A DNA stretch of 64,000 nucleotides from Phreatobacter stygius (GTDB lineage Bacteria; Pseudomonadota; Alphaproteobacteria; Rhizobiales; Phreatobacteraceae), in assembly GCF_005144885.1 (NCBI RefSeq), contig NZ_CP039690.1, forward strand, positions 1,116,001 through 1,180,000, given 5' to 3'. Positions 1-64,000 of this stretch are shown piece by piece. Numbering within the stretch: position 1 is the first letter of the stretch; each line of letters opens with the position of its first letter. The position numbers were made by a program, and so were the translations under genes. The notes below the pieces were generated by a model. The model saw nothing but the letters and a program-made list of their open reading frames with translations, made no database searches and was not told where the DNA came from.

Positions 1-1
1 T

Positions 2-793
2 CAGAACCTGGTCACCCGTTATGCCGGCACGGACAATGCCGAGGTGGTTCGCTTTCCCCCGGCGATGAGCCGGGCGGTGTTCGAACGCTCCGGCTACATG
101 AAGAGCTTCCCGCAGCTCGCCGGCACCATTCATTGCTTCCATGGCGATGGCGCGGCCCATCTCGACCTGATGCAGACCATCGAGGCCAATGGCGACTGGA
201 CCAAGGGCCAGACGGCGAGCGAGGTCGTGCTGACGCCGGCCGCCTGCTACCCGCTTTATCCGACGGCGGCCAAACGCGGCCCGCTTCCGGCCGAGGGCCG
301 GCTTTACGACCTCTTGTCCTATTGTTTCCGGCACGAGCCATCGCGCGACCCGGCGCGCCAGCAAATGTTCCGCATGCGTGAATTCGTCCGCATGGGCACG
401 CCCGACCAGGTGACCGCGTTCCGGGCCGACTGGCTCGATCGCGGCCAGAAGCTGATTGCCGAGATCGGCCTGCCCTTCTCGGTCGATGTCGCCAACGATC
501 CGTTCTTCGGCCGCACCGGCAAGATGCTGGCGGTCAACCAGCGCGACCAGCGGCTGAAATTCGAACTGCTGATTCCGATCGAAAGCGAGGCCAGCCCGAC
601 CGCCTGCCTCAGCTTCAACTATCACCAGGACCATTTCGGCAAGACCTTCGGCCTGGAAACCGCCGGTCCGGAAACCGCCCACACCGCCTGCGTCGGCTTC
701 GGCCACGAGCGGGTCATCCTGGCGCTGCTCAAGCATCACGGCACCGACGTCAAGGCCTGGCCGGCCGCCGTGCGCAAAGCGCTCTGGGGCTGA
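2..793 (+). CDS. Amino acid:[carrier protein] ligase, 5'-truncated by the window edge
   Basis: Class II aminoacyl-tRNA-synthetase-like enzyme that activates an amino acid with ATP and loads it on the phosphopantetheine of a small carrier protein instead of tRNA. The frame is already open at base 2, so the N-terminus lies outside the window; the first internal start is a GTG at 44. Counting from that GTG, motif 2 is seen as CFRHEPSRD (about 94-102) followed by RMREF, and motif 3 as GFGHERV (218-224). C69 (AACYP), E98 (FRHEPS) and C216 (just before motif 3) match the Cys-Glu-Cys zinc ligands of atypical seryl-tRNA synthetases and their carrier-protein-ligase relatives. No tRNA-binding arm is visible. 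A DUF1839 gene follows after 2 bases. The family was characterised in Bradyrhizobium and Agrobacterium, but the fate of the loaded amino acid is not known. The cognate carrier protein is probably just left of the window. Confidence 0.85.
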
Positions 794-795
794 CC

Positions 796-1812
796 ATGGC
801 GCCGGTCTTCGTCGAGCTCGACGCGGCAGCCTATGTGCGGCATCCGCTGCACGATCCGGCCAATCATTGGCCGGAAACCAATTGCCATACCGATCTGTTC
901 ATCGAGATCCTGCACACGCTGGGGCGCGAGCCGGCGGCCGGCCTCGGCATGACCCTGGCGCAGGATTTCGAGGGCGACCAGTTCACTTTCTTCAAGATGG
1001 CGGCGGCCGATCTTGAAACCCTGTTCGGCCTCGACGTCCAGGAACTGTCGATCTACCGGCCGCTGGCCGACCATATCGACGCGCAGCTGACGCGTGGCCG
1101 GCTGACCCTGATCGAGGTCGATGCGCATTATCTCGCCGACACCCGCGGCGTCACCTACAAGACCGGCCATTCCAAGACGACCATCGCGGTGAACCGGTTC
1201 GAGCGCTCCCCGGCCCGCCTCGGCTACTTCCACAATGCCGGCTATTTCGAAGCCGAAGGTGCCGATGTCGAGGCGATGTTCGGTTTCGGCTCGGCGCCCC
1301 AGCCGGTGCTGCCGCCCTATGTCGAATTCGTCAAGGTGATCGGACCGGGGCTGACCGGCCAGGCCTTGCTCGACGCCGCCATCGAGCGCCTCGCCGGCCA
1401 CTGGGCCCGGCGGCCCCGGACCAACCCGATCGACGCCTACCGGGCCGCGCTGCCGGCCCATCTCGATTGGCTGGTGGCCGAGCCGCCCTGTTCGTTCCAC
1501 CCCTATGCCTTCAACACGGCCCGCCAGTTCGGTGCCAATATCGCGCTCGCCGGCGCTCACCTGGCCTGGCTCGGCAGCCAGGGCATTGGCGGCCTTGCCG
1601 GGGCCGTCGGCCTTTGCGACCGCATGACCACCGCCGCCAAGACCTTCCAGTTCCTGCTGGCGCGCGCGCTCGCCCGCAAGCGTTTCGACGCGCTCGACCC
1701 GGCGCTCGAAGCGGTCGCCCGCGACTACGACCAGCTGGTCGACGACGTGTCCACCGCATTCCGCTTCGGCGCGTCGCCCGAGGCGCGTCCTCAGGTTCGA
1801 GCGGCATCCTAG
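796..1812 (+). CDS. DUF1839 family protein
   Basis: 338-residue protein of the DUF1839 family, with no known activity. It starts at an ATG 2 bases after the ligase stop and ends 7 bases before the GH2 gene, so it is co-translated with both. No signal peptide or membrane segment is visible, so it is probably cytoplasmic. Conserved-looking stretches are WPETNCHTDLFIE near residue 26, FEGDQFTFFK near 57 and YFHNAGYFE near 144. As I recall, DUF1839 genes are regular neighbours of amino acid:carrier-protein ligases in rhizobia, so a role in using or transferring the carrier-bound amino acid is the natural inference; nothing in the sequence proves it. The family assignment is more secure than any function. 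Confidence 0.8.
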   Translation: MAPVFVELDAAAYVRHPLHDPANHWPETNCHTDLFIEILHTLGREPAAGLGMTLAQDFEGDQFTFFKMAAADLETLFGLDVQELSIYRPLADHIDAQLTRGRLTLIEVDAHYLADTRGVTYKTGHSKTTIAVNRFERSPARLGYFHNAGYFEAEGADVEAMFGFGSAPQPVLPPYVEFVKVIGPGLTGQALLDAAIERLAGHWARRPRTNPIDAYRAALPAHLDWLVAEPPCSFHPYAFNTARQFGANIALAGAHLAWLGSQGIGGLAGAVGLCDRMTTAAKTFQFLLARALARKRFDALDPALEAVARDYDQLVDDVSTAFRFGASPEARPQVRAAS

Positions 1813-1819
1813 GGTCGAC

Positions 1820-4282
1820 ATGGCTCTTGTTCGCGGCATATCGGGCGACGAGATCGCCGCGCTGGAGACTGGCTGGACGCTCGCCCTTTGCGCACCCGAC
1901 GCGGCGACGACGCCAGCCGAGGCGGAAGCCTTGACCGGCTGGCTGCCCGCGCCCGTTCCGGGCACCGTCGCGCAGGCGCTGCGTGCGGCCGGGCGCTGGT
2001 CGCTCGGTCAGCCCGGGGATTTGCACGACCAGGATGCCTGGTATCGCCTTCGCTTTGCCGCGACCGGCCCGCAGACCCTGCGCCTCGAGGGCCTCGCAAC
2101 GCTTGCCGAGGTGTTTCTCGACGGCGAGCCGGTGCTGGTGTCGCACTCGATGTTCCTGTGCCATGAGGTCGACTTCACCGGCACCGGCCGGCACGCCCTG
2201 GCGATCCGGTTCAAGGCCCTGAACCCGGCTCTGGCCTCGGCCAAGGGCCCGCGCCCGCGCTGGCGGCCGATGATGATCACGCCGGGAAGCCTGCGCCTGA
2301 TCCGCACCACGCCGCTCGGCCATATGCCCGGCTGGTCGCCGCCGGTCGCCACCGTCGGTCCATGGCGCGCCATCACCTGCACCACGCGGCGCGCCCCGTT
2401 GAGGGTCGCGGCGCTCAGCCTGCTGCCCCGGCTCGACGGCCAGACCGGCATCCTCGATGCCGACATCCGCTTCGATCGCGCCGTCGCGACGCCGGTGGAG
2501 CTTGCCTGTGCCGGCGCCGGCATCGCGCTCGACCGGATCGCCCCGGACCGCTTCGCCGGCCGCCTCGTTCTCGACGGCATCGCGCCATGGTGGCCGCATA
2601 CCCATGGCGAGCCGGCCCTGCACGCCGCCGCCATCCGTGCCGGCGAAACCACCATCGACCTTGGCCGCGTCGGCTTCCGCAGGCTCGAACTCGACCGCGG
2701 CGGCGATGGAACGGGCTTTGGGCTGATCGTCAATGGCCAACCGGTGTTCTGTCGCGGCGCCTCATGGATGCCGCCGGACCCGGTGGCGCTCGGCTCCGGC
2801 GATCCCCTGCCGCTGCTGGCGCTGGCGCGCGATGCCGGCATGAACATGCTGCGCATTTCCGGCACCACCGCGCCGGCCTCGCAGGTCTTTCACGACGCCT
2901 GCGACGCGCTCGGCATCCTGGTCTGGCAGGACTTGCCATTTGCCAATTTCGATTATCCCGCCGCCGATCCGGCCTTCGCCGGCCTGGTCGAAGCCGAGGC
3001 GTGCCAGTTGCTCGACCGCCTGCAGGCCTCGCCGTCCGCGGCGATCGTTTGCGGCGGCAGCGAGATCGCCCAGCAGGCGGTCATGCTTGGCCTCACTCCC
3101 GCGCAGACAGCCAATCCGCTGTTCGATGACCTGTTTCCAAGGCTCACCGCCGAGCATGCCGGCCAGGCGATCTATCTGCCGCACACGCCATGGGGCGGCC
3201 CGCTGCCTTTCGCCGCCAATCAAGGGGTGACCCATTATTTCGGCGTCGGCGCCTATTGCCGGCCGATCGAGGATGTCCGTCGCGCGCAGGTGCGTTTTGC
3301 TTCCGAATGCCTCGCCTTCGCCAATGTGCCGAGCCCGGCGCGGCTCAGGGCATCGACGGTGCGCGATCCCAACGACATCGACTGGAAGGCCGGTGTGCCA
3401 CGCGATGCCGGCGCCGGCTGGGATTTCGAGGACACCCGCGATCATTATGTCGGCCTGCTCTCCGGCCTCGACCCGGCGGCGCTGCGCATCGACGATCCCG
3501 AACGCTATCTCGCACTCGGCCGCGCCGCGCCGGCCGAAGTGATGGAGGCGGTGTTTGCCGAGTGGCGGCGCCCGGGCTCGTCATGCGCCGGTGGACTGGT
3601 CTGGTTCCTCAACGATCTCGCGCCCGGCGCCGGCTGGGGCGTCATCGACGCGGCCGGCGAGCCGAAATCGACCTATTTCGCGCTGAAGCGGGCCTTCCGA
3701 CCGGTTCATGTCGGCCTGACCGATGAGGGCTTGAACGGCTTCGGCATTCATCTGGTCAACGAAACCACGGATACGCGCGACCTGACCCTGGTTCTGGCCT
3801 GCTATGGCGAAACACCTCATCCGCTGGTGAAAACCGAGACGGCGCTGACGCTCGCGCCCCGCAGCGCGACCAGCCTGTCCAGCGACGCGCTGATCGGCCG
3901 CTTCTTCGACATCACCCATGCCTATCGTTTCGGTCCGCCAGCCCATGATGCGACGGTCGCCCGCCTCGTCGACCCGGATGGCGCGGTTGTCGCCGAAGCC
4001 GTCCATGTGCTGCCCGGCCGCGCCGCGGCTCCCCGCGACATCGGCTTGCAAGCCCAGGTCGAAATGCGGGACGGCGGCGCCGCGCTCAGGGTGTCGACCG
4101 ATCGCTTCGCCCGCTTCGTCACCATTGACGACGATCATTTTGAGGCCGGCGACCAGGGGTTCTGCCTGACACCCGGCGAAAGCCGGCTGATCCCGCTGAC
4201 CGCCAAGACCGCAAAGCCTGTGCCGCGAGGCCGCATTCAGGCCCTGAACGGCCATTCCGTCGCCTATGGGGACGTTTCATGA
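1820..4282 (+). CDS. Glycoside hydrolase family 2 (beta-mannosidase-like) protein
   Basis: 820-residue GH2-type protein with an N-terminal jelly-roll sugar-binding domain, an immunoglobulin-like domain and a TIM barrel from about residue 300. The barrel opens with FCRGASWMP and GMNMLRISG, typical of the beta-mannosidase branch. The acid/base glutamate is probably E415 (GGSEIAQQ) and the nucleophile E496 (FASECLAF), so both catalytic acids seem kept, although the usual N-E context around the first is altered to S-E. There is no signal peptide, so it should act in the cytoplasm. That is odd for a degradative enzyme and suggests it works on a lipid-linked or soluble intermediate of the adjacent polysaccharide pathway. 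It overlaps the next gene by ATGA, implying coupled translation. Substrate is unknown; mannosidase is a family-level guess. Confidence 0.8.
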   Translation: MALVRGISGDEIAALETGWTLALCAPDAATTPAEAEALTGWLPAPVPGTVAQALRAAGRWSLGQPGDLHDQDAWYRLRFAATGPQTLRLEGLATLAEVFLDGEPVLVSHSMFLCHEVDFTGTGRHALAIRFKALNPALASAKGPRPRWRPMMITPGSLRLIRTTPLGHMPGWSPPVATVGPWRAITCTTRRAPLRVAALSLLPRLDGQTGILDADIRFDRAVATPVELACAGAGIALDRIAPDRFAGRLVLDGIAPWWPHTHGEPALHAAAIRAGETTIDLGRVGFRRLELDRGGDGTGFGLIVNGQPVFCRGASWMPPDPVALGSGDPLPLLALARDAGMNMLRISGTTAPASQVFHDACDALGILVWQDLPFANFDYPAADPAFAGLVEAEACQLLDRLQASPSAAIVCGGSEIAQQAVMLGLTPAQTANPLFDDLFPRLTAEHAGQAIYLPHTPWGGPLPFAANQGVTHYFGVGAYCRPIEDVRRAQVRFASECLAFANVPSPARLRASTVRDPNDIDWKAGVPRDAGAGWDFEDTRDHYVGLLSGLDPAALRIDDPERYLALGRAAPAEVMEAVFAEWRRPGSSCAGGLVWFLNDLAPGAGWGVIDAAGEPKSTYFALKRAFRPVHVGLTDEGLNGFGIHLVNETTDTRDLTLVLACYGETPHPLVKTETALTLAPRSATSLSSDALIGRFFDITHAYRFGPPAHDATVARLVDPDGAVVAEAVHVLPGRAAAPRDIGLQAQVEMRDGGAALRVSTDRFARFVTIDDDHFEAGDQGFCLTPGESRLIPLTAKTAKPVPRGRIQALNGHSVAYGDVS

Positions 4283-6048
4283 TCCCCGTGACTTTCGACG
4301 GCGTCATGGCCAAGATTCACCCGGCCCGAGGCGATCACACGTCCGGTCTTGGCGTCGTGATCGTCCCGCCGCACGGCGTCGAGGCACTCGCCGCGACCAA
4401 GAGCCTGCGCCTGCTCGCCGACGCTCTCGCCGCCAAGGGCCATGCCTGCTTGCGCCTCGACCTGCCGGGCACCGGCGATTCGCTCGGTACCGACGCCGAT
4501 GCCGACCGCATCGAGGCCTGGACCCGCAGCATCGTTTCGGCGGCGCAGGTCCTGTCGACCCATACTGGCGTCACCGGAACAGTCGTGCTCGGCTTGCGCC
4601 TGGGTGCGCTGCTGGCGGCGCGCGCGGCGCCTGATATCGACAACCTTGCCGGCCTCGTCTTGCTCGACCCGATCACCCGCGGCCGCACCTATGCCCGGGA
4701 GCTGACGGTGACCGCGCGTGCGGTCGCGGAAGGTGCACGGCTCGATCCGGACGCGACTTCGACGCCGGCCGGCGTGCTGATCGGCGGGCTTCTGACCAGC
4801 ACGGCCACGCTCGAGGCGCTGCGCGGGCTCGACATCGCCAAGCTGCCCGAGCCGGCAGCGCCGGTCCTCGTCCTGCACCGCAAGGGCGCGCAGGATGCGG
4901 CGCCCCTTGCCACGGCCTGGCCGGCAAGCCCGGTCATCCGGGAAGAGGCCTCCGGCCTCGACGGCATCGCGCTCAGTCCGACCATGGCCGTCACGCCGCG
5001 CGCCGCATTCGACCGTGCGGTCGCCTGGATCGACGGCCTGTCCAAGCGTGGGACGGTCCCGGCCGTCGCGCCGGCGCCCGCCATGCTTACGGGACCGGAC
5101 TTTGTCGAGGAAGCGGCAACGTTCGGCCCCGACAGGCGGCTGTTCGGCGTCATTTGCCAGCCCACGGCGAGCGAGGCCACCGGCCCGATCCTGCTCATCC
5201 TCAATGCCGGTCGCAATTCCCATGTTGGCTGGGCCCGGACCGGCGTCACCATTGCCCGCCGTCTGGCGGCCCAGGGTATCGCCTCGTTCCGCATGGATCT
5301 CGGTGGTGTCGGCGACGGCGCCGAGCGGCCCGGCACAGCCGATACCATCGACGCCGTGCTCTACAATCCCGCGCTCACGCCGGAGGTCGAAGCGGCGGTC
5401 GATCTGCTCGACGCCGGCGGCTACCGGTCCATCGCCGTGATGGGTGCCTGCAGCGGCGCGCATCTGGCGCTGCAGGCCGCGGCGGCCGACGCCCGCATTG
5501 GCGGCGTGGTCCTGGTCAATATCCAGCGGTTCGTCTGGCGCCGGGGCGAAACCGTCGAGCAGGCGATCGCCTCCAGCTATGCGGTTGCGTCCAGCTATGT
5601 GTCCAAGCTGTGGGACCGGCGCGCCTGGACCAAGGTGCTGACCGGCGAGAGGCCCTTGCTGCCGCTGGCGCTCGAGCTGACCAAGCGGCTGGCCGCCCGG
5701 GCACGGGGCTTCATTCCCTCGCCGGAAACCCGTGCCGCCAGGGCGCTGATGGACAAGCTCCATCGGCAGGATGTGCCGGTCGAGATCGTCTTCAGCGAAG
5801 ACGATGCCGGCCTGGAAGAACTGGCGCGCCATTTCGGCTCGCGTGGCCGATGGCTGACCCGCATGCCCAGGGTCCGTCTGAACTACATTGCCAATACCGA
5901 CCACGATCTGACCCCCGAGGCCGCCAGGGACGCGCTTTTCGTCCACACCCTTGCTGCGGCCGGGACGTGGAAGACATCGCCCGCCGGCCAGGTCCGGCCG
6001 GCGGAGCAACGGCACGGCTTCTGCTTAGCGTTACGTCAGCCTCAATAG
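4279..6048 (+). CDS. Tandem alpha/beta hydrolase, two domains, noncanonical nucleophile elbows
   Basis: 589 residues containing two alpha/beta hydrolase folds in a row (about 1-255 and 270-575). The nucleophile elbow of the first reads GLRLG at 105-109, placing R107 where the catalytic serine should be, so this half is probably not a normal hydrolase. The second elbow reads GACSG at 389-393 with C391 in the nucleophile position, like the Cys elbow of dienelactone hydrolases; a SEDD acid and a TDHD histidine follow near the C-terminus, so this half looks active. From memory, the same pair of elbow types occurs in the two separate exosortase A system-associated hydrolases, which would make this a fusion of both. 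It overlaps the GH2 stop by ATGA and is the last gene of the compact unit. A thioesterase role on carrier-bound aminoacyl groups is possible but unproved. Confidence 0.75.
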   Translation: MIPVTFDGVMAKIHPARGDHTSGLGVVIVPPHGVEALAATKSLRLLADALAAKGHACLRLDLPGTGDSLGTDADADRIEAWTRSIVSAAQVLSTHTGVTGTVVLGLRLGALLAARAAPDIDNLAGLVLLDPITRGRTYARELTVTARAVAEGARLDPDATSTPAGVLIGGLLTSTATLEALRGLDIAKLPEPAAPVLVLHRKGAQDAAPLATAWPASPVIREEASGLDGIALSPTMAVTPRAAFDRAVAWIDGLSKRGTVPAVAPAPAMLTGPDFVEEAATFGPDRRLFGVICQPTASEATGPILLILNAGRNSHVGWARTGVTIARRLAAQGIASFRMDLGGVGDGAERPGTADTIDAVLYNPALTPEVEAAVDLLDAGGYRSIAVMGACSGAHLALQAAAADARIGGVVLVNIQRFVWRRGETVEQAIASSYAVASSYVSKLWDRRAWTKVLTGERPLLPLALELTKRLAARARGFIPSPETRAARALMDKLHRQDVPVEIVFSEDDAGLEELARHFGSRGRWLTRMPRVRLNYIANTDHDLTPEAARDALFVHTLAAAGTWKTSPAGQVRPAEQRHGFCLALRQPQ

Positions 6049-6130
6049 ACGTCCCGATCCGGGACGGCGCCCAGCGCGCCGCCACCGGGCAGGGACAGCT
6101 GACGAATGCGCAAGCTGAAGAGTCTCGACC

Positions 6131-7579
6131 ATGACATTGAAGGACCTGGACCTGCCCATGGGCGTCGTGGCACGACGCGCTCGCGGCGGATATGCCTGGA
6201 CGCGCCTGACCTTGATGATCGCGACCGCGGCGATCGACTGGATGGTCATAGCCGGCACCTCCTACATGGTGTCGCTGGTCTATAACCGTTTCAACAGCGG
6301 CGATTGGTGGACGATCAAGGCTCAGGTCGACCTGGCCCTGCTGGTCTCCAGCCTGTTCGTCATGCTGAACGTCGTGCGCGGGCAATACCAATTCAGCAAC
6401 TATATCGCGCCCAATCACCGGATTGGCACAGCCTTGACGCTGTGGGGCGCGACCTTCGTTACCTTGATGGCCTTCGCCTTCGCCACCAAGACCAGTGACG
6501 GCTTCTCGCGCGTCGCGGTCATCGCCACCTTCGTCACCGGCTTCCCGCTGCTGCTGCTGGCCCGGCGGGCGGCCGGCCGCCTGATGACGCTCGGCTCGAA
6601 GATCGGCATGATTCCCGCGCGACGCGTCATGCTGGTCGGCCGCGAGAATGACGTCACCGCCTTCGCCATGCGCTATCAGCCCTGGAACGCCGGCATGCAC
6701 ATCGCCGGCACCGGTCTGTTGGCCGATGAGGGACGCGCCGGATCCGGCCGCGGCGATATCGCACGCATCGTCGCTCAGGCCCGCCAGATGTATCTCGACG
6801 ACGTGCTGATCATCGTGCCCTGGTCCGAGACCGCCACGATCGACAGCGTCATCGACGCCTTCATGCGCATGCCGGTGACCATCCACCTCGGCCCGGAACG
6901 CATCTTCGACCGGTTCGACGAGATCAAGATCGCCAAGACCGGCGGCATCGCCAGCCTGCAGCTCGGCCGTCCGCCGCTGTCCGCCGGCGAGATCATGATG
7001 AAGCGCATGCTGGATGTCGGGCTGGCCTCTTTCGCCCTGTTCCTGTTCACGCCCGTGCTGCTGCTGATCGCGCTCGCGATCAAGATCGACAGCCCCGGCC
7101 CGGCGCTGTTCCGGCAGCGCCGTCTCGGCTTCAACCAGCGCGCCTTTTCCATCGTCAAGTTCCGCACCATGACGGTCGAGGACGACGGCGACGCCGTGCG
7201 CCAGGCGACCCGCGGCGACCAGCGCATCACCCGCATCGGCCGGTTCCTGCGGCGCTGGAATCTCGACGAACTGCCGCAGCTCATCAATGTGCTGGGTGGC
7301 CAGATGTCGCTGGTCGGCCCGCGTCCGCATGCCATCGCCCACGACCGCCAATATGATGACGGCCGCATCGCGCTCTATGCCCGGCGCCACAACGTCAAGC
7401 CGGGCATTACCGGCTGGGCACAGGTCCACGGGCTGCGCGGCGAGACCGACACGGTCGAGAAAATGCAGGCCAGGGTCGAGCACGATCTCTACTACATCGA
7501 CAACTGGTCGGTGCTGCTCGACCTCGAAATCATGGCGCGGACCGTGTTCTCGCGGAAGGCTTATGACAACGCCTTCTGA
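6131..7579 (+). CDS. Exopolysaccharide polyprenyl glycosylphosphotransferase (WbaP/WcaJ/ExoY family)
   Basis: 482-residue integral membrane enzyme that transfers hexose-1-phosphate from a UDP-sugar to undecaprenyl phosphate, the committed first step of repeat-unit assembly. It has about four hydrophobic segments in the first 150 residues, a Rossmann-like CoA-binding middle region (ARRVMLVGREND), one membrane helix near residue 300, then the catalytic core. Core motifs are KFRTM (from K343), DELPQLINVLGGQMSLVGPRP (around 377-397) and KPGITGWAQVHG (about 422). Full length for the family. It is separated from the hydrolase by 82 bases and overlaps the GNAT gene, so it belongs to the same polysaccharide operon. 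Whether it adds glucose or galactose cannot be read from the sequence. Confidence 0.93.
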   Translation: MTLKDLDLPMGVVARRARGGYAWTRLTLMIATAAIDWMVIAGTSYMVSLVYNRFNSGDWWTIKAQVDLALLVSSLFVMLNVVRGQYQFSNYIAPNHRIGTALTLWGATFVTLMAFAFATKTSDGFSRVAVIATFVTGFPLLLLARRAAGRLMTLGSKIGMIPARRVMLVGRENDVTAFAMRYQPWNAGMHIAGTGLLADEGRAGSGRGDIARIVAQARQMYLDDVLIIVPWSETATIDSVIDAFMRMPVTIHLGPERIFDRFDEIKIAKTGGIASLQLGRPPLSAGEIMMKRMLDVGLASFALFLFTPVLLLIALAIKIDSPGPALFRQRRLGFNQRAFSIVKFRTMTVEDDGDAVRQATRGDQRITRIGRFLRRWNLDELPQLINVLGGQMSLVGPRPHAIAHDRQYDDGRIALYARRHNVKPGITGWAQVHGLRGETDTVEKMQARVEHDLYYIDNWSVLLDLEIMARTVFSRKAYDNAF

Positions 7580-8780
7580 CATGGCGAGCGCGACGCGCCC
7601 GGACGCGCCCGCCCGACCCCTCGCCTCGGCCGCTCGCACGGTCGAGGCGGCGGCCTGTGCCATCAGCGTCGTGCCGGCAGCCGATCTCTCATCCCTCAAC
7701 TGGCCGTCCAACCTGTCGAACGAGACGATCGGCACCGTTTTCCAGTCGCTCGAATTCGTGACGCTGTGGTGCGAGACGATCGGTGCCCGCCGCGGCGCCC
7801 GCGGTTTCGGGGTGGCCGTCACGCTCACCGACGGCGCGCCGGTGCTCTATCTGCCGCTTGCCGTCGAAACACGCCTTGGCTTGCACGTGCTGCGCTTCAT
7901 GGATGGCGGCGTGGCCGGCATGAATGCACCGATCCTGGCGAAGGATATCGATCTCGTGCCGGGCGCGCTGGCCGTGCTGTGGCCCCGGATTATCGCCGCG
8001 CTGCCGCCGGTCGACGCGGTCGATTTCACCAGGATCGCCGGCCATGTGAAGGACCGGCGCAATCCACTCATCGAGCTCGGCTGCGCCGACCACGGTGCAG
8101 CCGGCAACCTGATCGACATTGCCGGCCAATCCTTCGACGACTATGCGGCGACCAAGGCGCGGCGCGGCGAGATCGGCAAGGTCGAGAGCCGGCGCCGACA
8201 GATGGCACGCCTCGGCCCGGTGTCTTTCGCCATCGCCGGCACGGCCGGCGAAGCCACCGGCATGTTGGAGGCGCTGGTTGGCCTCCGGCGACGGCAGATC
8301 CTGCGCAGCCATGGCCATGACCGATTCGAGACGGGTGGCCACTTTGCCTTCTATCGCGGCGCGATCGCCGAAGGCCGGCTGAGCCGGCTCACCAACATCG
8401 CCGTCGAACGCTGCGGCGATACTGTGACCGCGGCCGTTCTCGGCTTCATCGAGCCCGGCCATTACCGTTTCGCCCTGACCGCCTATGAGCTCGACAGCTA
8501 CGGCCGCTTCTCCAGCGGCGCGCGGCTGCTGATCGGGCTGATCCGCCGGTCATTCGCGCTCAGGCATGCGACATTCGATCTCGGCGAGAGCGACCAGCCC
8601 TACAAGGACGTCTGGGCGACCCGCCGCCTGCCGCTGCTCGACCATGCGGCCCGCGTGACCTGGCGGGGCCATCTCTATTTCGCGGCCAAGCGTCTCCGCA
8701 GGACCTGCGCGGCCTGGCACCAATCCGACTTTGCCAAATGGGCGCGCGCATCCCTGGCCCACAAGCCGAACCCGCGTTAG
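7563..8780 (+). CDS. GNAT family N-acetyltransferase (CelD/BcsL-like)
   Basis: 405-residue protein with the double-GNAT layout of the CelD/BcsL (Acetyltransf_6) family found in many polysaccharide operons. Visible stretches include SLEFVTLWCETIG near residue 60, the long linker with RRRQILRSHGHDRF near 250, and LDSYGRFSSGARLLIGLI near 310, which would form the acyl-CoA-binding strand and helix. There is no signal peptide. I place the start at ATG 7563, just after GGAAGG at 7554-7559; ATG 7581 is the alternative and would shorten it by six residues. It overlaps the glycosyl-phosphotransferase by 17 bases and the convergent GT4 gene by 4 bases. It probably acylates a sugar intermediate of the polymer; the acyl donor is unknown. 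Confidence 0.8.
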   Translation: MTTPSDMASATRPDAPARPLASAARTVEAAACAISVVPAADLSSLNWPSNLSNETIGTVFQSLEFVTLWCETIGARRGARGFGVAVTLTDGAPVLYLPLAVETRLGLHVLRFMDGGVAGMNAPILAKDIDLVPGALAVLWPRIIAALPPVDAVDFTRIAGHVKDRRNPLIELGCADHGAAGNLIDIAGQSFDDYAATKARRGEIGKVESRRRQMARLGPVSFAIAGTAGEATGMLEALVGLRRRQILRSHGHDRFETGGHFAFYRGAIAEGRLSRLTNIAVERCGDTVTAAVLGFIEPGHYRFALTAYELDSYGRFSSGARLLIGLIRRSFALRHATFDLGESDQPYKDVWATRRLPLLDHAARVTWRGHLYFAAKRLRRTCAAWHQSDFAKWARASLAHKPNPR

Positions 8781-9880
8781 TTCGCCTTGCCGCGGCGCAA
8801 GCCGCCATCGACCGCATCAAGCGCGTCACGCCAGGCGGCCTCCTCGTCGACCGTTCCGGCGGACAGGCGCGCATCGCGCGCCGCCACCACGGCCTCGGCC
8901 ACCACGTCGATCGAGGCGTCGGTCGGCACCAGCCGAAGGCGCCCGTCGTCGAGCAGGCGCAGATAGGTCGGATGGTGATCGAACGCCCCAGCCGCGCGTG
9001 GCGCATTGACCACCACGGGCCGGCCGGAGGCCGCCGCCGCCAGAACGCTGGCGCGCCGCGAGGTCAATCCTTCGGCGAAGACATAAAGGAAGACATCGAC
9101 CTGATCGAACAGGGCGAACAGCTCGGCGTCATCGGCGACATAGCCGCTGACGACAACGCGGTCGGTGAGACCGAGGGCCTGGACCCGGGCGAAGAAGTCT
9201 TCCTCGACACGGTCGGCGCCCTTCACGAACGAGCCGATGAAGCCGACAAACGGCTCTTCGCCCCGGGCCTTCAAGCGCGCGGCGACATCGAGCACCAGGG
9301 TCGACTGTTTCTTTGGGTAGATCGAGCCGAAATGGCCGAGGATCAGCCGGCCCCGCGCCCGCTCTCCGACGAGCGCCAACGCCGTCGGGTGCGACGACGC
9401 AGGCGTCGATGCCGTCGCGGCCGGCCGCACGAGATTGGGCGGGATCGGCACGATGGCGCGCCGTCCGGTGGTAAGCCGCGACAGCGGGCTTGCGGCAAAT
9501 TGCCTGGAGACCTCAGGCGATGAGAACAGCACCGTGGTCGCCAGTGGCAAAAGCGGCGCATAGCTCGCCCGCCGTTTCCAATCGAGATCGGCCCATTCGT
9601 GCAGGATCACCACCACGTCGCGCCGCATGGCACGCGCCACGGTGGCGGCAAGCACCGGCTCGGCCAGTTTGGCCTTCCAGGCCACCACCGGCAGATTGAG
9701 CACCAGCGCGTCCGCCGCTTCGAGCGCCTGCCTCAGCCCGGCGATGCCACGGTCGAGCACATGCGTCGTGGCGCGATCGCCAGCGGTCGCCGCCAGGCGA
9801 CGGGCAAAGGCTTCGACGCCGCAGAGCGTCGTGGTGTCGGACGTGAGCACCAGCAGGCGCAGCCGGGAGGCCTCGATCAT
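8777..9880 (-). CDS. Glycosyltransferase family 4-like protein
   Basis: 367 residues with the GT-B fold outline of GT4 enzymes: an N-terminal domain opening with RLRLLVLTSDT and a C-terminal nucleotide-sugar domain with LILGHFGSIYPKKQ (about 190) and a phosphate-binding EGLTSRRASVLAAAASGRPVV region near 290. The usual E-x7-E of GT4 is blurred, so the donor-binding glutamates should be checked by alignment. No signal peptide; it probably works at the inner face of the membrane on a lipid-linked glycan. It is transcribed toward the GNAT gene, and its start overlaps the stop of the upstream GT2 gene by 4 bases, so the two glycosyltransferases form one translationally coupled unit. Confidence 0.82.
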   Translation of the reverse strand: MIEASRLRLLVLTSDTTTLCGVEAFARRLAATAGDRATTHVLDRGIAGLRQALEAADALVLNLPVVAWKAKLAEPVLAATVARAMRRDVVVILHEWADLDWKRRASYAPLLPLATTVLFSSPEVSRQFAASPLSRLTTGRRAIVPIPPNLVRPAATASTPASSHPTALALVGERARGRLILGHFGSIYPKKQSTLVLDVAARLKARGEEPFVGFIGSFVKGADRVEEDFFARVQALGLTDRVVVSGYVADDAELFALFDQVDVFLYVFAEGLTSRRASVLAAAASGRPVVVNAPRAAGAFDHHPTYLRLLDDGRLRLVPTDASIDVVAEAVVAARDARLSAGTVDEEAAWRDALDAVDGGLRRGKAN

Positions 9881-10809
9881 GGCGACGGCATGCTTTCAGC
9901 GCGATAGGGCTCCGGCTCCTGGCCGAATATCCCGCCGATCCGGCCGGCGGCGACGGCCAGCGGATGGACCGCGATCAGCGGATTGCCGGTCTTGACGAAG
10001 GCGCCGACGGCACGCCCGAGGGCCAAAGGCAGAATGGCCAGATCCTTGGCCAGGATGCGCAGCAGGCCGCCGGCGCCCGGCGCGTTCTTGCGGTCGACGG
10101 CCCGGTTGATCGCTCCGATCCTGAGGCCTCTCTTGAGGATCCAGCCGACCTTGGCGCGCTGGGCCGGAACCGTCTCGGTGATCTCGGCCTCCGCCGCCCA
10201 ATAGGATTTGAAGCCGGCTTTGCGGCAGCGCGTGAAGAAATCCATGTCGCCGCCGCCGAGGAAATTGAAGCGGGGATCGAAGGCCGGGCGGCCGAGCCGG
10301 TCGAACACCCGACGCCGCATCAGGCAATTGCCGCTGCCATAGATCATGTCGACCGGACCGCTGGTGTCATAGGCCGGCCAGAACACCGGATGGCGCGCCA
10401 TCAGGGCCGGTGCAGCCGCTGCGAAGCGCGGCACGACCGGCCCGCCGACGACATCGGCATTCTCACGTTCGGCCGTCGCCACCATGGCGTCGAGCCATCC
10501 GGGCGACGCCACCTCGTCGTCATCGATCATCAGGACATATTCGGCCTGCGGGAAAGCCTCGAGCGCGGTTGCAAAGCCGGCATTGATCGCGTGGACATTG
10601 CCCTGCGAGCGTTCGACGACGCAGAGCCCGTGAATATCGCCCGTCTCGAGCGCGGCCCGCGCGACTGCCGCGCCGGCGAGGCCGGTCGCGTCATTCTCGA
10701 CCACCACGACGGCAAAAGGCACCGACGCCGTCTGCAGGCGGAGCGAGGCAAGGGTTGCCGCCAGCATGGCTGGCCTGCGGAACGTCGGGACGACAATCAC
10801 TGCACGCAT
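9877..10809 (-). CDS. Glycosyltransferase family 2
   Basis: GT-A glycosyltransferase of 310 residues. It opens directly with the family strand MRAVIVVPTFRRP, has the metal/nucleotide-binding DDD in MIDDDEVASPGW near residue 115, and GGGDMDFFTRC near 205, which fits the acceptor loop and catalytic acid. I chose ATG 10809 because the upstream in-frame extension to 10899 has AT-rich third positions unlike the gene and adds nothing homologous; no strong ribosome site decides it. It should add a sugar to the lipid-linked repeat unit of the polymer. The downstream GT4 gene overlaps it by 4 bases. Acceptor and donor are not predictable. Confidence 0.87.
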   Translation of the reverse strand: MRAVIVVPTFRRPAMLAATLASLRLQTASVPFAVVVVENDATGLAGAAVARAALETGDIHGLCVVERSQGNVHAINAGFATALEAFPQAEYVLMIDDDEVASPGWLDAMVATAERENADVVGGPVVPRFAAAAPALMARHPVFWPAYDTSGPVDMIYGSGNCLMRRRVFDRLGRPAFDPRFNFLGGGDMDFFTRCRKAGFKSYWAAEAEITETVPAQRAKVGWILKRGLRIGAINRAVDRKNAPGAGGLLRILAKDLAILPLALGRAVGAFVKTGNPLIAVHPLAVAAGRIGGIFGQEPEPYRAESMPSP

Positions 10810-11110
10810 CGCTAGTCGGTCCAGAGCTCGGCTCGACGCGAGTTCCCGACTCGATGCAACTAGAGGCTTCGACATCGTCTCGCCCGGGGACAAATCCATG
10901 GTCGGGGTCTCGTTCTAGGTCAAGAATGCGGCGCGACGGCCGGCAGGACAAGACGAGAGCAAGACTGAAGCCGTGGCCTTGCGCTTGCTTACATTTGGAT
11001 GAACGGCACGAACACCGGCGACCCATCCCGGCGTGGGACGCATAGCATGGCGCGGCCGACCGCGTATCGGACCGAGGCTGAGATCATGGCACGCGATCGA
11101 GGAGGCATTG
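10810..11110. other. Divergent intergenic region between GT2 and deacetylase genes
   Basis: About 300 bases between two genes that point away from each other, so it must hold both promoters unless the GT2 gene starts at 10899. I see no convincing sigma-factor hexamers, long inverted repeat or RNA structure. The stretch near 11060-11105 ends in the deacetylase ribosome-binding site. Confidence 0.5.
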
Positions 11111-11959
11111 ATGAGCGACAGCGGTAATGCTTCGCCGACGCCGATGGCCCGACCGGTGGCTTGCCAGTGCTCGCCGTCTGCCGGTCCGGCCGCCAACAGC
11201 AATGGCGACGCGATCATCGATCGCTTCGGTGCGCGGCTCGACCATGCGCTCGCCAAACGCCTGCCGGTCAGATCCGTCCCTCTGCGCAATGAACGGCCGA
11301 TCGTATCGTTCACCTTCGACGACTTTCCGGCCTCCGCGCATGAGGTCGGCGCCGGCCTGCTCGAAGCCTGCGGCGTGCGCGGCACCTATTTCACCTGCAC
11401 CGGCCTGCTCGGCGGGATCAATCCGCTCTGGACGGTGGCCGGCCCGGACGCCGTCATCGATCTTCATGCCCGTGGTCACGAGATCGGCCTGCATACCCAC
11501 TCGCACCGCGCGGTGTTCAACATGACACGCGGTGAGTTCGAGGCCGACCTGGCAGCCAATCGAGCGGCCTTGCGCCGGCTCATCCCAGGCCTCACCCGCG
11601 AGACCTTTGCTTACCCCTATGGCTTTGCCGGCTACGCACGTAAACGCCAATTGAGCCGGCTGGCGCGAGCAAGCCGCTCGGTGCTGCCGGGGGTCAATGC
11701 GGGTCAATTGGATCCGGATTTCATCAAGGCCGTCGAACTGATCGATTGCGGCCTGACCGTGCCGGCGCTCGAGCAGCTGCTCGACGAGGTCGTGGCGCGC
11801 CAGGGCTGGCTGGTGTTCCTGACCCACGACATTGCGCCGGAACCGACCAAGTTCGGCGCTTCGCCGAAGCTCATGAATGCGGCGCTCGAAGGCGCTCTCC
11901 GGCGCCAGGTCGATATCCTGCCGATGCGCGAAGCGCTCGACCGGATCGGCGTCGCCTGA
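11111..11959 (+). CDS. Polysaccharide deacetylase family protein (CE4/NodB-like)
   Basis: 282 residues with a NodB homology domain that removes N- or O-acetyl groups from glycans. The metal-binding pieces are FTFDDFP (D70, D71) and HTHSHR (H128, H132), followed by a PYGFAGYARK segment and a late LTHDI histidine motif. I chose ATG 11111 because GAGGAGG lies at 11099-11105; the longer open frame from 11033 has no such site. There is no clear signal peptide, suggesting a cytoplasmic or membrane-associated target rather than finished extracellular polymer. It lies between the glycosyltransferases and the chain-length gene, so it probably tailors the same polysaccharide. It could equally act in another acetylated-sugar pathway. 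Confidence 0.88.
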   Translation: MSDSGNASPTPMARPVACQCSPSAGPAANSNGDAIIDRFGARLDHALAKRLPVRSVPLRNERPIVSFTFDDFPASAHEVGAGLLEACGVRGTYFTCTGLLGGINPLWTVAGPDAVIDLHARGHEIGLHTHSHRAVFNMTRGEFEADLAANRAALRRLIPGLTRETFAYPYGFAGYARKRQLSRLARASRSVLPGVNAGQLDPDFIKAVELIDCGLTVPALEQLLDEVVARQGWLVFLTHDIAPEPTKFGASPKLMNAALEGALRRQVDILPMREALDRIGVA

Positions 11960-12049
11960 TCCCGACCCGGACGCCGTCCACCCCCTCGCCTCGAACCCGC
12001 AGATGACCCGGCGCCGAACAGATCGTGCTGGCCTCGTCCTTGCGCTGTC

Positions 12050-12075
12050 GGAACACAGGCAAATATATGTGTTCC
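12050..12075. promoter_or_regulatory. Perfect 8-bp inverted repeat upstream of wzz/gumC-like gene
   Basis: GGAACACA (12050-12057) and TGTGTTCC (12068-12075) are exact inverted copies separated by ten AT-rich bases, ending 51 bases before the ATG at 12127. The layout is that of an operator for a dimeric regulator. A hairpin-forming role is less likely because no T-run follows. Confidence 0.5.
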
Positions 12076-12126
12076 AATTCGGGACGTTGTTAACGGTTCG
12101 TTCCGGATCGGCAGGAGAGGCAAGTC

Positions 12127-13617
12127 ATGTATGACGACGATCGGGCCGAGCCCATCGCGCCGCGTTCCGCGCAACAGCCGAGCGGCAAGGGGCCGTTCGG
12201 ACTGGACATTATCGGCGCGCTTCGGCGCTACTGGATCCTGATCGCCGTGCTCGGGCCGCTGTTTGCCTTTGGCGCTTACGTCGCCTCGCAATTCGCCACG
12301 CCGCGCTTCATGGCGACCGCCCAGATCTATATCGACCCGCGTGGCCTGCAGGTGCTCGACAACGACCCGACCGCGCGCCAGCAGGACTCCAATGCGGCGA
12401 TCAATTTCGTCGAAAGCCAGGTGCGCATCATCACGTCGCAGAGCGTGCTGGCCCGCGTCGTCGACGGCGAGCGGCTGATCGAAGACCCGGAATTCGGTGC
12501 CAGCACCGGCGGCTCGCCCTGGGCGGTCACCTTGCTGAAGAGCCTTGGATTGCGGCGCGAGCCCATCCAGGAAAGCCTCGAAGGGCGTGAGCAGATCGCG
12601 CTTGCCGCGCTCTATGACCGGGTCATCGTCCGTCGACCCGAGCGCACTTTTGTCATCGAGGTCACCGCCCGCGCCGCGACCGGCGAGAAGGCGGCGCAGA
12701 TCGCCAACGCGGTCGCCCATGCCTATATCGACTCGCAGACGGCGGCGCGCTCCGACGCCGCCCGGCGCGCTACCCTGTCGCTGACCAACCGGCTCGACGA
12801 ATTGCGCGACCGCGTCCGCGTCGCCGAAGAGAAGGTCGAGGATTTCCGCCGCCGCAACGGCCTGGTCGGAACCCGCACCCAGCTCGTCAGCGAACAGCAA
12901 TTGACCGATACCAACACCGCGCTCAGCCAGGCTCAGGCGCGGGTCGGCGAGGCCCAGGCGCGCAACGACCAGATCCAGCAGGCGCTGCGCAGCGCCAGCC
13001 AGGCCAGCGCGCTGCCCGAGGCCGTCGTATCACCAACCATCGCGGCGTTGCGCGGCCAGCAGGCCGAGGCGCGACGCCGACTCGCCGACGCCTCGACCGA
13101 GTTCGGCCCGCGCCATCCGAGCGTCCGCAACGCCCAGGCCCAGGTTGCCGATCTCGCGCGCGGCATCGCCGAGGAGCTCGGCCGCATCGCCCAGTCGGCG
13201 CGCGCCGATCTCGAGCGTGCCAAGGCGGCCGAAATCGCCCAGCGCCGCATTGTCGAACAGCTCAGCAACCAAGCCTCCAATGCCGGCCAGGCCTTCGTCC
13301 AGCTGCGCGAATTGCAACGCGAGGTCGACGTCAACCGCAACCTCCTGAACGCCTTCCTCAGCCGCTCGCGCGAGACCAGCGAGCTGGAGCGGATCGACAC
13401 CAGCAACGCGCGTATCATCACCGTGGCCCAGCCGCCGCGCAACCGCACCTTCCCGCCCCGTGGCGTCATCGTCGCCGCAGCCGGTTTCGTCGGCGGCATC
13501 GGCACCGGCGCCGCACTTGCCCTGCTTCTGGCCCTGATCTTTCCCGGATCGGTGCCGCCGGCCACGCCGCGCATGACCAGGGCTGCCCGCCAGCCGGTCG
13601 CCCGGCTGGTCCATTGA
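12127..13617 (+). CDS. Wzz/GumC/ExoP-like chain-length determinant protein without kinase domain
   Basis: 496-residue polysaccharide co-polymerase of the inner membrane. It has an N-terminal membrane helix around 35-55 (ALRRYWILIAVLGPLFAFGAY), a Wzz domain with RFMATAQIYIDPRGLQVLDN, a long periplasmic coiled-coil from about 190 to 400 rich in Ala, Gln and Arg, the PPRNRTFPPRGV motif before the second helix, and that helix near 440-465. The chain stops about 25 residues later, so the cytoplasmic BY-kinase domain of ExoP-type proteins is missing; no kinase gene is in the window. The ribosome site AGGAGAGG sits just before ATG 12127. It would set polymer length together with a Wzy polymerase that I do not see here. 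Confidence 0.9.
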   Translation: MYDDDRAEPIAPRSAQQPSGKGPFGLDIIGALRRYWILIAVLGPLFAFGAYVASQFATPRFMATAQIYIDPRGLQVLDNDPTARQQDSNAAINFVESQVRIITSQSVLARVVDGERLIEDPEFGASTGGSPWAVTLLKSLGLRREPIQESLEGREQIALAALYDRVIVRRPERTFVIEVTARAATGEKAAQIANAVAHAYIDSQTAARSDAARRATLSLTNRLDELRDRVRVAEEKVEDFRRRNGLVGTRTQLVSEQQLTDTNTALSQAQARVGEAQARNDQIQQALRSASQASALPEAVVSPTIAALRGQQAEARRRLADASTEFGPRHPSVRNAQAQVADLARGIAEELGRIAQSARADLERAKAAEIAQRRIVEQLSNQASNAGQAFVQLRELQREVDVNRNLLNAFLSRSRETSELERIDTSNARIITVAQPPRNRTFPPRGVIVAAAGFVGGIGTGAALALLLALIFPGSVPPATPRMTRAARQPVARLVH

Positions 13618-13621
13618 GCGG

Positions 13622-14410
13622 ATGACAGGCATGCCCGACAACTTCGACACCAGCTTCCGGACGCTACCGACGGTCACCATCGGCGGCTTGCCGATCACCG
13701 TCCTCGATCGCGACCAGACCGCCGACTGGATGATCCGTGCGGCCCGCGAGCATCCGCGCGGCGGGCGGCCGCTCTACCTGACCTCGGCCAATGGCGAGGT
13801 GATCGCCCGTGCCGCCGCCGACCGGGAAATCGCCGCCCTGATGCTGGCGGCCGACCAGATCGTCGCGGACGGACAGCCGATGGTCATCGCCTCGCGATTT
13901 CTGTGCCGGCAGCCCTTGCCCGAACGTGTCGGGACAACCGATCTGTTCCACGACGTCGCGGCGCGTGCCGTCAAGGCCGGCGCGTCATTCTATTTGCTCG
14001 GCGCGACCCAGGACGAGAATGCCCGGGCGGTCGCGCGGGTCCGCCAGCTCTATCCCGGCCTCGACATTGTCGGCCACAGCCACGGCTTTCACACTGGCGC
14101 CGCGCTCGACGCCAAGCTCGCCGAGATCAACCAGTTGGCGCCGGATATCCTGTGGCTCGCCATGGGCGTGCCCCACGAGCAGCGTTTCGTCCGCGACCAT
14201 GCCGGCAAGCTCGGCAAGGTCGGCATGATCAAGACATCAGGCGGCCTGTTCAATTTCCTTTCCGGCACCAATCGCCGCGCGCCCGACTGGATGCAGGCGG
14301 CGGGCCTCGAATGGGCCTATCGCATCTGGCTGGAACCGCGCCGGCTGTTCTGGCGCTATGCCATCACCAATCCGAAGGCGATCTATCTGATGGCGACCCG
14401 CTCGGCCTGA
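13622..14410 (+). CDS. WecB/TagA/CpsF family glycosyltransferase (GT26)
   Basis: 262-residue glycosyltransferase that usually adds an N-acetylmannosamine(uronate) or related sugar to an undecaprenyl-linked acceptor. Family landmarks are LYLTSANGEVIARA near residue 48, ADGQPMVIASR near 80, FYLLGATQDENARAV near 122, LWLAMGVPHEQRFV near 177 and GGLFNFLSG with RRAPDWMQAAGLEWAYRIWLEP near 205-235. It follows the chain-length gene by 4 bases and probably shares its transcript. A second in-frame ATG at 13631 is possible. The membrane-facing C-terminal part is intact. The exact donor cannot be read from sequence. Confidence 0.9.
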   Translation: MTGMPDNFDTSFRTLPTVTIGGLPITVLDRDQTADWMIRAAREHPRGGRPLYLTSANGEVIARAAADREIAALMLAADQIVADGQPMVIASRFLCRQPLPERVGTTDLFHDVAARAVKAGASFYLLGATQDENARAVARVRQLYPGLDIVGHSHGFHTGAALDAKLAEINQLAPDILWLAMGVPHEQRFVRDHAGKLGKVGMIKTSGGLFNFLSGTNRRAPDWMQAAGLEWAYRIWLEPRRLFWRYAITNPKAIYLMATRSA

Positions 14411-14511
14411 CCGATAGCCGGCATCGCGATCAGCCCGACGCGCCATTTGACAGGCCCCCGGCGCTTCACCAATGGTCGAAGCCTTGAGAAGACGAGAGCG
14501 GCCAGCCGACC

Positions 14512-15705
14512 ATGCATCCTGGAATTGCCCCCGGAATAGGGATCGTCGAGCCGTCGCCTGTCATGCTGCCAGCCTTTTCCGACACGCGGCGCGAACCGAC
14601 ACGGCCGGCGGCGTATCGCGATGCCGAGTTCGACGCGAAATATGATGCCGAGACCTTGTTCTATGACGCATTCCGGGACGCCGATACGCGTATCGTGCTG
14701 GTCGGGCCGCCATTCCTGAATCTGCAGCCGGCGCTCGCCGTGATGACGCTGACGGCAAGGCCTTCGGGCGTCGCCTGCCGGTTCGAAATCCGCGAGCTGG
14801 ATCGCCACGGCCAGATCCATGTCGAGGCACCCGACGGGACCACCAGCCTGACGCTCAGCGCCGCATTCGGCACGACCGAGATCACGGTCAATCCGAGCGA
14901 GGTCGATCTGTTCGCCGGCCGCCGCGTCATGTTCACCCAGTCGAAGAACAATCACCTGGCCTGGATCCAGGACTGGGTCCGGTTCTCACGCGACATTCAC
15001 GGCGCCGATGCCGTGCTGATCTATGACAATGGCTCGACCGACTATTCGCTCCGCGCCCTGGCGGAAGCCATCGGCGCGCTCGACGGCATCGCGGTTGCCC
15101 GTATCGTGTCCTGGCCCTTCAAATTCGGCCCTCAGGGCCTCGATGCCAAGCGCTTCTGGGATTCCGACTACGGCCAGCACGGCGTCTGGGAGCATGGCCG
15201 GCGCCGGTTCCTGGCGGCCGCGGCCAGCGTCCAGTGTTCCGACGTCGACGAAATGATCCTGTCGATCGACGGCCGCAGCATCTTCGAGGCAGCCGAAAGC
15301 GCGCGCTTCGGCGTCTGCCGTTATTATGGCCGCTGGGTGCTCGGCATCGAAGGCCGGGAGCCGGCGCCGGACAAGCCCGGCAAGCGCCATCGCGACTACC
15401 GGATCGTGCGGCGCGAACGGCCGCAGAGGCGCCTTGGCCTGATCACCATCGACGGCGATCGCTGCCCGCCGAAATGGACCATCGTGCCGTCGAAATGTCC
15501 GCCCGACGCGCAGTGGCGCATTCATGTCATTGGCGGCCATGCCGCCTCGCGCCTGACCACCCGGCAGTTCTCCTACCGGCACTTCCGGGAGATCAGCGAC
15601 AGCTGGAAATATGCGCGCACCGGCCGCGAGGCCTTCGATCCGACACGGCATGAGGAGGATCCGCTGCTGGCCGACCATTTGGCTCGCGTCCGCTGGGACG
15701 TCTAG
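14512..15705 (+). CDS. Glycosyltransferase-like protein (GT-A fold, GT92-like) of unassigned specificity
   Basis: 397-residue protein I cannot place firmly. The central part reads like a GT-A enzyme: KNNHLAWIQDWVRF near 145, then VLIYDNGSTDYS near 168 and a D-x-D-like CSDVDEMIL near 243, the pattern of GT92/DUF23-type glycosyltransferases acting on glycans. The N-terminal 130 residues (an acidic, beta-rich stretch with ALAVMTLTARPSG) have no obvious match and may be a separate substrate or carbohydrate-binding domain. No signal peptide or membrane helix is seen. The start is uncertain: ATG 14512 is the longest, and ATG 14563 would drop 17 residues. Its position among polysaccharide genes supports a glycosyltransferase role. 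Confidence 0.6.
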   Translation: MHPGIAPGIGIVEPSPVMLPAFSDTRREPTRPAAYRDAEFDAKYDAETLFYDAFRDADTRIVLVGPPFLNLQPALAVMTLTARPSGVACRFEIRELDRHGQIHVEAPDGTTSLTLSAAFGTTEITVNPSEVDLFAGRRVMFTQSKNNHLAWIQDWVRFSRDIHGADAVLIYDNGSTDYSLRALAEAIGALDGIAVARIVSWPFKFGPQGLDAKRFWDSDYGQHGVWEHGRRRFLAAAASVQCSDVDEMILSIDGRSIFEAAESARFGVCRYYGRWVLGIEGREPAPDKPGKRHRDYRIVRRERPQRRLGLITIDGDRCPPKWTIVPSKCPPDAQWRIHVIGGHAASRLTTRQFSYRHFREISDSWKYARTGREAFDPTRHEEDPLLADHLARVRWDV

Positions 15706-15760
15706 CCGGAATTTCCCACGCGACCTAGGGCCGATCAGCGAAGACGCGGCGTGGGCGGCC

Positions 15761-17197
15761 TCAGGCTTCGCCCCTGCGTTGCCTGAGATAGGCGATCCGG
15801 CCGACCAGCGCGCTGCGCACCCCGGCAAGATCGATCGCCAGCGCCACCACGCCATAGATGGCAATGCCGGTCGCGATGCTGGCGGCAAGCCCGATGATGC
15901 TGTCCTCGGGATCGCTCCATTCGATCAGCGCGGTGGGCACCGCCATGACCACCACGGCCGCCACCACCTTGACGATCGGCCGCCAGGCAAAAGGCAAAGG
16001 ATGGGCCTGCCGCGACAAGAGATAACCGACCACCACGCCGGCCGCCTCGGCGAGCACCAGCGAGAAGGCCGCACCCGCCAGGCCGAAGCGGCCAACCAGC
16101 AGCAGCATGGCCAGGACGTTGACGATCAGGATCGCCGTGCCATGGGCCACCATCAGCTTCGGCTTCTTGGCGAGGTGGAAGCTGACCTGGACGAATTGCT
16201 GCGAGATGGTCTGGAACAGCCAGGCGAACACCAGGATCGGGATCAGGCTTGCCGCGGTTGCGCGAAATTCCGGCCCGAGGATCAGGGCGGCAAGATGTGG
16301 TGCGACAATGGCCAGGCCGACGACCGCCGGCATGACCACCGCGAGCAACAGTTCGCCGCTCTTGGTCAGGTGCGCGTCGACAGCTGCCGGCCCGTCCTCG
16401 GCAAGCGACCGGATCGCCATCGGCACGACGGCCGAGGCGACCGAGAGGGCCGGAAACAGGATGATCTGGCGGGTCAGATCCGCCGCCGCGCCATAGATGC
16501 CCGCGGCATGGTCGCCGAGCAGATAGGCGACCAGCAGCCGGTCGAGCGCCGAATGAAGTGCGAAGACGCCGCCGGACAGCGCCATCGGCACGCCGAAGCG
16601 CAACATCTCGGCGAAGACCTCGCGGTTGAAGGGTTTGAGCGGCGCGCGCCAGACCGTTCTGGAAAAGCACAGCGAGGTGATCAGATAGGCGCCGGCGACC
16701 CCGGCGACCAGGCCGAGACCGCCATAGCCGAGATGGACCAGCAACAGCGACAGACCAATGGTCATGATCGCGCGGAAAATGGTTGCGCGCATATAGGCGC
16801 CCGACTGCTGGCGCGCCCGCAGGATTTCCTGGCCAAGCTCGAACAGGCCGAGCGCCAGTGCCAGGGCGATGGCCGCCGCCGCCCGCTCGATCGGCACCCC
16901 CACGCCATAAGCCGTGACCACAAAGGCAATGGGCGTCGACGCGACCGAAATGACATAGGCGGCCAGCGCGGTGAGCCGGATGTCGACCCCTCCGCCTTCC
17001 GACTGGAAGCGCAGCACCGACAGCCTGACCCAGGTGAACAGGAGCGCCGAGACGATGCCGGCAATGCTCATGCCGACGACATAAAAACCATATTCCGTCG
17101 GCGTCAGCAGACGGGTGAACAGGACGACCGACAGGAAGCCGAAAGCGGCCGACGTCCCATGCGCGATCATATAGGTCGAAGTCTGGCGGATCAGCAT
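15761..17197 (-). CDS. Oligosaccharide flippase family protein (Wzx-like)
   Basis: 478 residues with twelve or more hydrophobic helices, the MOP superfamily layout of Wzx O-unit/EPS flippases that move undecaprenyl-linked repeat units to the periplasm. It opens with MLIRQTSTYMIAHGTSAAFGFLSVVLF-type sequence (amphipathic start, then helix 1) and has ALHSALDRLLVAYLLGDHAAGIYGAAAD near 260, a common mid-protein segment in this family. Its ATG overlaps the stop of the upstream GH10 gene in a TGATG junction, so the flippase is translationally coupled to an endoglycanase. It completes a Wzx/Wzy-type system with the chain-length protein, although no Wzy polymerase is visible here. Confidence 0.88.
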   Translation of the reverse strand: MLIRQTSTYMIAHGTSAAFGFLSVVLFTRLLTPTEYGFYVVGMSIAGIVSALLFTWVRLSVLRFQSEGGGVDIRLTALAAYVISVASTPIAFVVTAYGVGVPIERAAAAIALALALGLFELGQEILRARQQSGAYMRATIFRAIMTIGLSLLLVHLGYGGLGLVAGVAGAYLITSLCFSRTVWRAPLKPFNREVFAEMLRFGVPMALSGGVFALHSALDRLLVAYLLGDHAAGIYGAAADLTRQIILFPALSVASAVVPMAIRSLAEDGPAAVDAHLTKSGELLLAVVMPAVVGLAIVAPHLAALILGPEFRATAASLIPILVFAWLFQTISQQFVQVSFHLAKKPKLMVAHGTAILIVNVLAMLLLVGRFGLAGAAFSLVLAEAAGVVVGYLLSRQAHPLPFAWRPIVKVVAAVVVMAVPTALIEWSDPEDSIIGLAASIATGIAIYGVVALAIDLAGVRSALVGRIAYLRQRRGEA

Positions 17198-18303
17198 CAG
17201 CGCGGGCCCTGCCCGAAATGTTCGAGGACGCGCATCAGCGGCTTCGGCCGGTAGGCCTCGTCCAGCGGCAAGGGCCGGTTCGGCTGGCCGTCGCCACGCT
17301 TGAACCAGAGCGGCACCCAGCTGTACTTGTCCGTGATGCCCCAGGTGAGCACGGCGGTCGGCCGCGCCGCGGCGTGGATCGCCTGGAGAAATTCATAAGC
17401 CCGGGCGGCCACCAGCATGTCGCGCAACTCCGGCGGCGCCGGCAGCCTGTCGTCCACCACGTCGAGTTCGGTCACCAGCACCTCGAGGCCAAGGGCCCGC
17501 ATTTCGGAGACGAAGGCCGACAGGCCCTCACGGTCGATGGCCAGGTCGCCACGCAGGTGACCTTGCAGGCCGATGCCGTGCAGCGGCACGTTGCGCAGCT
17601 TGAGGTCGCGCACCAGCCGCAGCATGGCGTCACGCTTGCGGCGGAACCGGTCGCCGACGAATTCGATGTCATATTCGTTGATGATCAGCTTGGCCGCGGG
17701 ATCGGTTCGCGCCGCGGCGCGCAGCGCCAGTGCGATATGGCTTTCACCAAGCCGCTGCTGCCAGATCGACGGACGGATGTCGGACCGGCTGGCCGGGTCA
17801 TCCGGTATCGGTTCGTTGATCACGTCCCAGCTCTTGATGCGGCCGCGATAGCGGCCCATGACGGTCTCGATATGACCGACCAGTTCGCGTTCGGCCTCGG
17901 CCGCACTGGCGATCGTCTTGGTCCAGTCGGGCATGGCGCCGTACCAGACCAGCGTATGGCCACGCAGCTCCAGTCCGTTGCCGGTGGCGAAATTCAGCTG
18001 CTTGTCGGCCTGGTCGAAAACGAAGCGCTCCCGCGAAGGGCGAAGATCGAACCATTTCAGCCCGCCCTCGCCGACGACCTGGCGGCAGTGCTTGACGATC
18101 GCCGCGCGATAGTCGGGCTCGTCGGCCAGCGGTCCGTCGCGCAGGGCGGCGCCAAAGGGAATGGTCCATTCCGCCGGCGAGCGAAGCGGCGGCTGGGCGG
18201 CGGCCGGCGTTGCCAGCAACGTCCCCAATGGAGACGCCACGCTTGCGGAAATTCCGCAAACGGCTTTCAGCGCCGTCGAAAGGGTCTCTCGTCGGGACAA
18301 CAT
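17197..18303 (-). CDS. Endo-1,4-beta-xylanase-like GH10 glycanase, exported
   Basis: 368-residue GH10 enzyme with a TIM barrel. The acid/base glutamate is E164 in WDVINEP and the nucleophile E279 in VTELDV; HTLVW near 116-120 and the late LTWGITDKYSW segment are further GH10 signatures. The start MLSRRETLS gives a twin-Arg-like N-region, a hydrophobic core and an AAA cleavage region near residues 34-36, so it is probably exported. I chose ATG 18303 because GAGGT precedes it by about seven bases; the longer frame to 18486 is Arg-rich noise. It is coupled to the flippase. In this context it more likely trims or releases the cell's own polymer than digests plant xylan. Confidence 0.9.
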   Translation of the reverse strand: MLSRRETLSTALKAVCGISASVASPLGTLLATPAAAQPPLRSPAEWTIPFGAALRDGPLADEPDYRAAIVKHCRQVVGEGGLKWFDLRPSRERFVFDQADKQLNFATGNGLELRGHTLVWYGAMPDWTKTIASAAEAERELVGHIETVMGRYRGRIKSWDVINEPIPDDPASRSDIRPSIWQQRLGESHIALALRAAARTDPAAKLIINEYDIEFVGDRFRRKRDAMLRLVRDLKLRNVPLHGIGLQGHLRGDLAIDREGLSAFVSEMRALGLEVLVTELDVVDDRLPAPPELRDMLVAARAYEFLQAIHAAARPTAVLTWGITDKYSWVPLWFKRGDGQPNRPLPLDEAYRPKPLMRVLEHFGQGPR

Positions 18304-18591
18304 GGGGTACCTCGACCCTGGCCACGCAAGGGCTATGCCTCGTCCGCGCGATCGGCAAGGCCGCAGGCTGCGCGTCGGCCCAATATCGCCGCCATGATGA
18401 ACCGGTCGTGACCGGACCGATCGCAACGCGGCGCCGCGGCGCTGCCGTTTGACGACATCGCGACCGATGCGGCATATCGACGCCACGCTCGAAATCGCAT
18501 TACAACGAACGGGCGAAATCGATTGTTTCGGTCAACACGCCCAGATCAGGCGGTTGCGGCGGGAACAGCGGCCGACAGCGAGGGACAAGAC

Positions 18592-19566
18592 ATGGTCAAG
18601 GCGATCCGTATCCATAAACCCGGCGGTCCGGATGCCATGGTCTATGAGGACGTCTCGCTGAAGCCGCCGGCCCCGGGCGAAGCCTATATCCGCCAGACCG
18701 CGGTCGGCGTGAACTTCATCGACATCTATCAGCGCTCCGGCATCTACGCGATGCCGAGCCTGCCGCACGGCATCGGCATGGAAGCCGCCGGCGTGGTCGA
18801 GGCGATCGGCCAGGGCGTGACCGAGGTCACCGTCGGGGACCGCGTCGCTTATGCCGGCGGCCCGCCCGGCGCCTATGCCGAGAAGCGGCTGATTCCGGCA
18901 GCAACCCTGGTCAAGCTGCCGAAGGCCATCGACGACAAGACCGCCGCCGCGATCATGCTGCAGGGCATGACGGCGCGCTATCTGTTGAAACAGACCTATC
19001 ATGTGAAGAAGGGCGACTATGTGCTCATCCATGCCGCCGCCGGCGGCATGGGTCTGTGGCTGTGCCAATGGGCCAAGGCGCTCGGCGCAATCGTCATCGG
19101 CACGACCTCGACCGACGACAAGGCCAAGCTCGCCAAGAAGAACGGCTGCCAATATCCGATCCTCTATACCAAGGAGGATTTTGTCGCCCGGGTGAAGGAA
19201 ATCACCGGCGGCAAGGGCGTCCAGGTGGTCTATGACGGCGTCGGCAAGGACACTTTCCTGAAATCGCTGGAATGCCTGGCGGTGCGCGGCCATCTCGTGC
19301 TGTTCGGCGCGGCCTCCGGCGCACCCGACCCGCTCGCGCCCGGCGCACTGGCCGCCAAGTCGGCCTCGCTCACCCGCCCGACGCTGTTCCACTATGTGGC
19401 GACACGCAAGGAACTGCTCGCCAATGCCAAGGACGTCTTCGAGGTCGTCAAGAACGGCACCGTGAAGATCCAGAAGCCTAAGGAATATGCGTTGAAGCAG
19501 GTTGCCCACGCCCATGGCGACCTGACCGGCCGCAAGACCACCGGCTCGATGATCCTCATTCCCTGA
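18592..19566 (+). CDS. NADPH:quinone oxidoreductase (zeta-crystallin-like MDR)
   Basis: 324-residue zinc-free medium-chain dehydrogenase/reductase that reduces quinones with NADPH. Visible features are GVNFIDIYQRSG near 38, the quinone-oxidoreductase stretch GDYVLIHAAAGGMGLWLCQWAK around 139-160 holding the nucleotide-binding AAxGGxG loop, and the downstream VVYDGVGKDTFLKSL. ATG 18592 follows GAGGGA at the right distance, so the longer frame from 18523 is rejected. It sits alone between a divergent GH10 gene and a convergent TMEM43-like gene and ends in a strong terminator. Full length for the family. The physiological quinone is unknown. Confidence 0.9.
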   Translation: MVKAIRIHKPGGPDAMVYEDVSLKPPAPGEAYIRQTAVGVNFIDIYQRSGIYAMPSLPHGIGMEAAGVVEAIGQGVTEVTVGDRVAYAGGPPGAYAEKRLIPAATLVKLPKAIDDKTAAAIMLQGMTARYLLKQTYHVKKGDYVLIHAAAGGMGLWLCQWAKALGAIVIGTTSTDDKAKLAKKNGCQYPILYTKEDFVARVKEITGGKGVQVVYDGVGKDTFLKSLECLAVRGHLVLFGAASGAPDPLAPGALAAKSASLTRPTLFHYVATRKELLANAKDVFEVVKNGTVKIQKPKEYALKQVAHAHGDLTGRKTTGSMILIP

Positions 19567-19595
19567 CGCGACGCGGTCAGCTGCGGTCAAGCAAG

Positions 19596-19624
19596 CGCCC
19601 CGCCATCACGCGGGGCGTTTTTTT
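19596..19624 (+). terminator. Strong intrinsic terminator after quinone oxidoreductase gene
   Basis: An 8-bp perfect stem CGCCCCGC (19596-19603) / GCGGGGCG (19610-19617), a six-base loop CATCAC and a run of seven T at 19618-19624, 30 bases after the stop codon. Confidence 0.93.
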
Positions 19625-19633
19625 CGTCCGGCT

Positions 19634-21109
19634 TCAGCGCTGGCCGCCCCGGCTGCCGAGTTCCGGCGGGACGTTGAGGAATGAGGCGGGAGCCGCCTGG
19701 CCCGGCGCCGGATAGGCCTGAGGCTGCTGATAACCGGGTTGCGGTGGATAGGCTTGCCGTGCCGGATAGGTTGCGGCCGGCATCGGGGCGTTGGCCGGAT
19801 AACCTTGCGCCGGATAACCTTGCGCCGGATAGCCCTGTCCGGGATAGGGCTGAGCGAGGAGGCCCTGCTGCACCGGTGCCGCGGCCGCCTTGGCGGCCCG
19901 CCGCTGCTGGCCGAGCCAGCGCAGGCCATAGGCGCCAGCCAGACCCGCGGCGATCAGAGCGATCGACATGACCGGGCGATGCCAGAACCAGGCGAGCGCG
20001 ATGACCGGCAGATAGACGACGAGCGTCAGTGCCAGGGCGACCAGCCCGGCACCCGCCGCCATGGCGCTGCCGAGGATCGGAATGATGTCGGCGAGAATGA
20101 CGAAGGGACGGAACACCAGGAACCAGCCGATCCACATGACCAGCAGCGCCACGGCGCGCAGGATCCAGGTCAGGATGCCGTTGGCCTCATGGGCATGGGT
20201 GAACAGCTCGGCCGCACTTTTCGTACCGGTCTCGCCGAGGAACACCTCGCGGCCGTTCTGGGCGACGTAAGCCGTCAGGCCGCTGCCGATCTGGCGAGCG
20301 ACGACGCTGACCGGTCCCTCGGCCAGGATCGAATAGCGGATCCTGATATCGCCGATGCGCGGATTTTGCGGATCGTCGCCGACATAGACCGAGCCATCCG
20401 ACAGACGCGCCCGGTCGCCGAAACGCGCCGTGAAAGGCTGAAGCGCCTCGGCGCTCAGGGCGAAGCTCCGCTCGGCGCTCCGGCCGAACAGCCCGATGAC
20501 GCGCTCGTCGGCGCGGAACTGCCCGAGCGTCGCATTGGGGGCGACCTGGGTGCGGCTGGCGATTGGCATGCGCGGGTTTGAATGGCCGTCGCGCTGGCGG
20601 AACCTGGAGGAATCGATCGACCGGTCCGACCAGACCTGCTCGTAGGTATAGGTCGTGGTGCGGGTCTGCGATCCCCCGGTATTGCTGCGGCTTTCGGTCT
20701 TCTGCTCTTCTTTCCACTGGTACATCTCGACCCGGCGCTCCAGCCGCACCGCCTGGGTCCTGATCCGGAACTCCTCGTCGGCAAGCGGCGCGCCGGCGCG
20801 GAGATCACCGGTCAGGTGGATCAGGCGGCCTTCATTGGCCGGATCGACGCGGGCAGCGGGGACGCTGATTGCAGCCGCGGCCCCCTCGTTCAACGCGCGG
20901 GTCGTGCCGATCGCCCGGCCCTCGTTCCAGAACAGGCCCCAGATCGTCGCGCCGACCAGCGCGATGCCGACAAGGATGCCGACGAGCGACTGCATCAAGC
21001 GCTGGAAGAAACCGACATGTTCGGTGGTGCTGTCGCCATCCGGCGTGGTGGAACCGCTCGAATCCGAGCTGGTGGCGGAGGACCAGTTATTGTCCGAGTC
21101 CATGCTCAT
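19634..21109 (-). CDS. TMEM43/LUMA family membrane protein
   Basis: 491 residues of the TMEM43 family, whose bacterial members have no settled function. There is one N-terminal membrane helix around 38-60 (LMQSLVGILVGIALVGATIW), a large extracytoplasmic middle domain with KRRVEMYQWKEE-like sequence near 130 that is a family hallmark, and a cluster of three or four hydrophobic helices from about 310 to 415. The tail beyond 420 is low-complexity, with repeated GYPAQ units followed by Pro/Tyr/Gln sequence. GAGGGG lies six bases before ATG 21109. It is monocistronic: the terminator at 19596-19624 is for the convergent neighbour. The proline-glycine tail resembles those that mediate weak protein association, but that is inference. 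Confidence 0.82.
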   Translation of the reverse strand: MSMDSDNNWSSATSSDSSGSTTPDGDSTTEHVGFFQRLMQSLVGILVGIALVGATIWGLFWNEGRAIGTTRALNEGAAAAISVPAARVDPANEGRLIHLTGDLRAGAPLADEEFRIRTQAVRLERRVEMYQWKEEQKTESRSNTGGSQTRTTTYTYEQVWSDRSIDSSRFRQRDGHSNPRMPIASRTQVAPNATLGQFRADERVIGLFGRSAERSFALSAEALQPFTARFGDRARLSDGSVYVGDDPQNPRIGDIRIRYSILAEGPVSVVARQIGSGLTAYVAQNGREVFLGETGTKSAAELFTHAHEANGILTWILRAVALLVMWIGWFLVFRPFVILADIIPILGSAMAAGAGLVALALTLVVYLPVIALAWFWHRPVMSIALIAAGLAGAYGLRWLGQQRRAAKAAAAPVQQGLLAQPYPGQGYPAQGYPAQGYPANAPMPAATYPARQAYPPQPGYQQPQAYPAPGQAAPASFLNVPPELGSRGGQR

Positions 21110-21197
21110 GGAAATCCCCTCGAAAAGCAGGCTCAGGACTTCGCACGGGACTGTTTCAGCGTGACGGCGCGCCGCTTTGCCGATGTTTCGAACGCCT

Positions 21198-21917
21198 TCA
21201 GGGGGCGGCGATCAGCCGGTAGCCGATGCCGCGAACGGTCTGCAGGTGGATCGGGTTGGCCGGATTGATCTCGATCTTGCGCCTGAGCCGATTGACCTGC
21301 ACGTCAACGGTGCGCTCGTTGATGTCGCCACCCGGAGCCGCCAGGTCGAAACGCGGCACGGTCTCGCCCGGTTTCACCGCCAGCACGCGCAGCATCTCCT
21401 TCTCGCGATCGGTCAGCCGCACCGTTTCCTCGCCCCGGCGCAATTCGAGCCGGCCGAGATGGAAGTGGAAATCGCCGAAGCGCACGGACTCGACCACCGG
21501 CTGCGGCGTTGGCAGGGCCCGGCGCAGGATGCCGCCGATCCTGAGCAGCAATTCGCGCGGCTCGAACGGCTTCGGCAGGTAGTCATCGGCGCCGATCTCC
21601 AGCCCGGTGATCCGGTCGGAGGGGTCCGACCGGGCGGTCAGCATCAGGATCGGCACGGCCGCCGCTTGCTCGGTCTTGCCGGCACGAATGGCGCGCGCCA
21701 GGTCGAACCCGGTCTCGCCCGGCATCATCACGTCCAGAATGAGCAGGTCGAAGGTCAGGCCGTCGAGCCGCGCCCGCGCCGCGGCGGCATGTTCGGCGGT
21801 CGTCACCCGGTAGCCGTTATTGCTGAGATAGCGCGCCAGCGTCTGGCGGATCACGCGGTCGTCGTCGACCACCAGAAGATGATGCGCATCATCCGGCAAA
21901 GCTTTGACAGGCGGCAT
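21198..21917 (-). CDS. petR: OmpR-family response regulator, PetR-like
   Basis: 239-residue two-component response regulator. The receiver domain has the acidic pocket D19/D20, phospho-acceptor D62 (LILDVMMP), T94 (LTA) and K116 (PKPF); the C-terminal winged-helix has INERTVDVQVNRLRRKIE and the final GIGYRL. No histidine kinase is adjacent. It lies 3 bases downstream of a MarR-family gene, the arrangement of petP-petR in Rhodobacter, where both are needed for cytochrome bc1 expression. The petABC genes are not in this window, so the name rests on architecture and gene order, not on proof. The N-terminal six residues could be trimmed. Confidence 0.82.
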   Translation of the reverse strand: MPPVKALPDDAHHLLVVDDDRVIRQTLARYLSNNGYRVTTAEHAAAARARLDGLTFDLLILDVMMPGETGFDLARAIRAGKTEQAAAVPILMLTARSDPSDRITGLEIGADDYLPKPFEPRELLLRIGGILRRALPTPQPVVESVRFGDFHFHLGRLELRRGEETVRLTDREKEMLRVLAVKPGETVPRFDLAAPGGDINERTVDVQVNRLRRKIEINPANPIHLQTVRGIGYRLIAAP

Positions 21918-21920
21918 GGC

Positions 21921-22478
21921 TCAGCGCTCCCTAGCCCGTGCCGCGACGCGATCGGCCTTGGTGATCAGGCGCGTCACGTCCTCGCGCGCCTCCGGATCGA
22001 TCATCGCAAACAGAAAGCGCACAGCGGCATCGCGCGCCGTGCCGGAGCCGGCGAGCGCCCGGGCGAAGCGCTCGGTCTGCAGGCGTGACAGTTCGAGCGC
22101 CAGCGCCCGGCCCTTGTCGGTCACGGTCAGCAGCCGCTGGCGCCGGTCGATCTGGCCTTCCTTCTGCAGGATGAAACCTTGCTCGACCAGTTCGCGCAGC
22201 ACCCGCGCCAGGCTCTGCTTGGTGATCTTCAGGATGTCGAGCAGGTCCGCCACGCGGATCTCGGGATGCCGGAACACGAAATGCAGGACCCGGTGGTGGG
22301 CCCGGCCGAAATTGAACCGCTCCAGCACATGATCGGGATCGCCGACGAAATCGCGATAAGCGAAGAACATCAGCTCGATCAGATCGTAGGCAGGCTCCCG
22401 CGCGCCTGCCTCCGGGCTGGCGCCGGCTGGACCCGAGGATGGCCGGCGCGGGGCCGGTGAGACATTTATGTCAGCCAT
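21921..22478 (-). CDS. petP: MarR-family transcriptional regulator, PetP-like
   Basis: 185-residue winged-helix regulator. The DNA-binding region runs from about residue 60 to 130 with IRVADLLDILKITKQSLARVL (recognition helix) and the wing IDRRQRLLTVTDKGR, which carries the D-x-R motif of MarR proteins. A disordered Pro/Ser-rich N-terminus of about 25 residues precedes it. The gene is 3 bases upstream of the OmpR-type gene and must be co-transcribed. A perfect 7-bp inverted repeat is centred on its own start codon, so autoregulation is likely. The name PetP follows the pair arrangement; a generic MarR reading is the safe fallback. Confidence 0.82.
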   Translation of the reverse strand: MADINVSPAPRRPSSGPAGASPEAGAREPAYDLIELMFFAYRDFVGDPDHVLERFNFGRAHHRVLHFVFRHPEIRVADLLDILKITKQSLARVLRELVEQGFILQKEGQIDRRQRLLTVTDKGRALALELSRLQTERFARALAGSGTARDAAVRFLFAMIDPEAREDVTRLITKADRVAARARER

Positions 22479-22487
22479 GTTGACATA
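22467..22487. promoter_or_regulatory. Candidate MarR operator over the petP start codon
   Basis: TATGTCA (22467-22473) and TGACATA (22481-22487) form an exact 7-bp inverted repeat with a 7-base spacer that contains the complement of the start codon. It lies in the divergent region shared with ilvE and has the size of a MarR-family operator. Confidence 0.5.
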
Positions 22488-22673
22488 TTCGGTGCCGATT
22501 GTTACTCATTTGCCCGCATTCACGAAACGATCGTACCAAATCGGCCGCTGGCCTTGGCAAGAATCGTCGCTTTGCGATGATGCCGTCTTTGCAAGGTTAG
22601 CCGGACCCGGCGCGCTTCGCAAAACCGCAATCGGGCCATCCAAGCTCCGGTGCAGCAGCAGGAGGATAGACAC

Positions 22674-23555
22674 ATGACCCTCATCCCGTTCCACGACCGC
22701 GACGGCTTCATCTGGATGGACGGCAAGCTGGTTCCCTGGCGCGAGGCCCAGGTCCATGTGCTGACCCACGGCCTGCATTACGGCTCCTGCGTCTTCGAGG
22801 GCGAGCGGGCTTATGGCGGTGTCATCTACAAGTCCACGGAACATTCGGCGCGCCTGCGCACATCGGCCGAACTGCTCGATTTCGAGATCCCCTTCTCGGT
22901 GGCCGAGATCGATGCCGCCAAGGCGGCGGTGCTCAAGGCCAACGATCAGATCGACGCCTATATCCGTCCGGTCGCCTGGCGCGGCTCGGAAATGATGGGG
23001 GTCTCGGCGCAGGACAACACCATTCATCTGGCGATCGCCAGCTGGGTCTGGCCGAGCTATTTCGACCCGGCGACCAAGATGAAGGGCATCCGCATGGACA
23101 TGGCGGACTATCGCCGTCCGGATCCGGCAACCGCCCCGTCGACCTCGAAGGCGGCCGGTCTCTACATGATCTGCACGATCTCCAAGCATCGGGCCGAGAA
23201 GAAGGGTTATGCCGACGCGCTCATGCTCGACTGGCAAGGCCGGGTCGCCGAATGCACCGGCGCCAATGTGTTCTTCATCAAGGACGGCCAGGTGCATACG
23301 CCGAAGGCCGACTGCTTCCTCGATGGCATCACGCGGCGCACGGTCATCGACTTGTGCAAGAAGCGCGGCTTCGAGGTGATCGAGCGGCGGATCATGCCGG
23401 AGGAGCTTTCGAGCTTCAATGAATGCTTCATCACCGGCACTGCGGCGGAGGTGACGCCGGTCTCCGAGATCGGCCCCTACCGCTTCACCCCCGGCAACAT
23501 GTCGAAGGTGATCATGGAAGATTATTCGGCCGAGGTGCTGCCGAAGGCGGCGTAA
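22674..23555 (+). CDS. ilvE: Branched-chain amino acid aminotransferase
   Basis: 293-residue fold-type IV PLP enzyme that interconverts leucine, isoleucine and valine with their 2-oxo acids. Visible family features are LTHGLHYGSCVFEGERAY near 25-45, the PLP lysine region SKHRAEKKGYADALMLD near 165-182, ECTGANVFF near 188-196 and the GITRRTV loop near 217. The start ATG 22674 is set by AGGAGG at 22660-22665; an upstream in-frame ATG at 22650 has no such site. It is divergent from the MarR regulator gene and convergent with the CsaA-like gene, so it appears to be monocistronic. A D-amino acid or 4-amino-4-deoxychorismate enzyme is less likely given these motifs. Confidence 0.93.
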   Translation: MTLIPFHDRDGFIWMDGKLVPWREAQVHVLTHGLHYGSCVFEGERAYGGVIYKSTEHSARLRTSAELLDFEIPFSVAEIDAAKAAVLKANDQIDAYIRPVAWRGSEMMGVSAQDNTIHLAIASWVWPSYFDPATKMKGIRMDMADYRRPDPATAPSTSKAAGLYMICTISKHRAEKKGYADALMLDWQGRVAECTGANVFFIKDGQVHTPKADCFLDGITRRTVIDLCKKRGFEVIERRIMPEELSSFNECFITGTAAEVTPVSEIGPYRFTPGNMSKVIMEDYSAEVLPKAA

Positions 23556-23571
23556 GCCAGACCGTGCCGGA

Positions 23572-23928
23572 TCAGAACAGCCGGCCTCCGAGCGGGACAT
23601 CCTGCTCGGGGGTCAGCAAAACCACCTCGCCCTCGCCATCAGGCACGCCGAGGGTGAGAACCTCCGAGATGAACTTGCCGATCTGGCGCGGCGGGAAATT
23701 GACCACCGCCAGCACCTGACGCCCGACCAGCGTCTCCGGCGCATAATATTTGGTGATCTGGGCCGACGACTTCTTCCGGCCGATGTCGCCGCCGAAATCG
23801 ATCACCAGCTTGAACGCCGGCTTGCGCGCCTCGGGATAGGGCGCGGCCTCGACGATACGGCCGACCCGGATATCGATCTTCAGGAAATCGTCGAAGGCAA
23901 TCGGGCCGGCCGGTTCATGCGCATCCAT
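23572..23928 (-). CDS. csaA: CsaA-like tRNA-binding domain protein
   Basis: 118-residue single OB-fold protein of the Trbp111/CsaA type, which binds tRNA and has been linked to protein export or folding. The family pattern is plain: FLKIDIRVGRIVEA at 14-27, KPAFKLVIDFG near 36, then SSAQITKYY and VNFPPRQIGKFISEVLTLG near 75-95. It contains no other domain, unlike MetRS C-terminal copies. Its gene is 16 bases from the convergent ilvE and 11 bases downstream of the TetR gene on the same strand, so the two minus-strand genes are probably one transcript. The chaperone role was described in Bacillus; its role here is untested. Confidence 0.88.
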   Translation of the reverse strand: MDAHEPAGPIAFDDFLKIDIRVGRIVEAAPYPEARKPAFKLVIDFGGDIGRKKSSAQITKYYAPETLVGRQVLAVVNFPPRQIGKFISEVLTLGVPDGEGEVVLLTPEQDVPLGGRLF

Positions 23929-23939
23929 GTTCTGTCCGT

Positions 23940-24683
23940 TCAGACCGGGGTGACGTTGGGATCGCGGAAATCGTCGCCGCGCCAGCTGCCCGGCCGCGGC
24001 TCCCGCCCCTGTTCGCGGTCGTCCGACCGCCGGCGCGAACAGAACGAGCGCGGCGCGCAGAACAACGACTTGAACGGCGCGGCGATCCGCTCGACATCGT
24101 CGAGCGCGCGTGCCGCCCGGCCAGCTCTTGTAAGCCCTTCGTCCAAAGCCTTCATGGTCTTGGCCAGCGCCGGGTCGTCATCGTCGAGCCAGACCCGCAT
24201 GACCCGCGCGAACATCACCGCCATGCCTTGCGCGCGCAACGCACCGCCCGGCCCGCCGGTCTCGACTCCGGCCGCGGCCAGCATCCACTGATGCGAACGC
24301 AGCGCCAGCCGGTTCATGCCCATGGCGATCCCGCCGTCGCGCCGGGCGGCGCGCGCCAGATTGCCGATCGCCGCCTTGTGGGGCGCCAGCACGTCGAGCC
24401 GGCGCATCAGAATGTCGAACAGCTTTTCCTTGGTCGGCTGTTCGGCGAGGTCTTGATCGATGCCTTCGAGCACCGTTGTGTCCACGGTCTTCACGAAGGC
24501 TGCCAGAATGTCGAACTTGGAGCCGAATTCACCGCGCAGAACCGCCAGCGACACGCCGGCTTTCTCGGCGATCTCGGCAAGCCCGATGTCGTGCGGCGCC
24601 TTCTCGGCGAGCAGCGCCATATAGGCCGCGACGATGGCATCGCGCGGCGCCTGGGGCGAGGTGGGTTTGGAAGCCTTGGCCAT
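23940..24683 (-). CDS. TetR/AcrR family transcriptional regulator
   Basis: 247-residue regulator with an N-terminal TetR helix-turn-helix (IGLAEIAEKAGVSLAVLRGEFGSK, about 33-56) and a helical ligand domain through about residue 200. The last 40 residues are Arg/Asp-rich and probably disordered, longer than usual for the family. The recognition helix sequence is somewhat atypical (L-R-G-E-F in place of the usual Y-x-Y/H-F). It lies directly upstream of the CsaA-like gene and 118 bases downstream of proC on the same strand. Its target and ligand are not apparent; no palindromic operator stands out in the short upstream gap. Confidence 0.82.
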   Translation of the reverse strand: MAKASKPTSPQAPRDAIVAAYMALLAEKAPHDIGLAEIAEKAGVSLAVLRGEFGSKFDILAAFVKTVDTTVLEGIDQDLAEQPTKEKLFDILMRRLDVLAPHKAAIGNLARAARRDGGIAMGMNRLALRSHQWMLAAAGVETGGPGGALRAQGMAVMFARVMRVWLDDDDPALAKTMKALDEGLTRAGRAARALDDVERIAAPFKSLFCAPRSFCSRRRSDDREQGREPRPGSWRGDDFRDPNVTPV

Positions 24684-24801
24684 GCTGTCCTCCAGTCTCT
24701 CGGGGTCGGCGAGGTCTTTGGGATCGGAGCGATCTTGGGGACCCAGCGGGATCTTGCGACGGAACCTTGGATCAACGAGACTCTGAGATAGGTGCGCTGT
24801 G

Positions 24802-25680
24802 TCAGCCCGCCAGTTCCCGCGAGCGTTTCGTCGCAGCAGCGACGGCCGCCTCGAAGACCGGGCCGATGCCGTCGGCTGCCATCAGCACCTGCAGCGCGGC
24901 GTGGGTCGTGCCGTTCGGCGATGTGACGTTCTGGCGCAGCACCGCCGGCTCCACCGCCGGCGAGCGGTAGAGCAGTTCGCCCGCCCCCTCGACGGTGGCG
25001 CGGGCCAACCTGGCCGCCAGGTCTTCCGGCAGTCCAGCCGCCGCCCCTGCCCGCGCCAGCGTCTCGGCCAGCAGGAAGACATAGGCCGGCCCCGAGCCCG
25101 AGACCGCGGTGACCACGTCGATCCAATCCTCGCGCTCGAGCCATTCGACCCGGCCGACCGCGCTGAGGAGATTATCGACCAGCACCCGCTGGGCTTCGTT
25201 GACATGGCGGTTCGCCGCCGCTCCGGTAATGCCGCGCCCGACCGCCGCCGGCGTATTCGGAATGGTGCGCACGACGGCCGCGTCCTGCCCGAAAACCTGT
25301 TCCATCCGGGCGATGGTCTTGCCGGCCATGACCGACACCACCACCGTGGTCCGGCCCACCAGATGTTTCACCAGCGGCATCACCTCGTCGGCCATCTGCG
25401 GCTTGATCGCCAGCACCAGCACATCGGCCAGCGCCGGCTTCGGCGGATCGAGCGCTATGCCGTGCGCATCGATGACCGCGCGTATCGCCGCGGGCGGCTT
25501 CGGATCGATGACCGTAACCCGCTGAGGCGCCAGCCCGAGCTTCAGCCAGCCGGCCAGCAGGGCGCCGCCCATCTGACCGGCCCCCACCAGAACCAGGTGG
25601 CCGTTGAAGGCATGCAAGGGCAAAGCCTCCGGCGAGGACTTGGGCTCGGGCGAGAGCTCGGAACGGGGCGGATTCGTCAT
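24802..25680 (-). CDS. proC: Pyrroline-5-carboxylate reductase
   Basis: 292-residue NAD(P)H-dependent enzyme for the last step of proline synthesis. A Rossmann domain begins at about residue 29 with LVLVGAGQMGGALLAGWL, and the family signature SGSGPAYVFLLAETLARAGAAAGL lies near 195-218. The N-terminus is about 25 residues longer than typical, Pro/Ser/Glu-rich, and may be disordered. GAGGT just before ATG 25680 supports this start. It is 55 bases downstream of the YbjN-like gene on the same strand, so these two are likely co-transcribed, an arrangement I associate with other alphaproteobacteria. Confidence 0.93.
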   Translation of the reverse strand: MTNPPRSELSPEPKSSPEALPLHAFNGHLVLVGAGQMGGALLAGWLKLGLAPQRVTVIDPKPPAAIRAVIDAHGIALDPPKPALADVLVLAIKPQMADEVMPLVKHLVGRTTVVVSVMAGKTIARMEQVFGQDAAVVRTIPNTPAAVGRGITGAAANRHVNEAQRVLVDNLLSAVGRVEWLEREDWIDVVTAVSGSGPAYVFLLAETLARAGAAAGLPEDLAARLARATVEGAGELLYRSPAVEPAVLRQNVTSPNGTTHAALQVLMAADGIGPVFEAAVAAATKRSRELAG

Positions 25681-25735
25681 GGCGACCTCGGTGGCACGAT
25701 CTCGTCAAGACCGATACCTGCCGCGGGTCGCCCTG

Positions 25736-26239
25736 TCACGCTTCGCCGACAGTCTCGAACAGGGCCGAGTCCATGGCCTCGCGCGCGCTCTTGCCGGCCC
25801 AGACGACGAACTGGAAAGCCTGGTAGTAGCGGTCGCAGGCCTCGATCGCCGCGTCCAGCTGGGCCTCGCATTGCCGCCCGGAGGCTTCCGCCCCGCCGGC
25901 AAGCAACAGGCCGTGGCGGAACATCACCACGCCCTCCTGCGGCCAGAGGTCGAAATGGCCGAGCCAAAGCTGCTCGTTGGCCAGCTGGATCAGCTCCTTG
26001 ACCTCGCCACGGCGCCGGTCCGGCACCTTGAGATCGAAGGCGCATGCCAGATGCAGCGATTCGATATCATCCATCCAGGTGAAGGAGGCATGGTAATCGC
26101 CCCAACGCCCTGTCACGGAAAGCGTGATCTCGTCATCGGCGGAGCGGTCGAACGACCAATCGTTCAAGGCCGCCAGGTTTTCCACGAGATCGACAGGGTT
26201 GACCTGGCGACCGGTGGTCTCAAAGTCGATCAAGGACAT
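25736..26239 (-). CDS. YbjN domain-containing protein
   Basis: 167-residue cytoplasmic protein of the YbjN family, which adopts a type III secretion chaperone-like fold; E. coli YbjN affects stress and motility, but no biochemical role is agreed. Conserved-looking parts are WSFDRSADDEITLSVTGRWGDYHASFTWMDDIESLHLACAFDLKVP (broken here by 20-residue limits: WSFDRSADDEI, then WGDYHASFTW) and LWLGHFDLWPQEGVVMFRHG near 90. I chose ATG 26239, preceded by a GGGGGCGGA stretch, over the frame extension to 26335, which is low in gene-like codons. It sits just upstream of proC, so the two probably form an operon. Confidence 0.82.
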   Translation of the reverse strand: MSLIDFETTGRQVNPVDLVENLAALNDWSFDRSADDEITLSVTGRWGDYHASFTWMDDIESLHLACAFDLKVPDRRRGEVKELIQLANEQLWLGHFDLWPQEGVVMFRHGLLLAGGAEASGRQCEAQLDAAIEACDRYYQAFQFVVWAGKSAREAMDSALFETVGEA

Positions 26240-26574
26240 TCCGCCCCCGTGCGGTTCGCTCGGTTGTCGGACAGACGCGACGGACGCAACTGGACAGAAG
26301 GATCTGTTTGGGAAGGCCGGCGTCACCGCCGTCAACCGTTTGATTCGTTTACCCGAATCGATCCTTGACCAGACCCTAACGCAGGATGAAGGCGCTGCCT
26401 ACTGACCCGCCAAGCGATCTTGGATTCGTCATGTTTCCGCAATCGCTCCGTCACGATTATCCACACGAGCCGGACCGCAGTGCACAGGTGTCTGATCTTC
26501 CGAATCGAGCCGGCCGGCACCGATCGTGAAAAGTGTCCTAAATAGCCCGTTTTTTAGGCGTCATGCCGAGACGT

Positions 26575-26781
26575 GCGGCATCCGAGGTCCTGCCATGCAC
26601 CCTCTTCTGTTGTGCGCTGCACACGAACGCGCCATGTTTGGTGCGTCGACGGTGTTACGGAACACTTCCTCCCTGTGCTCCCATGTCACCGTCGGCGTTC
26701 CCCTCTGGAAGGCGGCCGCAAGATGCTTAGCGTCAGCGGCCGAAACTCATAAAGCCGGGCTTTTTAGCTCGGCTTTTTTTT
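26575..26781 (+). ncRNA. Candidate trans-acting small RNA with a C-rich loop
   Basis: A predicted structured transcript on the plus strand that ends in an intrinsic terminator. CGACGGTG (26647-26654) pairs perfectly with CACCGTCG (26687-26694), enclosing a 32-base loop that carries CCTCCC and GCTCCC, sequences able to pair with ribosome-binding sites. A smaller GTGTT/AACAC pair lies inside at 26652-26665. The left boundary is a guess. The terminator lies only 25 bases past the stop of the minus-strand EF-G-like gene, so it could instead be a bidirectional terminator for that gene and the stems could be chance. I do not recognise the RNA as 6S, tmRNA, SRP RNA or RNase P. Confidence 0.33.
26751..26781 (+). 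terminator. Intrinsic terminator, plus-strand orientation
   Basis: Stem AAAGCCGGGC (26751-26760) / GCTCGGCTTT (26767-26776), ten pairs with one G-U, a TTTTTA loop and eight T ending at 26781. Read on the minus strand it has only three T after the stem, so it works best for a plus-strand transcript, but may also serve the EF-G-like gene 25 bases away. Confidence 0.85.
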
Positions 26782-26805
26782 GTTCGCAAAAGACCACCGG
26801 CGACA

Positions 26806-28854
26806 TCAGGCCGCGGCGCGCGCCTGCACGATCTTGTCGGCCTCGCGCCCGGTCAGCTCGGCGAGGTGATCGAAACGCGACGTGAAAGTGCCGACGCCGG
26901 CGGTGACCGAACGGATCTCGACGATCAGGTCGCCGATTTCCGATTCGGGCATCAGCGCCGCCACCACGTCCCAGCCGGGCCACCCGTCACGGCTGTCGAA
27001 GCCGAGAATCTGGCCGCGCCGGCCCGACACGATCGCGTTGATCTTGGCGGTCGCCTCCGACGGCACAACGACCTCGACCCGGTGGATCGGTTCGAGCAGC
27101 ACGGCATGGCAGGCCGGCAGCGCCTCCTGGATGGCGATTCGCCCGGCTTGCTGAAACGCCATGTCGGATGAATCGACCGTGTGATAGCTGCCGTCGGTCA
27201 AGGTCACGCCGATGTCGACGACCGGAAAGCCAAGCGGCCCTTTCCTGATCGTGTCCTCGATGCCGTCCTTCACGGCCGGAATATATTGTTTCGGCACGAC
27301 GCCGCCGGTGATCTTGTCGGAGAAGACGAAGCCTTCGCCACGCCCGAGCGGCCGGACATCGATCACCACGTCGCCGAACTGGCCGTGACCGCCGGACTGT
27401 TTGCGATGGCGCCCGCGTATGCCCGTGGCGCTCTTCTTGATGGTCTCGCGATAGCCGACGCCGGGCTTGGCCTGGTTGACGGTGATGCCGTAGCGGTTGG
27501 CGAGCTTGGCGACCGCCACCCTCAGATGCATTTCGCCTTGGCCGGCAAGCACCATCTCCGAGGTCTCGCCGACATGGGCGACCGACAGCGAGGGGTCCTC
27601 GTCGACCAGCTTGGCCAGCGTCAGCCCCAGCTTGACGTCGTCCTTGCGGTCCTTGGCCGACAGCGCCGCCGACAGCACCGGCTGCGGTGGCGCGGTTTCG
27701 GCAAGCCGCGGATGCGGCGTCTTGGCCGTGGTCACGGCATCGCCGGTCGCCACATGATCGAGCTTGCCGAAGGCGACCGTGTCGCCGGCCCTGGCCTCGG
27801 CGACCTTCTCGAGGCCCGGGCCGAACATCTTGAACAGGCCCGAGGTTCGCTCGGTATGGCCTGACGAGCCGGTGAGCATGGCGCCATCGGCGACGGCACC
27901 GGCGAGGATGCGCGACACCGACAGCTTGCCGCCATGGGCGGTGTGGATGGTCTTCATGACATGCGCCACGGTCTCGTTCGGCTTGACGCCGAGCCGGCCT
28001 GCCGCCTCTTCGACCGAGGGCACATCATGGCGCAGCGTCTTCAACAGGCGCAGCACGCCATTGGTCCGGGTCGCCGAGCCGAACAGCACGGGACAGACCA
28101 GTCCGTCGCGCAATTCCTTGCCGAGATCGTCGAACACCTTGTCGCGTGGCGGTTCGAGGTCGCTGAGCAGCGCCTCCATCAGCTCGTCGTCGTGATCGGC
28201 CAGCGTCTCCAGCATGGTAAAGCGGGCATCGCGGTTGCGCGTCAGGTCGTCGCCATCGAGCGGCACGACCATCGAGGCGGCGTGCTCGCGGTAGACGAAG
28301 GCGCGTTCGAGCGCCAGATCGACGAAACCGGAAACGATGCCATTCGACCAGATCGGGATCTGGCGCAGCAGCAGTGGCACGCGCGACGCCGGCCGAAGTG
28401 TCGTCAGCGTCTCGCGGATACGCTTGTCCGCCTTGTCGATCTTGTTGATGAACAGGATGCGCGGAATGCCGCGATCCTCGAGCTCGCGCAGGATCACGCC
28501 GAGCGCCGGAACCTTCTTTTCGTCCGCCTCGCAGACGACCACCGCCGCATCGACCGCGGGCACGATATTGCGCATCTCGTGCAGGAAATCGACGGAGCCT
28601 GGACAATCGACGAAGGTGTAGCTGTCGCCCATGAAGCCGGTCGTGGCGATGCCGCCCTCGATGCTCATCTTGAACTGGCGAGCTTCCGCGCTCGCATCGG
28701 CGACGGTTGTCCCGGTCTCCACCGACCCCATGCGCTGAAGGGCGCCGGTGCGCTCCAGGATCGCCTCGAGCAGCGTGGTCTTGCCGCTCTGGAACGGGCC
28801 CACCAGCGCGATGCACCGGGGACCCGCCACTCTTCTGCCGCCTGCTTCACCCAT
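26806..28854 (-). CDS. Elongation factor G-like GTPase (EF-G paralogue)
   Basis: 682-residue translational GTPase with the EF-G domain order (G, II, III, IV, V). The G1 loop is GPFQSGKTT near residue 15 rather than the canonical AHIDAGKTT, G3 is DCPGS in place of DTPGH, and G4 NKIDK is present, so the histidine that activates GTP hydrolysis in EF-G is replaced by serine. Domain IV begins near 460 with RETIKKSATGIRGRHRKQSGGHGQFGDV and domain V has EPIHRVEVVVPSEATAKIN. ATG 28854 has GAGGGA six bases upstream, so the longer frame to 28980 is rejected. This class of EF-G paralogue is common in alphaproteobacteria beside the canonical fusA; its job in ribosome recycling, stress or another step is not settled. 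Confidence 0.88.
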   Translation of the reverse strand: MGEAGGRRVAGPRCIALVGPFQSGKTTLLEAILERTGALQRMGSVETGTTVADASAEARQFKMSIEGGIATTGFMGDSYTFVDCPGSVDFLHEMRNIVPAVDAAVVVCEADEKKVPALGVILRELEDRGIPRILFINKIDKADKRIRETLTTLRPASRVPLLLRQIPIWSNGIVSGFVDLALERAFVYREHAASMVVPLDGDDLTRNRDARFTMLETLADHDDELMEALLSDLEPPRDKVFDDLGKELRDGLVCPVLFGSATRTNGVLRLLKTLRHDVPSVEEAAGRLGVKPNETVAHVMKTIHTAHGGKLSVSRILAGAVADGAMLTGSSGHTERTSGLFKMFGPGLEKVAEARAGDTVAFGKLDHVATGDAVTTAKTPHPRLAETAPPQPVLSAALSAKDRKDDVKLGLTLAKLVDEDPSLSVAHVGETSEMVLAGQGEMHLRVAVAKLANRYGITVNQAKPGVGYRETIKKSATGIRGRHRKQSGGHGQFGDVVIDVRPLGRGEGFVFSDKITGGVVPKQYIPAVKDGIEDTIRKGPLGFPVVDIGVTLTDGSYHTVDSSDMAFQQAGRIAIQEALPACHAVLLEPIHRVEVVVPSEATAKINAIVSGRRGQILGFDSRDGWPGWDVVAALMPESEIGDLIVEIRSVTAGVGTFTSRFDHLAELTGREADKIVQARAAA

Positions 28855-29043
28855 GGCATTTCCCTCGTCGAACGGGGCCCGGGCAAGAAGGTCGACCCGG
28901 AAGTGACGGGACAAACGGAGGGTCTTGTTGGTGGGACCTCTCGTGGGACTGATGCTCGCGCCGCCGGAACGCCGACGCAAGGGTTCAATCTCGCGCTGCA
29001 GCGAAAATGCCGCGGTCAGTTGAAACGGGGCAAACCAGCGCGG

Positions 29044-29217
29044 TCAGCGCGCCGGCTGGCGCCGCGTGCTGCCGGTCAGGATGGCGTCATCCGCGCTAGG
29101 ACCGCCATCACGCTGCGCGAAGCTCTCCGTGCCTGCCAGATGGGCCGTGCCGCGGTCGACATATTGGGCACAGACCACCGCGGCCGCAGCGATCAGGAAA
29201 AGCACGAAACGGGACAT
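29044..29217 (-). CDS. Small exported or membrane-anchored hypothetical protein
   Basis: 57 residues: MSRFVLFLIAAAAVVCAQ-like start, which is a short signal peptide or lipid-free anchor, then a polar tail with Asp, Gly, Thr and Arg. A good ribosome site, GAGGT, lies six bases before ATG 29217. It is too short for homology to be judged by eye. Upstream of the EF-G-like gene on the same strand, 189 bases away. I recognise no domain; the evidence for a gene is the ribosome site and the signal-like N-terminus. Confidence 0.5.
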   Translation of the reverse strand: MSRFVLFLIAAAAVVCAQYVDRGTAHLAGTESFAQRDGGPSADDAILTGSTRRQPAR

Positions 29218-29520
29218 TCCAGACCTCAGGCAGTACTGAAAGGTGTCGGAATTCCATTGTCGATCCATCAAGGTTAAGGCCGGGTTCATGCTTCTGAAAC
29301 GATTCCGGCGCAAGATTTCACGCAGTCGTGACAGCATGCCGCATTTTTGCCTGCAATTATCGCCGCGCCGTCATTGTTGAGCGAAGCCCTGGCCCCATTC
29401 TGGCATGACAGTGCCCGCGTCAGGATCGAACTCAATGGGACCCGGGTGGCGCGCCGTTCGCGCCGCGAAGTTGGCCTGTTGCGTGCGAGCCTGCATTTCC
29501 GGATCGACGGAGACCGCTTC
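29218..29520. other. Divergent intergenic region, 303 bases
   Basis: Lies between the small exported-protein gene and the two-helix membrane-protein gene, which point away from each other, so both promoters should be here. I see no clear -35/-10 pair, inverted repeat or RNA structure; an open frame continues through part of it on the plus strand but lacks a ribosome site. Confidence 0.5.
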
Positions 29521-29835
29521 ATGCCTCGTACTTCGCATCCCCTCCTCCGAAGACCCGGCCGCCGCGGCTTCCCGCAGGCGCATCCGCGCGTGCCGACCAT
29601 CATTTCGGCTGGCGTGGTCATTGCCCTGTTGGTCGCACTGGCGGTTGCCGCCTTCTTCCTGTCGTCCGAACTGGTCGACCCCTCGACCTTCGAGGACGGC
29701 GCCGATCCGGAAACCCTGGTCATGTCCGGCACGGTGCTGATCGCCATTCTCGGCTTTTCCGGGCTGCTCGTGCATATGCTGCGCAAGGGCGTCAGCGGCG
29801 GCGGCCAGGACAAGGATCCGATCGTTCCGGTCTGA
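29521..29835 (+). CDS. Small two-helix membrane protein, hypothetical
   Basis: 104 residues: a basic N-terminus (PRTSHPLLRRPGRRG), one hydrophobic helix around 28-49 (TIISAGVVIALLVALAVAAFFL), a short acidic loop (DPSTFEDGADPE) and a second helix near 67-87 (VMSGTVLIAILGFSGLLVHML), then a polar tail. Both ends would be cytoplasmic. I chose ATG 29521, which has GGAGA upstream, over in-frame starts back to 29347. It stands 109 bases before the sugar dehydrogenase gene with a hairpin in between. I do not recognise the family, and cannot give a function. Confidence 0.65.
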   Translation: MPRTSHPLLRRPGRRGFPQAHPRVPTIISAGVVIALLVALAVAAFFLSSELVDPSTFEDGADPETLVMSGTVLIAILGFSGLLVHMLRKGVSGGGQDKDPIVPV

Positions 29836-29863
29836 CCTGCCCGCGCTATCTCGACGCCGTCCC

Positions 29864-29896
29864 GAAACCCGCGCGGACCGCCGTCCCGCGGGTTTC
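29864..29896 (+). terminator. Ten-bp hairpin between membrane-protein and dehydrogenase genes
   Basis: GAAACCCGCG (29864-29873) and CGCGGGTTTC (29887-29896) pair perfectly across a 13-base loop, 28 bases after a stop codon. The T bases lie inside the stem and no long T-run follows, so termination would be weak; a role in RNA stability is equally possible. Confidence 0.45.
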
Positions 29897-29943
29897 ATGT
29901 TAGGATCCGAGGATCCCAACAGGTCTTTCGCCGGGAGATTGCC

Positions 29944-31074
29944 GTGCGTGCTGCCGTCCTTGCCTTGAGCCTGGCGCTGATCGGCGGTCCGGCCATCGCG
30001 CAGACCGCCGCCAGCGAGGCCGACTATGCGCTCGACGTCAAAGTCGTTGCCCGCGGGCTGGAACACCCCTGGGGGCTCGCCTTCCTGCCCGATGGCCGCA
30101 TGCTGGTCACCGAGCGTCCAGGCCGCCTGCGGCTGATCGAGCGTGACGGGCGCGTGCTGCCGGCCCTTGCCGGCGTGCCCGCCGTCGCGGCCGTTGGCCA
30201 GGGCGGCCTGCTCGGCATCGCGCTCGATCCACGTTTCGCCGAGAACCGGCTGGTCTATCTGAGTTTCGCCGAGCGGCGCTCGGGCGACACCAATGCCACG
30301 GCGGTCTATCGCGGCCGGCTCAATCTCGCCGGCACCGGACTGGAGGCCGGTCGGGTCATCTATCGCCAGGAACCGGCCTTCGCCGGCCGCCTGCATTTCG
30401 GCTCCAGGCTGGTCTTCGACCGGTCCGGCGCGCTGTTCGTCACCCTGGGCGAACGTTTCCAACTGCCGAACGAGAGCCAGAACCCGGCCAATGCCATTGG
30501 CAAGATCGTCCGGATCACCACCGACGGCGCGCCGGCGGCCGGCAATCCCGGGGCGAACCGCCCGGGCTGGAACGCCGCGATCTGGTCGATCGGCCACCGC
30601 AATGTCCAAGGCGCAGCCCTGCATCCGCAGACCGGCGAGCTCTGGATCAGCAATCACGGCCCGCGCGGCGGCGACGGTCTCTACGTCGTCCGGGCCGGCC
30701 GCAACTATGGCTGGCCGCTGATCTCCTACGGCACCCACTACGACGGCCGCCCGGTCAATGGCGGGGCAACCGCCGCCGAGGGTCTGGAACAGCCGCTCGT
30801 CCATTGGACGCCATCGATCGCGCCGTCCGGTCTGACCTTTTACACCGGCGACCTGTTTCAGGCCTGGCGCGGCAATATCATCTCCGGCGCCTTGGCCGGC
30901 CAGATGCTGGTGCGCGTCGTCCTGGATGGTGAACGCGTGATCGCGCAGCGGCGCTACCTGACCGACTTCGGCCAGCGCTTCCGCGATGTCCTGGAGGGAC
31001 CGGACGGCGCGCTCTGGGCACTGACCGATTCAGCCGAAGGACAGCTCGTCACCATCAGGCCGCGAGGGCGCTGA
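29944..31074 (+). CDS. PQQ-dependent aldose sugar dehydrogenase (YliI/Asd-like), exported
   Basis: 376-residue periplasmic beta-propeller of the soluble glucose/aldose dehydrogenase family, which oxidises sugars at C1 using PQQ. It starts at a GTG (29944) preceded by GGGAGA and has an 18-20-residue signal peptide ending in IAQ. Blade-like family segments are GLEHPWGLAFLPDGRMLVTERPGRL near 35-58 (seen in parts), GGLLGIALDPRFAENR near 82, WSIGHRNVQGAALHP near 217 and the NHGPRGGDGLY metal/PQQ loop near 238. No PQQ biosynthesis genes are in the window. The substrate may be a mono- or oligosaccharide; a link to the nearby polysaccharide locus is only a guess. Confidence 0.9.
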   Translation: MRAAVLALSLALIGGPAIAQTAASEADYALDVKVVARGLEHPWGLAFLPDGRMLVTERPGRLRLIERDGRVLPALAGVPAVAAVGQGGLLGIALDPRFAENRLVYLSFAERRSGDTNATAVYRGRLNLAGTGLEAGRVIYRQEPAFAGRLHFGSRLVFDRSGALFVTLGERFQLPNESQNPANAIGKIVRITTDGAPAAGNPGANRPGWNAAIWSIGHRNVQGAALHPQTGELWISNHGPRGGDGLYVVRAGRNYGWPLISYGTHYDGRPVNGGATAAEGLEQPLVHWTPSIAPSGLTFYTGDLFQAWRGNIISGALAGQMLVRVVLDGERVIAQRRYLTDFGQRFRDVLEGPDGALWALTDSAEGQLVTIRPRGR

Positions 31075-31089
31075 GAAAGCCGGCGCCGG

Positions 31090-31848
31090 TCAGACCTCGG
31101 CAATGCGCGGGTTGGGTGTCAGCACGACGCAGTGATGCCCCATGGCGTCGCCGCCGAGAATGAAATGCTGGGCCGAAAAGCTGGTCATCAGGTCATTCTC
31201 GTAGAGGCGCACCGCGTCGGTGCGGCAGATCAGGAATTTCGGGGCCGCGACAATGTCTTCGCGGTCGATCACGCACATCAGCCGCATGTCCTGATGGCGC
31301 GTCAGATAGTCGTGCACCGCGACCACCAGGAACGGGTAGCCCGGGTGCAGCATGTCGTCGAGGCAGATCAGGCCTTGCGGGTGCAGGCTCGCATGCGCCA
31401 GCGTCAGATCGTGGGTCAAGGCTTCAGGCGAATGATCCCCGTCGATATGGATGAAGCGCAGGGGACGCCCGCCGGTCAGGCCGGCAAAGTCCTCCGGGCT
31501 CAATTTGCCGGTATCGAAGGGGCGCGGGGTGAAACGCTCGGCCGTCAGGCCGTGCTGTTCGGCACTTGCCATGAGCCGGTCCAGCACCTTGTCGTCAGGC
31601 CAGGAAAACAGGTCGAAGCCATAGGCATGTTCGCCCGCCGACAGGGCCAGCGCCATGGCAATGAAGAACCGCCCCTCGAATGTGCCGATCTCGGCGACCC
31701 CACCGCGGATCCCCATTTCGGTCTGCCGGCGCAGGATGTGCCCGCAGATGGTCGCCGAGAAGCGCGAGGACATGCCGCGCACCTGGTCGAAGCCGTCGCT
31801 GAGGTAGCGATCGAGCGCCGGAATGCCGCTGGCGAAAGCCGATGTCAT
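31090..31848 (-). CDS. Class I SAM-dependent methyltransferase (Methyltransf_24-like)
   Basis: 252-residue Rossmann-fold protein. The SAM-binding loop is GGVAEIGTFEGRFFIA near 50-65, followed by an acidic strand AYGFDLFSW near 78 and the family-typical FIHIDGDHSPEALTHDL near 135, a pattern of the cephalosporin hydroxylase/Methyltransf_24 group that methylates small molecules or sugars. ATG 31848 has AGGGG about five bases upstream. The frame remains open far upstream without gene-like sequence, so the longer starts are rejected. It is convergent with the dehydrogenase gene and lies downstream of the SemiSWEET gene. Substrate is unknown. Confidence 0.8.
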   Translation of the reverse strand: MTSAFASGIPALDRYLSDGFDQVRGMSSRFSATICGHILRRQTEMGIRGGVAEIGTFEGRFFIAMALALSAGEHAYGFDLFSWPDDKVLDRLMASAEQHGLTAERFTPRPFDTGKLSPEDFAGLTGGRPLRFIHIDGDHSPEALTHDLTLAHASLHPQGLICLDDMLHPGYPFLVVAVHDYLTRHQDMRLMCVIDREDIVAAPKFLICRTDAVRLYENDLMTSFSAQHFILGGDAMGHHCVVLTPNPRIAEV

Positions 31849-31905
31849 GCCTGCCCCTGAAAATGCCGAGGAAATCTCAGCCGCAAGCGGTGCCGAGCCG
31901 CAAGG

Positions 31906-31930
31906 GCCGCTACAAGATAGCGGCTCTTTT
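31906..31930 (+). terminator. Orphan intrinsic terminator on the plus strand
   Basis: GCCGCTA (31906-31912) / TAGCGGC (31918-31924), a perfect 7-bp stem with a CAAGA loop, followed by TCTTTT. It lies in front of a minus-strand gene and no plus-strand gene ends nearby, so its parent transcript is unknown. Confidence 0.6.
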
Positions 31931-31997
31931 CGACAGGCCAGCGAAAATATCGCGAAGGCTGCCGGCGCGATTGACGCAGCCGCCTGAGCCGCGCGGC

Positions 31998-32261
31998 TCA
32001 GCCGTAGCGCAGCTTCAGGCCGACAATGGTCAATTGCAGGCCAAGCGTCACCGAATTGGCCAGGATCAGCGGCAGGTCGCCGAGCGACAGTCCATAAGTC
32101 AGCCAGAGCGCGATCCCCGCGGCGAAGCCGGCATAGGCCGGCAGCGAGATTGCCCGCGTGTCGCGTGTGCGGATGATCCGCCAGGCCTGCGGAATCCAGC
32201 AGACCGTCGTAACGATTGCCGCGGCCAATCCGATGAGGGGAATGAGGGTCGGCGCAAGCAT
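31998..32261 (-). CDS. SemiSWEET sugar transporter (MtN3/PQ-loop family)
   Basis: 87 residues forming a single triple-helix bundle, half of a eukaryotic SWEET, which functions as a homodimer for bidirectional passage of sugars. The PQ-loop motif is VCWIPQAWRIIRTRDTRAIS near 21-40, then a second helix YAGFAAGIALWLTYGLSLG and a third with the N at LILANSVTLGLQL. GGAGG lies about six bases before ATG 32261, so the extended frame is rejected. It is divergent from msrP and 149 bases upstream of the methyltransferase gene on the same strand. Which sugar it carries is not visible. Confidence 0.88.
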   Translation of the reverse strand: MLAPTLIPLIGLAAAIVTTVCWIPQAWRIIRTRDTRAISLPAYAGFAAGIALWLTYGLSLGDLPLILANSVTLGLQLTIVGLKLRYG

Positions 32262-32356
32262 GATGCCTCCAGCGGCGGGACGGCTCTCGCCGCAGTGTGA
32301 TTTGTCCATCAACGTCAGCTTCTATAAGGCTTGACCGCAGGCGAAGGAAGACCTCC

Positions 32357-33325
32357 ATGCTCATCAAATCGAAGCGCGGCTGGGAATTGCCGGAGAGCGC
32401 GGCGACCCCTGAAAGCCTTTTCCTCGATCGCCGCAGCCTGATCGGCGCCGCGGCAGGGCTCGCCGCGGTCGGTTTGAGCGGGCCGGCCAGCGCCCAGCGC
32501 GCCGCCGATGTGGCTGATCCGACCGCCGATCTCTATCCGGCCAGGCGCAATACGACCTATACGGTCGAGCGCGACCTGACGGCGCCGGAGATCGCCGCGA
32601 ACTACAATAACTTCTACGAATTCGGCACCTCGAAACAGGTCGCCCGCGCTGCCCAGGCGCTGCCGATCCGGCCCTGGACGGTGAAGATCGACGGTCTGGT
32701 GGAAAAGCCGCAGACCATCGACATCGACGCGCTGATCCGGCGCATGCCGCTCGAGGAGCGGCTCTACCGTTTCCGCTGCGTCGAGGCCTGGGGCATGACC
32801 GTGCCGTGGACCGGCTTCCCGATCAAGGCGCTGCTCGACATGGTGCAGCCGCAAGGGTCCGCCAAGTTCATGCGGATGGAGACCTTCGAGGATCCGAAGG
32901 TGGCGCCCGGCCAGAAGGCCGTCTGGTTCACCTGGCCCTATGTCGAGGCGCTGACCATCGACGAGGCTGCCAATGACCTGGCGATCCTGGTGACCGGCAT
33001 TTACGGCAAGCCGGTGCCGCGCCAGCACGGTGCGCCGCTGCGCCTCATCGTGCCCTGGAAATACGGTTTCAAGTCGGTGAAATCGATCGTCCGGATCAGC
33101 TTCACGGCCGAACGACCGGTGTCGTTCTGGGAAAAGATGCAGGCCAGCGAATATGGCTTCTGGGCCAATGTGAACCCGGCGGTGGCTCATCCGCGCTGGA
33201 GCCAGGCGACCGAGGAGCTGATCGGCACCGGCGGCCGGCGAGTGCCGACCCAGATCTTCAACGGCTATGGCGAATATGTCGCCAGCCTCTACAAGGATCG
33301 CCAGCGCGAAAGGCTCTGGGCTTGA
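32357..33325 (+). CDS. msrP: Protein-methionine-sulfoxide reductase, molybdopterin catalytic subunit MsrP
   Basis: 322-residue periplasmic molybdoenzyme of the sulfite oxidase fold that repairs oxidised methionine in exported proteins. The Tat signal is DRRSLIGAAAGLAAVGLSG (around 23-41) with a cleavage near ASAQ. The molybdenum-binding cysteine is in the FRCVEAWGM motif near residue 140. AAGGAAG precedes ATG 32357. The membrane haem partner MsrQ, which normally follows, is not adjacent: the next gene is 170 bases away and is RlpA-like. Electrons must therefore come from a distant msrQ or another quinone-linked donor. Confidence 0.92.
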   Translation: MLIKSKRGWELPESAATPESLFLDRRSLIGAAAGLAAVGLSGPASAQRAADVADPTADLYPARRNTTYTVERDLTAPEIAANYNNFYEFGTSKQVARAAQALPIRPWTVKIDGLVEKPQTIDIDALIRRMPLEERLYRFRCVEAWGMTVPWTGFPIKALLDMVQPQGSAKFMRMETFEDPKVAPGQKAVWFTWPYVEALTIDEAANDLAILVTGIYGKPVPRQHGAPLRLIVPWKYGFKSVKSIVRISFTAERPVSFWEKMQASEYGFWANVNPAVAHPRWSQATEELIGTGGRRVPTQIFNGYGEYVASLYKDRQRERLWA

Positions 33326-33406
33326 AAGCATCGGCCAGTTGACGCTGGGTAACTAGCGCCAACCTCATTCTCGTCTCATTTGACTTCTACGAGCGCTCTG
33401 GTCGTT

Positions 33407-33436
33407 GGCGGCACGGCTGTATTTTTTCGTGCCGCC
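33407..33436 (+). repeat. Perfect 9-bp hairpin with T-rich loop before the rlpA promoter
   Basis: GGCGGCACG (33407-33415) / CGTGCCGCC (33428-33436) with a 12-base loop ending in six T. It ends immediately before the EcfG-type -35 element at 33437. It may terminate read-through from msrP on this strand, or be a protein-binding site next to the promoter. Confidence 0.4.
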
Positions 33437-33461
33437 GGAACCCATCCGCGGGATCGGCGTT
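33437..33461 (+). promoter_or_regulatory. EcfG-type (general stress sigma factor) promoter for the RlpA-like gene
   Basis: GGAAC (33437-33441), 16 bases, then CGTT (33458-33461): an exact match to the alphaproteobacterial EcfG consensus GGAAC-N16/17-CGTT, located 35 bases before ATG 33496 and in the right orientation. Confidence 0.72.
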
Positions 33462-33495
33462 TAGGCTCCCCGCGCGAGACGAGAGCTCCATACCG

Positions 33496-33855
33496 ATGGC
33501 ACTATTCAAGCGCATGGCGGTGCTCGGCACCGCTTTTTTTGCATTGGCTCCCATCGCATCCGCCAAAGCCTCCGAAGCCCGCAACACCGGCCTGGCGTCT
33601 TGGTATCAACTGCCCGGCCGGACCGCCTGCGGACCTCGCCACAATCCCGAAGCCATGACCGCGGCCCATCGCAACCTGCCCTGCGGCACCAAGATCCGGG
33701 TGACCAACCTGTCCAATGGCCGCTCGGCCGTGGTCACCGTGATCGATCGCGGTCCTTTCGTGCGCGGCCGCATTGTCGATGTCTCGCGCGGCGCCGCCCG
33801 CCACATCGGCCTGATCCAGCGTGGCGTCGGCCGGGTCCAGATCGCACGGCTCTGA
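33496..33855 (+). CDS. rlpA: RlpA-like septal ring lytic transglycosylase/double-psi beta-barrel protein, exported
   Basis: 119-residue exported protein made of a signal peptide (MALFKRMAVLGTAFFALAP, cleavage near ASA) and a double-psi beta-barrel. Typical sequence is LASWYQLPGRTACG near 32-46, AAHRNLPCGTKIRVTNLSNGRS near 54-75 and VIDRGPFVRGRIVDVSRGAA near 85-104; the last holds the aspartate expected to cleave glycan strands. There is no SPOR domain, so it is a short form, and whether it is an active transglycosylase is uncertain. The two Cys (45 and 62) may form a disulfide. An EcfG-type promoter drives it, suggesting a stress-linked cell-wall role. Confidence 0.85.
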   Translation: MALFKRMAVLGTAFFALAPIASAKASEARNTGLASWYQLPGRTACGPRHNPEAMTAAHRNLPCGTKIRVTNLSNGRSAVVTVIDRGPFVRGRIVDVSRGAARHIGLIQRGVGRVQIARL

Positions 33856-34239
33856 CCAAGCCCGGCTCGCGAGCCCTGTTGGGCTCGCCTCGCCGTGGAC
33901 CCGCCAATGGGCCCATGGCCTTGACCTTCGGGCACCCGGCGGAGCACCGCGCAGACCGCCGAATTGACCACGCCCGCGGGCATCTTGGGTTGTACCGGCG
34001 AGGATTTGCCGCGCACCGGTCGGCGGTCAATCCGGGCGCGTCGTCACACCGGCGCTCAAAGCACCTGAGTCTTGACAGCAAATCATTGTCATCAAAAGAG
34101 TATTTGTTCGCGCGCGCAGTGCCAGGGGACCGATTTTGGCGGCCGCCTCGCACACCTCACCTGGCACGTCAGCCTGTGGATACAGTGGATAACTCAGGTC
34201 CGCGCCCCGTCGCTGAGGGGCGTTTTCCGGGCCCTGGCC
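33856..34239. other. 384-base gene-free region between convergent rlpA and carA
   Basis: No protein gene is credible here. It holds a TTGACA hexamer at 34072-34077 within an AT-richer patch, a TGACA/TGTCA inverted pair at 34073-34090, two adjoining near-consensus DnaA boxes (TGTGGATAC 34175-34183 and AGTGGATAA 34184-34192), and a weak terminator-like stem 34203-34222 followed by TTTT. A small plus-strand RNA is possible but not shown. Confidence 0.5.
34203..34226 (+). terminator. Weak terminator-like stem-loop
   Basis: CGCCCC (34203-34208) / GGGGCG (34217-34222), eight-base loop, then four T. It lies 350 bases past the rlpA stop and near the carA stop on the other strand. Confidence 0.35.
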
Positions 34240-35460
34240 TCAGGCTTTTTTGGCCTCGTCCATGAGCGCGATGAAGCGGTCGAACAGGTAGTGGCTGTCC
34301 ATCGGGCCGGGGCTCGCCTCCGGGTGATATTGCACCGAGAAGGCCGGCCGGTCGGTCAGCGTGATGCCGGCATTGGAGCCGTCGAACAGGCTGACATGGG
34401 TCGAGCGGGCATTGCCGGGCAGCGTCGCCTCGTCGACGGCGAAGCCGTGGTTCATCGAGGTGATCTCGACCTTGCCGGTGTCGAGGTCCTTGACCGGGTG
34501 GTTCGCGCCGTGATGGCCCTGATGCATCTTCAGTGTCTTGGCCCCGACGGCGAGGCCAAGCATCTGGTGACCGAGGCAAATGCCGAAGGTCGGGATCTTG
34601 CGCTCGAGCACCGCCTGGATGACCGGCACGGCATAGGTTCCGGTCGCCGCCGGATCGCCGGGGCCGTTCGACAGGAACACCCCGTCGGGTTTCAGCGCCA
34701 GCACGTCCTCGGCGCTGGCGGTCGCCGGCACCACGGTCACCTTGCAGCCGGCATTGGCCAGCAGCCTGAGAATATTGCGCTTCACGCCATAATCGAGGGC
34801 GACCACATGGTGGCGCGCGCCGCCGGCCGCACCATAACCCTCATTCCAGACCCAGACCGTCTCCGACCAGGGATAACGCTGGCTCGAGGTGACGCCGGGA
34901 ACCAGGTCGAGACCGTCCATGGAATGCAGCGCCGCCGCCTTCTGCTTCAACGCTTCGATATCGAATGTGCCGGTCGGCGAATGGGCGATGACCGCATTGG
35001 GCATGCCCTTGTCGCGAATCAGCGCGGTCAGCGCCCGGGTATCGATGCCGGACAGGCCGACGATGCCGCGCCGCTTCAACCACTGGTCGAGATTGGCGGT
35101 GGCCCGGTAGTTGGACGGATCGGTGATCTGAGCCTTCAGCACGACCCCGCGCACCCCCGAGGCGGCGGCCATGTTGACCGTCTCGATATCCTCCTCGTTG
35201 GTGCCGACATTGCCGATATGCGGAAAGGTGAAGGTGATGATCTGCCCGGCATAAGACGGGTCGGTGAGGATTTCCTCGTAACCGGTCATGGCGGTGTTGA
35301 AACACACCTCGCCGGCGGCATCGCCCTCGGCGCCCAGGCCGAAGCCTTCGATCACCGTGCCGTCGGCCAGCACCAGCAGCGCCGTCACCTTGGGCTCGGT
35401 CCAGCCGGCCGTGGTCGTGGTCGTGGCCGCTTTGGCGGCGCGATCTTGAGTGTCGGTCAT
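34240..35460 (-). CDS. carA: Carbamoyl-phosphate synthase small (glutaminase) subunit
   Basis: 406-residue glutamine amidotransferase subunit that feeds ammonia to CarB for arginine and pyrimidine synthesis. The N-terminal small domain holds FNTAMTGYEEILTDPSYAGQ (near 58-77), and the class I amidotransferase domain has the nucleophile cysteine in PTFGICLGHQMLG near 285 and the catalytic HPEAS near 367. I chose ATG 35460; the extra 22 residues possible upstream are not family-like, and the ribosome site is weak either way. It is separated from carB by about 2.5 kb and several genes, and is transcribed away from the GatB/YqeY gene. Confidence 0.95.
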   Translation of the reverse strand: MTDTQDRAAKAATTTTTAGWTEPKVTALLVLADGTVIEGFGLGAEGDAAGEVCFNTAMTGYEEILTDPSYAGQIITFTFPHIGNVGTNEEDIETVNMAAASGVRGVVLKAQITDPSNYRATANLDQWLKRRGIVGLSGIDTRALTALIRDKGMPNAVIAHSPTGTFDIEALKQKAAALHSMDGLDLVPGVTSSQRYPWSETVWVWNEGYGAAGGARHHVVALDYGVKRNILRLLANAGCKVTVVPATASAEDVLALKPDGVFLSNGPGDPAATGTYAVPVIQAVLERKIPTFGICLGHQMLGLAVGAKTLKMHQGHHGANHPVKDLDTGKVEITSMNHGFAVDEATLPGNARSTHVSLFDGSNAGITLTDRPAFSVQYHPEASPGPMDSHYLFDRFIALMDEAKKA

Positions 35461-35642
35461 GGTTCGTCTATCAGGCTCGTTGCAAGCGCGCTGGACGAAG
35501 GCCCGAAAGCCCCGCGAAACGGGCACCGACCGCGCGCAAGCGCCGGGGCTCGCCCGGCGCGGGATCTGCCGAGACAGTTAAGGTCGGACGATCCCTTCGT
35601 CAACCCTTCGCCGGGACATTGCCGCCCTGTCGCGGGGAAATT

Positions 35643-35660
35643 TCTGAAAGAAAATTCAGA
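35643..35660. promoter_or_regulatory. Inverted repeat in the carA / GatB-YqeY divergent region
   Basis: TCTGAA (35643-35648) and TTCAGA (35655-35660) are exact inverted copies with a six-base spacer, in an AT-rich patch unlike its surroundings. A second small stem, GAGGC/GCCTC, adjoins at 35659-35672. Candidate operator or promoter-proximal element for either gene. Confidence 0.35.
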
Positions 35661-35729
35661 GGCTTAGGCCTCATGGGAGAGCCGTTCCGGCAGCCTGCCG
35701 CCGATCGCCTCCCCTGACCGGAGACCGCC

Positions 35730-36185
35730 ATGCTGCGCGACCAGTTCATGAACGACCTCAAGGTGGCGATGAAGGCCGGCGAGAAGCTTCGCCTGTCAAC
35801 CATCCGCCTGATCCAGGCCGCTCTGAAGGACAAGGACATCGAGGCCCGCGGGCTCGGCAAGGAGCCGCTCGGCGACGACGAGATCCTTCAGTTGCTGCAG
35901 AAGATGATCAAGCAGCGCCAGGAAAGCGCCAGGCTTTATGCCGAAGGCGGCCGGGCCGAGCTGGCGCAGCAGGAAAATGACGAGATCGCCGTCATCGCCG
36001 GCTTCATGCCGCAGCAGATGGACGATGCCGAGACCACGGCGGCGATATCTGATGTCATCGCCGAGATCGGCGCCAGCGGCATCAAGGACATGGGCAAGGT
36101 CATGGGCGAACTGAAGAGCCGCTTCGCCGGCCGCATGGATTTCGGCAAGGCCTCGCCTGCGGTGAAGCAGCTGCTCGGCGGCTGA
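35730..36185 (+). CDS. GatB/YqeY domain-containing protein
   Basis: 151-residue helical protein equivalent to the C-terminal tail domain of GatB and to YqeY. It has the typical LRLSTIRLIQAALKDKDIEAR start near 20-40, a middle helix with QKMIKQRQESARLYAEGGR, and the C-terminal DMGKVMGELKSRFAGRMD tRNA-binding-like helix. The domain binds tRNA in GatB, and a role in tRNA-dependent amidation or tRNA quality control is inferred, not shown. In many alphaproteobacteria this gene is near dnaG and rpoD; here it is divergent from carA and ends in a strong terminator. Confidence 0.9.
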   Translation: MLRDQFMNDLKVAMKAGEKLRLSTIRLIQAALKDKDIEARGLGKEPLGDDEILQLLQKMIKQRQESARLYAEGGRAELAQQENDEIAVIAGFMPQQMDDAETTAAISDVIAEIGASGIKDMGKVMGELKSRFAGRMDFGKASPAVKQLLGG

Positions 36186-36232
36186 CCGGACGGCAGGCGC
36201 CCGCGCCGACCGCCATGCGACAACCCTGCCAG

Positions 36233-36265
36233 AAGCCCGGCCGCCATCACGGTGCCGGGCTTTTT
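36233..36265 (+). terminator. Intrinsic terminator, probably bidirectional
   Basis: AAGCCCGGC (36233-36241) / GCCGGGCTT (36254-36262), nine perfect pairs with a 12-base loop, and five T ending at 36265. It sits between the convergent GatB/YqeY and DUF3829 genes and could serve both. Confidence 0.85.
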
Positions 36266-36284
36266 GTTGGAGGCCGGCGGGTGC

Positions 36285-37268
36285 TTAACGCGCCAGGCGC
36301 ATTGCGGTATCCGCCATGGTCACCATCATGTTGTAGGAGGTGACCAGCGAATTGGCGTCATTGGCGGCGCCGCGGCGGACGTCGCCGCGTGACCGCGCCA
36401 GCTTGTCGCGGAAGTCCCTGAGCTTGCCGAGCCATGAGCTCGCCTGGCTTTCGATCATCGGCACGCCCGCCGGATTGCCTTCCTTGAAGCGATCCATCTC
36501 GCGCACCGCGCCGGCGTAGCGGCTGACCACCGCGTCGAAAGCCTTGAGGTCGACGATCGGCTGGTCATTGCTCGGCATGACATCCATCACCGCCCGCGCG
36601 CTGATCATGATGTTGCGCACCTGCCAGCGCGCCGACCGGCCCTCGCGCTTTTCGATCGCCGCCAGTTCGCGGATGTCGAGGTCACTCTTGAACGTCCGCA
36701 TCTGCGTGTCGAGCAGGGCTCGTTCGCGCAGGAAAGCTGCGGCCGCCGGCACCATGCGCGTGTGCAGGTCGCGGCCCTCGGCCAGGTTGTCGTCGCGATA
36801 GTCCTTGCGCTCGTAATAGCGCTCGGCGCGGCTGATCAGCGGCGCCAGCGCCTGATAGGCTTCGATATAGCGCCTGACCGTCTGGTCGAGCTCCGGAAAA
36901 GCCGGCTCGCGCCCCGTCGCTTCCTGGGCACGGGTGATTTCCCCCGCCACGTCGTAGAGGCTGTAGAGGCCATAGGACATGTAGCGCTCGCGGCCGGTCG
37001 GTCCGCGGCTCATGTCGACCCAGCTGCGATAGCGCTCCCAGGACTGGATCGCCCTCAGCGTGCGGTTCATCAGCGCCGTATAGGCATTGGACTTGGCGAT
37101 CGACGCCTGCAGGTCGTCGCTGCCGGTATCCGGCGTGCCACGCGAGATCGTGGTCGCCCCTTGCGCCAGGCCGGGTGTGGCGGCCGCGACCGAAAGCGCC
37201 AGCGCCGCGGCAATGGCCGCGGCGCGAAAGAAGACGGAAACCGGCATGGTATCGATCCCGTTGGTCAT
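36285..37268 (-). CDS. DUF3829 (YiiG-like) exported protein
   Basis: 327-residue exported helical protein of the DUF3829/YiiG family, of unknown function. A signal peptide runs through FFRAAAIAAALALSVAAATPGLAQ; cleavage near residue 36. The mature part is almost entirely alpha-helical with charged repeats (YNAYTALMNRTLRAI-like, then RAERYYERKDYRDDNLAEGRD), consistent with a coiled-coil periplasmic protein. No lipobox cysteine is present, unlike E. coli YiiG. Start choice is between ATG 37268, with a GGGGGG stretch upstream, and ATG 37247; both keep the signal. It is 105 bases downstream of greA on the same strand. Confidence 0.7.
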   Translation of the reverse strand: MTNGIDTMPVSVFFRAAAIAAALALSVAAATPGLAQGATTISRGTPDTGSDDLQASIAKSNAYTALMNRTLRAIQSWERYRSWVDMSRGPTGRERYMSYGLYSLYDVAGEITRAQEATGREPAFPELDQTVRRYIEAYQALAPLISRAERYYERKDYRDDNLAEGRDLHTRMVPAAAAFLRERALLDTQMRTFKSDLDIRELAAIEKREGRSARWQVRNIMISARAVMDVMPSNDQPIVDLKAFDAVVSRYAGAVREMDRFKEGNPAGVPMIESQASSWLGKLRDFRDKLARSRGDVRRGAANDANSLVTSYNMMVTMADTAMRLAR

Positions 37269-37373
37269 TCGCCCCCCGGGGGCCGAGAGGCCATGAAACA
37301 AACCCTGCAACAGGCCATCAAACGGGCGGCACTTCAAGACGATGAACGCGATCGGCGGCCTGGACCCGGCGGG

Positions 37374-37847
37374 TCAGCCCCACCTGACCTCGACGACCTC
37401 ATAGCTCTTGGCGCCTTTCGGCGTCGTCACTTCGACGCTGACGCCGGCTTTCTTGCCGATCAGCGCGCGCGCCAGTGGCGACGAGATCGAGATACGCCCG
37501 GCCTTGGCATCGGCTTCGCTGTCGCCGACGATCTGCCAGACCTTCTCCTCTTCGGTATCCTCGTCGATGAGCTTGACGGTGGCGCCGAATTTCACGGTCT
37601 CGCCGGAGAGTTTCGTTACGTCGATGACGTCGGCGCGGGTAATCGTCGCTTCCAGTTCGACGATCCGGCCCTCATTATGCGACTGCTGCTCCTTGGCCGA
37701 GTGATATTCGGCGTTTTCCGAGAGGTCGCCATGCGCGCGCGCCTCCGAGATCGCCGCGATGATGCGCGGACGCTCGATCTGCTGGCGCTGCTTCAATTCA
37801 GCTTCGAGCTTGGCGAAGCCGCCGATGGTCATCGGGATCTTGTCCAT
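37374..37847 (-). CDS. greA: Transcription elongation factor GreA
   Basis: 157-residue RNA-cleavage-stimulating factor that rescues backtracked RNA polymerase. The N-terminal coiled coil carries the two acidic tip residues ([13 protein letters not shown], with D and E around 41-44), and the C-terminal FKBP-like domain has the [18 protein letters not shown] signature near 122-139. Full length for the family. It lies 115 bases downstream of carB on the same strand, the usual rhizobial carB-greA order, and probably shares its transcript or uses its own promoter in the gap. The start ATG 37847 is the family start. Confidence 0.96.
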
Positions 37848-37962
37848 GATGTCCGCCCTGACCTTTCAATGACGAATAAGGGGCCGCGGGCCGAGGACGC
37901 CGGCCGCGCAAGCCTTCCATGTGTGACGCGAACGTCTGTTTTTCGACTATAACCCGACTGCG

Positions 37963-40900
37963 TCAGGCACGGTCGAAATAGCTTTGCAGCGCGTGCACCT
38001 CGAGGTCGCCCTCGAGAAAGGCCTTGATGCCCTGCGCGGCCGCGATCGCTCCCGCCAGAGTGGTGTAGTAAGGCACCTTCTGCAAGAGGGCTGCGCGCCG
38101 CAACGAGCGCGAGTCGGCCAGCGCCTGTGCACCTTCGGTGGTATTGAACACCAGTTGCACGCCGCCATTCTTGATCGCATCGACGATATGCGGCCGGCCT
38201 TCCAGGACCTTGTTGATCTTGGTCGAGGGCACGCCCTGCTCGGCGAAGAAGCGCTGGTTGCCCGAGGTGGCGATGATCTTGAAACCGAGATCATGCAGTG
38301 AACGAATCGCGTCCAGGATGCGCGGCTTGTCCTGATCGCGCACCGACACGAACACCGTGCCGCCGGTCGGCACCTTGGTGCCGGCGCCCAGCTGGCTCTT
38401 GGCGAAGGCGATCGGGAAGGTCCGGTCGAGGCCCATGACCTCGCCGGTCGATTTCATTTCCGGGCTGAGCAGCACGTCGACCCCGGGGAAGCGGGCAAAG
38501 GGGAACACCGCCTCCTTGACGCCCATGTGCTTGAGCGCCTTCGGCTCGAGCCCGAACGAGGCCAGGCTTTCGCCGGCCATGACCCGCGAGGCGATCTTGG
38601 CGATCGGCTCGCCGATCACCTTGGCGACGAAGGGCACGGTGCGCGAGGCGCGCGGATTGACCTCGAGCACGTAGAGGTCGCCGTCCTTGATCGCGAATTG
38701 CACGTTCATCAGGCCACCGACGTCGAGCGCGATGGCCAGCGCCTTGGTCTGGCGCTCGAGCTCGGCAATGGTTTCGGCCGACAGCGAGTAGGGCGGCAGC
38801 GAGCAGGCCGAATCGCCGGAATGAATGCCGGCCTCCTCGATATGCTCCATGATGCCGGCGACATAGGTGGTCTTGCCGTCGGCCAGGCAGTCGACATCGA
38901 CCTCGATCGCATCCGACAGGTAACGGTCGAACAACAGCGGGTTCTTGCCCAGCACCGTGTTGATCTGACCGGTCTTGTCGTTCGGATAGCGCGCCTTGAC
39001 GTCGGCCGGCACCAGCTCGGGCAGCGTGCCGAGCAGATAGTCGCCGAGCTGGCTGTCTTCGTGGATGATCTGCATGGCGCGGCCGCCCAGCACGTAGGAC
39101 GGCCGGACCACCAGCGGGAAATCGAGCTCGGCGGCGATCAGCCGGGCCTGCTCGACCGAATAGGCAATGCCGTTTTTCGGCTGCTTGAGGCCGAGCTTGT
39201 CGAGCAGTCGCTTGAACCGGTCACGGTCCTCGGCAAGGTCGATGGCATCGGGCGAGGTGCCGAGGATCGGAATCCGGGCCTCCTCCAGCGCACGGGCGAG
39301 CTTCAGCGGCGTCTGGCCGCCGAACTGCACGATCACGCCTTTCAGCGTGCCATTGGTCTTCTCGCGCTCGAGGATCTCAATGACGTCTTCCGCCGTCAGC
39401 GATTCGAAATAGAGCCGGTCGGACGTGTCGTAGTCGGTCGACACCGTCTCCGGGTTGCAGTTGATCATGATGGTTTCGTAGCCCGCATCGGCGAGCGCGA
39501 AACAGGCATGGCAGCAGCAATAGTCGAATTCGATGCCCTGGCCGATGCGGTTCGGCCCGCCGCCCAGGATGACCACCTTGGTCCGGTCGGTCGGCCGCGC
39601 CTCGTCGGCGACCTTGCCGGCGAACGGCGTCTCATAGGTCGAATACATATAGGCGGTCGGCGACGCGAATTCGGCCGCGCAGGTGTCGATGCGCTTGTAG
39701 GCCGGCCTGACGTCGAGCGCCCGGCGCGCCTTGGACACCTCGGCCTCGGTCTTGTGGGTCAGCAAGGCCAGCCGCGCATCGGAAAAGCCCATGGCCTTCA
39801 GGCTGCGGAAGGCGCCTGCGGTGACCGGCAGGCCCTTGGCGCGGATTTCCGCTTCCTTGTCGACGATGCCGCGGATCTGCGCCAGGAACCAGGGATCGAT
39901 GCGGCAATAGGAGTGGATCTCCTCGTTGGAGATGCCGAGCCGCATGGCCTGCACCACCTTCAGGAGCCGGTCCGGCGTCGGCGTGCCGAGCGCGGCGCGA
40001 ATGGCGTTCTTGTCGTCGCCCTTGCCGAGCCCTTCGATTTCGATCTCGTCGAGGCCGGTCAGGCCGGTTTCCAGGCCGCGCATGGCTTTCTGCAGCGATT
40101 CCTGGAAAGTGCGGCCGATCGCCATGACCTCGCCGACCGATTTCATCGAGGTGGTCAGCACCGGATCGGCGCCCGGGAATTTCTCGAAGGCGAAGCGCGG
40201 CACCTTGGTGACGATATAGTCGATGGTCGGTTCGAACGAGGCCGGCGTCGCGCCGCCGGTAATGTCGTTCCTGACCTCGTCGAGCGTGTAGCCGACGGCA
40301 AGCTTGGCCGCGACCTTGGCGATCGGGAAGCCGGTCGCCTTGGAGGCGAGCGCCGAGGAGCGCGACACGCGCGGGTTCATCTCGATGACGACCAGCCGGC
40401 CATCCTCCGGATTGACCGCGAACTGGACATTCGAGCCGCCGGTCTCGACGCCGATCTCGCGCAATACGGCGATCGAGGCGTCGCGCATCATCTGGTATTC
40501 TTTGTCGGTCAGCGTCAGCGCCGGCGCAATGGTGATCGAATCGCCGGTATGGACGCCCATCGGATCGAGATTTTCGATCGAGCAGATGATGATCGCGTTG
40601 TCGGCCGTGTCGCGCACGACCTCCATCTCGAATTCCTTCCAGCCGAGCACCGATTCCTCGACGAGGATTTCGTTGGTCGGCGAGGCATCGAGCCCGCGCT
40701 CGCAGATCTCGATGAATTCGGCCTTGTTATAGGCGATGCCGCCGCCAGTGCCGCCGAGCGTGAAGGACGGCCGGATGATGGTCGGCAGGCCGATGTCGTC
40801 GAGCACATCAAGGGCATGGCCGAGCGTCTGCACGACATGGCTCTTGGGCGTGGCAAGCCCGATCTTGGCCATGGCCTGGCGGAACCGCTCGCGATTCTCG

Positions 40901-41292
40901 GCCTTGTCGATGGCGTCGGCCTTGGCGCCGATCATTTCGACGTCGAATTTCGCCAGGACGCCCATTTCTTCGAGTTTCAGCGCGGTGTTCAGCGCGGTTT
41001 GCCCGCCCATGGTCGGCAACAGCGCGAAACCGCCGGGGATCGCGTAGCGCTCCTTCTCGATGATCTTCGCCACCACTTCGGGCGTGATCGGCTCGATATA
41101 GGTCGCATCCGCCAGGTCGGGATCGGTCATGATCGTGGCGGGATTGGAATTGACCAGGACGATCCGATAGCCCTCTTCCTTGAGCGCCTTCACCGCCTGG
41201 GTGCCCGAATAGTCGAACTCGCAAGCCTGGCCGATGACGATCGGGCCCGCGCCGATGATCAGGATCGAGGAGATGTCGGTTCTTTTCGGCAT
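37963..41292 (-). CDS. carB: Carbamoyl-phosphate synthase large subunit
   Basis: 1109-residue ammonia-dependent catalytic subunit. It has two homologous synthetase halves with ATP-grasp domains (first about 1-400, with [10 protein letters not shown] phosphate loop near 176; second about 560-940), an oligomerisation linker between them, and a C-terminal allosteric MGS-like domain (about 945-1109) that binds UMP and ornithine. The start [22 protein letters not shown] is the canonical one. It is monocistronic or heads a carB-greA unit; a terminator-like hairpin stands 50 bases before its start. Contains no obvious defects. Confidence 0.97.
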
Positions 41293-41600
41293 GGTTCTCC
41301 GGCCCTGTTAAGGCTCGCTCGCGGACGAGGACGCGCGGCGCAAAAAAAGAGGCCGGACTCCGGTGATCGAGCCAGCCTCCCGCAACCGCACACCCGTATC
41401 CAAGTCGGGTCGCGTGATTAAGGCGCCCCTATAGACGGCTTTTCCCGCCATGGGAAGCCGAGAGCAGCAGCTTGGCCACAGGTCCGGGATGCATGAACGC
41501 TCGGCCGGTGCCGCGTCGCGCCCGTTTGGCCAGCATCGGACCGTGCTCTCGCTTGCCGGAGCCCCTGCCCTGCCGAATTCCGGGCGAGGCCGGACGGGCC
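41293..41600. other. 308-base gene-free region containing the carB leader
   Basis: Lies between the SGNH hydrolase stop and the carB start on the minus strand. Apart from the terminator at 41342-41379 I see no protein gene. The stretch 41380-41460 would be the leader upstream of that terminator if a carB promoter lies near the SGNH stop; a TATAG sequence on the minus strand near 41430 is the only promoter-like feature. Confidence 0.5.
41342..41379 (-). terminator. Intrinsic terminator 50 bases before carB
   Basis: On the minus strand, GAGGC-x-GG (41379-41372) pairs with CC-x-GCCTC (41356-41349), eight positions with one mismatch, and is followed by seven T (41348-41342). It may end the upstream SGNH hydrolase transcript 220 bases away, or act as an attenuator in the carB leader. 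Confidence 0.75.
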
Positions 41601-42389
41601 TTACCTGATCGCTTCGGCCGCGCGCGGCGACAATTTCTCGGCGATCGTGCGGGCCAGCGTGACGCCGACGCAGAAATAGCCGCCATCGACCATGTGCAGC
41701 GCATCCGCCGAGAAGATCTCGTCGTCCCTCAGCCGTCCCTCGCGCAGCAACTGCGCCATCACGTCGAAACGCCGATAGACCGGCGTGCGCGTCTCGGCGG
41801 CGACCTCACGCAAGGCCATAAGATAATCCTGATAGAGCGGGTAGCGTTCGACGCGGGGAACCGGCTGCTGGTCCATGAACACCAGGTCGGTGTCCGCCTC
41901 GCGCAGCTTGACGATGCCTTTGCGCAGGATCCGCTTGAAACGTTCGATGCCGATATCGTGGATCGCGTCATTGACGCCGGTCTGCCAGATCACCAGCGCC
42001 GGGCTTTCCTCGAGCACGTCATCGTCCATCCGGTGGAACATCTGCAGCGCCGAATTGCCGCCGACACCCTGGTTGACGACCTTGATGTCATGGCCCGGCA
42101 GAAGCCGCGCCAGCTCGGCCTGCAGCACGGCTGGATAGCTGGTTTCCGCCGAGGAGGCGCCGACGCCCTGCGTCGACGACGAGCCGAGCGTCACGATGGT
42201 CAGCGTCCGGCCTTCGCGCAGTGCTGCGCGTGCATGCGGCAGATCCTGGGTGAAGGCGCGCAATTCACCGCTGACCGCGCAACGGCTGCGCCCGGCCGCC
42301 ATGTCGCCCCCGGCCGCGCCGGCAGGCGCAACCGAGAGCCCGGCGAGCAGGGCCGCCGTGAGCAATGTCTTGGCCGTGGCACGAATCAA
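41601..42389 (-). CDS. SGNH/GDSL-family esterase, exported
   Basis: 262-residue periplasmic hydrolase of the SGNH superfamily, which removes acyl groups from sugars or peptidoglycan. Block I is LGSSSTQG near 68-75 (nucleophile in the SSST), block II VVNQGVGGNS near 103, block III WQTGVNDAIH near 134, and block V DALHMVDGG near 228 with the catalytic D and H. A signal peptide covers the first 25 residues (LLTAALLAGLSVAPAGAAG). It starts with TTG at 42389, in a TTGA overlap with the stop of the OpgC-type gene, so the two are translationally coupled. A pairing of acyltransferase and esterase suggests joint control of O-acylation on one glycan. Confidence 0.85.
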   Translation of the reverse strand: MIRATAKTLLTAALLAGLSVAPAGAAGGDMAAGRSRCAVSGELRAFTQDLPHARAALREGRTLTIVTLGSSSTQGVGASSAETSYPAVLQAELARLLPGHDIKVVNQGVGGNSALQMFHRMDDDVLEESPALVIWQTGVNDAIHDIGIERFKRILRKGIVKLREADTDLVFMDQQPVPRVERYPLYQDYLMALREVAAETRTPVYRRFDVMAQLLREGRLRDDEIFSADALHMVDGGYFCVGVTLARTIAEKLSPRAAEAIR

Positions 42390-43585
42390 TGAAGCCTGAC
42401 CTCGTTCAGCACCGCCGACCGGGTGGCCGGCGTCCTGGCTGCTGCTGCCTTATACCATTGAAGCACACGACCGGATGCGAGCAAAAGCCCTAATCCCGCC
42501 AGATTCACCGCGATTTGCATGTCGAGGCCCCGCCCGACCTCGAAGAAGACGAAGGTGCCGAGCAGCGACAGGATCACCCCCAGGCAGAACAGCGGCAACG
42601 AATGACGCCCGCAATCGTCGAGCAGCCTGCCGATCCGGCCCCGCATCCAGCGCGCATCGACCGGCACGAAACGCGCGATCAGATAGGCCAGCGCCAGGGC
42701 ATGGGCGAGCCGCCAGGGCGACAGATTGGTCTTGTCCGGGTCGAGCCGCCAGAGATCCGGCAGCGTCAGGCTCTCCAGGCCGGGGATCCAGGCCCAGGGC
42801 GCCGCATTGACGAAGCCGGCAACCACCATGGCCACCGCGGCAGCCAGGATCAGGCGTGAGCGCGACAGGCCGACCCCGTGCAGCGCCGCGTGACCGGCAA
42901 CCAGCCCGATGGTGAAAATCAGCTGCCAGGCGAACGGATTGAAAAACCAGACGCCGCCGGTCGACAGGTTGGGAAGAGCCAGTTCCAGCATCCAGGCGGC
43001 GACGTAGAGCGCCGCCGACGCCAGCACCGCCAGCACCGGCGCGATGCGCGCCAGAATCCACAGCGCCGGCAGCATGGCCAGCAGGACGATATAGAGCGGC
43101 AGGATGTCGAGATAATTGGGCAGGAACAGCAGCACCACCATCGCCAGGATGGAATTGGCCGGATCCTGGAAGAACGGCAGGATCGCCACATGTTCGTAAT
43201 AGAGCGGGTTGCCGACCTTCACGGCCATCAGCGCCACCGCCACCGCCATGAAGACGAACAGCCCGAGATGGGCGGTGTATAGCCGCCAGATACGCGCCAC
43301 CACCTGGGCTGAGCCGGTCAGAAGCCCGCGCTCGTCGATAACAGTGCCATAAGCGACCGCCGCCGAATAACCGGCGAGCAGGACGAAATATTCGGCGGCA
43401 TCCGACAGCCCCATGGCCGAAGGCGTGACGCGCGTCAGCCAGTTGCCGGCGACATGGTCGACAAAGATGATGAGCAGCGCCAGGCCGCGGAACACATCGA
43501 TGCGCGGGTCACGGGCAACCGTTCCCGCCGTCGCCGAAGCGGCGCCGCGCCAGAACCAGGTTGCAAATGAACTCGTACCGGGCAT
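42386..43585 (-). CDS. opgC: OpgC-domain membrane acyltransferase
   Basis: 399-residue membrane protein with about ten helices and the OpgC signature: RDPRIDVFRGLALLIIFVDH near 23-42 and the early Ser/Tyr-rich helices. In E. coli OpgC succinylates periplasmic glucans; in rhizobia relatives modify cyclic glucans. ATG 43585 gives the usual start; an extension to 43681 would add a 32-residue stretch with poor codon pattern. Coupled to the SGNH hydrolase gene by a 4-base overlap. Whether it transfers succinyl or another acyl group to a glucan or to the local exopolysaccharide is not known. The glucan synthases opgGH are not in the window. Confidence 0.85.
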   Translation of the reverse strand: MPGTSSFATWFWRGAASATAGTVARDPRIDVFRGLALLIIFVDHVAGNWLTRVTPSAMGLSDAAEYFVLLAGYSAAVAYGTVIDERGLLTGSAQVVARIWRLYTAHLGLFVFMAVAVALMAVKVGNPLYYEHVAILPFFQDPANSILAMVVLLFLPNYLDILPLYIVLLAMLPALWILARIAPVLAVLASAALYVAAWMLELALPNLSTGGVWFFNPFAWQLIFTIGLVAGHAALHGVGLSRSRLILAAAVAMVVAGFVNAAPWAWIPGLESLTLPDLWRLDPDKTNLSPWRLAHALALAYLIARFVPVDARWMRGRIGRLLDDCGRHSLPLFCLGVILSLLGTFVFFEVGRGLDMQIAVNLAGLGLLLASGRVLQWYKAAAARTPATRSAVLNEVRLH

Positions 43586-43698
43586 TCCGCCGACCGTCCG
43601 CCGAGATATGACAAGCCCTAATGCAAGGCCGGCATTTTCATAGCAGAACTTGGCTTTCGGCAGGCTGACCTGGCCGGTCACATTGCGTCATGACGGCT

Positions 43699-44598
43699 TC
43701 ACGTCTTCGCGAGCATCGCCTCCAGCGCGGCGCGGACATGGTCGGGCCGTTCCATCGGGAAGAAATGGGACGTACCGGCAACCACCTCGGTCGCGACCTG
43801 GGGCGCGGCCCGGCGAACCTTCTCGACCCCACCCGTCACCGTCGATCCATGGGCCGCCGCCATCAGGTGCACCGGCATCCGGGTGCGTTTCAACGCCCCC
43901 CAGGAATTGTGCCGGTGCGACGAAAAGGTCGCCGATTCCCAGATCGGCGCGCAGGCGAGATGGACGCCTTCGGCATCGGCGACGAAGCCGCCATCGACAT
44001 AGGCCTCGAGAAAGCCGGGCTGCCAGCTCATGAAGGCCTTGCGGGTCCGATAGGTGTCGACCGCCTCCTGCTTCGAGCCGAACACCGCCCGGCGCTTGGC
44101 CGCGCCGACGGCAAGACTGAAATTCTTGAACTTCGCCCGTCCCCACGGCGTGTAGGTCGCGAGCCTCAGGAGCGGGCTCATCATGACCGGATCGAGCAGG
44201 ACCAGTCCGCGCACCGCACGCGGCCGGGCGACCGCGGCGAGCAGCGACACGATCGCGCCCATCGAATGCCCCGCGACCACCAGCGGCTTGCCGCCCGCGG
44301 GCACCAGTTGATCGAGCACCGCCATCAGGTCACGCGCATAGGGCATCCAGTCGACGATCCCCTGCGGATCCGTCGGCAGGTCGGAGAAGCCATGGCCGCG
44401 CTGGTCGAGCGCCATGATCGCGTAGCGGTCGCTCAAGGGATCGAGCAGCGGCGCATAGGTCTGCGCGTTGAACCCGGTGGCGTGCAGGAACAGGAGATCG
44501 GGCGGGCTCTTGTCCGCGCCCCAGCGCAGGCCCGACAGGCTGCCGTCGGAAAGCGGCAGCGAGAAGCGCGTGCCGGTGGAGGAGCGAAATGTCGTCAT
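43699..44598 (-). CDS. Alpha/beta hydrolase
   Basis: 299-residue single-domain alpha/beta hydrolase. The oxyanion region is LFLHATGFNAQTY near 36, the nucleophile elbow AGHSMGAI near 112 (Ser in GHSMG), the acid near 230 and the histidine in GTSHFFPMERP near 275, so a complete triad seems present. The HATG in place of the usual HGxG oxyanion motif is slightly unusual. It is 113 bases upstream of the OpgC-type gene on the same strand and 38 bases downstream of the Lrp gene, so it probably shares the Lrp transcript. Substrate unknown; esterase, lactonase and epoxide hydrolase readings all remain open. Confidence 0.85.
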   Translation of the reverse strand: MTTFRSSTGTRFSLPLSDGSLSGLRWGADKSPPDLLFLHATGFNAQTYAPLLDPLSDRYAIMALDQRGHGFSDLPTDPQGIVDWMPYARDLMAVLDQLVPAGGKPLVVAGHSMGAIVSLLAAVARPRAVRGLVLLDPVMMSPLLRLATYTPWGRAKFKNFSLAVGAAKRRAVFGSKQEAVDTYRTRKAFMSWQPGFLEAYVDGGFVADAEGVHLACAPIWESATFSSHRHNSWGALKRTRMPVHLMAAAHGSTVTGGVEKVRRAAPQVATEVVAGTSHFFPMERPDHVRAALEAMLAKT

Positions 44599-44636
44599 GG
44601 ATCAGAGGCCGCCCGTGCTCGCTGGCGCCGCGGCAA

Positions 44637-45116
44637 TCAGCCGGCCGGCGCGATCTCCATCGGCACGGCCGCCTCGTCTTTCACCTGGTTGAGGGTCAGG
44701 ACGGTGCGCACATTGCGGACATTGGGGGTGGCCGTCAGCTCGCCGACAAAGGCCTGGAAGCTCGACAGGTCCGGTGCGACACATTTCATGACGAAGTCGA
44801 AATCGCCGGAAACCGTATGGCACTCGCGCACGATCGGCCATGCCCTGACCTTGGCGGCGAAGGCATTGAGATCGGCCTCGGCCTGGCTCGCCAGATGCAC
44901 CATCGCGAACACCGTGACGCCGTAGCCGAGCTTGGCGCCGGCGACCAGCGCCCGATAACCGAGAATGACGCCCATCTCCTCGAGCGCGCGCACGCGCCGC
45001 AGGCAAGGCGGCGCCGAGATGCCGACCCGGCTCGCCAATTCGACATTGGTGATGCGCCCGTCGGCCTGCAGCTCCTTCAGAATCTTCCAATCGATCGCGT
45101 CCAGGCGGGCCTTCAC
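44637..45116 (-). CDS. lrp: Lrp/AsnC family transcriptional regulator
   Basis: 159-residue Lrp-type regulator with an N-terminal helix-turn-helix (RITNVELASRVGISAPPCLRRV, about 22-43) and a RAM ligand domain with GDFDFVMKCVAPDLSSF near 105. A GTG at 45116 is the start, with GGAG about ten bases upstream; the longer open frame is Arg-rich and unlike the family. Its position between carB-greA and trxB matches the conserved rhizobial neighbourhood. It is divergent from the 2OG-oxygenase gene across a 259-base gap containing a perfect inverted repeat. Which amino acid it senses is not visible. Confidence 0.9.
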   Translation of the reverse strand: MKARLDAIDWKILKELQADGRITNVELASRVGISAPPCLRRVRALEEMGVILGYRALVAGAKLGYGVTVFAMVHLASQAEADLNAFAAKVRAWPIVRECHTVSGDFDFVMKCVAPDLSSFQAFVGELTATPNVRNVRTVLTLNQVKDEAAVPMEIAPAG

Positions 45117-45319
45117 GGGGGCGCGTCTCCAATGTCGGGGAAGGGGCAGGAACAGGCTTGCCGGATAGCCCAGCCGGGTTCGCCGCGCAACAAAATTTCG
45201 CGTCAGCCACGTCATGCGCAATGACACTGTTGCGGCCACGACAACATCGCGTTGCGCCCGGCGGCCTCGTCGCCCTCGCAGACAAGAACGATTCTGTTGT
45301 GTGGGTCGCCACATGGACA

Positions 45320-45337
45320 GATGTCGCGCGAGACATC
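45320..45337. promoter_or_regulatory. Inverted repeat upstream of the 2OG-Fe(II) oxygenase gene
   Basis: GATGTC (45320-45325) and GACATC (45332-45337) are exact inverted copies with spacer GCGCGA, 38 bases before ATG 45376 in the gap between the Lrp gene and the oxygenase gene. Candidate operator for Lrp or another regulator. Confidence 0.4.
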
Positions 45338-45375
45338 ATATGTTGGGCCATTGACCGAGATCGAGAGACCCTCAG

Positions 45376-46014
45376 ATGAGCTTCATTGATATTGAGCGTT
45401 TCCGCGCGACGCCCGTCGAGACCGCCCCTTACGACTATCTGGTGGTGCGCAATTTCGTCCGCCCCGAGCGGCTTCAGGACGTCCTGAAGGACTATCCCGA
45501 CGTGCCTGGCCCAGGCTCGCACCCGCCGTCCGTCCTGACCATCAAGGGCGATTTCGCCGGCCTGATGGCCGAGCTCGACCAGGCGCCGTTCCGCAAGGCG
45601 ATCGAGGAGAAGTTCGGCGTCGACCTGACCGGCAAGCCGACCATGTACACGGTGCGCGGCTTCACCCGGGCGACCGACGGCAAGATCCACACCGATTCCG
45701 AGACCAAGATCATCACCGTTCTGCTTTATATGAACGATGCATGGGATTCCGATGGCGGCCGGCTGCGGGTGCTGAACAACGGCACCGACCTGAACGACTT
45801 CGCCGCCGAGATCCCGCCCGATGGCGGCACGCTGCTGGTGTTCAAGCGCTCGGACAAATCCTGGCACGGCCACGAGCCCTTCGCTGGCAAGCGCCGCGCC
45901 ATCCAGATGAACTGGGTGACCAGCCAGGCGGTGGTCGATCACGAACAGGGCCGTCACGCCCGCTCGAGCAAGTTCAAGAAATTCGTGCGCTTCATTACCG
46001 GCCGCGCGGCCTGA
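45376..46014 (+). CDS. 2-oxoglutarate and Fe(II)-dependent oxygenase family protein
   Basis: 212-residue double-stranded beta-helix oxygenase. The iron facial triad is probably H and D of HTDSET near 98-100 and the distal H in SWHGHEPF near 158-162, with R of the GKRRAIQM segment near 170 to bind 2-oxoglutarate. It resembles the small prolyl-hydroxylase-like group that acts on proteins, lipids or sugars. It starts at ATG 45376. It stands between the divergent Lrp gene and trxB, interrupting the usual Lrp-trxB adjacency. The basic C-terminal tail (RSSKFKKFVRFITGR) may contact nucleic acid or membrane. Substrate unknown. Confidence 0.8.
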   Translation: MSFIDIERFRATPVETAPYDYLVVRNFVRPERLQDVLKDYPDVPGPGSHPPSVLTIKGDFAGLMAELDQAPFRKAIEEKFGVDLTGKPTMYTVRGFTRATDGKIHTDSETKIITVLLYMNDAWDSDGGRLRVLNNGTDLNDFAAEIPPDGGTLLVFKRSDKSWHGHEPFAGKRRAIQMNWVTSQAVVDHEQGRHARSSKFKKFVRFITGRAA

Positions 46015-46061
46015 GCCGCGACGCGCCGACCCGTCAGACGCATTCCGGAACGGGTTTTCGA

Positions 46062-46083
46062 CCGGGCGCAACCATGCGCCCGG
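46062..46083. repeat. Perfect 9-bp hairpin with a partial copy 85 bases downstream
   Basis: CCGGGCGCA (46062-46070) / TGCGCCCGG (46075-46083) with the loop ACCA. The same nine bases CCGGGCGCA recur at 46147-46155. No T-run follows, so this is not an ordinary terminator; it looks like a REP-type intergenic element or an RNA-stability stem between the oxygenase gene and trxB. Confidence 0.5.
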
Positions 46084-46236
46084 AAGCGCGACCTATTCAT
46101 CAAACAAATCCGCGCTATCAGCGAAAATCACCGGACGAGCCTTGCGCCGGGCGCATGGCTATAACAGTATAGGGTTCTTACGGACTCGCGTCCTATTTCC
46201 TCCCTTCCGTTCCCACTGACCGGCCCGGAGTCCGCC

Positions 46237-47199
46237 ATGGGCGTCCAACACGAGCGCGTTGTCATCATTGGCTCCGGCCCCGCCGGTTATACGGCCGCCA
46301 TCTATGCGGCCCGTGCCATGCTGAAGCCGGTGATGATCCAAGGCATCCAGCCCGGCGGGCAGATGACGATCACGACCGATGTCGAGAACTATCCGGGCTT
46401 TGCCGACGTGATTCAGGGCCCCTGGCTCATGGAACAGATGCAAAAGCAGGCCGAACATGTCGGCACCCGCATCATTTCCGACCATGTCAGCAAGGTCGAC
46501 CTGAAGACCCGGCCGTTCCGGATCGAGTGCGAATCGGGCGCCGTCTATTCGGCCGATGCCCTGATCATCTGCACCGGCGCCCAGGCCAAATGGCTCGATC
46601 TGCCGTCCGAACAGACCTTCCGCGGCTTCGGCGTCTCGGCTTGCGCCACTTGCGACGGCTTCTTCTACCGCAACAAGGAGGTGCTGGTTGTCGGCGGCGG
46701 CAATACCGCGGTCGAGGAGGCGCTGTTCCTGACCAATTTCGCCTCCAAGGTCACCGTCGTGCATCGGCGCGACGCCTTCAAGGCCGAAAAGATCCTGCAG
46801 GAGCGCCTGTTCGCTCATCCGAAGATCGAAGTCGTCTGGGACACGGTCGTCGAGGAGATCCGCGGAAACGACACGCCGCCTGGCGTCACCCATGCACGAT
46901 TGAAGAACCTGCGTTCGGGCGCCATCGAAGACCGCAAGGTCGACGGCATTTTTGTCGCCATCGGTCATGCACCGGCCGTCGAGCTTTTTGTCGGGCAGCT
47001 CAAGCAGAAGCCGTCGGGCTATCTGTGGACCGCGCCCGATTCCACCGCCACCGATATCCCCGGCGTCTTTGCCGCCGGCGATGTCACCGATGACATCTAT
47101 CGCCAGGCGGTCACCGCCGCCGGCATGGGATGCATGGCCGCCCTCGAAGCAGAACGGTTTCTCGCCCACCACGCGACAATCCGCCAAGCCGCAGAATAA
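46237..47199 (+). CDS. trxB: Thioredoxin-disulfide reductase
   Basis: 320-residue flavoenzyme that reduces thioredoxin with NADPH. The FAD loop is VVIIGSGPAGYTAAIYAAR near 8-26, the redox pair is in SACATCDGFFY (C-A-T-C near 138-141), the NADPH loop is VLVVGGGNTAVEEA near 149-162, and the closing FAD motif GVFAAGDVTDDIYRQAVTAAG runs near 279-299. Full length. It is followed 33 bases later by the LsrB-like regulator gene in the conserved rhizobial order, so the two may be co-transcribed. An AT-rich TATAAC stretch near 46160 may be part of its promoter. Confidence 0.96.
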   Translation: MGVQHERVVIIGSGPAGYTAAIYAARAMLKPVMIQGIQPGGQMTITTDVENYPGFADVIQGPWLMEQMQKQAEHVGTRIISDHVSKVDLKTRPFRIECESGAVYSADALIICTGAQAKWLDLPSEQTFRGFGVSACATCDGFFYRNKEVLVVGGGNTAVEEALFLTNFASKVTVVHRRDAFKAEKILQERLFAHPKIEVVWDTVVEEIRGNDTPPGVTHARLKNLRSGAIEDRKVDGIFVAIGHAPAVELFVGQLKQKPSGYLWTAPDSTATDIPGVFAAGDVTDDIYRQAVTAAGMGCMAALEAERFLAHHATIRQAAE

Positions 47200-47232
47200 G
47201 TCAGCCAGCACCCAGCCCGAGGGAGAAAGCCC

Positions 47233-48123
47233 ATGGATTGGGACAAGTTGCGGATTTTTCATGCGGCCGCCGCCGCCGGCAGTTTTACCCATGCCGCTGA
47301 CACGCTGGGACTGTCCCAGTCGGCAGTATCCCGACAGGTCTCGTCGCTGGAACAGGACCTGAAGGTTCCGCTGTTCCATCGTCACGCCCGCGGCCTGGTG
47401 CTGACCGAGCAGGGCGAGCTCCTCTATCACACGGCGCAAGACGTGCTGATGAAGCTCGAAAGCGCCAAGATCAAACTGACCGATTCCAAGGAACGGCCGC
47501 ACGGCGAACTCAAGGTGACCACCACGGTCGGTCTCGGCACGGCCTGGCTGGCGCCACGTCTCGGCGAATTCCTGGATCTCTATCCCGATATCCAGATCAA
47601 GGTGATTCTCACCGACGAGGAACTGGATCTGTCGATGCGCGAGGCCGATGTCGGCATTCGCGTCCGCCAACCGGTGCAGCCTGACCTGATCCAGCGCAAG
47701 CTGTTCCAGATCAAGTTCCACGCCTATGCCTCGTCCGACTATCTGAAGCGCCACGGCACGCCGAAAAGCGCACTCGATCTCGACGGCCACCGCATCCTGG
47801 CCTTTGGCGGACGCGCGCCGAACTACATGCAGAACGTCACCTGGCTGTCGACGGCCGGGCGCAACGGCCTCGCGCCGCGCACCTTCGCCATGACCATGAA
47901 CAACATTGTCGGCCTGGTCTCGGCGGTCGAGCGCGGCATCGGCGTCGCGGTACTGCCCGACTATCTCGTCAACGACGGATCGGGCCTGGTCCAGATCCTC
48001 GACGAGGAGGAAATGCCGGTGCTCGACGCCTGGTTCGTCTATCCGGAAGAACTGAAATCGGTCGCCCGCGTCCAGGTGTTCCGCGACTTCCTGGTCTCCA
48101 AGGCGCAGCGCTGGCCGGGCTGA
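47233..48123 (+). CDS. lsrB: LysR-family regulator, LsrB/VtlR-like
   Basis: 296-residue LysR-type regulator with an N-terminal winged helix (SFTHAADTLGLSQSAVSRQVSS near 17-38) and a two-lobe effector domain. The start MDWDKLRIFHAAAAAGSFTHA and the gene position after trxB match LsrB of Sinorhizobium and VtlR of Brucella and Agrobacterium, which control oxidative-stress, envelope and sRNA genes. Unusually, I find no cysteine anywhere in this protein, whereas thiol oxidation has been proposed for Sinorhizobium LsrB. A hairpin with 7-bp stem, 48143-48149/48157-48163, lies just past the stop. Name by synteny and N-terminal identity. Confidence 0.85.
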   Translation: MDWDKLRIFHAAAAAGSFTHAADTLGLSQSAVSRQVSSLEQDLKVPLFHRHARGLVLTEQGELLYHTAQDVLMKLESAKIKLTDSKERPHGELKVTTTVGLGTAWLAPRLGEFLDLYPDIQIKVILTDEELDLSMREADVGIRVRQPVQPDLIQRKLFQIKFHAYASSDYLKRHGTPKSALDLDGHRILAFGGRAPNYMQNVTWLSTAGRNGLAPRTFAMTMNNIVGLVSAVERGIGVAVLPDYLVNDGSGLVQILDEEEMPVLDAWFVYPEELKSVARVQVFRDFLVSKAQRWPG

Positions 48124-48142
48124 GACGATCGCGACGTGCCTG

Positions 48143-48163
48143 GGGTCAAGTCTTCATTGACCC
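48143..48163 (+). terminator. Hairpin after the LsrB-like gene
   Basis: GGGTCAA (48143-48149) / TTGACCC (48157-48163) with loop GTCTTCA, 20 bases after the stop codon. No T-run follows; instead two CCTAGG hexamers come next at 48162-48167 and 48174-48179. Possible terminator, but also a possible protein site. Confidence 0.4.
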
Positions 48164-48246
48164 TAGGACCTCCCCTAGGATTCCCAGGCTGCCTTCTGGC
48201 CTGCTAGGCTCCACATCCAGGGCGTGTATTGCGGGGGGAGCTGGCA

Positions 48247-48945
48247 ATGGCCGGTATCGATCGACGTGCGGCCATCGGCGCGCTCGTGCCGCTTGTCGTC
48301 ACCCTCGGCGCCATCGTCGCGACCTATGTCACCGGCACCACCGCGCGGTCGATCGAGACGGCGGTCGGCAGCCCCTACCTGATTTTCGGCTTCTTCGCCG
48401 ACCGTTTTCCGGCGCTCGCCTTCGCCATCATCTTCGTTCTGGTGCGCCTGCTGGTGGTCGCCATCGTCGCCACCCGGCCGAATATTCTGTTTCGCCTGCT
48501 GCTGTTGATCCCGGCGGTCCTCCTGGTGCTGGTCGCGGCACTCTACCCGACCTTTGGCGGCATCATCGCGCGGCCGGGTTTCATGGGCGGCGGCTTCTCC
48601 ATGCTGGATGGGCGCATTACCGGCGCCGATGCCGGCTTTCTCCTCGGCGGCGCGATATCAGGGGTCATGCTCGGCCTGGTCACCGGGTTTGCCCGCGGCC
48701 TCATCGACTGGTCCTGGGGCTTCACCTGGGGCCGGCTCGCCCGCGTGATCCTGGCCTTCGTGGCTTATGCCGCCTTGGGCGCGGTGCTGGCTTGGGGCTG
48801 GGCGACGTTCGAACGGGCCGGCGCTCTGTTCCCGCGTGCGCCGCTCACCATCATCGAAACCATTGGCCTGATCGGGCTGATCATCGTCGCGAGCGCACCA
48901 CAGATCGTCGTGGCGGCGCTCAGCGACGCGGCGCGGCGGGACTAG
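48247..48945 (+). CDS. Polytopic membrane protein of unknown function
   Basis: 232-residue membrane protein with about six hydrophobic segments (for example IGALVPLVVTLGAIVATYVTG, then FRLLLLIPAVLLVLVAALY near 82, and the last near 205-222). The loops are short and there are glycines in the helices (GGAISGVMLGLVTG), as in small transporters or scaffold proteins. No catalytic motif is seen. GGGGGGAG lies close before ATG 48247. It is followed 40 bases later by a LysR gene and preceded by the LsrB-like gene, both on the same strand. I do not recognise the family and give no function. Confidence 0.65.
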   Translation: MAGIDRRAAIGALVPLVVTLGAIVATYVTGTTARSIETAVGSPYLIFGFFADRFPALAFAIIFVLVRLLVVAIVATRPNILFRLLLLIPAVLLVLVAALYPTFGGIIARPGFMGGGFSMLDGRITGADAGFLLGGAISGVMLGLVTGFARGLIDWSWGFTWGRLARVILAFVAYAALGAVLAWGWATFERAGALFPRAPLTIIETIGLIGLIIVASAPQIVVAALSDAARRD

Positions 48946-48985
48946 GGGTTTCGGCAGGACCGCGAATGCCGATGGGCGGGGCCTC

Positions 48986-49879
48986 ATGTCGCTGAGTTTT
49001 CGGCAGATCGAATGTTTCCTGGCCGTCGCCGATGCCGCCAGCTTTTCCCGCGCGGCGATCGGCCTCGGCGTCACCCAGTCCGCCTTGAGCCGGCATATCA
49101 AGGAGCTGGAAGGCGCTCTCGTGGCGCAATTGTTCTACCGCAACGGCCGCGGCGCCCTGCTCACCGAGCAGGGCCGGCTGTTTTACGAGCGCGCCCGCGA
49201 CATCCACGCCAACATGCAGAGTGCCCGCCAGGAGCTCGGCAAGATCGGCAACAACCAGTGCGTCATCGCGCTGACCCCGACCTTCTCGCGCTTCATCTCG
49301 GCCCTGGTCGTGCGGACCCTCGCCGAACGGGTCCCGCATGTGCAGGTGCGCCTGGTCGAGGCCTTGAGCAGCCATATCCTGGAATGGCTCGCCAGCGGCC
49401 GCGTCGACCTGGCGTTGATCTATGACACGCCGGCAGCCCACGGCCAGCAGATCGAGACCGTGGTCAAGGAGCGCCTCCACCTCATTGGCCCGGGCGACGC
49501 CTTCGGCGGCGTCCGGCAGATCCCCTTTGCGGCGCTCGCCGATTATCCGCTGATCATGCCCGGCCAGCCGCATGGCGCGCGCCGGCTGATCGACCAACTC
49601 GCCGCCGAATGCGGCGTCAGCCTGAAACATGTGCTCGATGTCGACAGCCTCGGCGCCATTGTCGACCTCATCCGCAGCCGCATGGGCTTCGGCCTCTTGC
49701 CCGTGCTGCCGCTGCAGACCGAGCTGCGCGCCCGCGAGCTGCAGTCGGTCGAGATCATCGATCCCACGCCGTTGCGCAGCATCATTGCCGTCACCGGCAA
49801 GCACCGGGCGCCGGTGCGCGGCATCAATGACATCATCCGGGCGGTCAAGACCCTGTTCGCCCAGGCGCAGCTCGCCTGA
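48986..49879 (+). CDS. LysR-family transcriptional regulator
   Basis: 297-residue LysR-type regulator: winged-helix with SFSRAAIGLGVTQSALSRHIKELE near 20-43, then a periplasmic-binding-like effector domain with VIALTPTFSRFI near 92 and RSRMGFGLLPVLPLQ near 230, the usual hinge and lobe sequences. It converges on mtnA with only a 9-base gap, so it could control the methylthioribose cluster from the far side, although LysR regulators more often lie divergently from their targets. It also follows the polytopic membrane protein. Ligand and target are unknown. Confidence 0.9.
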   Translation: MSLSFRQIECFLAVADAASFSRAAIGLGVTQSALSRHIKELEGALVAQLFYRNGRGALLTEQGRLFYERARDIHANMQSARQELGKIGNNQCVIALTPTFSRFISALVVRTLAERVPHVQVRLVEALSSHILEWLASGRVDLALIYDTPAAHGQQIETVVKERLHLIGPGDAFGGVRQIPFAALADYPLIMPGQPHGARRLIDQLAAECGVSLKHVLDVDSLGAIVDLIRSRMGFGLLPVLPLQTELRARELQSVEIIDPTPLRSIIAVTGKHRAPVRGINDIIRAVKTLFAQAQLA

Positions 49880-49888
49880 ACACCTCGG

Positions 49889-50992
49889 TCAAGCCGCTTG
49901 CTCGGCTTCGGGAAACAGGCCGCGAATGCCGGCCTCGGACGCCGCGCAGACGCCGCGCTCGGTGATCAGGCCGGTGACCAGGCGGGCCGGCGTGACGTCG
50001 AAGCCATAATTGACCGCGCGGCTGCCGGCCGGCGTCAGTTGCACGGTCTGCAGGACGCCCGCCTCGGTCAGGCCGGTCAGATGTGTCACCTCGTGCTCGG
50101 CCCGCTCCTCGATCGGGATTTCGCTCAGGCCGTCGGCGATGCGCCAGTCGATGGTCGAGGACGGCAGCGCGACATAGAAGGGCACGCCGTTGTCGGACGC
50201 CGCCAAGGCCTTCAGATAGGTGCCGATCTTGTTGCAGACATCGCCCGTGCGGGTGGTCCGGTCGGTGCCGACGATGCACATGTCGACCATGCCGTGCTGC
50301 ATCAGATGGCCGCCGGCATTGTCGACGATCACCGTATGCGGCACGCCTTCGCGGGCGAGCTCCCAGGCGGTCAGACTGGCGCCCTGGTTGCGCGGCCGGG
50401 TCTCGTCGACCCAGACATGGACCGGAATGCCCTGGCGGTGCGCCTTATAGATCGGCGCCAGCGCGGTGCCCCAGTCGACGGTGGCGAGCCAGCCGGCATT
50501 GCAGTGGGTCAGGATCTGGAACGGCCGGTCCCGGGGCGCCTTGGCCGCACGCAGCGCGATCAGGCCGAGCCCGTGGTCGCCGATATCGGAACAGACGGCG
50601 GCATCTTCATCGGCGATCGCCGCCGCTTCGGCATAAGCCGCCGCGGCGCGCTCGGCCGGCGGATGGGCGAGGAGCCTGCGCCGCATCCGCTCGAGCGCCC
50701 AACGCAGGTTGACCGCTGTCGGCCGGGTGGCGTCGAGGACGGTGAAAGCCTCGGCCACCGCGCCGTCGGAGGCATCCTGGCGCATGGCCAGCGCCATGCC
50801 ATAGGCGCCGGTCGCGCCGATCAGGGGCGCCCCGCGCACGATCATGTCGCGGATGGCGGCGGCGGCGGCAGGCATGGTTTCGAGGCTTTGCACCTCGAAA
50901 AAGTGCGGCAGCCTGGTCTGGTCGATGACGACGACGCTCCAGCCGTCATCGGCGAGCCAGATGGTGCGGTAGTCGCGACCATTGATCCGCAT
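49889..50992 (-). CDS. mtnA: S-methyl-5-thioribose-1-phosphate isomerase
   Basis: 367-residue enzyme that turns 5-methylthioribose-1-phosphate (or 5-deoxyribose-1-phosphate) into the ribulose phosphate. It has [17 protein letters not shown]-like sequence near 50-65, the catalytic cysteine in [19 protein letters not shown] near 165 and the catalytic aspartate in [19 protein letters not shown] near 245. It overlaps the mtnK stop in a TGATG junction, so kinase and isomerase are co-translated. The downstream methionine-salvage enzymes mtnBCD are not in the window; instead a class II aldolase lies in the divergent operon, pointing to cleavage by a DHAP shunt. Confidence 0.93.
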
Positions 50993-52263
50993 CAGGCAAT
51001 CTCCTGTTCGATGCTCCGCGCCATGCCGGTCACCTCGGCAATACCGGAGAGCGATGCCGCGCCGACCACGAGTTCGCGCGCCAGCGTCAGCGCCCGCCGC
51101 TCGGAGCGCGCGCGCAAGGCTGGGTCGGTTATGCTTTCGAGGTCTTCGACATGGGCGAGGCCCAGAACCCGCCGGATCATCTTGAGGCCTGCGAAGGCCG
51201 CGGAATCCTCAAACAATGTGCGCATGAAACGGCCTCGTTCGACCGCCATTTCGGCTTGTCCCGCCGCGTCGGCGAAGAGCCCCGCAACATAGGCCTCGCC
51301 CGCCGTGCTGTCCCGCCAGAGCGCGATAAAACGCTCTTCGAAACGCCGCCAGACCTGGGTCACCTGCGCCAGCAGCCATTCACGATAGCCGTCGCGCGCG
51401 CCGGCCGTGGTCTCATGGCCGGACTGGGCGAAATAGGCCAGCATGAGATTGCCGAGCACGGCGCCGACATCGAAGCCGATCGGACCGACACAGGCGAATT
51501 CCGGATCGATGATACGGGTATTTGTGGGCGTCAGCATGACCGAGCCGGTGTGCAGGTCGCCGTGCAGCAGCGCCTGGGCCGCGGTCATGAACTGGTATTT
51601 CCGCGCCTGCGCCGCGCGTTTCAGCGGCGCGTCCTTGCGGAAGGACAGGGCCATGTTGTCGAGCTCAGGGCTGGTCCAGCGGTTGAGCGGCGCGTCACGA
51701 TAAGGATCGGTGAAGACAAGGTCCTCGGTGATCCGGCAGAGCGCGACATTGGGCGCGAAATCGGCGACCAGGCCCTTATAGGGTGCGGCAGCTCCGGCCA
51801 GCACCGAGGTGCCGAACAGCATGCGCGCCATGAACTCGGAAACATCCTCGGCGAAACGCGGATATTCGATACCCCGGACCAGCCCCTTGCGCATGATGAT
51901 GTGCGGCGACAGGAACTCCATGACGATCAGCGCCAGGTCGCGGTCGAAATGGTAGATGTCGGGCACCAGGCCGGGCGCGAGCCGTGCCTGTTCGCACAGC
52001 GCGCGATGCTCGTAATGCGACCGCTCCAGCGGCAGCGGCCAGGATTCGCCGACGAGGCGGACATAGGGCAAGGCCTGCTTGACCACCACCGCCCCCTCGG
52101 TCCCCTCGACGATGAAGACCAGGTTCAGATTGCCGTCGCCGACCTCGCGCACCCGCCAGCGCGCCTGGTCGGCGCCGAGCAGGTCGGGCACCGCCGGGAT
52201 GGTACTGAGAAAGGGCCGAAGGCTGGCATCGTCCATCGGGCGATAGGTGGCGGATGCGCTCAC
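50992..52263 (-). CDS. mtnK: 5-Methylthioribose kinase
   Basis: 423-residue aminoglycoside-phosphotransferase-like kinase that phosphorylates 5-methylthioribose at C1. The glycine-rich loop is [12 protein letters not shown] near 42, the catalytic loop [13 protein letters not shown] near 233 (Asp in HGDLH), and the metal-binding D of [17 protein letters not shown] near 254. I chose GTG 52263 with GGGAGG eight bases upstream; an ATG at 52311 is in frame but has no ribosome site, and ATG 52236 would cut 9 residues. Divergent from the ABC importer operon across about 230 bases that must hold both promoters. It allows use of free methylthioribose, so an importer for it is expected. Confidence 0.92.
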
Positions 52264-52493
52264 GGATTGTCCTCCCGAGCCCTTGGATGTCTTGGATGAA
52301 CCAAGGGGCATGGCGATGTCGGAACCCGTGTGGCGAAGGCCAGGCTCCGGGCGAAGTCGTAGCGGGGGCCCTGGTCCGCAACAATTGATGGTCCGCTCAT
52401 AACAGTTAGAAGTCGTCCGGCGCTGGCGGCGGCCCCCGGCCTTTGCGACAACTCACCCCCGAGGAAACGCAAAAAAAGCGAGGGCGACCTGCC
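52264..52493. promoter_or_regulatory. Divergent promoter region of mtnKA and the importer operon
   Basis: 230 bases between the mtnK start and the ATPase start, pointing away from each other. An AT-richer island around 52380-52410 (CAACAATTGATGG, CATAACAGTTAG) is the only promoter-like part. I do not see a SAM or other known riboswitch fold by eye, nor a long inverted repeat. Confidence 0.45.
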
Positions 52494-54002
52494 ATGAAGC
52501 GGGCGTTTATGACGCTTGACGGCCTGGGCAAGACATTCGGCGCCAATTGCGTCCTCGAGGACGTGTCGCTGGATCTCCGCCCGGGCGAAATCGTCGCCTT
52601 GCTGGGCGCCAACGGCGCCGGCAAATCGACCTTGGTCAAGATCCTGTCGGGCGCCTATCGCCCGGACCAGGGCTCCATCACGATCGACGGAAAGCCGGCT
52701 GCGTTCGGTTCGCCGCTCGATGCCCGCCGCGCCGGCATCTTCACCGTGCACCAGATCATCAATGACGGCGTCGTGCAGGATCTCACCGTCGCCGAGAACC
52801 TGCTGCTCGATGAACTCTCGGCCCCGGGCACGCCGGTATTCCTCGACCGCCGCTCGATGCGCCTGCGTGCCACCCGGGTCGCCGACAGCCTGGCGCTCCG
52901 CCTGCCGCTCGACAAGGCCGTGCGCGACATTGGCCAGGCCGACCGGCAAATGGTCGCCATTGCCCGGGCGCTGGCCCATGAGCCGCGCCTGCTGATCCTG
53001 GACGAACCGACCTCGTCCTTGTCGGAAGCCGAGGCCGAGCGTCTCTTCACGACGATCGAGCATCTGCGCCAATCCGGCGTCGCCATTCTCTATATCTCCC
53101 ATCGCATGGCCGATATCCGGCGCCTGGCCGATCGCGCCGTGGTGCTGCGTGACGGACGGCTCACCGGCATTTTCGAAGCGCCGCTCGACCTCGCCAAGGC
53201 GGTCTCCGCCATGCTTGGACGCGATCTCGCCGCGGCCGTGACGCGCCGGGCGGCGATCGCCGGCCGCGAAGTGGTCCGCTTCGACAGGGTTCAGCTTGCC
53301 ACCCATGCGAGGCCGTTCGACCTGCAGCTGTGCGAGAACGAGATCGTCGTGCTGACCGGGCTGATCGGCGCGGGCAAGAGCGAGATCGCCCAGTGCCTGT
53401 TCGGCCTCTACAGGCCGGTCGCCGGCCGCATCAGCCTCGACGGCGCCGACTGGACGCCAGGCACGCCCGCCGACGCCGTCGGGCGCGGCGTCTTCATGGT
53501 GTCCGAAGACCGGGCCAACAATTCGCTGCTGCCGGAAACCAGCGTCACCAGGAACATGACCTTGCCCTTCCTGAGGCTGTTCTCCTGGCTTGGGCTGGTC
53601 GACCGGAACCGCGAGCGGTCCGTCGCCCTGCACCAGATCGAGCAGCTCTTCATCAAGGCGCCCTCGCCCGACGCCGCCATCGAAGCCCTGTCCGGCGGCA
53701 ACCAGCAGAAGGTCGTGCTGGCGCGCTGGCTGATCGACACCTGCCGGGTGCTGATTCTCGACGAACCGTTCCAGGGCGTCGACATCGCCGCCCGGCGCGA
53801 CATCGGTCAGCACCTGCGCGACACCGCCGCCGGCCGCGCGACGCTGGTGATCTCCGCCGATATCGAGGAGGCCTTCGAGGTCGCCGACCGCATCGTCGTG
53901 GTACGCGATTTCCGCGCGGTCGCGAGCTATCCGGTCCACGCCATCGGCCATGACGCATTGATCGCAGAGATCGCCGCCATCGAACACGAAGAAGCGGCCT
54001 GA
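52494..54002 (+). CDS. Sugar ABC transporter, double ATP-binding subunit (RbsA/MglA family)
   Basis: 502-residue tandem ATPase. The first half has Walker A GANGAGKST near 37-45, Walker B LLILDEPTSSLSEAE near 163; the second half has a degenerate loop GLIGAGKSE near 287 and a complete signature LSGGNQQKVVLARW near 400 with Walker B LILDEPFQGVDIA. The first-half signature is altered (IGQADRQM), as is usual in this family, where one site is non-consensus. ATG 52494 is preceded by GAGGG; ATG 52509 is an alternative. It heads an operon with permease, binding protein and aldolase opposite mtnKA, so it probably imports 5-methylthioribose or 5-deoxyribose. Confidence 0.92.
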   Translation: MKRAFMTLDGLGKTFGANCVLEDVSLDLRPGEIVALLGANGAGKSTLVKILSGAYRPDQGSITIDGKPAAFGSPLDARRAGIFTVHQIINDGVVQDLTVAENLLLDELSAPGTPVFLDRRSMRLRATRVADSLALRLPLDKAVRDIGQADRQMVAIARALAHEPRLLILDEPTSSLSEAEAERLFTTIEHLRQSGVAILYISHRMADIRRLADRAVVLRDGRLTGIFEAPLDLAKAVSAMLGRDLAAAVTRRAAIAGREVVRFDRVQLATHARPFDLQLCENEIVVLTGLIGAGKSEIAQCLFGLYRPVAGRISLDGADWTPGTPADAVGRGVFMVSEDRANNSLLPETSVTRNMTLPFLRLFSWLGLVDRNRERSVALHQIEQLFIKAPSPDAAIEALSGGNQQKVVLARWLIDTCRVLILDEPFQGVDIAARRDIGQHLRDTAAGRATLVISADIEEAFEVADRIVVVRDFRAVASYPVHAIGHDALIAEIAAIEHEEAA

Positions 54003-54052
54003 GCCGCCATGACGACCTTTCGGGACATTGAAAATCCAAGGCCCCATCAATC

Positions 54053-55039
54053 ATGACCTCACAGACCCGCGACAGCATGATCCGCTACGGCCTGCTCGTC
54101 GTTCTCGCCGCCATGGTCGTGCTGTTCGCCGTGCTGGAGACGTCGTTCCTGCGGGTCGGCAATGTCTTCATCATCCTGCAGTCGGTTTCGATCGTCGCCC
54201 TGCTGGCGCTCGGGGTCACCACCTCGATGGTGGTCGGCGGCTTCGACCTGTCGATCGGCAGCGTCGCCGCCGCGTCGCTGATGGCCTCGGCCTATGCCAT
54301 GGTGGTGTGGAAGCTCGGCACCGTCGAGACCATCTTCTTCTGCCTCGCCATCGGGCTGGCGGTCGGCGCGGTCAATGCCTTCCTGATCGTCAAGCTCCGG
54401 ATCCCCGACCTGCTGGCGACGCTCGGCATGATGTTCCTGATCGTCGGGCTGCAGCTGATCCCGACCGGTGGCCGCTCGATCGCCAGCGGCATGCAGCTGC
54501 CCTCCGGCGCCATCGCCAATGGCAGCTTCCAGCCGTCGTTCCTGATGCTCGGCCGCTATCGCATCGCCGATGTCGTGCCCGTGCCGGTGGTTATCATGAT
54601 CGTGCTGGCGGTGGCGACCTGGGTGTTCCTGGAACGCACGCGCTGGGGTCGCATGATGTATGCCATCGGCGGCAATGAGCAGGCCGCCCGGCTCGCCGGC
54701 GCCAATGTCAGCGCCTACAAGTTCACCGCCTATATGATCTCGAGCCTCTATGCGGCGATCGGCGGCATCCTGCTGGCGGCGCGGGTCGGCCGCGGCGATG
54801 TCAGTTCCGGCAATTCGCTGCTGCTCGACTCGGTCGCTGCCGCCCTGATCGGTTTCGCCGTGCTCGGCGCCAAGAAGCCCAATGCCTTCGGCACAGCCAT
54901 CGGCGCGCTGTTCGTCGGCGTGCTGCTCAACGGCCTGACCATGCTGAATGCACCCTATTACACCCAGGATTTCGTCAAAGGACTGGTTCTCGTGCTGGCG
55001 CTCGCCTTCACCTTCGGCATCGCCTCACGGGTTCGGTGA
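54053..55039 (+). CDS. Sugar ABC transporter permease (RbsC-like)
   Basis: 328-residue inner-membrane permease of the BPD_transp_2 family with about ten helices. It contains the RbsC-type segment MVVGGFDLSIGSVAAAS near 60-78, the characteristic GGNEQAARLAGANV EAA-like loop near 204-217 that contacts the ATPase, and SSGNSLLLDSVAAALIGFAVLG near 250. Full length for the family, single permease, so it works as a homodimer. It lies 50 bases after the ATPase and 50 before the binding protein. Confidence 0.92.
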   Translation: MTSQTRDSMIRYGLLVVLAAMVVLFAVLETSFLRVGNVFIILQSVSIVALLALGVTTSMVVGGFDLSIGSVAAASLMASAYAMVVWKLGTVETIFFCLAIGLAVGAVNAFLIVKLRIPDLLATLGMMFLIVGLQLIPTGGRSIASGMQLPSGAIANGSFQPSFLMLGRYRIADVVPVPVVIMIVLAVATWVFLERTRWGRMMYAIGGNEQAARLAGANVSAYKFTAYMISSLYAAIGGILLAARVGRGDVSSGNSLLLDSVAAALIGFAVLGAKKPNAFGTAIGALFVGVLLNGLTMLNAPYYTQDFVKGLVLVLALAFTFGIASRVR

Positions 55040-55089
55040 AACAACGGCCTGCCGGCAGGCAAGGCCGAAAATCCAGCGGAGGAAAGCTC

Positions 55090-56142
55090 ATGATCAAGCG
55101 TCGTACCATCCTCACAGCCGCGGCTGCCGCGCCCTTCGTCCTGTCCGGCCGCTTCGCACTGGCCGCCGGGCTTCCCGGCGCGCCGAAACCCTTCGACAAG
55201 GGCGGCCTGCGCATCGCGCTCGTCCGCTATCTCTCGACCGGCGATTTCTTCCAGGCCTATCTCGCCGGCGTCGAGCGCCAGGCCAAGGCGCTGGGCATCG
55301 AACTGCGTGTCTTCGACAGCCGCCAGGATGCCGCGCTCCAGCGCGAAATGCTGGAACAGGCGGTCGGGCTCGGCGTCGACGGCATCATCGTCCAGCACGG
55401 CCTGACCGAAACCATGAAGGATGCGGTGGCGCGCGCCGTCGACGGCGGCATGAAGGTGGTCGCCTTCGACGTGAACTGCGAAAATCCCAAAGTGCCGCAG
55501 ATCGAGCAGAGCGACCGCGATCTCGCCCGGCTCGCGCTCGAACAGGCGGTCAAGGACAACGGCAATGCCTTCCCGGCGGGTTATGTCTATGTCGCCGGCA
55601 TCGCCCCGCTCGATCGCCGCGACGAGACCTGGCAGAAGGTGAAAGCCGCCAATCCCGGCATCCGGGAGGTTGCCCGCTGGGGCACCATGGACAATCCGAT
55701 CGCCAATGCCGTCGCCAACCAGACCGGCGCCGTGCTCAGGGCCAATCCGGGCATCAAGGTGGTGTTCGCGCCCTATGACGAGTTCGCCAAGGGCGTCAAG
55801 ATCGCCGTCGACGAAGCCGGCAGGAACAAGGACATCAAGATCTATTCCGCCGATATCTCGACCGCCGACATCCAGGCGATGCGCGAACCCGACAGCGCCT
55901 GGGTGGCGACCGCCGCGACCAATCCGGCGGTTGTCGGCGAGGTCTGCGTGCGCGCCCTGGCCGTGCACATGACCGGCGAGTTTCCCGGCCAGCAGGTGAT
56001 CGTGCCGCCGACCCTGATCACCCGCAGCGACCTGATCGACAAGAGCATCACCAACATGCAGGACCTCGGCCAGAAGATGCCGCAGTTCGAGCATGCCGAC
56101 GTCGTCGTGCCAAAATGGCTGCCCTTGCCGCGGCGCGGCTGA
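55090..56142 (+). CDS. Sugar ABC transporter substrate-binding protein
   Basis: 350-residue periplasmic-binding protein of the ribose/LsrB cluster (Peripla_BP_4). A Sec/Tat-like leader MIKRRTILTAAAAAPFVLSG precedes a mature domain with GLRIALVRYLSTGDFFQAYLAGVERQAKA near 43-70 in parts, then the first-lobe GVDGIIVQHGL near 109 and second-lobe VAFDVNCENP near 136. ATG 55090 follows GGAGGAAAG. Its partner genes, the neighbouring mtnKA and the aldolase suggest a 5-deoxypentose or methylthioribose ligand; binding residues cannot be assigned by eye. The mid-protein Cys-containing VNCENP loop is worth checking for ligand contacts. Confidence 0.9.
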   Translation: MIKRRTILTAAAAAPFVLSGRFALAAGLPGAPKPFDKGGLRIALVRYLSTGDFFQAYLAGVERQAKALGIELRVFDSRQDAALQREMLEQAVGLGVDGIIVQHGLTETMKDAVARAVDGGMKVVAFDVNCENPKVPQIEQSDRDLARLALEQAVKDNGNAFPAGYVYVAGIAPLDRRDETWQKVKAANPGIREVARWGTMDNPIANAVANQTGAVLRANPGIKVVFAPYDEFAKGVKIAVDEAGRNKDIKIYSADISTADIQAMREPDSAWVATAATNPAVVGEVCVRALAVHMTGEFPGQQVIVPPTLITRSDLIDKSITNMQDLGQKMPQFEHADVVVPKWLPLPRRG

Positions 56143-56205
56143 CCGGCGGCACGTCTCGCGGGGCCGTCGGCGCAAGCCGACGGCCTCGTTTCATGGGAGC
56201 ATCGG

Positions 56206-56856
56206 ATGAGCGAGCAGGACCTGCGCCGGGCGATCGTCCGCCTGTGCCGCGCGATGAACGCGAGCGGCCTCAACCAGGGCACTTCGGGCAATATCAGCGC
56301 GCGCTACAAGGACGTGATGCTAATCACGCCGAGCGCCACGCCTTATGACAGCATGAAACCGGCCGATATCGCGGTGATGCCGCTTGGCCGAGAGGACGGC
56401 GCCTGGTCCGGCCCGCTCAAACCTTCGACCGAATGGCCGTTCCACCTGGACATCATGCGCGCGCGGACCGACGTCGGCGGCATCGTCCACACCCATTCGA
56501 CCTTCGCGACCATTCTCGCCATGGCGCGCCGGGAGATCCCGGCCTGCCACTATATGATCGCCGCCTTCGGCGGCCCGACGATCCGCTGCGCCGATTACGC
56601 GACCTATGGCACCAAGGCCCTGTCGGACAATGCGCTGGCAGCGCTCGCCGATCGCAACGGCTGCCTGCTCGCCAATCACGGCCAGATCGCGGTTGGCGCC
56701 TCGCTCGACAAGGCGATGTGGCTTGCTGTCGAGCTGGAGACCATTGCCAGGCAATATTACCACAGCCTGCTGATCGGCGGCCCGGTATTGCTGCCCGACG
56801 ACGAGATCGAGCGGGTCCGGGAGGGCTTCCGCAGCTATGGGCTGCGCGACCGCTGA
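56206..56856 (+). CDS. Class II aldolase/adducin family protein (fuculose-phosphate-aldolase-like)
   Basis: 216-residue zinc-dependent aldolase. The start QDLRRAIVRLCRAMNASGLNQGTSGNIS is typical; the catalytic glutamate is E in STEWPFHLDIM (about 75), and the zinc histidines are in VHTHSTFATI (near 92 and 94) and in NHGQIAVG (near 155). Such enzymes cleave L-fuculose-1-phosphate, L-ribulose-5-phosphate, or the 5-deoxy/5-methylthioribulose-1-phosphate made by MtnA. The gene ends the importer operon opposite mtnKA, so DHAP plus acetaldehyde or methylthioacetaldehyde is the likely product pair. MtnB dehydratases have the same fold and are the alternative, but the retained catalytic glutamate favours the aldolase reading. 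Confidence 0.88.
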   Translation: MSEQDLRRAIVRLCRAMNASGLNQGTSGNISARYKDVMLITPSATPYDSMKPADIAVMPLGREDGAWSGPLKPSTEWPFHLDIMRARTDVGGIVHTHSTFATILAMARREIPACHYMIAAFGGPTIRCADYATYGTKALSDNALAALADRNGCLLANHGQIAVGASLDKAMWLAVELETIARQYYHSLLIGGPVLLPDDEIERVREGFRSYGLRDR

Positions 56857-56876
56857 CCGGCTTGAAGCCCGGTCAG
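56853..56876. terminator. Hairpin between convergent aldolase and UbiK-like genes
   Basis: CTGACCGG (56853-56860) / CCGGTCAG (56869-56876), eight perfect pairs with loop CTTGAAGC, overlapping the aldolase stop codon. No T-run on either strand; a transcript-end stem is likely but termination would need Rho. Confidence 0.4.
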
Positions 56877-56905
56877 ACTAACGCCACGGCGCCTGGCTTC
56901 CGGCG

Positions 56906-57181
56906 CTATTTGGCCTTGGCGCTTTTCGCGTCCTTGGCGAGGCTCGCCTCGAAGGCGTCGAGCCTGGCCTTCAGCGCCTCGTTCTCTTCGCGCGCCTTCA
57001 CCGCCATGTCTCGCACGACCTCGAATTCCTCGCGGGTCGGCAAGTCGAGATCACGCAACATGCGCTCGGCCTGGGTCTTCACGAAAGTATCGGCTTCGCG
57101 CTTGAAGCCCTGGGCAAGCCCTGCGGCGTCGGTCATGAACTTGGCGAACTCGTCGGCAATGCGGTCGGTGGTCTGGGTCAT
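56906..57181 (-). CDS. ubiK: Accessory factor UbiK family (BMFP-type) protein
   Basis: 91-residue coiled-coil protein of the BMFP/UbiK family (Pfam DUF526), which in E. coli supports aerobic ubiquinone synthesis and has membrane-fusogenic activity. The helical core is QTTDRIADEFAKFMTDAAGLAQ near 3-24, then LDLPTREEFEVVRDMAVKARE near 45 leading into a trimeric coiled coil, ending in a Lys/Ala-rich tail. Family length and pattern are right. It is divergent from lgt across a 184-base gap and convergent with the aldolase. The gene name is by family; function in this lineage is inferred. Confidence 0.88.
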   Translation of the reverse strand: MTQTTDRIADEFAKFMTDAAGLAQGFKREADTFVKTQAERMLRDLDLPTREEFEVVRDMAVKAREENEALKARLDAFEASLAKDAKSAKAK

Positions 57182-57365
57182 GGCCTATCTCCACGGCAGA
57201 CCCTGGGTATGGGGAGCTTCGATCACGAGCGCAAGACTCGCGTGCAACAGAGTCGCGCAAGAGAGCCTTGGCACGGCCATCCTGGCGCACCAGCCCGCAC
57301 GGCAACGTCGCCAGGCCGTCGACGGTGGCTTGACACGTGATCCCAGGGCCGGGCAAACCCGCGCC

Positions 57366-58181
57366 ATGCCGGTTTCCGCGATCATGTTCCCCGCCTTCGA
57401 TCCCGTCCTGATCCAGATCGGGCCCTTCGCGATCCGCTGGTACGCGCTCGCCTATATTGCCGGCTTCTTCATTGGCTGGTGGATGGCCAAGCGCCTCGTC
57501 GCGACCGCCTCCTTGTGGCGGGGCAACACCTCGCCCTTCGATCCGGCCCTGATCGACGATGCCATCGTCTGGGCGGCGCTCGCCGGCATTCTTGGTGGCC
57601 GGCTCGCCTTCGTGCTGGTCTATAATTTCGACTATTACATCGCCAACCCCTCCGAGATCATTGCGGTCTGGCATGGCGGCATGGCGTTCCACGGCGGCAT
57701 TGTCGGCGTGGTGGCAGGGTTGTTCGTCTTCGCCCGCAAGAACAAGCTGCCTTTCCTCAGCCTGATCGACGTCGCCGCCGTCGTTGCCCCGATCGGCATC
57801 ATGCTCGGCCGGCTCGCCAATTTCATCAATGCCGAGCTCTGGGGCCGGACCACCACCATGCCCTGGGGCGTGATCTTCCCCGGCGCCGGGCCCGACCCGC
57901 GCCATCCGAGCCAGCTCTACCAGGCGATGACCGAAGGGCTGCTGCTCTTCGTCGTCCTCATGCTGATCGCGCGCGCCGGCGGCCTCAAGCGGCCGGGTTT
58001 CATGGCCGGCTGTTTCGGCATCGGCTATGGGCTCGCGCGCTCGTTCGGCGAATTGTTCCGCCAGCCTGACGCCCAGCTCGGTTTCCTGTTCGCCGGCGCC
58101 ACCATGGGCCAGCTCCTGTCGATCCCGGCGATCCTGGTCGGCCTCTGGCTGGTCGTCCGCGCCCGCCGCCAGCCGTCATGA
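57366..58181 (+). CDS. lgt: Prolipoprotein diacylglyceryl transferase
   Basis: 271-residue, seven-helix inner-membrane enzyme that moves diacylglyceryl from phosphatidylglycerol onto the lipobox cysteine. Family signatures are WYALAYIAGFFIGWWMAKR near 27, GMAFHGGIVGVVAGL near 108, the RLANFINAELWGR diglyceride-transfer signature near 150 and HPSQLYQAMTEG near 182. ATG 57366 is the usual start, with MPVSAIMFPAFDP next. It overlaps the next gene by ATGA, so lgt and the MidA-like methyltransferase are co-translated, followed closely by pgeF. Confidence 0.95.
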   Translation: MPVSAIMFPAFDPVLIQIGPFAIRWYALAYIAGFFIGWWMAKRLVATASLWRGNTSPFDPALIDDAIVWAALAGILGGRLAFVLVYNFDYYIANPSEIIAVWHGGMAFHGGIVGVVAGLFVFARKNKLPFLSLIDVAAVVAPIGIMLGRLANFINAELWGRTTTMPWGVIFPGAGPDPRHPSQLYQAMTEGLLLFVVLMLIARAGGLKRPGFMAGCFGIGYGLARSFGELFRQPDAQLGFLFAGATMGQLLSIPAILVGLWLVVRARRQPS

Positions 58182-59260
58182 CCGCGCTCGGCGCCGAGAT
58201 CGCCGCTCTCATCGCGGCCGAAGGCCCGATCGCCCTCGACCGCTACATGGCGCTTTGCCTCGGCCATCCCCGCCACGGCTACTATATGACCCGCGATCCC
58301 CTGGGCGCGCATGGCGACTTTGTCACCGCGCCGGAGATCAGCCAGGTGTTCGGCGAGCTGATCGGCGCCTGGGCGGCGGCGACCTGGGACGCCATGGGCC
58401 GGCCGCCGCGCCTGCGCCTGATCGAATGCGGCCCGGGACGCGGCACGCTGATGCAGGACCTGATCCGTGCCGCGCGCGCCGCGCCGGACTTCCGGGCGGC
58501 CATCGATCTTCACCTGGTCGAGACCTCGCCGGTCCTGGCCGCCAGGCAGCGCGAGGCCATGGCCGCCGCCGGCACCGAGGCGACCTGGCATGCCGATCTC
58601 GCGACGGTTCCGCCGGGAGCCACCCTGGTGATCGGCAATGAATTTCTCGATGCCTTGCCAATCCGCCAGTTCGTCATGACGCCGAAGGGCTGGCGCGAAC
58701 GTGTCGTCGGCCTCGCAGACGCGAAGCTCACCCTCGGACTGGCGCCGGACCCGGTTCCACCAGCACTCGTTCCAGCCGCGCTGCGCCAGGCGCCACCGGG
58801 CGCGGTCGTCGAAATCTGCCCGGCCCTCGACGGTCTGGCTGCCACCCTTGGCACGCGCCGCGAGGCCGGCCCGGTCGCCGCGCTGTTCATCGATTACGGT
58901 CATGCCAGATCCGCTCATGGCGAGACGCTCCAGGCGGTCCGCGCCCATGGCTTCACCGATCCGCTGGCGGAACCGGGCGAGGCCGACCTCACCGCCCATG
59001 TCGATTTCGCCGCCCTCGGCCGGGCGGCGGCCGGGCATGGCCTGGCGGCAAGCGCCGTCATCAGCCAGCGCGAGCTCTTGTTCCGGCTCGGGCTTCAGGC
59101 GCGCGCCGAGGCGCTGGCCAGTGCCAATCCTCGCGACATCGACAGCCTGAAGGCGGCAGTCGAGCGGCTGATCGATCCCGCGCCCGCAGGCATGGGGGCC
59201 TTGTTCAAGGCCCTTGTCATCCATTCTCCCGGTCTGGCGGTGCCGGCGTTTGACAGCTGA
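58178..59260 (+). CDS. Class I SAM-dependent methyltransferase, MidA/NDUFAF7 family
   Basis: 360-residue arginine-methyltransferase-like protein. In mitochondria NDUFAF7 dimethylates a complex I subunit, and alphaproteobacterial members are thought to act likewise. Landmarks are LGHPRHGYYMTRDPLGAHGDF near 27-46 in parts, the VTAPEISQVFGELIGAW motif, and the SAM loop IECGPGRGTLMQDLI near 85-99. It is coupled to lgt by ATGA overlap and followed 24 bases later by pgeF; lgt-midA-pgeF is a recurrent alphaproteobacterial order. Start ATG 58178 is family-like. Confidence 0.9.
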   Translation: MTALGAEIAALIAAEGPIALDRYMALCLGHPRHGYYMTRDPLGAHGDFVTAPEISQVFGELIGAWAAATWDAMGRPPRLRLIECGPGRGTLMQDLIRAARAAPDFRAAIDLHLVETSPVLAARQREAMAAAGTEATWHADLATVPPGATLVIGNEFLDALPIRQFVMTPKGWRERVVGLADAKLTLGLAPDPVPPALVPAALRQAPPGAVVEICPALDGLAATLGTRREAGPVAALFIDYGHARSAHGETLQAVRAHGFTDPLAEPGEADLTAHVDFAALGRAAAGHGLAASAVISQRELLFRLGLQARAEALASANPRDIDSLKAAVERLIDPAPAGMGALFKALVIHSPGLAVPAFDS

Positions 59261-59284
59261 GCGCGAAGCGGATTTGGTCCCGCC

Positions 59285-60052
59285 ATGCGTGTTTCCTCCT
59301 CCGCCCTCTCCGCCCTGCCCGGCATTCGTCACGCCTTCTTCACCCGTGAAGGCGGTGTCTCCGAAGGCATCTACGGCTCGCTCAACGCCGGCATCGGCTC
59401 GAACGATGCGCCCGAGAACGTCCGCGAGAATCGCCGGCGGATGACCGAGGCGCTCGGTGTCGCCGACAATGCGCTGATCTCCTGTTTCCAGATCCATTCG
59501 CCCGACGTGGTGGTCGCCGAAAAACCCCATGACGGCGGCGACCGGCCTCGCGCCGACGCCGTGGTGACCCGCGTGGCCGGCCTCGCCTGCGGCGTCGCGG
59601 CCGCCGATTGCGGCCCGGTGCTGTTCGCCGATGCCGAAGCCGGCGTCGTCGGCGCCGCCCATGCCGGCTGGAAGGGCGCGCTTGGCGGCGTGCTGGAAGC
59701 GACCATCCAGGCGATGGAAGGGCTCGGCGCCGCGCGCGGCCGGATCCAGACCGCCATCGGCCCGCTGATCCGCCAGCCGAGCTACGAGGTCTCCCAGAGT
59801 TTCATGGACCAGTTCCTCGCGGTCGATTCGTCCTATTCCCGGTTTTTCGCCGACGGAAAGCCCGGCCATGGCCAGTTCGACCTGCCCGGTTTCATTGGCC
59901 ATCGGCTCGCCGCCGCCGGCATCGGCATGATCGACGATCTCGGCCTCGACACCTATTCCGACCCTGAGCGCTTCTTCTCCTACCGGCGCACCACCCATCG
60001 CCGCGAACCCGATTATGGCCGCCACATCGCGGCCATCACGCTTGGCCGTTAA
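59285..60052 (+). CDS. pgeF: Peptidoglycan editing factor PgeF (laccase-domain, Cys-His multi-copper-like fold)
   Basis: 255-residue protein of the DUF152/YfiH family. It removes misincorporated L-serine from peptidoglycan precursors in E. coli and has been called a polyphenol oxidase. Metal-binding pieces are FQIHSPDVV near 63 (H), AAADCGPVLFAD near 103 (C) and GAAHAGWKGALGG near 122 (H). ATG 59285 is the family start. It closes the lgt-MidA-pgeF run. Its TAA stop lies inside a perfect inverted repeat that also forms a CtrA-like sequence. Confidence 0.92.
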   Translation: MRVSSSALSALPGIRHAFFTREGGVSEGIYGSLNAGIGSNDAPENVRENRRRMTEALGVADNALISCFQIHSPDVVVAEKPHDGGDRPRADAVVTRVAGLACGVAAADCGPVLFADAEAGVVGAAHAGWKGALGGVLEATIQAMEGLGAARGRIQTAIGPLIRQPSYEVSQSFMDQFLAVDSSYSRFFADGKPGHGQFDLPGFIGHRLAAAGIGMIDDLGLDTYSDPERFFSYRRTTHRREPDYGRHIAAITLGR

Positions 60053-60066
60053 CCATCGTGGTTAAC
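60048..60066. promoter_or_regulatory. Perfect inverted repeat with CtrA-like half-sites
   Basis: GTTAACC (60048-60054) and GGTTAAC (60060-60066) are exact inverted copies with spacer ATCGT. The left half reads TTAACCAT, the half-site form recognised by CtrA in Caulobacter; the two TTAA cores are nine bases apart, not the seven of the full CtrA box. It lies 69 bases before the lipoprotein gene. Confidence 0.4.
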
Positions 60067-60134
60067 AAAGCATGAAGGCCGCCTGGACCGATGCCTTGGC
60101 GTCGGTTATCCCTGGCGGCGATCGGAGATGATCC

Positions 60135-60797
60135 ATGCCCCGAAACCCGTTGCACGGAAGCGTCGCCCTCCTTCTCGGTTCGCTGGCGCTCGGCGCCTGC
60201 ACCGGTGGCGAGGGCCCGGTGGCGGGTAGCCCGCCAGCGCGCGGCGCGATCGCTTTCGAGCCGATCGACGGGGCCCCTTCAGCCGTCAACCAGCGGCTTG
60301 CCGGCCGGCTTGCCGGTGAGGCCCAGGCCCGCCAGATCCAGGTCGTCGCCAATCGCGACGGCGCCCGCTACCGGGTCCGCGGCTATATGGCGACCGCCCG
60401 CTCCGGCGATACCGCCACCGTTTCGTATGTCTGGGACGTCTTTGACCCCGAACGCCGGCGTTCCACCCGCATTGCCGGCGAGGAGCGCGTCCAGGCCCGC
60501 GGCGGCGACGGCTGGGGTGGCCTCGACGACGCTGCGGCCGGCCGCATCGCCAGCCGCAGCATGGACCAGATCGCCTCCTGGCTCGCCACGCCGCAGGCTG
60601 GCCCGGCAGTGGCGCCTGCCTCCGCGCCGGTCACGCCAGCCGAACCGGCACCGCCGGCGCAGCCCATGGTCGCCTCGACCACCGGCACCGCCCAGGTCAC
60701 CACTTTCGCCTCGCCCCAGGCGGCACCGGCCGCCGCCCCGCCACAATCCACGGTTGGCACCGGCGGCCCTCTGATACCGGCTCAACCGCTCCGCTGA
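60135..60797 (+). CDS. Small lipoprotein of unknown function
   Basis: 220 residues with a lipoprotein signal: SVALLLGSLALGAC, lipobox LGAC with the lipidated Cys at about 22. The mature part has an alternating charged/hydrophobic domain to about residue 150 (AGEAQARQIQVVANRDGARYRVRGY, then TATVSYVWDVFDPERRRS, shown in part), which looks like a compact beta domain, then a Pro/Ala-rich linker of about 60 residues. No family recognised. It sits alone between pgeF and prs on the same strand. Lgt, encoded 2 kb upstream, would lipidate it. Confidence 0.75.
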   Translation: MPRNPLHGSVALLLGSLALGACTGGEGPVAGSPPARGAIAFEPIDGAPSAVNQRLAGRLAGEAQARQIQVVANRDGARYRVRGYMATARSGDTATVSYVWDVFDPERRRSTRIAGEERVQARGGDGWGGLDDAAAGRIASRSMDQIASWLATPQAGPAVAPASAPVTPAEPAPPAQPMVASTTGTAQVTTFASPQAAPAAAPPQSTVGTGGPLIPAQPLR

Positions 60798-60834
60798 CTG
60801 TCATTTCCGCGTCACACCCTGTTGATCTCCGGAT

Positions 60835-60865
60835 TCTCTCGCCTTCATGCCATTGTCGCGAGAGA
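60835..60865 (+). repeat. 8-bp inverted repeat in the prs leader
   Basis: TCTCTCGC (60835-60842) and GCGAGAGA (60858-60865) are exact inverted copies with a 15-base spacer, about 50 bases before the prs start. It could fold as a leader hairpin or bind a dimeric regulator. Confidence 0.35.
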
Positions 60866-60915
60866 CCTCGGTTGCTATGAGGTCCGCGCAGCCGAAAGCC
60901 AGCGGGACCAGCCTT

Positions 60916-61869
<954 letters not shown>

Positions 61870-61889
61870 TCGACCGGCGACGGCCGCCG

Positions 61890-62897
61890 TCAGGATCTCA
61901 GCACGACCTTGCCGAAATGCTGGCCGGAGCGGAGATAGTCGAGCGCGGCCCGCACCTCGCCGCGGGGAAAGACCCGGTCGATGACCGGGCGCAGGCCGGT
62001 CGCGCCAATGCCGCGGTTCATCGCCTCGAACGATTGGCGTGATCCGACAGGTATGCCGCGCACCCGGGCCTTGCGCCGAAAAATGTCGAGCGGATTGATC
62101 GCGCCTTCGACACCGCCGAGATAGCCGATCACATTGATCTGACCGCCCGGCCTTAGCGCCAGGAGCGACTGGCCAAAACTGCCTGGGCCGCCAACCTCGA
62201 CCACGTGGTCGACACCGCGACCGTCGGCCAGGGCCCGCACCTCCAGCCCCCATTCGGGTGATCTCCGGTAGTTGATCGTGCCGCTCGCCCCAAGGGCCTT
62301 GGCGCGCTCGAGCTTGGCGTCGCTGCTCGACGTGACGATGACCTTGGCGCCGGCCAGCCGGGCGAATTGCAACGCGAAAATGGCGACCCCGCCGGTGCCC
62401 TGCACCAGCACCGTGTCGCCCGGTTTGATCCCGCCTTCGGTGACCAGTGCATGCCAGGCCGTCAGCCCGGCGCAAGGCAAGGTCGCGGCTTCCTCATCGC
62501 TCAGGTGAGCCGGCACCTGCACCACGCCGTCGGCGCTCAGCCGGACATAGTCCGCCAGCATGCCGTCGATCGGCCCGCCCAATTGCCGGTTGGTGTCCGC
62601 CATGTCGAAACCACCGGCGATCCAATTCTGCCAGAAGGTGCCGGCGACCCGGTCGCCGGCGCGCACGCGTGCAACGCCCTCGCCGACCGCGACGACCTCG
62701 CCAACCCCGTCGGAGAGCGGGATCAAGGGCAGGTCGAAGCGCGTGTGATAGCTGCCTTCGATGATCTCGACGTCGCGATAGTTCAGCGCCGCGGCGGCGA
62801 CACGGACGACCACTTCGCCATGCCGCGGTTCGGGGATCGGCCGCTCGACCTCGCGCAGGTTGGCGATGCCATGTTCGGTGATTGAGAAGGCCTTCAT
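61890..62897 (-). CDS. Zinc-free alcohol dehydrogenase/quinone oxidoreductase-like MDR
   Basis: 335-residue MDR-superfamily NAD(P)H oxidoreductase. It has the GroES-like start ALNYRDVEIIEG near 37, an IPLSDGVGEVVAVGEG segment near 60, ATLPCAGLTAWHAL near 130, and the nucleotide-binding VLVQGTGGVAIFALQFAR near 152-169. The Cys and His residues of zinc-dependent members are not in place, so it is probably a zinc-free type. GGAG precedes ATG 62897. It is divergent from the LysR gene, which is likely its regulator. Confidence 0.87.
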   Translation of the reverse strand: MKAFSITEHGIANLREVERPIPEPRHGEVVVRVAAAALNYRDVEIIEGSYHTRFDLPLIPLSDGVGEVVAVGEGVARVRAGDRVAGTFWQNWIAGGFDMADTNRQLGGPIDGMLADYVRLSADGVVQVPAHLSDEEAATLPCAGLTAWHALVTEGGIKPGDTVLVQGTGGVAIFALQFARLAGAKVIVTSSSDAKLERAKALGASGTINYRRSPEWGLEVRALADGRGVDHVVEVGGPGSFGQSLLALRPGGQINVIGYLGGVEGAINPLDIFRRKARVRGIPVGSRQSFEAMNRGIGATGLRPVIDRVFPRGEVRAALDYLRSGQHFGKVVLRS

Positions 62898-62966
62898 ATC
62901 GACTGCTCCGGCGTGTCTGAGGGGCGGGCTTTGAGCTTTCGACCGGCAAGCCCTAGGATGCAAATT

Positions 62967-62988
62967 CATTATTCTCAGAATGATTATG
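62967..62988. promoter_or_regulatory. Candidate LysR operator between the MDR and LysR genes
   Basis: A dyad centred on ATTCT (62971-62975) C AGAAT (62977-62981), with partial flanking symmetry CAT...ATG out to 62967-62988. It lies in the short gap between the divergent dehydrogenase and LysR genes and has the T-N11-A shape of LysR sites. Confidence 0.5.
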
Positions 62989-63001
62989 CCTTGGAGGCAT
63001 G

Positions 63002-63925
63002 ATGCTGGATGAAATGCGCAGCTTCGTGCTGCTTGCCGAAACCGGATCGATCCAGATGACGGCCGAGCGCCTGCCGCTGACCCAGTCGGCGGTCACCCGC
63101 CAGATCCAGCGGCTGGAAACCGAACTGGGGACCATCCTGCTCGACCGTCGCGTCAAGCCGCCGCGCCTGACGCCGGCGGGGATCGAGGCGCTGGAGCGCT
63201 GCCGGGCCATCCTGGGGGCGATCGGCGCCTTGAAAGCGAGCACGGCGGCGACCGCCGAACCGGAGGGCACCTTGCGCATCGGTTTTGCCTCGGCGCTCGC
63301 CGCCGAGACCATTGCCGATGCCGTCCGCGCCGTGCGGCAGCAGTTTCCGAAGGTCGAGCTGCGCGTCGTCGGCGGCTGGGCGCGCGACCTGGCCGATCTC
63401 GTCCTGGAGGACAAACTGGACGCGGCGGTGATGCTCACGGCTCAGGGCGCGCCCATGCCGTCGCCGGGTCTCAGGAGCGAAACGATTGGCGGTGAGCGGA
63501 TGGTCGTCGTCGGCCCGTCCGGACGGCCGCTGCCGCGCAAACCGACCCGGGCTGCGCTCGGCGCGATGGACTGGGTGCTCAGCCCCGAGCCATGCGACGC
63601 GCGGTATGCGCTTGCAGCGCTTCTGGCATCGGCCGGCGCGACCATGCGTATCGCCGCCGAGGTTCTGGGCCTGGACCTGCAGACGGCGCTGATCGCCCAG
63701 GGCGTCGGTATTGGCATGGTGCCGGCGCGCCGCCTCGAACCCTATGCGCGCCGCCACGGTCTGAAGCGCCTGGCGATCCCGGACATGCCGCTCGATTTCG
63801 ATATCCGGCTCGTCAGGGGGCCGCATCTCGGCCGCATCGATCAGGCCGTCGATGTCATTCGCGACCGCCTGACCAAGGCCTGGACCGGGCCGGAGGCGGG
63901 CGGCCCGGCCAGGGCGGCGGGCTAA
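63002..63925 (+). CDS. LysR-family transcriptional regulator
   Basis: 307-residue LysR-type regulator with helix-turn-helix SIQMTAERLPLTQSAVTRQIQRLETEL near 16-42 in parts and an effector domain starting GTLRIGFASALAAETI near 85; a second-lobe stretch GVGIGMVPARRLEPY lies near 236. I chose ATG 63002, four bases after GGAGG; ATG 62999 is one base from it and too close. Divergent from the MDR oxidoreductase gene, with a dyad in the gap, so it most likely controls that gene and itself. It ends 75 bases before the window edge. Confidence 0.9.
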   Translation: MLDEMRSFVLLAETGSIQMTAERLPLTQSAVTRQIQRLETELGTILLDRRVKPPRLTPAGIEALERCRAILGAIGALKASTAATAEPEGTLRIGFASALAAETIADAVRAVRQQFPKVELRVVGGWARDLADLVLEDKLDAAVMLTAQGAPMPSPGLRSETIGGERMVVVGPSGRPLPRKPTRAALGAMDWVLSPEPCDARYALAALLASAGATMRIAAEVLGLDLQTALIAQGVGIGMVPARRLEPYARRHGLKRLAIPDMPLDFDIRLVRGPHLGRIDQAVDVIRDRLTKAWTGPEAGGPARAAG

Positions 63926-64000
63926 GCGGCTCGGGCATCCCGATCTCGGCGAGACCGAACTCGAGCATACCGCCTTCAGCGTCGAGGGTGCCGAGGACCC
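63926..64000. other. Unassigned window edge
   Basis: 75 bases after the LysR stop. The minus strand is open here with G/C third positions and reaches a TGA near 63855, so it may be the C-terminal end of a convergent gene overlapping the LysR gene, but the piece is too short to identify. Confidence 0.3.

Follow-up and report, generated by a model that had tools for sequence, protein, structure and literature searches.

To what is an amino acid passed once a ligase has loaded it onto a dedicated carrier protein, and why do the genes for such a loading step lie next to genes for polysaccharide synthesis? Structures and activities of amino acid:[carrier protein] ligases and their carrier proteins have been available for more than a decade, and homologues of the ligase reportedly load amino acids onto the carrier (work of Mocibob, 2010 and 2013). 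To our knowledge, the published biochemistry of these pairs stops at the loaded carrier protein. A review of 2022, in its accessible text, describes how ligase homologues load amino acids on a dedicated carrier protein, and still calls the role of the pairs unknown (PMC9437257). The DNA analysed here (the window, 64,000 nucleotides of Phreatobacter stygius, G000:C1:1116001-1180000 of the 7.35 Mb chromosome) opens inside such a ligase gene. An earlier note, made from the letters of the window, had proposed that the ligase and three closely packed genes after it belong to an aminoacylated exopolysaccharide pathway. In the list below, coordinates with the prefix L002 refer to a fetched stretch that reaches to the left of the window; all others are positions in the window.

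L002:16435-16686, same strand as the cassette: carrier protein (CP; PF00550, 36.4 bits)
L002:16689-17882: acyl-CoA-dehydrogenase-like flavoprotein (ACAD), 2 bases from each neighbouring gene
L002:17885-18793: full amino acid:[carrier protein] ligase gene, 302 aa
1..793, + strand: the ligase as seen in the window, C-terminal 263 of 302 codons (NF005479)
796..1812, + strand: DUF1839 protein (PF08893, 363 bits), after a 2-base gap behind the ligase
1820..4282, + strand: GH2 glycosidase of the beta-mannosidase type (PF22666 and PF17753), after a 7-base gap behind DUF1839
4279..6048, + strand: double alpha/beta hydrolase with two alpha/beta-hydrolase halves, in ATGA overlap with GH2
6131..7579, + strand: WcaJ-type undecaprenyl-phosphate glucose phosphotransferase (TIGR03023, 414.5 bits; cut-off 410.75)

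Coordinates and family profiles bear out the four-gene cluster of the earlier note, from ligase to double hydrolase, with its gaps, its ATGA overlap and its family assignments. The ligase frame enters from the left edge of the window, the start of the gene lying 116 bases to the left of base 1 (L002:17885). A carrier-protein gene was looked for further left and is present there, with the ACAD gene between it and the ligase; its ATG at L002:16435 was picked from the lengths of homologues, while the longer frame begins at 16366. Farther upstream, on the same strand, lies a TetR gene. The unit is larger than previously described and consists of CP, ACAD, ligase, DUF1839, GH2 and double hydrolase. 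The WcaJ-type gene follows the hydrolase after 82 bases, and no promoter- or terminator-like site was found between the two (positions 5900-6300 scanned); it is a neighbour in the window's genus and stands outside the conserved cassette.

How constant is this gene set? A scan of genomes for DUF1839 returned 177 relatives, and the best 80 loci, a set rich in Rhizobium, were kept for neighbourhood counts; the 82 DUF1839 proteins, plasmid copies included, reduce to 31 at 80% identity. In 74 of these best 80 of 177 loci, a stretch of at most 6 kb holds CP, ACAD, ligase, DUF1839 and GH2, all codirectional and arranged as in the window, which excludes a chance grouping of the genes. Three of the six exceptions stop at contig ends (L028, L051, L064), one is an apparently truncated copy (L068, ligase residues 140-302, with no CP or ACAD in the preceding 4 kb), and in L062 and L069 CP, ACAD and ligase are absent from the fetched flank of DUF1839-GH2. 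Among the same best 80, GH2 goes with DUF1839 in 79, the remaining locus being a contig end, and 59 contain the double hydrolase, which in 22 of them lies at most 1.5 kb after GH2. The hosts of these 80 are Alpha- and Betaproteobacteria, a Steroidobacter MAG, an acidobacterium (L072, where a WecG gene follows GH2) and actinobacteria, and the closest genus-named DUF1839 loci come from Phreatobacter MAGs.

DUF1839 is present in 2 of 190 genomes of the window's class and in 48 of 297 genomes of its order (12 of the 48 belonging to the window's own genus), and a ligase above the NF005479 cut-off in 63 of the 297. All 48 DUF1839 genomes carry the ligase on the same contig, at a distance of 30-454 bases (median 40), with a Fisher p of 2e-42 for co-occurrence over the 297 genomes, kinship ignored. 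Together with the 74 of 80 loci, this puts the association of the cassette genes far beyond chance. Since 15 of the 63 ligase genomes are devoid of DUF1839, DUF1839 is not the sole partner of the ligase. At seven of these 15 ligase loci (L094-L100) ACAD adjoins the ligase in every case and a recognisable CP is found in five; no common acceptor enzyme appeared among the nine neighbours scanned there.

A further 22 cassette loci, each only ~4 kb long, hold ACAD-ligase-DUF1839 without exception and GH2 in 20. Extending one of the two others (G390) brings up GH2 2.6 kb downstream; in G186 no GH2 was found within ~7 kb after DUF1839, and a different contig there carries a GH2 with 52% identity over its length, so that the linkage of DUF1839 and GH2 is not universal. 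In the two Propionibacteriaceae MAGs that have DUF1839-GH2 only at one locus (L062, L069), the ligase sits on another contig, where CP, ACAD, ligase and double hydrolase lie together (L123, L124): the loading half goes with the hydrolase, that for ligation with GH2, and neither has been lost. The set is thus divided between contigs in three genomes, these two MAGs and G186, and its parts are still kept. Plasmid records with DUF1839 number 59; nine of 11 plasmid stretches hold CP-ACAD-ligase-DUF1839-GH2, one has DUF1839 alone, and one record is unannotated. Two Azospirillum stretches have a GT9 gene ~5 kb before the CP gene. In the Mycetohabitans stretch an acyltransferase gene lies just before CP, and genes for a lipid A aminoarabinose transferase and a protein of the LTA-synthase family occur within 10 kb. 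A phage origin was considered and rejected, the phage collection giving no DUF1839 match.

Ligase and CP both have clear homologues of known structure. Against NF005479 (amino acid--[ACP] ligase; cut-off 357) the truncated frame of the window scores 435.1 bits and the full gene in the genome 484.8, and the protein matches PDB 4h2w, among the Bll0957-type structures, at 3e-99. It has 302 residues and no tRNA-binding domain. Presumably C121, E166 and C269 are the Cys/Glu/Cys ligands of its zinc; across 90 sequences C121 is kept in 88 (2 gaps), E166 in 88 (2 with Asp) and C269 in 90. The CP bears the phosphopantetheine motif GMTSF, with Ser35 in 86 of 86 sequences, and matches the CP chain of the ligase co-crystal (4h2w_C) at 4e-22 and Atu2571 (PDB 2jq4) at 4e-21.

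Could DUF1839 be the enzyme that takes the amino acid onward? Its match to PF08893 reaches 363.2 bits (gathering cut-off 22.5), and across 83 sequences C30 and H146 never vary, H125 is present in 82, and position 129 holds Thr in 79 sequences and Ser in the other 4. An AlphaFold (AF2) model built from 27 sequences (pLDDT 90.9, pTM 0.90) gave 19 Foldseek matches in the PDB at E <= 0.001, all of them AziU2-U3, CtaG or CcbD (best E values 6.4e-8, 8.0e-7 and 2.5e-5, respectively), with an rmsd of 5.4-7.1 and a TM of 0.53-0.61. For the CcbD/LmbD-type amide synthases the match spans the papain-like fold over its whole length (E 2.5e-5 to 8.7e-4, TM 0.53-0.60 over 347-360 columns). General papain folds follow only at E 0.049, beginning with an IdeS-like protease (TM about 0.2), and the resemblance is therefore specific to the AziU2-U3/CtaG/CcbD group. 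A link to CcbD at the level of sequence was sought and discarded, as no CcbD came up when the PDB sequences were searched with a profile at E <= 10; because sequence profiles do not connect DUF1839, we claim likeness of work to CcbD and not membership.

AziU3, like CcbD, presumably acts on a carrier-bound substrate. CcbD itself is described, in the accessible text of PMC12945683, as a CP-dependent, Cys-based ping-pong enzyme that moves CP-tethered proline to its own Cys and from there to the amino group of a thio-octose, an amino sugar thus being the acceptor. For the DUF1839 family, the accessible part of PMC10318531 describes a fold of the papain type, with C-(T/S)-H as its site, and guesses at a glycan-related role. 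DUF1839 is likely the joining enzyme, predicted from its modelled fold to be a carrier-protein-dependent cysteine amide synthase, and the model gives good support to the transfer role that the earlier note had suggested for it. Our literature search, with subscription papers mostly outside its reach, found no experimental study of DUF1839.

The model of the ACAD (pLDDT 91.2) placed TdsC first in Foldseek, followed by acyl-CoA dehydrogenases, with KijD3 at rank 39; the TM (query) was 0.73-0.81 for all 50 matches listed, monooxygenases and dehydrogenases alike. Aligned to 7p98_A, the protein has a residue other than Glu at the position where, as we assume, medium-chain enzymes hold their catalytic Glu; 7p98_A itself has Thr there. 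A nearly invariant N-D-R segment lies close to this place, and some ACADs carry the catalytic base at another position. For the redox enzyme of this neighbourhood, monooxygenation is guessed in the accessible text of PMC2922099. The GH2 protein comprises GH2 N-terminal and Ig-mannosidase domains and matches the beta-mannosidase 2je8 at 1.8e-36. Its E415 and E496, which we take to be the catalytic pair of GH2 (acid/base and nucleophile), are present in 87 of 87 sequences and align to Glu of 2je8; going by these residues, GH2 is expected to be an active enzyme. By a crude hydropathy test it has no signal-like N-terminus, in line with the earlier note, and no membrane-like segment, and CP, ligase and DUF1839 likewise gave neither; on the same measure the ACAD of the window barely passes the membrane threshold (1.91 vs 1.9), and 4 of 63 hydrolases exceed it.

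The two halves of the double hydrolase match TIGR03100 and TIGR03101 (XrtA hydrolases 1 and 2) at 4e-35 and 1e-24, below the curated cut-offs of these families (121 bits vs 168, and 87 bits vs 203). In the C half, Cys391 and His542 are kept in 63 of 63 sequences and Asp509 in 60, whereas the nucleophile place of the N half is taken by Arg in 25, Gly in 36 and Ser in 2. Judged by these residues, the N half appears degenerate, having lost its nucleophile, and the C half appears to be of the Cys type, consistent with the Cys-elbow seen before. Hydrolase ORFs longer than 900 aa make up 33 of 57, all from Rhizobium-type loci; since these match PF13440 (33/33) as well as the Hydrolase_4 family (32/33), a flippase domain is fused to the double hydrolase there. 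A fusion to the Agrobacterium ABC protein was also considered and rejected, the hydrolase profile matching nothing in that protein. We place the hydrolase on the carrier-protein side because the split loci of the two Propionibacteriaceae MAGs pair it with CP-ACAD-ligase, a hint that comes from two related genomes.

We consider it probable that the cassette is a stand-alone aminoacyl-amide system, in which an aminoacyl group, probably oxidised, is amide-joined to a cytoplasmic amino sugar, and which sometimes feeds surface glycans. By analogy with its homologues, the SerRS-like ligase would activate a small amino acid and load it onto the phosphopantetheine of the dedicated CP, where the ACAD-like flavoprotein may oxidise or hydroxylate the bound aminoacyl group. 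DUF1839, if it works as CcbD does, would take the acyl group onto Cys30 and then pass it to an amine, most likely that of an amino sugar. GH2 would act in the cytoplasm, processing a beta-glycoside that belongs to the acceptor side, and the Cys-type double hydrolase, to go by the split loci of two related genomes, could serve the CP side as a thioesterase and free it of incorrect or stalled thioesters. The product would enter a surface glycan in some lineages; elsewhere the cassette may work on its own. Several observations weigh against this reading: the site published for DUF1839 differs from the triad of CcbD, no sequence similarity to CcbD was found, the fold match has a high rmsd, the ACAD model fits monooxygenases and dehydrogenases about equally, GH2 is unlinked in G186, most of the annotated plasmid loci list no genes for glycan synthesis, and some ligase genomes have no DUF1839. 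Once DUF1839 is grouped with the CcbD/CtaG enzymes, the pathway gains its next step, with a nucleophile (Cys30) and a class of acceptor (an amine, probably of an amino sugar), and its question becomes testable with purified proteins. More tentatively, we suggest that the logic of lincosamide synthetase may operate outside antibiotics and in several phyla, with a translation-derived ligase loading the CP, a flavoenzyme altering the acyl group and a CcbD-like synthase attaching it to an amino sugar, which is then flipped out into surface glycans. If true, lincosamide-like loading and ligation onto surface glycans would amount to a kind of glycan substituent so far unseen.

Does the amino acid end up, as the earlier note had it, on a lipid-linked glycan begun by the WcaJ-type enzyme? 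Next to the cassette of the window stand genes for polysaccharide synthesis (WcaJ, GT4, GT2, deacetylase, Wzz, WecG and flippase), and embedding in an exopolysaccharide locus is mostly confined to the window's genus; as a general rule it fails. Among 25 cassette genomes, picked from 49 to span genera and counted for family neighbours within 20 kb, PF02397 (the WcaJ-type family) occurs in 3, all of the window's genus, in a survey where drafts with short contigs may hide linkage. A WcaJ homologue lies in the flanks of 9 of the best 80 of 177 loci (seven Phreatobacter-like, one from Pararobbsia, L061, and one from an actinomycete, L080), by a single-protein search less sensitive than the family model. 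Linkage through WcaJ was rejected as a general rule on these counts. The annotated plasmid copies in Azospirillum, Mycetohabitans, Caballeronia and Phyllobacterium list no polysaccharide-synthesis operon, and none of the nine plasmid cassette stretches lists a polymer-initiating transferase, both by incomplete gene tables; no cassette enzyme, moreover, is clearly membrane-bound by crude hydropathy. The polymer-initiating transferases near L061 and L080, the WecG gene of L072, the flippase-hydrolase fusion and the gene set next door in the window speak for such a pathway all the same, and so does a glycan cluster in Agrobacterium: Atu2577 and several glycosyltransferases form a cluster (Atu2577-2592) for an uncharacterised glycan, said in the accessible text of PMC9790009 to be required for phenazine tolerance. 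From locus numbers, the Agrobacterium cassette, Atu2571-2575, would lie beside it. Seven of the 25 genomes have a flippase (PF13440) no more than 20 kb away; outside the window's genus 4 of 22 do, where 0.49 were expected (Poisson p 0.0016). We regard the strict exopolysaccharide pathway as doubtful; a link to glycans remains partly supported by the fusion, the excess of nearby flippases and the Agrobacterium cluster, and an exopolysaccharide destination of the product is possible, though not general.

The product might instead be a natural product of the small-molecule kind: an amino-sugar conjugate, soluble and acting as a signal or antibiotic, which the cell would assemble in the cytoplasm and then export, GH2 and the hydrolase serving maturation or self-protection. 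The closest folds to the DUF1839 model are natural-product enzymes, its distribution in class and order is sparse, DUF1839 recurs on plasmid records, and in some loci an exporter adjoins the cassette (MFS in Phyllobacterium, ABC in Agrobacterium). However, no exporter, resistance or regulator gene is common to the annotated stretches examined, and in Rhizobium the evidence points to glycans: in Rhizobium NLR16a two GT4 genes flank the flippase-hydrolase fusion, this being the only one of nine plasmid stretches with glycosyltransferases next to the cassette (gene tables incomplete). We judge this reading rather unlikely. That the system aminoacylates proteins or peptides, or takes part in non-ribosomal peptide synthesis, with the carbohydrate genes incidental, seems to us improbable by a further step. 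The 2010 ligase paper does set the ligase near non-ribosomal peptide synthesis in its title, and EpmA and EF-P genes adjoin the NLR16a cassette; yet the cassette contains no NRPS domain, and a GH2 with intact Glu residues accompanies DUF1839 almost throughout the best 80 of 177 loci and is kept even when unlinked.

The aminoacyl-amide pathway that we favour was foreseen. A note added in proof to PMC2922099 (2010), in its accessible text, predicted that Atu2574 links an amino acid, by an amide bond, to an amino group on a sugar of the cell surface, and named an ACP, a redox enzyme, Atu2574, a glycosidase and liposaccharide genes in the neighbourhood; by gene order, Atu2574 would be the DUF1839 protein. 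Because the same pathway was stated there, the idea of the earlier note is an independent rediscovery. The accessible text gives no fold or active site for Atu2574. New here are the fold match to CcbD/CtaG, the intact site of GH2, the recognition of one degenerate and one Cys-type half in the hydrolase, its fusion to a flippase, the split loci and the co-occurrence counts.

How, then, does the cassette compare with known systems? The ligase and CP of the window are clear homologues of the Bll0957 pair and of the pair Atu2573 and Atu2571, Atu2573 being, as we assume, the Agrobacterium amino acid:[carrier protein] ligase. In sequence and fold its ACAD is similar to ACAD-fold carrier-protein flavin oxidases and N-oxygenases (6cxt, DnmZ, KijD3), where 6cxt_B, annotated as a butyryl-CoA dehydrogenase, is presumably a carrier-protein-bound prolyl oxidase. 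XrtA-associated hydrolases 1 and 2 each resemble one half of the double hydrolase, but in the cassette the two are fused as one protein. As described in the accessible literature, lincosamide synthetase (CcbC/LmbC, CP and CcbD/LmbD) shares with the cassette a stand-alone loading enzyme and a CP, and its papain-like Cys enzyme, to which we liken DUF1839, joins an amino acid to an amino sugar. Lincosamide synthetase loads through an NRPS-type A domain, whereas the cassette uses a SerRS-like ligase, and that literature describes no ACAD or GH2 partner, both of which the cassette has. DUF1839 further differs from CcbD/LmbD in that sequence similarity was not found and, it appears, in its triad: CcbD has Cys-His-Glu, whereas the site published for DUF1839 in the accessible part of PMC10318531 is C-(T/S)-H, and in our alignment Cys30 and two His are invariant or nearly so.

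Features of the EPS locus in the window:
window:7287-8780, GNAT-type protein (PF13480), directly 3′ of the glycosyl-phosphotransferase gene WcaJ
window:11033-11959, polysaccharide deacetylase (PF01522)

The GNAT-type protein is a possible additional acyl- or aminoacyl-transferase candidate within this locus. Its reading frame as listed runs into WcaJ, the two frames overlapping, and the real start therefore probably lies further downstream. Through deacetylation, the PF01522 enzyme could supply sugars with free amino groups.

Features of the loci in Agrobacterium (L012) and Rhizobium (L084; plasmid stretch L093):
L012:13682-16399, ABC exporter, 905 aa, 3′ of GH2
L084:6558-9384, EF-P, EpmA and a lysine-2,3-aminomutase-like gene, immediately 5′ of the cassette
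L093:11962-12954, DUF1839, solitary by annotation

Pfam recognises a single ABC module in the Agrobacterium exporter, and that cassette locus yielded no double hydrolase. In L084 the EpmA gene region abuts the cassette, placing two aaRS-derived enzymes next to each other. Neither ligase nor GH2 is annotated beside the plasmid-borne DUF1839, which may be a decayed copy; a giant NRPS gene lies ~4 kb 3′ of it.

Could ligase and ACAD also serve elsewhere? The flavoprotein gene adjoins the ligase in all seven DUF1839-less loci considered (L094-L100). Genes nearby encode a PF01943 flippase in L095 and L097, and in L096 both an esterase and an AMP-binding enzyme. These ligase-ACAD loci possibly represent a second aa:CP pathway.
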